A program made the position numbers and the translations under genes. The notes beneath the pieces are model-generated. The model ran no database searches, was not told where the DNA came from, and was given only the letters and a program-made list of their open reading frames with translations. This document shows positions 1-10,261 of a stretch of 10,261 nucleotides of DNA, one piece after another. The DNA lies in assembly GCA_946645735.1 (NCBI GenBank), contig CAMPCK010000011.1, forward strand, positions 1 through 10,261, in the 5' to 3' direction. Position 1 is the first letter of the stretch. Every line of letters begins with the position of its first letter. This DNA is from an uncultured Clostridia bacterium (GTDB lineage: Bacteria > Bacillota_A > Clostridia > Peptostreptococcales > Anaerovoracaceae).

Positions 1-26
1 GGTTTGCATGTATGCCTGCCGCACAT

Positions 27-56
27 AAAAAGTCACGAGCTGCCTCGTGACTTTTT
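27..56 (-). terminator. Rho-independent terminator of the murT-gatD operon
   Basis: A near-perfect hairpin begins almost directly after the gatD-like stop codon. The arms at 27-39 and 44-56 are fully complementary (13 bp, including the A/T ends) around a 4-nt loop. The core stem is GTCACGAG/CTCGTGAC. Read on the minus strand it ends in a run of five T. Because it also has T-rich flanks in the other direction, it could stop transcription arriving from the left as well. Confidence 0.9.
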
Positions 57-58
57 CT

Positions 59-817
59 TTAATAGATGTAATTCAGTTTGTCTCTTCTGAACTCTTCAAG
101 CCTCTGCTCATAGGCTCCCATGGCTGCTCCCATGTGAGGCGGATTGATGGTGGTCTCACCGCACTGTATGAGAAGCCTTATCATGAGTTTGGGATTCAGC
201 ACCAGAAGAGGTCCTGTGAGATAGGTTCCCATGAAGTTCTTGTAGTGGATGCCCTCTCCCATGGAGCTCTTGTCGAATCCGGGCCCTTTAACTGTCTGGA
301 ACAGTTCAGGATATACTGCGATGGGCTCTGCATAGGTGAACACACTTTTGAAACCGACTACGTCCAGATCTTCATATTTTCCGAGATACAGGGAGTTCAG
401 TCTGTGCATGACCTCTCTCTTGATCCTGATATCAAAGATTCCGAGGCACTTAGTGGTCTTGGTTTCGGGATCCACTCTTTCGGGAAAGCGGTTAATGGGC
501 ATATCGTCAAGATCCTTTATGTCTTTGCAGAAAAGTTCAAAGGCATTTCCTGTCATAAGAAATCTCTGTCCCCTCTCAATGGCAGACTTGATTTCGTCCT
601 TATAGGGCTCCAGGTGATCCATGGCTACCAGCTGATTATTCTCAGTCATGGTTCCCATGTAGACCAGATCGATATCGTCTCTTCTTAAAAACGCCGGCTT
701 AGTGTTTAAGTCCGTTCCGATTATTTTGCAGGAAGGAATAGACGCCTTGATATATTTGATGTTGGCCAGGTCTCCGAAAAGATTGGCAATTTCAGGGTAA
801 AGAATTTCAATTATCAT
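59..817 (-). CDS. gatD: GatD-like type 1 glutamine amidotransferase subunit, catalytic residues missing
   Basis: The 252-residue product matches the class I glutamine amidotransferase subunit GatD of lipid II isoglutaminyl synthase (S. aureus GatD is about 243 residues). GatD normally hydrolyses glutamine and passes ammonia to MurT. The family framework is clear: an N-terminal strand and helix with DLANI (residues 16-20), the sheet-end motif around YMGTMTENNQL (53-63), LGIFDI (125-130), and EGIHYKNFMGTYL (188-200) near the C-terminus. However, the nucleophile elbow, ICGGYQ in S. aureus, reads MTGNAF, so Thr89 replaces the catalytic Cys. The catalytic His of GTYLHGP is Thr201 in GTYLTGP. Both codons were confirmed on the DNA (ACA at 553-551 and at 217-215). 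The conserved GFENHGG segment is GFKSVFT (155-161). A perfect AGGAGG (830-825) lies in the 3' end of murT, 7 nt before this ATG, and only 2 nt separate the genes, so translation is coupled. It probably pairs with the MurT-like protein as a structural or regulatory subunit. Glutaminase activity looks unlikely. Confidence 0.85.
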   Translation of the reverse strand: MIIEILYPEIANLFGDLANIKYIKASIPSCKIIGTDLNTKPAFLRRDDIDLVYMGTMTENNQLVAMDHLEPYKDEIKSAIERGQRFLMTGNAFELFCKDIKDLDDMPINRFPERVDPETKTTKCLGIFDIRIKREVMHRLNSLYLGKYEDLDVVGFKSVFTYAEPIAVYPELFQTVKGPGFDKSSMGEGIHYKNFMGTYLTGPLLVLNPKLMIRLLIQCGETTINPPHMGAAMGAYEQRLEEFRRDKLNYIY

Positions 818-819
818 GA

Positions 820-2268
820 TTATGCCTCCTCTTCTTCAACTTCATCTTCGGGAACCGCTGCGGTCTCGCTTTCTGCAGGAACAGCAGGAGTCTCGATCTT
901 TGTTCTCAGCATCTGAGCCAGTTCCTTGGCCTGCTTGTTTCCAAGGGCAAAGGATCCTGGGTCAGCACCGTAGAGCACATAGTAGTTCATATCCGGAAGG
1001 ACATCGACCTGCTTGATGGCATCTTCGGCTTTCATGACGTGGACGATCTTCTCTTCGGGGATGCCCGCAAAGAGCATTCTCAGCTTGTAGTCCAGTCCGC
1101 GGTCTCCGAATACCACGATCTTCTTTATGGAATCGACGTTCAGAGTCTCAAAATCCGTATCATAGATCCAGCTTATATTCTCTGACCAGTGAGCTGCCAT
1201 GCCAAGATCGTTTATAAACATTATGAGTTCCTTGTCTCCCGGCTGTTCAACGATGGTCTCGTATACGCGGGATTCAGCAAAGGCATTGAGGCCCTTTCCG
1301 AGAACGTTGTAAACCTTCATGGATCCGACGGTTTCATGGTTGAATCTTGTCTTTACCACCTCGACCTTTGAAAGGTTCTCCTTGATCTCTTCTATGGAAT
1401 ATCCCAGCTGGATGAGAAGGGTAACGAGAGCCATCTCGTTATACAGATTAACGATACGTTCGTCGATAATGGGAAGCTCTGTCTCGAAGCCCGGTCCGCG
1501 GTAGGTGAAGGTCATGTTCTTCATATCGACGTTTCCTGCGCTGTAATCGTAATCCGGCGAACCGAAATCGCAGTTCACGCAGTGAGCACGTCCGATATTG
1601 GAATATCTTCTGTATTCATATTTTATCTTATGATCGCACTTGGGGCAGATCTGTATGTCGTTTATGAGGTTTCTGCATTCAACCGTATCCGTGGGGAGTT
1701 TCTCGATACCGAAATATACCCTTTCGTTTTCGGGAAGCATATAGCAGGAGGTCAGGTCATCTGCATTGAGCACAAGCTTAGTGGTCTTTGGCACATACTT
1801 TTCAAGAAGCCATCTGATGTATTCCGGATGAGCATTTCTCATGATGGAGTCCCTTGAAAGGTTGTTAATGATCATGAAGTCCGGCTTGACATAGGGGAAA
1901 AGCCTTGCAGCAGACCTCTCATCCATCTCAAGCACAGCTGTGTCATATTTTTCTTTATTAAAAATATTCACGCCGTTAATGAGTGCTGATGAGATACCGC
2001 TGTTGATGTTTGATCCTCTTGAATTGTTCAGAGTCTCAACTCCGAAGCCCTTAAGCATATCGATTATGAGATTTGCCGTACTGGTCTTACCGTTGGTGCC
2101 GGTAACCCCGATGACCCTCTTGGGTTTGGCAACGTACTTAAGGAAATCCGGGCAGATCTTAAGAGCCACCACACCCGGGAAGTCCGTAGCATTGTGGCCG
2201 GTTATCTTAAGAGCCGGTATGGAAAGTTTCGCAATAATCAGCGCAATAAAAAATCTGAATTTCATCAT
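820..2268 (-). CDS. murT: MurT-like Mur ligase subunit (lipid II isoglutaminyl synthase family)
   Basis: This 482-residue protein has the MurT architecture: an N-terminal segment with the PG-x-ALK element (31-37), a Mur-ligase central domain with Walker A GTNGKTS (57-63) and EMDERSAARL (114-123), a four-Cys zinc ribbon (C208, C211, C230, C233), and a C-terminal DUF1727-type domain. MurT uses ATP to activate the glutamate of the lipid II stem peptide and amidates it with ammonia from GatD. Several C-terminal motifs deviate. The family NPAG motif is shortened to GKGLN (324-328). The ADGRD-x-SWIYD segment, whose Asp completes the GatD triad, reads SENISWIYD (362-370), placing Asn364 there (AAT at 1179-1177). 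The usual YTSL/YTAML motif near the end is replaced by YGADPGS (433-439). An acidic tail ends in EVEEEEA and follows the folded region from about residue 460. The ATG has an upstream GGAG 8 nt away. It is first in a two-gene operon with the gatD-like gene. Confidence 0.88.
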   Translation of the reverse strand: MMKFRFFIALIIAKLSIPALKITGHNATDFPGVVALKICPDFLKYVAKPKRVIGVTGTNGKTSTANLIIDMLKGFGVETLNNSRGSNINSGISSALINGVNIFNKEKYDTAVLEMDERSAARLFPYVKPDFMIINNLSRDSIMRNAHPEYIRWLLEKYVPKTTKLVLNADDLTSCYMLPENERVYFGIEKLPTDTVECRNLINDIQICPKCDHKIKYEYRRYSNIGRAHCVNCDFGSPDYDYSAGNVDMKNMTFTYRGPGFETELPIIDERIVNLYNEMALVTLLIQLGYSIEEIKENLSKVEVVKTRFNHETVGSMKVYNVLGKGLNAFAESRVYETIVEQPGDKELIMFINDLGMAAHWSENISWIYDTDFETLNVDSIKKIVVFGDRGLDYKLRMLFAGIPEEKIVHVMKAEDAIKQVDVLPDMNYYVLYGADPGSFALGNKQAKELAQMLRTKIETPAVPAESETAAVPEDEVEEEEA

Positions 2269-2306
2269 ATGTTGATCTCCATTTAAAAAGGGACATTTAC
2301 CATTAA

Positions 2307-2335
2307 ATTATAGCATAATGTTCCTCTCAGTTCAA
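2307..2335 (-). promoter_or_regulatory. Predicted sigma-A promoter of murT-gatD
   Basis: On the minus strand a -35 element TTGAAC (2335-2330) is followed after 17 nt by a perfect -10 TATAAT (2312-2307). The -10 is preceded by TG one base upstream (TGCTATAAT), an extended -10. The start site would be near 2300, giving a leader of about 30 nt before the murT ATG. The gap between the LURP-one gene and murT shows no convincing terminator, so readthrough from the upstream operon may add to expression. Confidence 0.72.
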
Positions 2336-2345
2336 TTATAGGGAA

Positions 2346-2837
2346 TTATTTCTCGCTGGCGTTTTGGGGTTTGACCTGCTGATCCATCTCGCTTACCAGA
2401 TAGAGTGCCACAGCAGCCAGAGCCTTGCCGGGGTCCTTTACATCAAGTTTCAGAGTCTCCCCGAAAGAAAGCCTTTTGGGTCTTAAATGCGCAGCCGTGT
2501 GAAGGCCTTCCATGATCTTAAGATCTTTCTTGCCGAAGTCTCCCTTAAGGGTCCAGCCCAGCTGCTTTGCGCGGTATTCAGGCACCTTTCTCATGGTATC
2601 GATCCTGAAGACTTCCACCTCTTCCGCGTTTTTCATATCTATAATATATTTCTCTCTTAAGGCGATCTTCTTTTTGTAGACGGAAGCAAGTTCGTGACCT
2701 GAAGGGTCATTTATTCTCAGACGCTTTCCTACGGAGACGAGTTCCCCTTTAACGTTAAATACGACGTTTCCCTTTTCGTCTGTCACTTCATAAGTGTCGA
2801 GGACCGTGAGTTTTGCTTTTTTGATAATGAGTTCCAT
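2346..2837 (-). CDS. LURP-one-related (YxjI/tubby-like fold) protein
   Basis: This 163-residue protein fits the LURP-one-related family (DUF567; B. subtilis YxjI type), which has the beta-barrel-plus-helix fold shared with tubby C-terminal and scramblase-like domains. The pattern is visible: an initial ELIIKKAKL strand, the TYEVTDEKGNVVFNVKG repeat (15-31), the KRLRINDPSGHELASVYKKK stretch (38-57), alternating short strands through about residue 110, then a hydrophobic C-terminal helix (KALAAVALYLVSEMDQQ, 138-154) characteristic of the family. No enzyme motif or signal peptide is present, and the molecular role of bacterial members is not established; membrane or lipid association is only suggested by the fold. 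It is third in an operon, 20 nt after the alkD-like gene, with AGGAG 8 nt before the ATG. No clear terminator follows. Confidence 0.82.
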   Translation of the reverse strand: MELIIKKAKLTVLDTYEVTDEKGNVVFNVKGELVSVGKRLRINDPSGHELASVYKKKIALREKYIIDMKNAEEVEVFRIDTMRKVPEYRAKQLGWTLKGDFGKKDLKIMEGLHTAAHLRPKRLSFGETLKLDVKDPGKALAAVALYLVSEMDQQVKPQNASEK

Positions 2838-2857
2838 AATGTTTTCTCCTGCTGCTG

Positions 2858-3547
2858 TTATTTCTTTATTTTAAGGGTCTTAAGATATTCTTTCTGTTCA
2901 GGTGTTATTCTGTAGCTTTCAATGGATTTCTGGATTGCCTTGTTGTGGGTCCACACATCCAATCGCTTATTCTCAATAAAGGGAAGAACCGCATCATACT
3001 GCTTGGCAAGGGCTGTGGCAAAATACCAGGCAATCATCATATTCACATAATATTCCTCTGATCTGAGATTGGCGACTCTCTCGGTATATTTCAGTTCAAA
3101 ATCTTCATCAAGGAAATGCTCCATAAGCATCTTTATTCCAAAGCGCACCGTATATGTACGGTCTGAATCGAGCCACTTGTCTGCCCGTACTGCCAGAGCC
3201 GGCTTATGTTTCTTAAAAACCTTCGGCGACATCTGATCGCAGGTTGCCCAGTTATCCACATAGGGAAGGAATCTTTCGACATGATCCATGCAGCTGTCAT
3301 AGTCCCTGATCCCTGAAATGATGAAGGCATGGAGCTGATCCTCATCAAAATATTCATGAGGAAGGTCATTCAGAAACTCTCCAATATCAGGTCTCTTGGA
3401 AAGCTCTTTGGCAAGTCGCCTCAGTTCAGGAGTCCTGACTCCTATGGCATCCTGAGGGTCTTTTCCGGGAATGAGCTTCATCTGAAAGTCCCTGTATTTT
3501 ATGTCCTGAAGTGCAAATAATTCTTTTCTGATTTCGTCTCTTATCAT
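2858..3547 (-). CDS. DNA alkylation repair protein, AlkD-type HEAT-repeat glycosylase
   Basis: The 229-residue product is an alpha-helical HEAT-like repeat protein of the DNA alkylation repair family (AlkD-like). Characterised AlkD removes N3- and N7-alkylated purines without flipping the base. Family landmarks are IGVRTPELRRLAKEL (35-49), the LPYVDNWATCDQM core (94-106), RTYTVRFGIKML (130-141), and EEYYVNMMIAWYFATALAKQY (164-184), together with WTHNKAIQKSIESYRIT (199-215). W100 and D104 have the same W-x3-D spacing as the catalytic-site Trp/Asp of B. cereus AlkD, and R135 and W199 are candidates for the other DNA-contacting residues, so the active site looks intact. The ATG lies 2 nt after the stop of the reductase gene, with GGAG inside that gene's last codons, so translation is probably coupled. 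A role in genome maintenance is inferred from the family. Confidence 0.9.
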   Translation of the reverse strand: MIRDEIRKELFALQDIKYRDFQMKLIPGKDPQDAIGVRTPELRRLAKELSKRPDIGEFLNDLPHEYFDEDQLHAFIISGIRDYDSCMDHVERFLPYVDNWATCDQMSPKVFKKHKPALAVRADKWLDSDRTYTVRFGIKMLMEHFLDEDFELKYTERVANLRSEEYYVNMMIAWYFATALAKQYDAVLPFIENKRLDVWTHNKAIQKSIESYRITPEQKEYLKTLKIKK

Positions 3548-3549
3548 CT

Positions 3550-4644
3550 TCAGTTCTCCAGAAGCGAAGCCGCATCTTTAATAACACCGGGTATATCTAT
3601 TCTCTGAGGACAATGCTCTTTGCAGGTTCCGCAGCCTATGCACTCAGATGCTTTCCCTCTTGACAGGGTCATGTGTTCATAGGCCGGCTGAATCTTCCAG
3701 TCATCCTCGGGATAGCGCTTAAGTTCGTTATACATCCTGAAATATTCGGGGATGGCTATATTCATGGGGCAATGCTCTTCACAATATCTGCAGCCCGTGC
3801 ACGGAACCGCCGTGTCACGCACAATTATATCTCTCGCCCGGAACAGGGCTTCAATATCGCTGTCATTCAAGGGCTCGAAGCTCTTCATATTGGCTTCGAT
3901 CTGGCCGACTTCATTCATTCCGCTTAAGCAGAGTTCAACCTCAGGGAGAGACTGCACAAATCTGAGCGCCCAGTCTGAAGGAGTCCACTCCGGATGAACC
4001 TCTTCAAGGATCTTTTCCGCTTCTTCAGGAAGATCCGAAAGGGTGCCGCCTTTCACAGGCTCCATGACGAAGACTTGCTTTCCGTGGCGCACAGCTATCT
4101 CATAGCAGTTTCGCGATTCGATCCCCGCTGTTTCCCAGTCGAGATAATTGATCTGAAGAAGCACCACGTCAACCTCCGGATGAGCCGTAAGGATTCTGTC
4201 CAAAAGATCTGCACTGTCGTGGAAGGAGAAGCCGGTCCTTAAGGCCTTTCCCTCCTTCTTTACCTCTTCAAGAAAGCGGAATTCCTCACATTTCTCTGCT
4301 ATTTCATAGTTCTCGCCGTTGAGCCAGTGAAGCATGAAAACATCAAAATACTCAACTCCGCATCTCTTCAGTTCCTCTTCAAAATACTTCCTGCAGTCGC
4401 CGTAGCTTTTGCAGTAGTATCCGGGAAGTTTCTCGATAACTTTGAAGCTGCTTCTGGGTTTTCTCATGGAAACCGCCCTCTTCACGGCCATTTCGCTCAA
4501 GCCGTCCATATAGGTATAGCAGGTGTCAAAATATTCACCGCCCAGCTCAAGATATTTGTCACAGAGAGTATTGACTTTTTCCCAGTCGAGCCCGCCTTCC
4601 TTTTCAGGAAGTCTCAGAAGCCCGAAGCCGATTTTGCTGTTCAC
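3550..4644 (-). CDS. Aldo/keto reductase with C-terminal 2x[4Fe-4S] ferredoxin domain
   Basis: A 364-residue predicted oxidoreductase of the COG1453 type. Residues 1 to about 270 form an aldo/keto reductase TIM barrel with the expected tetrad: D40 and Y45 in FDTCYTYMDG, K72 in KVIEKLPG, and H106 in FMLHWL. The C-terminus carries two ferredoxin-like clusters, C282-x2-C285-x2-C288-x3-C292 (followed by Pro) and C335-x2-C338-x2-C341-x3-C345 (followed by Pro), enough for two [4Fe-4S] centres. This points to electron transfer between NAD(P)H or an iron-sulfur donor and a carbonyl-type substrate; the substrate is unknown. The start is GTG (4644-4642) with GGAGG 6 nt upstream. No ATG start is better placed. 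It is first in a three-gene operon with the AlkD-like and LURP-one genes. Confidence 0.92.
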   Translation of the reverse strand: MNSKIGFGLLRLPEKEGGLDWEKVNTLCDKYLELGGEYFDTCYTYMDGLSEMAVKRAVSMRKPRSSFKVIEKLPGYYCKSYGDCRKYFEEELKRCGVEYFDVFMLHWLNGENYEIAEKCEEFRFLEEVKKEGKALRTGFSFHDSADLLDRILTAHPEVDVVLLQINYLDWETAGIESRNCYEIAVRHGKQVFVMEPVKGGTLSDLPEEAEKILEEVHPEWTPSDWALRFVQSLPEVELCLSGMNEVGQIEANMKSFEPLNDSDIEALFRARDIIVRDTAVPCTGCRYCEEHCPMNIAIPEYFRMYNELKRYPEDDWKIQPAYEHMTLSRGKASECIGCGTCKEHCPQRIDIPGVIKDAASLLEN

Positions 4645-4666
4645 GCTTTCCTCCGAATAGTCTTTT

Positions 4667-4706
4667 TAAAAATTATAAAAGCCTGCTCCTTTTATGTCAA
4701 GCAGGC
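4667..4706 (-). terminator. Rho-independent terminator of the CPA2 antiporter gene
   Basis: Nineteen nt beyond the antiporter stop, the minus strand reads GCCTGCT (4706-4700), a 12-nt loop, AGCAGGC (4687-4681), and then a T-rich tract TTTTATAATTTTT. The 7-bp GC-rich stem with a T tail is a standard intrinsic terminator. It shares its bases with the promoter of the next operon. Confidence 0.82.
4672..4700 (-). promoter_or_regulatory. Consensus sigma-A promoter of the reductase operon, inside a terminator
   Basis: On the minus strand a perfect TTGACA (4700-4695) and a perfect TATAAT (4677-4672) are separated by exactly 17 nt. The expected start is near 4665, about 20 nt before the GTG of the aldo/keto reductase. 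The -35 starts in the last base of the upstream arm of the antiporter terminator and runs through its loop, the spacer contains the downstream arm, and the -10 sits in the T-rich tail. This is the only plausible promoter in the 81-nt gap. Confidence 0.85.
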
Positions 4707-4725
4707 CATATATACCTCAATTCTG

Positions 4726-7020
4726 TTATTGCACGTAGTCTTCCGCTTCATCCACATATTCTGAAATCATGGATCCTACGTTCTTGTTTGATCCCATGAT
4801 CCAGAGGATATCCCCCTTCTTGAGGAGCATGTTGGGATCCGGCATGATGACAGGAAGCCCTCCGGTCTGAAGTCCGAGAATACCAACCTTGTATTTGTCG
4901 TGGATACCGCCCTGCCTTATGCTCTTATTGCAGTAGCTTTCGTCACCTCTGAGTCTTACGGGACAGACCGCAAGGGCATTATTTGTATCAGGGTATCCCG
5001 TCTCCATGAACTTCTTGAGGGTCCTGAAGGGCTTATCCTGAACGATATTGCTTCGTTTGCAGAAATTCCTCAGGGCCTGCTTCTCACCTACGCAGAAGAC
5101 CTTATCCCCTGCCTGGACAACCGTTTCAGCATTGGGAAGGAGTATCTGCTTGCCGTTACCGGCCTTTCTGATCTTGACTACATATACGTTATACAGATTA
5201 CCCCAGTCGAAGTCTTTAAGACTTCTGTCCACACAGAGACCATCCTTCTCAGCTATGAAGGTCATGATGTGAAGCTTCATATCGAGCCATTCTTCCTTGC
5301 TGTGACCGTGAGCCTCCTCCTGCTTGATAAGCCTCTCGTTGAAGTTCTTGAGGAAGGCTGTCTCAAGATTGAGATACCAGGTTGCAATGAAGTTCGTCCT
5401 CATGATTATGGGAATTACCGCCAGAATTACCAGAAGGAAAGCTATGGGGTTAACTCTGTACAGAACTCTTAAGGGTATTACAAGGAGCACCGCCGTGAAA
5501 GCGATCTTGATTCCCGAGAGAGCAAGAAGGGGCAGCCTGAAGCTGAAATGTTTGAGCCACAGGGTGGTGAACTCATTGCTTCTGGGATTGATAAGGGGCC
5601 TTAAGAAGAGGGCGATTACAGCGTAGATCAGAATGGTAACCAGAAGTTCCGCCCACCTGAAGCCCGTAATGTCTTCAAGAAAAGGATAGAGAGTTCTAAG
5701 TCCCACCAGAGCGGATACCGCCATGATTCCTCCGAAAATGATGAACCGGAGGAAATAATCCTTAAGATAATCCAGCCATTCCGTGGACTTCTCCTCTTCA
5801 TCCTGACGGTCTGATGTCATGCGCGCGATCTTACTCTTGATTCCCTCAGGGGTTTTTCTGTCCAGGAAGTCCGCAAGGCGGGGTGCATTCTTAATATATA
5901 TAGGTGTAGTCAGTATGGTTGCCACAGATACGGTAACCGCAATGGGGTACATGAAGCTGTCGAGGATCCCGAGACTGATACCGAAGGATGCGATAATGAA
6001 GGAGAATTCTCCGATCTGACAGAAACTGAAACCTCCGAGAATTGCATTTCTCGGTTTCTGTCCCGATATCAGCATTCCGATGGTGCCGAAGATGGGCTGA
6101 CCGATAACCGTAACAACGAAGATAACGATGATGGGAAGCCAGTATTTTACAATCATTTCGGGATCCACCATCATGCCCACGGATACGAAGAAGATGGCTC
6201 CGAACATATCCTTAATGCCCCTTGTCAGGTGCTCGACCCTCTCAACGTGAACAGTTCCCGCAAGGAGCGATCCCGAAAGAAATGCTCCGAGAGCCGTGCT
6301 GAAGCCAAGCCACTGAGCCAGCATTACCATGCCAAAGCAGATGCCAAGCGATGTGACGATAAGCATCTCGTCATTCATATATTTTATGGTCTTATCCAGG
6401 AAGGTGGGAAGGAAAAATATTCCCAGCACCAGCCAGATGACCAGATAAATTATCATGAGAAGGAGCTGGCCTGCAACTTCAAAGCCGGAGACGTTTTTTG
6501 AAACCGATATGGTGGACAGTATTACCATGAAAAAGATGCCTACGATATCCTCCACCACCAGGGTTCCCATGACGCACTCCACATACTTGGCCTTGACCTT
6601 CATTTCGTCAAGGACCTTGATGATTACCATGGTGGAACTCATGGCGAGCATACCTCCGAGAACTATTGAATCCATTTCGCTGAATCCCAGGGCGGACCCC
6701 GCCAGATATCCCATGACCATCATGCCTATGACTTCCATGAGGCAGGTGATTATGGCAGTGGAGCCGATCCTCGCCATTTTATGCAAATTAAACTCAAGCC
6801 CGAGATGGAACATGATGAATATTATTCCTATCTCAGACCAGGTCTCTATGCTCTCCCCGTCAGAAATTGTGCTGAACCAAGGAAAATGCGGGGATATTAG
6901 AAATCCCGCAAGTATATACCCGAGAACCAGAGGCTGCTTTATTCTTTTGAACACTATAGCGATGATGCCTGCCGTGAGCATTATTATGGCAAGATCGCTT
7001 ATTATGGCCGGAATATGCAT
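4726..7020 (-). CDS. CPA2-family cation:proton antiporter with C-terminal RCK_C (TrkA-C) domains
   Basis: A 764-residue membrane protein. Residues 1 to about 380 form a Na+/H+ exchanger domain of the monovalent cation:proton antiporter-2 (KefB/KefC-like) family, with about 12 hydrophobic segments, the GTLVVEDIVGI motif (152-162; acidic pair E157-D158), GFSTALGAFLSGSLLAGT (239-256) and QIGEFSF (335-341). A charged linker (about 385-420) is followed by an extra membrane block of about four segments (425-548). The cytoplasmic C-terminus looks like two successive RCK_C modules (about 585-655 and 685-755); the expected pattern of valine-rich strands and a turn before GD-x-[VI] is seen in VQAGDKVFCVGE (635-646) and LKKGDILWIMGS (733-744). 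No Rossmann RCK_N domain (GxGxxG) is visible. It probably exchanges K+ or Na+ for protons and may sense a ligand through RCK_C; c-di-AMP is a known RCK_C ligand in Firmicutes, but binding here is inference. It is monocistronic and diverges from the hydrolase gene. The start is the only ATG in this frame after an upstream stop. Confidence 0.9.
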   Translation of the reverse strand: MHIPAIISDLAIIMLTAGIIAIVFKRIKQPLVLGYILAGFLISPHFPWFSTISDGESIETWSEIGIIFIMFHLGLEFNLHKMARIGSTAIITCLMEVIGMMVMGYLAGSALGFSEMDSIVLGGMLAMSSTMVIIKVLDEMKVKAKYVECVMGTLVVEDIVGIFFMVILSTISVSKNVSGFEVAGQLLLMIIYLVIWLVLGIFFLPTFLDKTIKYMNDEMLIVTSLGICFGMVMLAQWLGFSTALGAFLSGSLLAGTVHVERVEHLTRGIKDMFGAIFFVSVGMMVDPEMIVKYWLPIIVIFVVTVIGQPIFGTIGMLISGQKPRNAILGGFSFCQIGEFSFIIASFGISLGILDSFMYPIAVTVSVATILTTPIYIKNAPRLADFLDRKTPEGIKSKIARMTSDRQDEEEKSTEWLDYLKDYFLRFIIFGGIMAVSALVGLRTLYPFLEDITGFRWAELLVTILIYAVIALFLRPLINPRSNEFTTLWLKHFSFRLPLLALSGIKIAFTAVLLVIPLRVLYRVNPIAFLLVILAVIPIIMRTNFIATWYLNLETAFLKNFNERLIKQEEAHGHSKEEWLDMKLHIMTFIAEKDGLCVDRSLKDFDWGNLYNVYVVKIRKAGNGKQILLPNAETVVQAGDKVFCVGEKQALRNFCKRSNIVQDKPFRTLKKFMETGYPDTNNALAVCPVRLRGDESYCNKSIRQGGIHDKYKVGILGLQTGGLPVIMPDPNMLLKKGDILWIMGSNKNVGSMISEYVDEAEDYVQ

Positions 7021-7055
7021 TCTTATCAGGCACTTCTTATTCTTGTGCCTCCTCC
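7018..7055 (-). promoter_or_regulatory. Structured ribosome-binding region of the antiporter mRNA
   Basis: The antiporter ATG (7020-7018) has no Shine-Dalgarno sequence at normal distance. A strong GGAGG lies at 7055-7051, 30 nt upstream. Between them the minus strand holds a perfect 6-bp inverted repeat, AGGCAC (7050-7045) and GTGCCT (7033-7028), around an 11-nt A-rich loop, followed by 7 nt (GATAAGA) to the ATG. If the hairpin folds, GGAGG is effectively 7 nt from the start codon. Unfolded, or with the second AGG of the purine run used, the spacing is too long. Confidence 0.65.
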
Positions 7056-7103
7056 AGAATCAGTTTATCATATTACCTTCAGTTATATCCATAACTTTTT
7101 AAA

Positions 7104-7109
7104 ATTATA
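7104..7109 (-). promoter_or_regulatory. Candidate -10 element for the antiporter gene
   Basis: A perfect TATAAT occurs on the minus strand at 7109-7104, which would place the start site near 7097 and give a leader of about 77 nt. No -35 resembling TTGACA is found 16-19 nt upstream, and there is no TG extension. An activator may be needed, or the match may be chance in AT-rich DNA. It directly abuts the inverted repeat at 7111-7128. Confidence 0.35.
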
Positions 7110-7110
7110 C

Positions 7111-7128
7111 GGTATATTGACATATACC
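7111..7128. repeat. 18-bp inverted repeat, possible operator, in the divergent intergenic region
   Basis: GGTATATTGACATATACC consists of 7-bp arms (GGTATAT/ATATACC) around a 4-bp centre. It lies one base from the minus-strand TATAAT at 7109-7104, in the position where a promoter spacer or operator would be, and about 50 bp upstream of the hydrolase promoter. No regulator gene is in the window. Confidence 0.45.
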
Positions 7129-7178
7129 TGCGAGACGGCAGATTCTATACAGTTCTTTACAAGCTGTTTCTGACCATA

Positions 7179-7207
7179 TTGCCATTGAAGAGTTAAAATG
7201 ATAAAAT
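7179..7207 (+). promoter_or_regulatory. Predicted sigma-A promoter of the alpha/beta hydrolase gene
   Basis: TTGCCA (7179-7184), a 17-nt spacer and TAAAAT (7202-7207) differ from consensus at one position each. The start would be near 7214, with a leader of about 29 nt carrying AGAGG (7231-7235) 7 nt before the ATG at 7243. The rest of the 222-nt intergenic region is accounted for by the antiporter leader and the inverted repeat. Confidence 0.65.
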
Positions 7208-7242
7208 ATTAAGGAAATATATCGCTTTAAAGAGGTACTATC

Positions 7243-8139
7243 ATGGAAGAAAAATATTTTGTAAACAAAACAGGAGACAATATATATTATCTTCAGTGGA
7301 ATGCTGAATCCCCCAAGGCAGCTCTTGTAATAAGCCACGGCATGGCTGAACACCCCGAAAGGTACGATGATTTCGCCCTTTTTATGGCAAATAACGGTGT
7401 AACAGTCTATGCCATAAACCAGATGGGTCACGGCCATCACGCAGAGATTCCGGGCCATATGGCAAAGGGTGACTTTGATAAGTGCGTGTCCAATCTTTCA
7501 GAACTTGTTGAAATCGCAAAAAAGGATACCGCAAGGGATGTTTTCCTTCTCGGGCACTCCATGGGATCCTTCATTTCCCAGCTCTTTATTGAGAGATTCC
7601 ACAATATTAAGGGCCTCATCCTCTCAGGTTCCAGCGCAGCCACATCCATCATGAAGATGGCAAAGCCCATTGCAAGTCTCGTATGCACCTTCTCCAAGGA
7701 TACTTCCAGACCTTCAAACTTCATGAACAACATGTCCTTTGGCTCCTACAACAAGGCCATTGAGAATCCCAGAACACCTTTTGACTGGCTCTCAAGAGAC
7801 GAGGAGCAGGTCAATAAATATATTGAGGATCCTCTCTGCGGTTATGTTTGCTCCCAGTCCTTCTTCAGAGAGATGGCCGGCGGCTTCGCAGTAATGGCCA
7901 AGCCTTCAGAACTGGCAAAGATCGATAAAGACCTTCCCATCTATATCCACGGCGGATCCAAGGATCCCGTAAGCGACCTGGGAAAAGGCCTCTATGCTCT
8001 TGAAGCTCAGTATAAGAATCTCGGAGTTAAGGACGTAACTCTTACGGTATATCCTGAAGCAAGACATGAGATCTATAACGAACTTAACAAGCAGGAGGTT
8101 TACGAAAACACCCTTAAGTTTATCGAAGCACATATCTGA
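7243..8139 (+). CDS. Alpha/beta hydrolase, monoacylglycerol lipase / lysophospholipase-like
   Basis: A 298-residue soluble alpha/beta hydrolase of the serine aminopeptidase S33 / Hydrolase_4 type (PldB-like, COG2267). The order of motifs is typical: ALVISHGMAEHPERYDDFA (27-45) with the HG oxyanion loop, YAINQMGHGHHA (56-67), the nucleophile elbow LGHSMGS (103-109) with Ser106, GGSKDPVS (237-244) with Asp241 as the acid, and ARHEIYNE (273-280) with His275. These make a complete Ser-Asp-His triad. The cap region (about 130-220) is helical and variable. No signal peptide is seen, so it acts in the cytoplasm, probably on monoacylglycerols, lysophospholipids or other acyl esters; the substrate cannot be fixed from sequence. 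It is the only plus-strand gene here, transcribed alone from its own promoter and ended by the hairpin at 8161-8190. Confidence 0.92.
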   Translation: MEEKYFVNKTGDNIYYLQWNAESPKAALVISHGMAEHPERYDDFALFMANNGVTVYAINQMGHGHHAEIPGHMAKGDFDKCVSNLSELVEIAKKDTARDVFLLGHSMGSFISQLFIERFHNIKGLILSGSSAATSIMKMAKPIASLVCTFSKDTSRPSNFMNNMSFGSYNKAIENPRTPFDWLSRDEEQVNKYIEDPLCGYVCSQSFFREMAGGFAVMAKPSELAKIDKDLPIYIHGGSKDPVSDLGKGLYALEAQYKNLGVKDVTLTVYPEARHEIYNELNKQEVYENTLKFIEAHI

Positions 8140-8160
8140 TATAAAGAATTCAGGCACATT

Positions 8161-8190
8161 AAAACGGTTCCCGTCATGGGAACCGTTTTT
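8161..8190. terminator. Bidirectional intrinsic terminator between the hydrolase and orr
   Basis: Arms AAAACGGTTCCC (8161-8172) and GGGAACCGTTTT (8178-8189) pair perfectly over 12 bp around a 5-nt loop. On the plus strand it ends in a T6 run, giving a strong stop for the hydrolase transcript. On the minus strand it ends in TTTT and serves the convergent orr operon, whose stop codon is 8 nt away. Confidence 0.92.
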
Positions 8191-8198
8191 TGTTTCCT

Positions 8199-9287
8199 TT
8201 ATTTATATGCCTTCTCCACATATTTGGAGGTCGCAAGTTTAAGAACTGCGCCATATTCCAGCTTGAAGCTTACAACATCTCCTACCTTGTACTCCTTGTC
8301 GGACTTGGTTACATCCAGAAGAGTATGGTCTGAGGACCCTCCGAGAATGTCGATCTTTTCATCAAGCGGGATCATGCCGCCAAGATCGGTATCCTGCTTG
8401 CCTACAGCGATGATGGCGCGCTTGATGATTCCGCGGTCCTCATACTCAGGCTTTTCTCCGAAGGCGTCTACGCCTACCTCTCCGATAGGAATGGAGGGCT
8501 TCTCTTTAAGCTCAACAATCTGAGCTTCGAGGATGATGGCATCATCTCTTGTTCCGGGAAGCTTAGTGAGATATGCGGTATCATTTCCGAGAAGGAAGGA
8601 TTCACCCAGTCTTAAGTTGGTGATTCCCTCGGGGAGTTCCTTCTTCTCTGCAAGGTAGATGGAGGAGGAATTTCCGCCTGAAACCATCTTAAGTCTGATT
8701 CCGAATCTTTCTTCTATCTTCCGTGCTATCTCTACCAGTCCGCCGAGGTTGTCCTGCTTGGGGATTATGGCTCCGTAGCAGGTCAGGTTTACACCGACTC
8801 CGTAGAGCTCAATGTTTGACATGCCGAGGATCTCCTCAACTGTCTCCATAATGGTATCTTCATTCCTGAAGAAGATCCCCTCTCTCAGGTCTCCCATATC
8901 GATCATAAGAAGGATGGAATGAGTCTTCCCGGCCTGTTTTGCAGCTTCATTCAGAAGTCTTATGGTGGAAAGCTCTGAATTGAAGCTTAAGTCTACATAT
9001 TTGACAACATCTTCAACTTCACAGTGCATGGGTATTCTTAAGAGACAGGTCTTCTTAAGATGCTCGTGAGCCATATCGCAGTATGATGCTATGTTCATGA
9101 CTCTGGAGTCTGCCAGAAAATCAACCATGGGATGTTCGCAGATCACACGGCTTATGGCAGGATCTGCACAGAGGCACTTGGTTACGATCATCATGGAATC
9201 GCAGCCGCCCTCTTCCTTTGTGATATGAGCTACGGCATCGAGATTGGCCTTAAGGCCTGCCCTGTCCATTACAAGTCTGGGATACAT
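8199..9287 (-). CDS. orr: Ornithine racemase, PLP-dependent, alanine racemase-like fold
   Basis: The 362-residue product is a fold-type III PLP enzyme that closely resembles clostridial ornithine racemase Orr, which converts L-ornithine to D-ornithine in the oxidative ornithine fermentation pathway. Seen in order: MYPRLVMDRAGL at the start, the PLP lysine K37 in MIVTKCLC, FLADSR (57-62), LLRIPMHCEVEDVVKY (82-97), the GVNLTCYGAIIPKQDNL segment (165-181), the phosphate-binding SGGNSSSIYL (203-212), NLRLGESFLLG (224-234) and IVELKEKPSIPIGEVGVDAFG (257-277). The reading frame is open further upstream, to an ATG at 9392 inside the preceding gene, but the ATG at 9287 is preferred: it begins the conserved N-terminus and has AAGGAG 6 nt upstream. 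It follows the GlmL-like gene by 47 nt with no promoter between, so they form one operon. Alanine or another amino-acid racemase activity is a less likely alternative. Confidence 0.88.
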   Translation of the reverse strand: MYPRLVMDRAGLKANLDAVAHITKEEGGCDSMMIVTKCLCADPAISRVICEHPMVDFLADSRVMNIASYCDMAHEHLKKTCLLRIPMHCEVEDVVKYVDLSFNSELSTIRLLNEAAKQAGKTHSILLMIDMGDLREGIFFRNEDTIMETVEEILGMSNIELYGVGVNLTCYGAIIPKQDNLGGLVEIARKIEERFGIRLKMVSGGNSSSIYLAEKKELPEGITNLRLGESFLLGNDTAYLTKLPGTRDDAIILEAQIVELKEKPSIPIGEVGVDAFGEKPEYEDRGIIKRAIIAVGKQDTDLGGMIPLDEKIDILGGSSDHTLLDVTKSDKEYKVGDVVSFKLEYGAVLKLATSKYVEKAYK

Positions 9288-9334
9288 TTTTTCTCCTTCC
9301 TGTCCGGGGTTTCCCGGAAACCTTTCATCATATA

Positions 9335-10261
9335 TTAATCTTCGTAGTTGGTGTTTCTCCATCTGCAGTGAGTGCGGTAGCAGAGTTTGCACTTTCTGTC
9401 GCAGCCGGGCTTGCGTTTATTGGGATCGTAATCGACCTCTTCGCCGTCTGCCGCCTGTGTTCCGTGATGCCTGTCTATTCCGTCCATGGCATCCTGTGCC
9501 GCCTTATATGCTTCTGAAGGGCTCATGCCTTCAGTGTCCGGCTTGGCTATGCTCTCAGCCATGGCGTCCTTTGCGGTCCTCATGGAGCGGTCGTTCATAA
9601 GAGCTTCCTTCTTAGCAGCTTCCACTTCTTCCTTGGTTGCACCGCCGATGTTACCCTTTAGGGATTCCTTATACTCGGTCAGGTCGTAGCCCATGTCTTC
9701 CATCTCTTTGATGTGCTGCTGAAGTTCTTCCTGCTTTTCCTTATCAGCTTTAGCCAGGGACTGTAGTTCCTTTATGAACTTATCCTTCTGGATCTCTTCG
9801 TGGCGTTCATGGAGTTCGATCCCGAGGGACTGGCCGAGGAGTTTGATGGCTCCCTGTCTGTGTGTCTTGGAAAGGACGCCCAGGGATGCCATGATGTAGT
9901 CGTTATCGACCAGGATCTTCACGGCGTCCGACGGGTAGAGCTTCATCCCGGTCTCGTTATCCTTAGGGATGAGCTTCATTATATCCACCCTGTGAGGCAG
10001 CCTGGTAAGGGCTCCGCCTGTTCCAACGATGTATTTGATCTGAGTGAGGTCCTTACCTTCAGCAACGGTGGACCTTCCGGAAGGTCCGTACACGTAGCGG
10101 ATGGATCCCGCGTGTCTTTCGACAGCTCTCAGGGTCGCTTCCTCGCAGAGTCTCTCCACGAGTTTGAATTCATTTTCTTTCTTGGGTATCGCCACGTAGG
10201 TCGAGAGGGTATCGTCAAGGTCGATATGAAGTTTTTCATCGCATTCTTTTCTGAGCTTCTC
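9335..10261 (-). CDS. GlmL/MutL-related ATPase of ornithine degradation (5' end outside the window)
   Basis: The frame is open to the right edge, so the N-terminus is missing; 308 C-terminal residues are visible. A GTG at 10195 is an internal valine codon, since similarity continues upstream of it. Visible residues 35 to about 148 match the C-terminal half of GlmL/MutL, the ASKHA-type ATPase accessory protein of B12-dependent glutamate mutase: EATLRAVERHAG (41-52), YGPSGRSTVAEGKDL (58-72), KYIVGTGGALTRLP (76-89), DYIMASLGVLS (121-131) and a closing KLLGQSLGI (140-148). Standard GlmL ends about here. This protein continues for about 160 residues: a charged helical, probably coiled-coil stretch (about 150-205), an Ala/Met-rich part, and a basic Cys-rich end with C287-x3-C291-x2-C294-x4-C299. 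Next to orr it is probably the reactivating or assembly factor for D-ornithine 4,5-aminomutase (OraS/OraE); that role is inferred from context. Confidence 0.85.
   Translation of the reverse strand, partial: EKLRKECDEKLHIDLDDTLSTYVAIPKKENEFKLVERLCEEATLRAVERHAGSIRYVYGPSGRSTVAEGKDLTQIKYIVGTGGALTRLPHRVDIMKLIPKDNETGMKLYPSDAVKILVDNDYIMASLGVLSKTHRQGAIKLLGQSLGIELHERHEEIQKDKFIKELQSLAKADKEKQEELQQHIKEMEDMGYDLTEYKESLKGNIGGATKEEVEAAKKEALMNDRSMRTAKDAMAESIAKPDTEGMSPSEAYKAAQDAMDGIDRHHGTQAADGEEVDYDPNKRKPGCDRKCKLCYRTHCRWRNTNYED

Follow-up and report, generated by a model that had tools for sequence, protein, structure and literature searches.

We report that a gatD-like gene of an uncultured Clostridia bacterium, carried on a stretch of 10,261 nucleotides (the window, by which we mean the whole stretch that was analysed), encodes a protein that keeps the fold of a class I glutamine amidotransferase (GatD) and that, as the alignments show, is predicted to be no longer a glutaminase: the catalytic Cys and His and the Asp contributed by its partner MurT have all been lost. 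As judged from sequences, such pairs form a conserved clade that is spread over many gut and rumen bacteria and is not the product of decay. Our best explanation, at a probability of roughly 0.48, is that the pair is a Mur-type ligase that uses an amino acid in place of ammonia from glutamine and joins it to D-Glu, with GatD as a structural subunit. A more specific and more tentative proposal is that MurT and the glutaminase-dead (below, dead) GatD might be the missing ligase of group B peptidoglycan. In this proposal the ligase would start the bridge by adding its first amino acid, which in Eubacteriaceae would be D-ornithine or D-lysine and in other groups a different one, to the alpha-carboxyl of D-Glu; its ancestor would be the amidase by which this carboxyl is ordinarily blocked. 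The group B cell-wall class was defined in the 1970s; if the proposal is true, there is now a candidate for the enzyme that makes its defining bond, and genomes could be used to predict which wall type an uncultured gut bacterium has. Database names for these proteins, where there are any, are glutamine amidotransferase, CobQ-like or hypothetical, and current annotation hides the loss of the glutaminase.

The gene pair and its active-site residues

The features of the window that bear on the pair are as follows.

27..56, minus strand: 13-bp hairpin directly 3' of gatD, its 3' arm ending in U's (-18.7 kcal/mol, z -5.1)
59..817, minus strand: gatD-like gene, glutaminase-dead, 252 aa (intact ORF of 252 codons)
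215..217, minus strand: Thr201 codon, position of catalytic His189 (phmmer and MAFFT)
401..403, minus strand: Arg139 codon, position of the glutamine-holding Arg128, kept (MAFFT; phmmer places it one residue away)
548..550, minus strand: Gly90 codon, position of catalytic Cys94 (phmmer and MAFFT; Gly in all other 115 clade members)
551..553, minus strand: Thr89 codon, position of S. aureus Ile93 (phmmer and MAFFT; Thr in 94% of the clade)
820..2268, minus strand: murT-like gene, 482 aa, with Mur ligase middle and MurT_C domains
1177..1179, minus strand: Asn364 codon, position of the triad Asp349 of MurT (alignment with S. aureus MurT)
1570..1647, minus strand: Cys4 zinc ribbon of MurT (C208, C211, C230, C233), kept (invariant in an alignment, A2, of 32)
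2083..2100, minus strand: GTNGKT ATP-binding loop of MurT, kept (sequence and MurT alignment)
2307..2335, minus strand: putative sigma-70-like promoter upstream of murT (consensus scan only; 10/12, TG preceding the second hexamer)

The two genes form a minus-strand unit with murT upstream and gatD downstream, and two bases separate the murT stop codon from the gatD start (ATG at 817), in agreement with the intact gatD beside murT of the preliminary description. The hairpin at 27..56 is the likely transcription end; it is absent from the output of a terminator scan of the window. Upstream of murT there are a LURP-one-related gene (2346-2837, minus strand), a DNA alkylation repair gene, an aldo/keto reductase and a cation/proton antiporter, and an alpha/beta hydrolase lies on the opposite strand in the upstream region of the window. 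A homologue of the LURP-one-related gene also precedes murT, with shared strand, in L001-L004. Farther upstream, at 8199-10261 (minus strand), are a gene for the ornithine racemase Orr (504.7 bits, above the cut-off) and the end portion of a GlmL-related ornithine degradation gene; the host therefore probably ferments D-ornithine.

The MurT-like protein passed the Pfam cut-offs for both Mur ligase middle (37.8 bits, cut-off 24) and MurT_C (76.5 bits, cut-off 25), and scored 153.2 and 169.5 bits with the NCBIfam MurT models, below the 800-bit cut-off. The GatD-like protein stayed below the cut-offs of NCBIfam GatD (47.4 and 56.1 bits, cut-offs 400 and 450) and of Pfam GATase_3 (21 bits, cut-off 27).

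Residue columns were taken from a phmmer search against the PDB (S. aureus GatD) and from a joint MAFFT alignment of 203 GatD proteins and the window. The phmmer alignment with S. aureus GatD is gapless across the nucleophile elbow and MAFFT yields identical columns. The preliminary description had recognised a GatD homologue without the glutaminase Cys and His, and both alignments bear this out, including its placing of Thr201 at the position of His189. It took Thr89 as the replacement of the Cys, which is off by one, as Cys94 corresponds to Gly90 and Thr89 to Ile93; the absence of a nucleophile is unaffected. Among the 120 homologues listed of 209 matches, the Cys column is Gly in every one, the elbow is TGN in 116 proteins and IGN in 4, and the His column holds Ile (60), Thr (32), Leu (22), Gln (2), Met (1), Val (1) or a gap (2) and in no case His. 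The losses are therefore due neither to chance nor to sequencing error, the latter having been named beforehand as one way in which they might be explained away. In the other 115 members of the clade described below, the His189 column is Ile in 60, Leu in 38, Thr in 13, Val in 2, and Asn and Ser in one each.

According to passages in PMC5871853, G60 and G95 of S. aureus GatD form the oxyanion hole and R128 holds the glutamine. Both glycines are lost in the window GatD (Gly60 to Thr56, Gly95 to Asn91), and in the MAFFT alignment the Arg128 position is Arg in 93% of clade members and in 98% of the canonical GatD proteins. A replacement active site was looked for, and no Cys or His was conserved at 90% or more across the clade; this covers C97 and H191, which had been suggested as residues that might form a working site.

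The third residue of the triad has been placed in MurT: parts of PMC6113224 propose S. aureus Asp349 and state that D349N abolishes catalysis, as C94S or C94G do. The corresponding column is Asn in 75/81 MurT rows from the best 80 loci (see below) and, across the whole clade, Asn in 85/115 and Asp in 6. For S. pneumoniae GatD another third residue, Asp32 (S. aureus residue 19), is named in a portion of PMC6085368; its column is Asp16 in the window GatD and is kept. The ligase part of MurT is well preserved, as the ATP-site residues T60, E108 and N267 are present in the window and the MurT proteins of the best 80 loci (79 sequences) show approximately 97-100% conservation of GTNGKT, E108, D110/E111, N267, R298, K315 and the zinc Cys. 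The MurT loop FRDQ(L/M)DR(F/Y)GE, on the other hand, is altered in most of the clade and the DNAAD region also shows clade-wide changes; the altered loop hints at a changed acceptor or amine site.

Distribution, phylogeny and selection

A scan of species genomes gave at least 566 relatives, of which the best 80 loci, a sample picked by likeness to the query, were kept. The murT gene is directly upstream of gatD in 79 of these 80, the exception (L033) lying at a contig edge. As a control for the bias of this sample, 196 genomes were sampled evenly within one class, and 105 of them had matches. The loci of these matches were retrieved with the exception of a single short one, and of the 107 class loci, 106 were classified: 72 have both Cys and His, 22 have neither, eight have His only (among them L234, whose match is weak and lies in a long frame) and four have Cys only.

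For the joint set of 203 GatD proteins (window excluded), the residue at the Asp349 column of the partner MurT was tabulated. Where GatD has Cys and His (n=72), 68 of the MurT partners have Asp, 1 has another residue and 3 could not be scored; where GatD has neither (n=119), the figures are 9, 109 and 1. The partners of the eight His-only proteins have Asp in 5 and could not be scored in 3, and those of the four Cys-only proteins all have Asp. Residue loss in GatD and in MurT thus goes together, in a set that leans to relatives of the window and whose sequences are not independent.

In trees computed without the three tested columns, 116 pairs, including those of the window and of Acetobacterium woodii, fall in one clade; its support is modest (0.62 for the concatenated proteins, 0.97 for GatD and 0.82 for MurT), and labels may move by one branch on rerooting. 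The preliminary description asked whether homologues sharing Thr at both positions form a clade; there is indeed one clade, and its members have Gly at the Cys column and mainly Ile, Leu or Thr at the His column. Relative to L001-L004, the nearest relatives, dN/dS is 0.03-0.08 for gatD, with dS close to saturation, and 0.07-0.10 for murT. The earlier suggestion that GatD is kept under selection as a non-glutaminase partner of MurT is thereby upheld by the clade-wide loss of the triad, the kept ligase residues, the murT adjacency and purifying selection relative to the nearest relatives.

Several genomes carry two or three diverged dead pairs. A canonical MurT/GatD was sought elsewhere in 39 dead-pair genomes and none was found; 17 stretches around extra MurT copies were checked, 16 of which have a GatD-like gene, dead in all 16, and the 17th (L127, a match below the Pfam cut-off) has none. 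The second copy in L051 is likewise dead. In a check of further groups with type B walls (Erysipelothrix), both dead and canonical pairs were seen in the order to which G026 belongs.

Besides murT, no gene family occurs near gatD in more than 14 of the best 80 loci. A gene family upstream of murT on the same strand was seen in 11 of the 80 (L015-L018, L026, L027, L035, L041, L045, L048 and L051); its member at 3579-4607 of L015, adjoining murT, is a sugar-transfer-associated ATP-grasp protein (PF14397) and possibly another ligase that acts in this pathway.

Other forms of the pair were also seen. In L153, L168, L173, L187, L197, L230 and L233 the GatD Cys is replaced by Gly or Ser, the His is kept and so is the MurT Asp where a partner was found; these are possibly early stages or separate losses. 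L154, L192 and L196 form a separate small clade without Cys and His in which the MurT Asp is kept, that is, a second loss. A single 697-aa frame in L149 (3-2096) matches both MurT and GatD, has the canonical LHGP motif and is likely a natural MurT-GatD fusion. In G436, G323, G438, G327 and G420 the dead-type GatD matches each carry a flag for a single internal stop.

Racemase genes and group B walls

In group B peptidoglycan the bridge begins at the alpha-carboxyl of D-Glu, which is normally amidated by MurT/GatD. We take the wall of A. woodii to be of type B and that of E. limosum ATCC 8486 to be B2alpha, both presumably with D-ornithine or D-lysine at this carboxyl (Schleifer and Kandler; Guinand and Ghuysen; Kandler and Schoberth). 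The genus Eubacterium is tabled with B2alpha peptidoglycan, beside group A types, in a part of PMC11382707. Within the CC-licensed PMC literature, no paper was found on A. woodii peptidoglycan with D-ornithine and, among the titles listed, none concerned a glutaminase-dead GatD and none a part played by MurT in group B walls.

In A. woodii and in a probable genome of E. limosum ATCC 8486 (G253) there is a single MurT_C match, which belongs to a dead pair; the latter genome has this pair without a canonical MurT/GatD. The A. woodii protein (P0121) is a type 1 glutamine amidotransferase by its database name, and among the 120 proteins listed (P0121 and 119 others) the Cys column is Gly in 119, with one gap, and the His column is Leu in all. 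In the A. woodii family, 40 genomes were searched: full dead pairs are present in 28 (L260-L287), fragments in two (G240 and G250) and canonical pairs in eight (G260-G267). One canonical genome (G266) also has a dead second pair, and in another (G267) a further MurT of the dead type lies on a contig that is cut.

All 28 genomes that have the full dead pair carry a full-length homologue of ornithine racemase (399-447 bits; Orr cut-off 480), against 0/8 canonical genomes. G240 also has the homologue, as does G269, a genome without MurT or GatD matches; G250 and G268 lack it. Fisher's test of 29/30 against 0/8 gives p = 1.8e-7, uncorrected for kinship, and the split could go back to a single evolutionary event or to very few. 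The A. woodii pair lies in a row with an MnmA homologue, glmM and glmS, and the racemase homologue is elsewhere in the genome. Outside this family, murT, dead gatD and a racemase gene (411 bits to Orr) stand in a row in L237, the last two overlapping.

Among the 39 dead-pair genomes a racemase homologue of at least 260 bits is present in 23, several of which have more than one and one of which (G031) counts only by a copy cut at the contig end. Little can be read from this count, since the racemase gene of the window itself is found among genes for ornithine degradation. A full-length homologue is absent from 16/39, and G027, G028, G032 and G038 (labelled Lachnospiraceae or Oscillospiraceae) have none. 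The 196 class genomes were divided into 19 of the dead clade and 177 others for tests uncorrected for kinship. At 350 bits or more, a racemase is present in 6/19 against 22/177 (p 0.035), that is, 13/19 dead-clade genomes have no full-length homologue at this level. For a best match between 350 bits and the Orr cut-off, a range chosen post hoc, the figures are 5/19 against 2/177 (p 9e-5), and 3/17 against 2/177 (p 0.005) when two Eubacteriaceae genomes are removed. Above the Orr cut-off there is no link (1/19 against 20/177, p 0.70). The racemase as a universal partner of the dead pair was rejected, given its presence in 23/39 genomes at 260 bits or more and in 6/19 at 350 bits.

A divergent Orr-like racemase gene was also seen in genomes of the TGN type (loci L302, L303, L305 and L309; L304 partly), between genes of AMP-binding type (by Pfam in L302 and L305) and greA- and lysS-like genes (assigned by eye).

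The proposed reaction and its alternatives

In the reaction that we propose, MurT would still bind ATP and activate a carboxylate as acyl phosphate like other Mur ligases, as the kept residues suggest, and this carboxyl would be that of D-Glu. The amine would be an amino acid (in Eubacteriaceae, D-ornithine or D-lysine) that is linked to D-Glu, residue 2 of the peptidoglycan precursor, through the alpha-carboxyl; this bond would open a cross-bridge of the group B type. GatD might be retained as a structural subunit that completes the pocket on the amine side, and would be kept because MurT needs it, canonical MurT being inactive without GatD even with ammonia.

We favour this ligase because the triad is lost in both subunits of one clade of 116 pairs in which the ATP, Mg and Zn residues of MurT are kept, and because the FRDQ(L/M)DR(F/Y)GE loop has changed in most of that clade. 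It is favoured, moreover, because A. woodii and the probable E. limosum genome have the dead pair only and Eubacterium is tabled as B2alpha, and because of the racemase split in the A. woodii family, the gene row of L237 and the glmM/glmS context in A. woodii. The link to group B walls is a tentative one, drawn from one family, two identified organisms and one operon. Several observations speak against the ligase: the racemase is missing from many dead-pair genomes, and also from G266 and G267, the two canonical genomes with dead-type second copies; no link is seen for racemases that pass the Orr cut-off; Orr can have a part in breaking down ornithine, which is its setting in the window; and the kept Arg128 position could mean that glutamine is still bound.

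The main rival, which we regard as rather unlikely, is an amidase fed by free ammonia, in which MurT makes D-isoglutamine in the manner of carbamoyl phosphate synthetase I (CPS I) and the glutaminase has been lost because the bacteria live in gut and rumen fluid rich in ammonia. In vertebrate CPS I a class I glutaminase part without its nucleophile is retained with the synthetase, which uses free ammonia; here, unlike in CPS I, an amino acid is favoured as the amine. Many of the loci come from rumen and gut assemblies and the window has ornithine-degradation genes, both of which suit free ammonia. Moreover, passages in PMC3266927 describe an S. aureus GatD C94G mutant that has lost glutamine use and keeps ammonia-dependent amidation of lipid II at pH 8.5, with MurT alone never active; at pH 7.5, however, the S. 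aureus enzyme is there stated not to use ammonia. The mutant resembles the present pair in having the same Cys to Gly change, a dead glutaminase and a MurT that still requires GatD; the pair differs in that the change is natural and fixed, and that the His and the MurT Asp349 are lost too. Even as a free-ammonia enzyme, the pair would be nature's parallel to the C94G experiment, one in which a single triad has been lost from two genes. Free ammonia does not, however, predict the multiple diverged dead pairs per genome, the changed MurT loop or the links to the racemase and group B walls. Of the three options in the preliminary description, a different nucleophile has gained indirect support from these last two links, and free ammonia stays with C94G as its precedent.

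It is improbable that the pair is purely regulatory or structural, the complex binding a peptidoglycan precursor or an amino acid with the ligase reaction gone. Pseudo-enzymes that act by binding and not by catalysis are known, and the lost glutaminase residues would suit such a role; a dead ligase, however, would not need the P-loop, E108, D110, E111, N267, R298, K315 and zinc Cys that MurT has kept. Less probable again is another glutaminase active site, or a separate protein that donates ammonia to MurT. The kept Arg128 equivalent would fit it, against which stand the lack of a conserved Cys or His, the loss of both oxyanion-hole glycines in the window and the lack, apart from murT, of a neighbour family in more than 14/80 loci. 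A decaying gene or a sequencing error has nothing in its favour beyond the lost residues and is refuted by Gly at the Cys column in 120/120 and 119/120 (one gap) of the two sets of listed proteins, the intact frame and the low dN/dS of gatD.

Compared with the MurT/GatD lipid II isoglutaminyl synthase of S. aureus, S. pneumoniae and S. pyogenes, the pair has the same adjacent genes, folds, MurT ATP and zinc sites and GatD Arg128; it differs in the residues at Cys94 (Gly), His189 (Thr, Ile or Leu) and MurT Asp349 (Asn or other), in the lost oxyanion glycines and in the changed FRDQxDRxGE loop. The Mur ligases MurD and MurE carry out ATP-dependent joining of amino acids to a peptidoglycan carboxylate, using UDP precursors, making other bonds and having no GatD partner; they share the chemistry proposed for the pair, which differs in having such a partner. 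A MurT relative without a working GatD is also seen in Methanopyrales and Methanobacteriales, where, according to a part of PMC11915815, species bearing only that MurT-like protein have no GatD homologue; in the pairs described here, unlike there, GatD has been kept.
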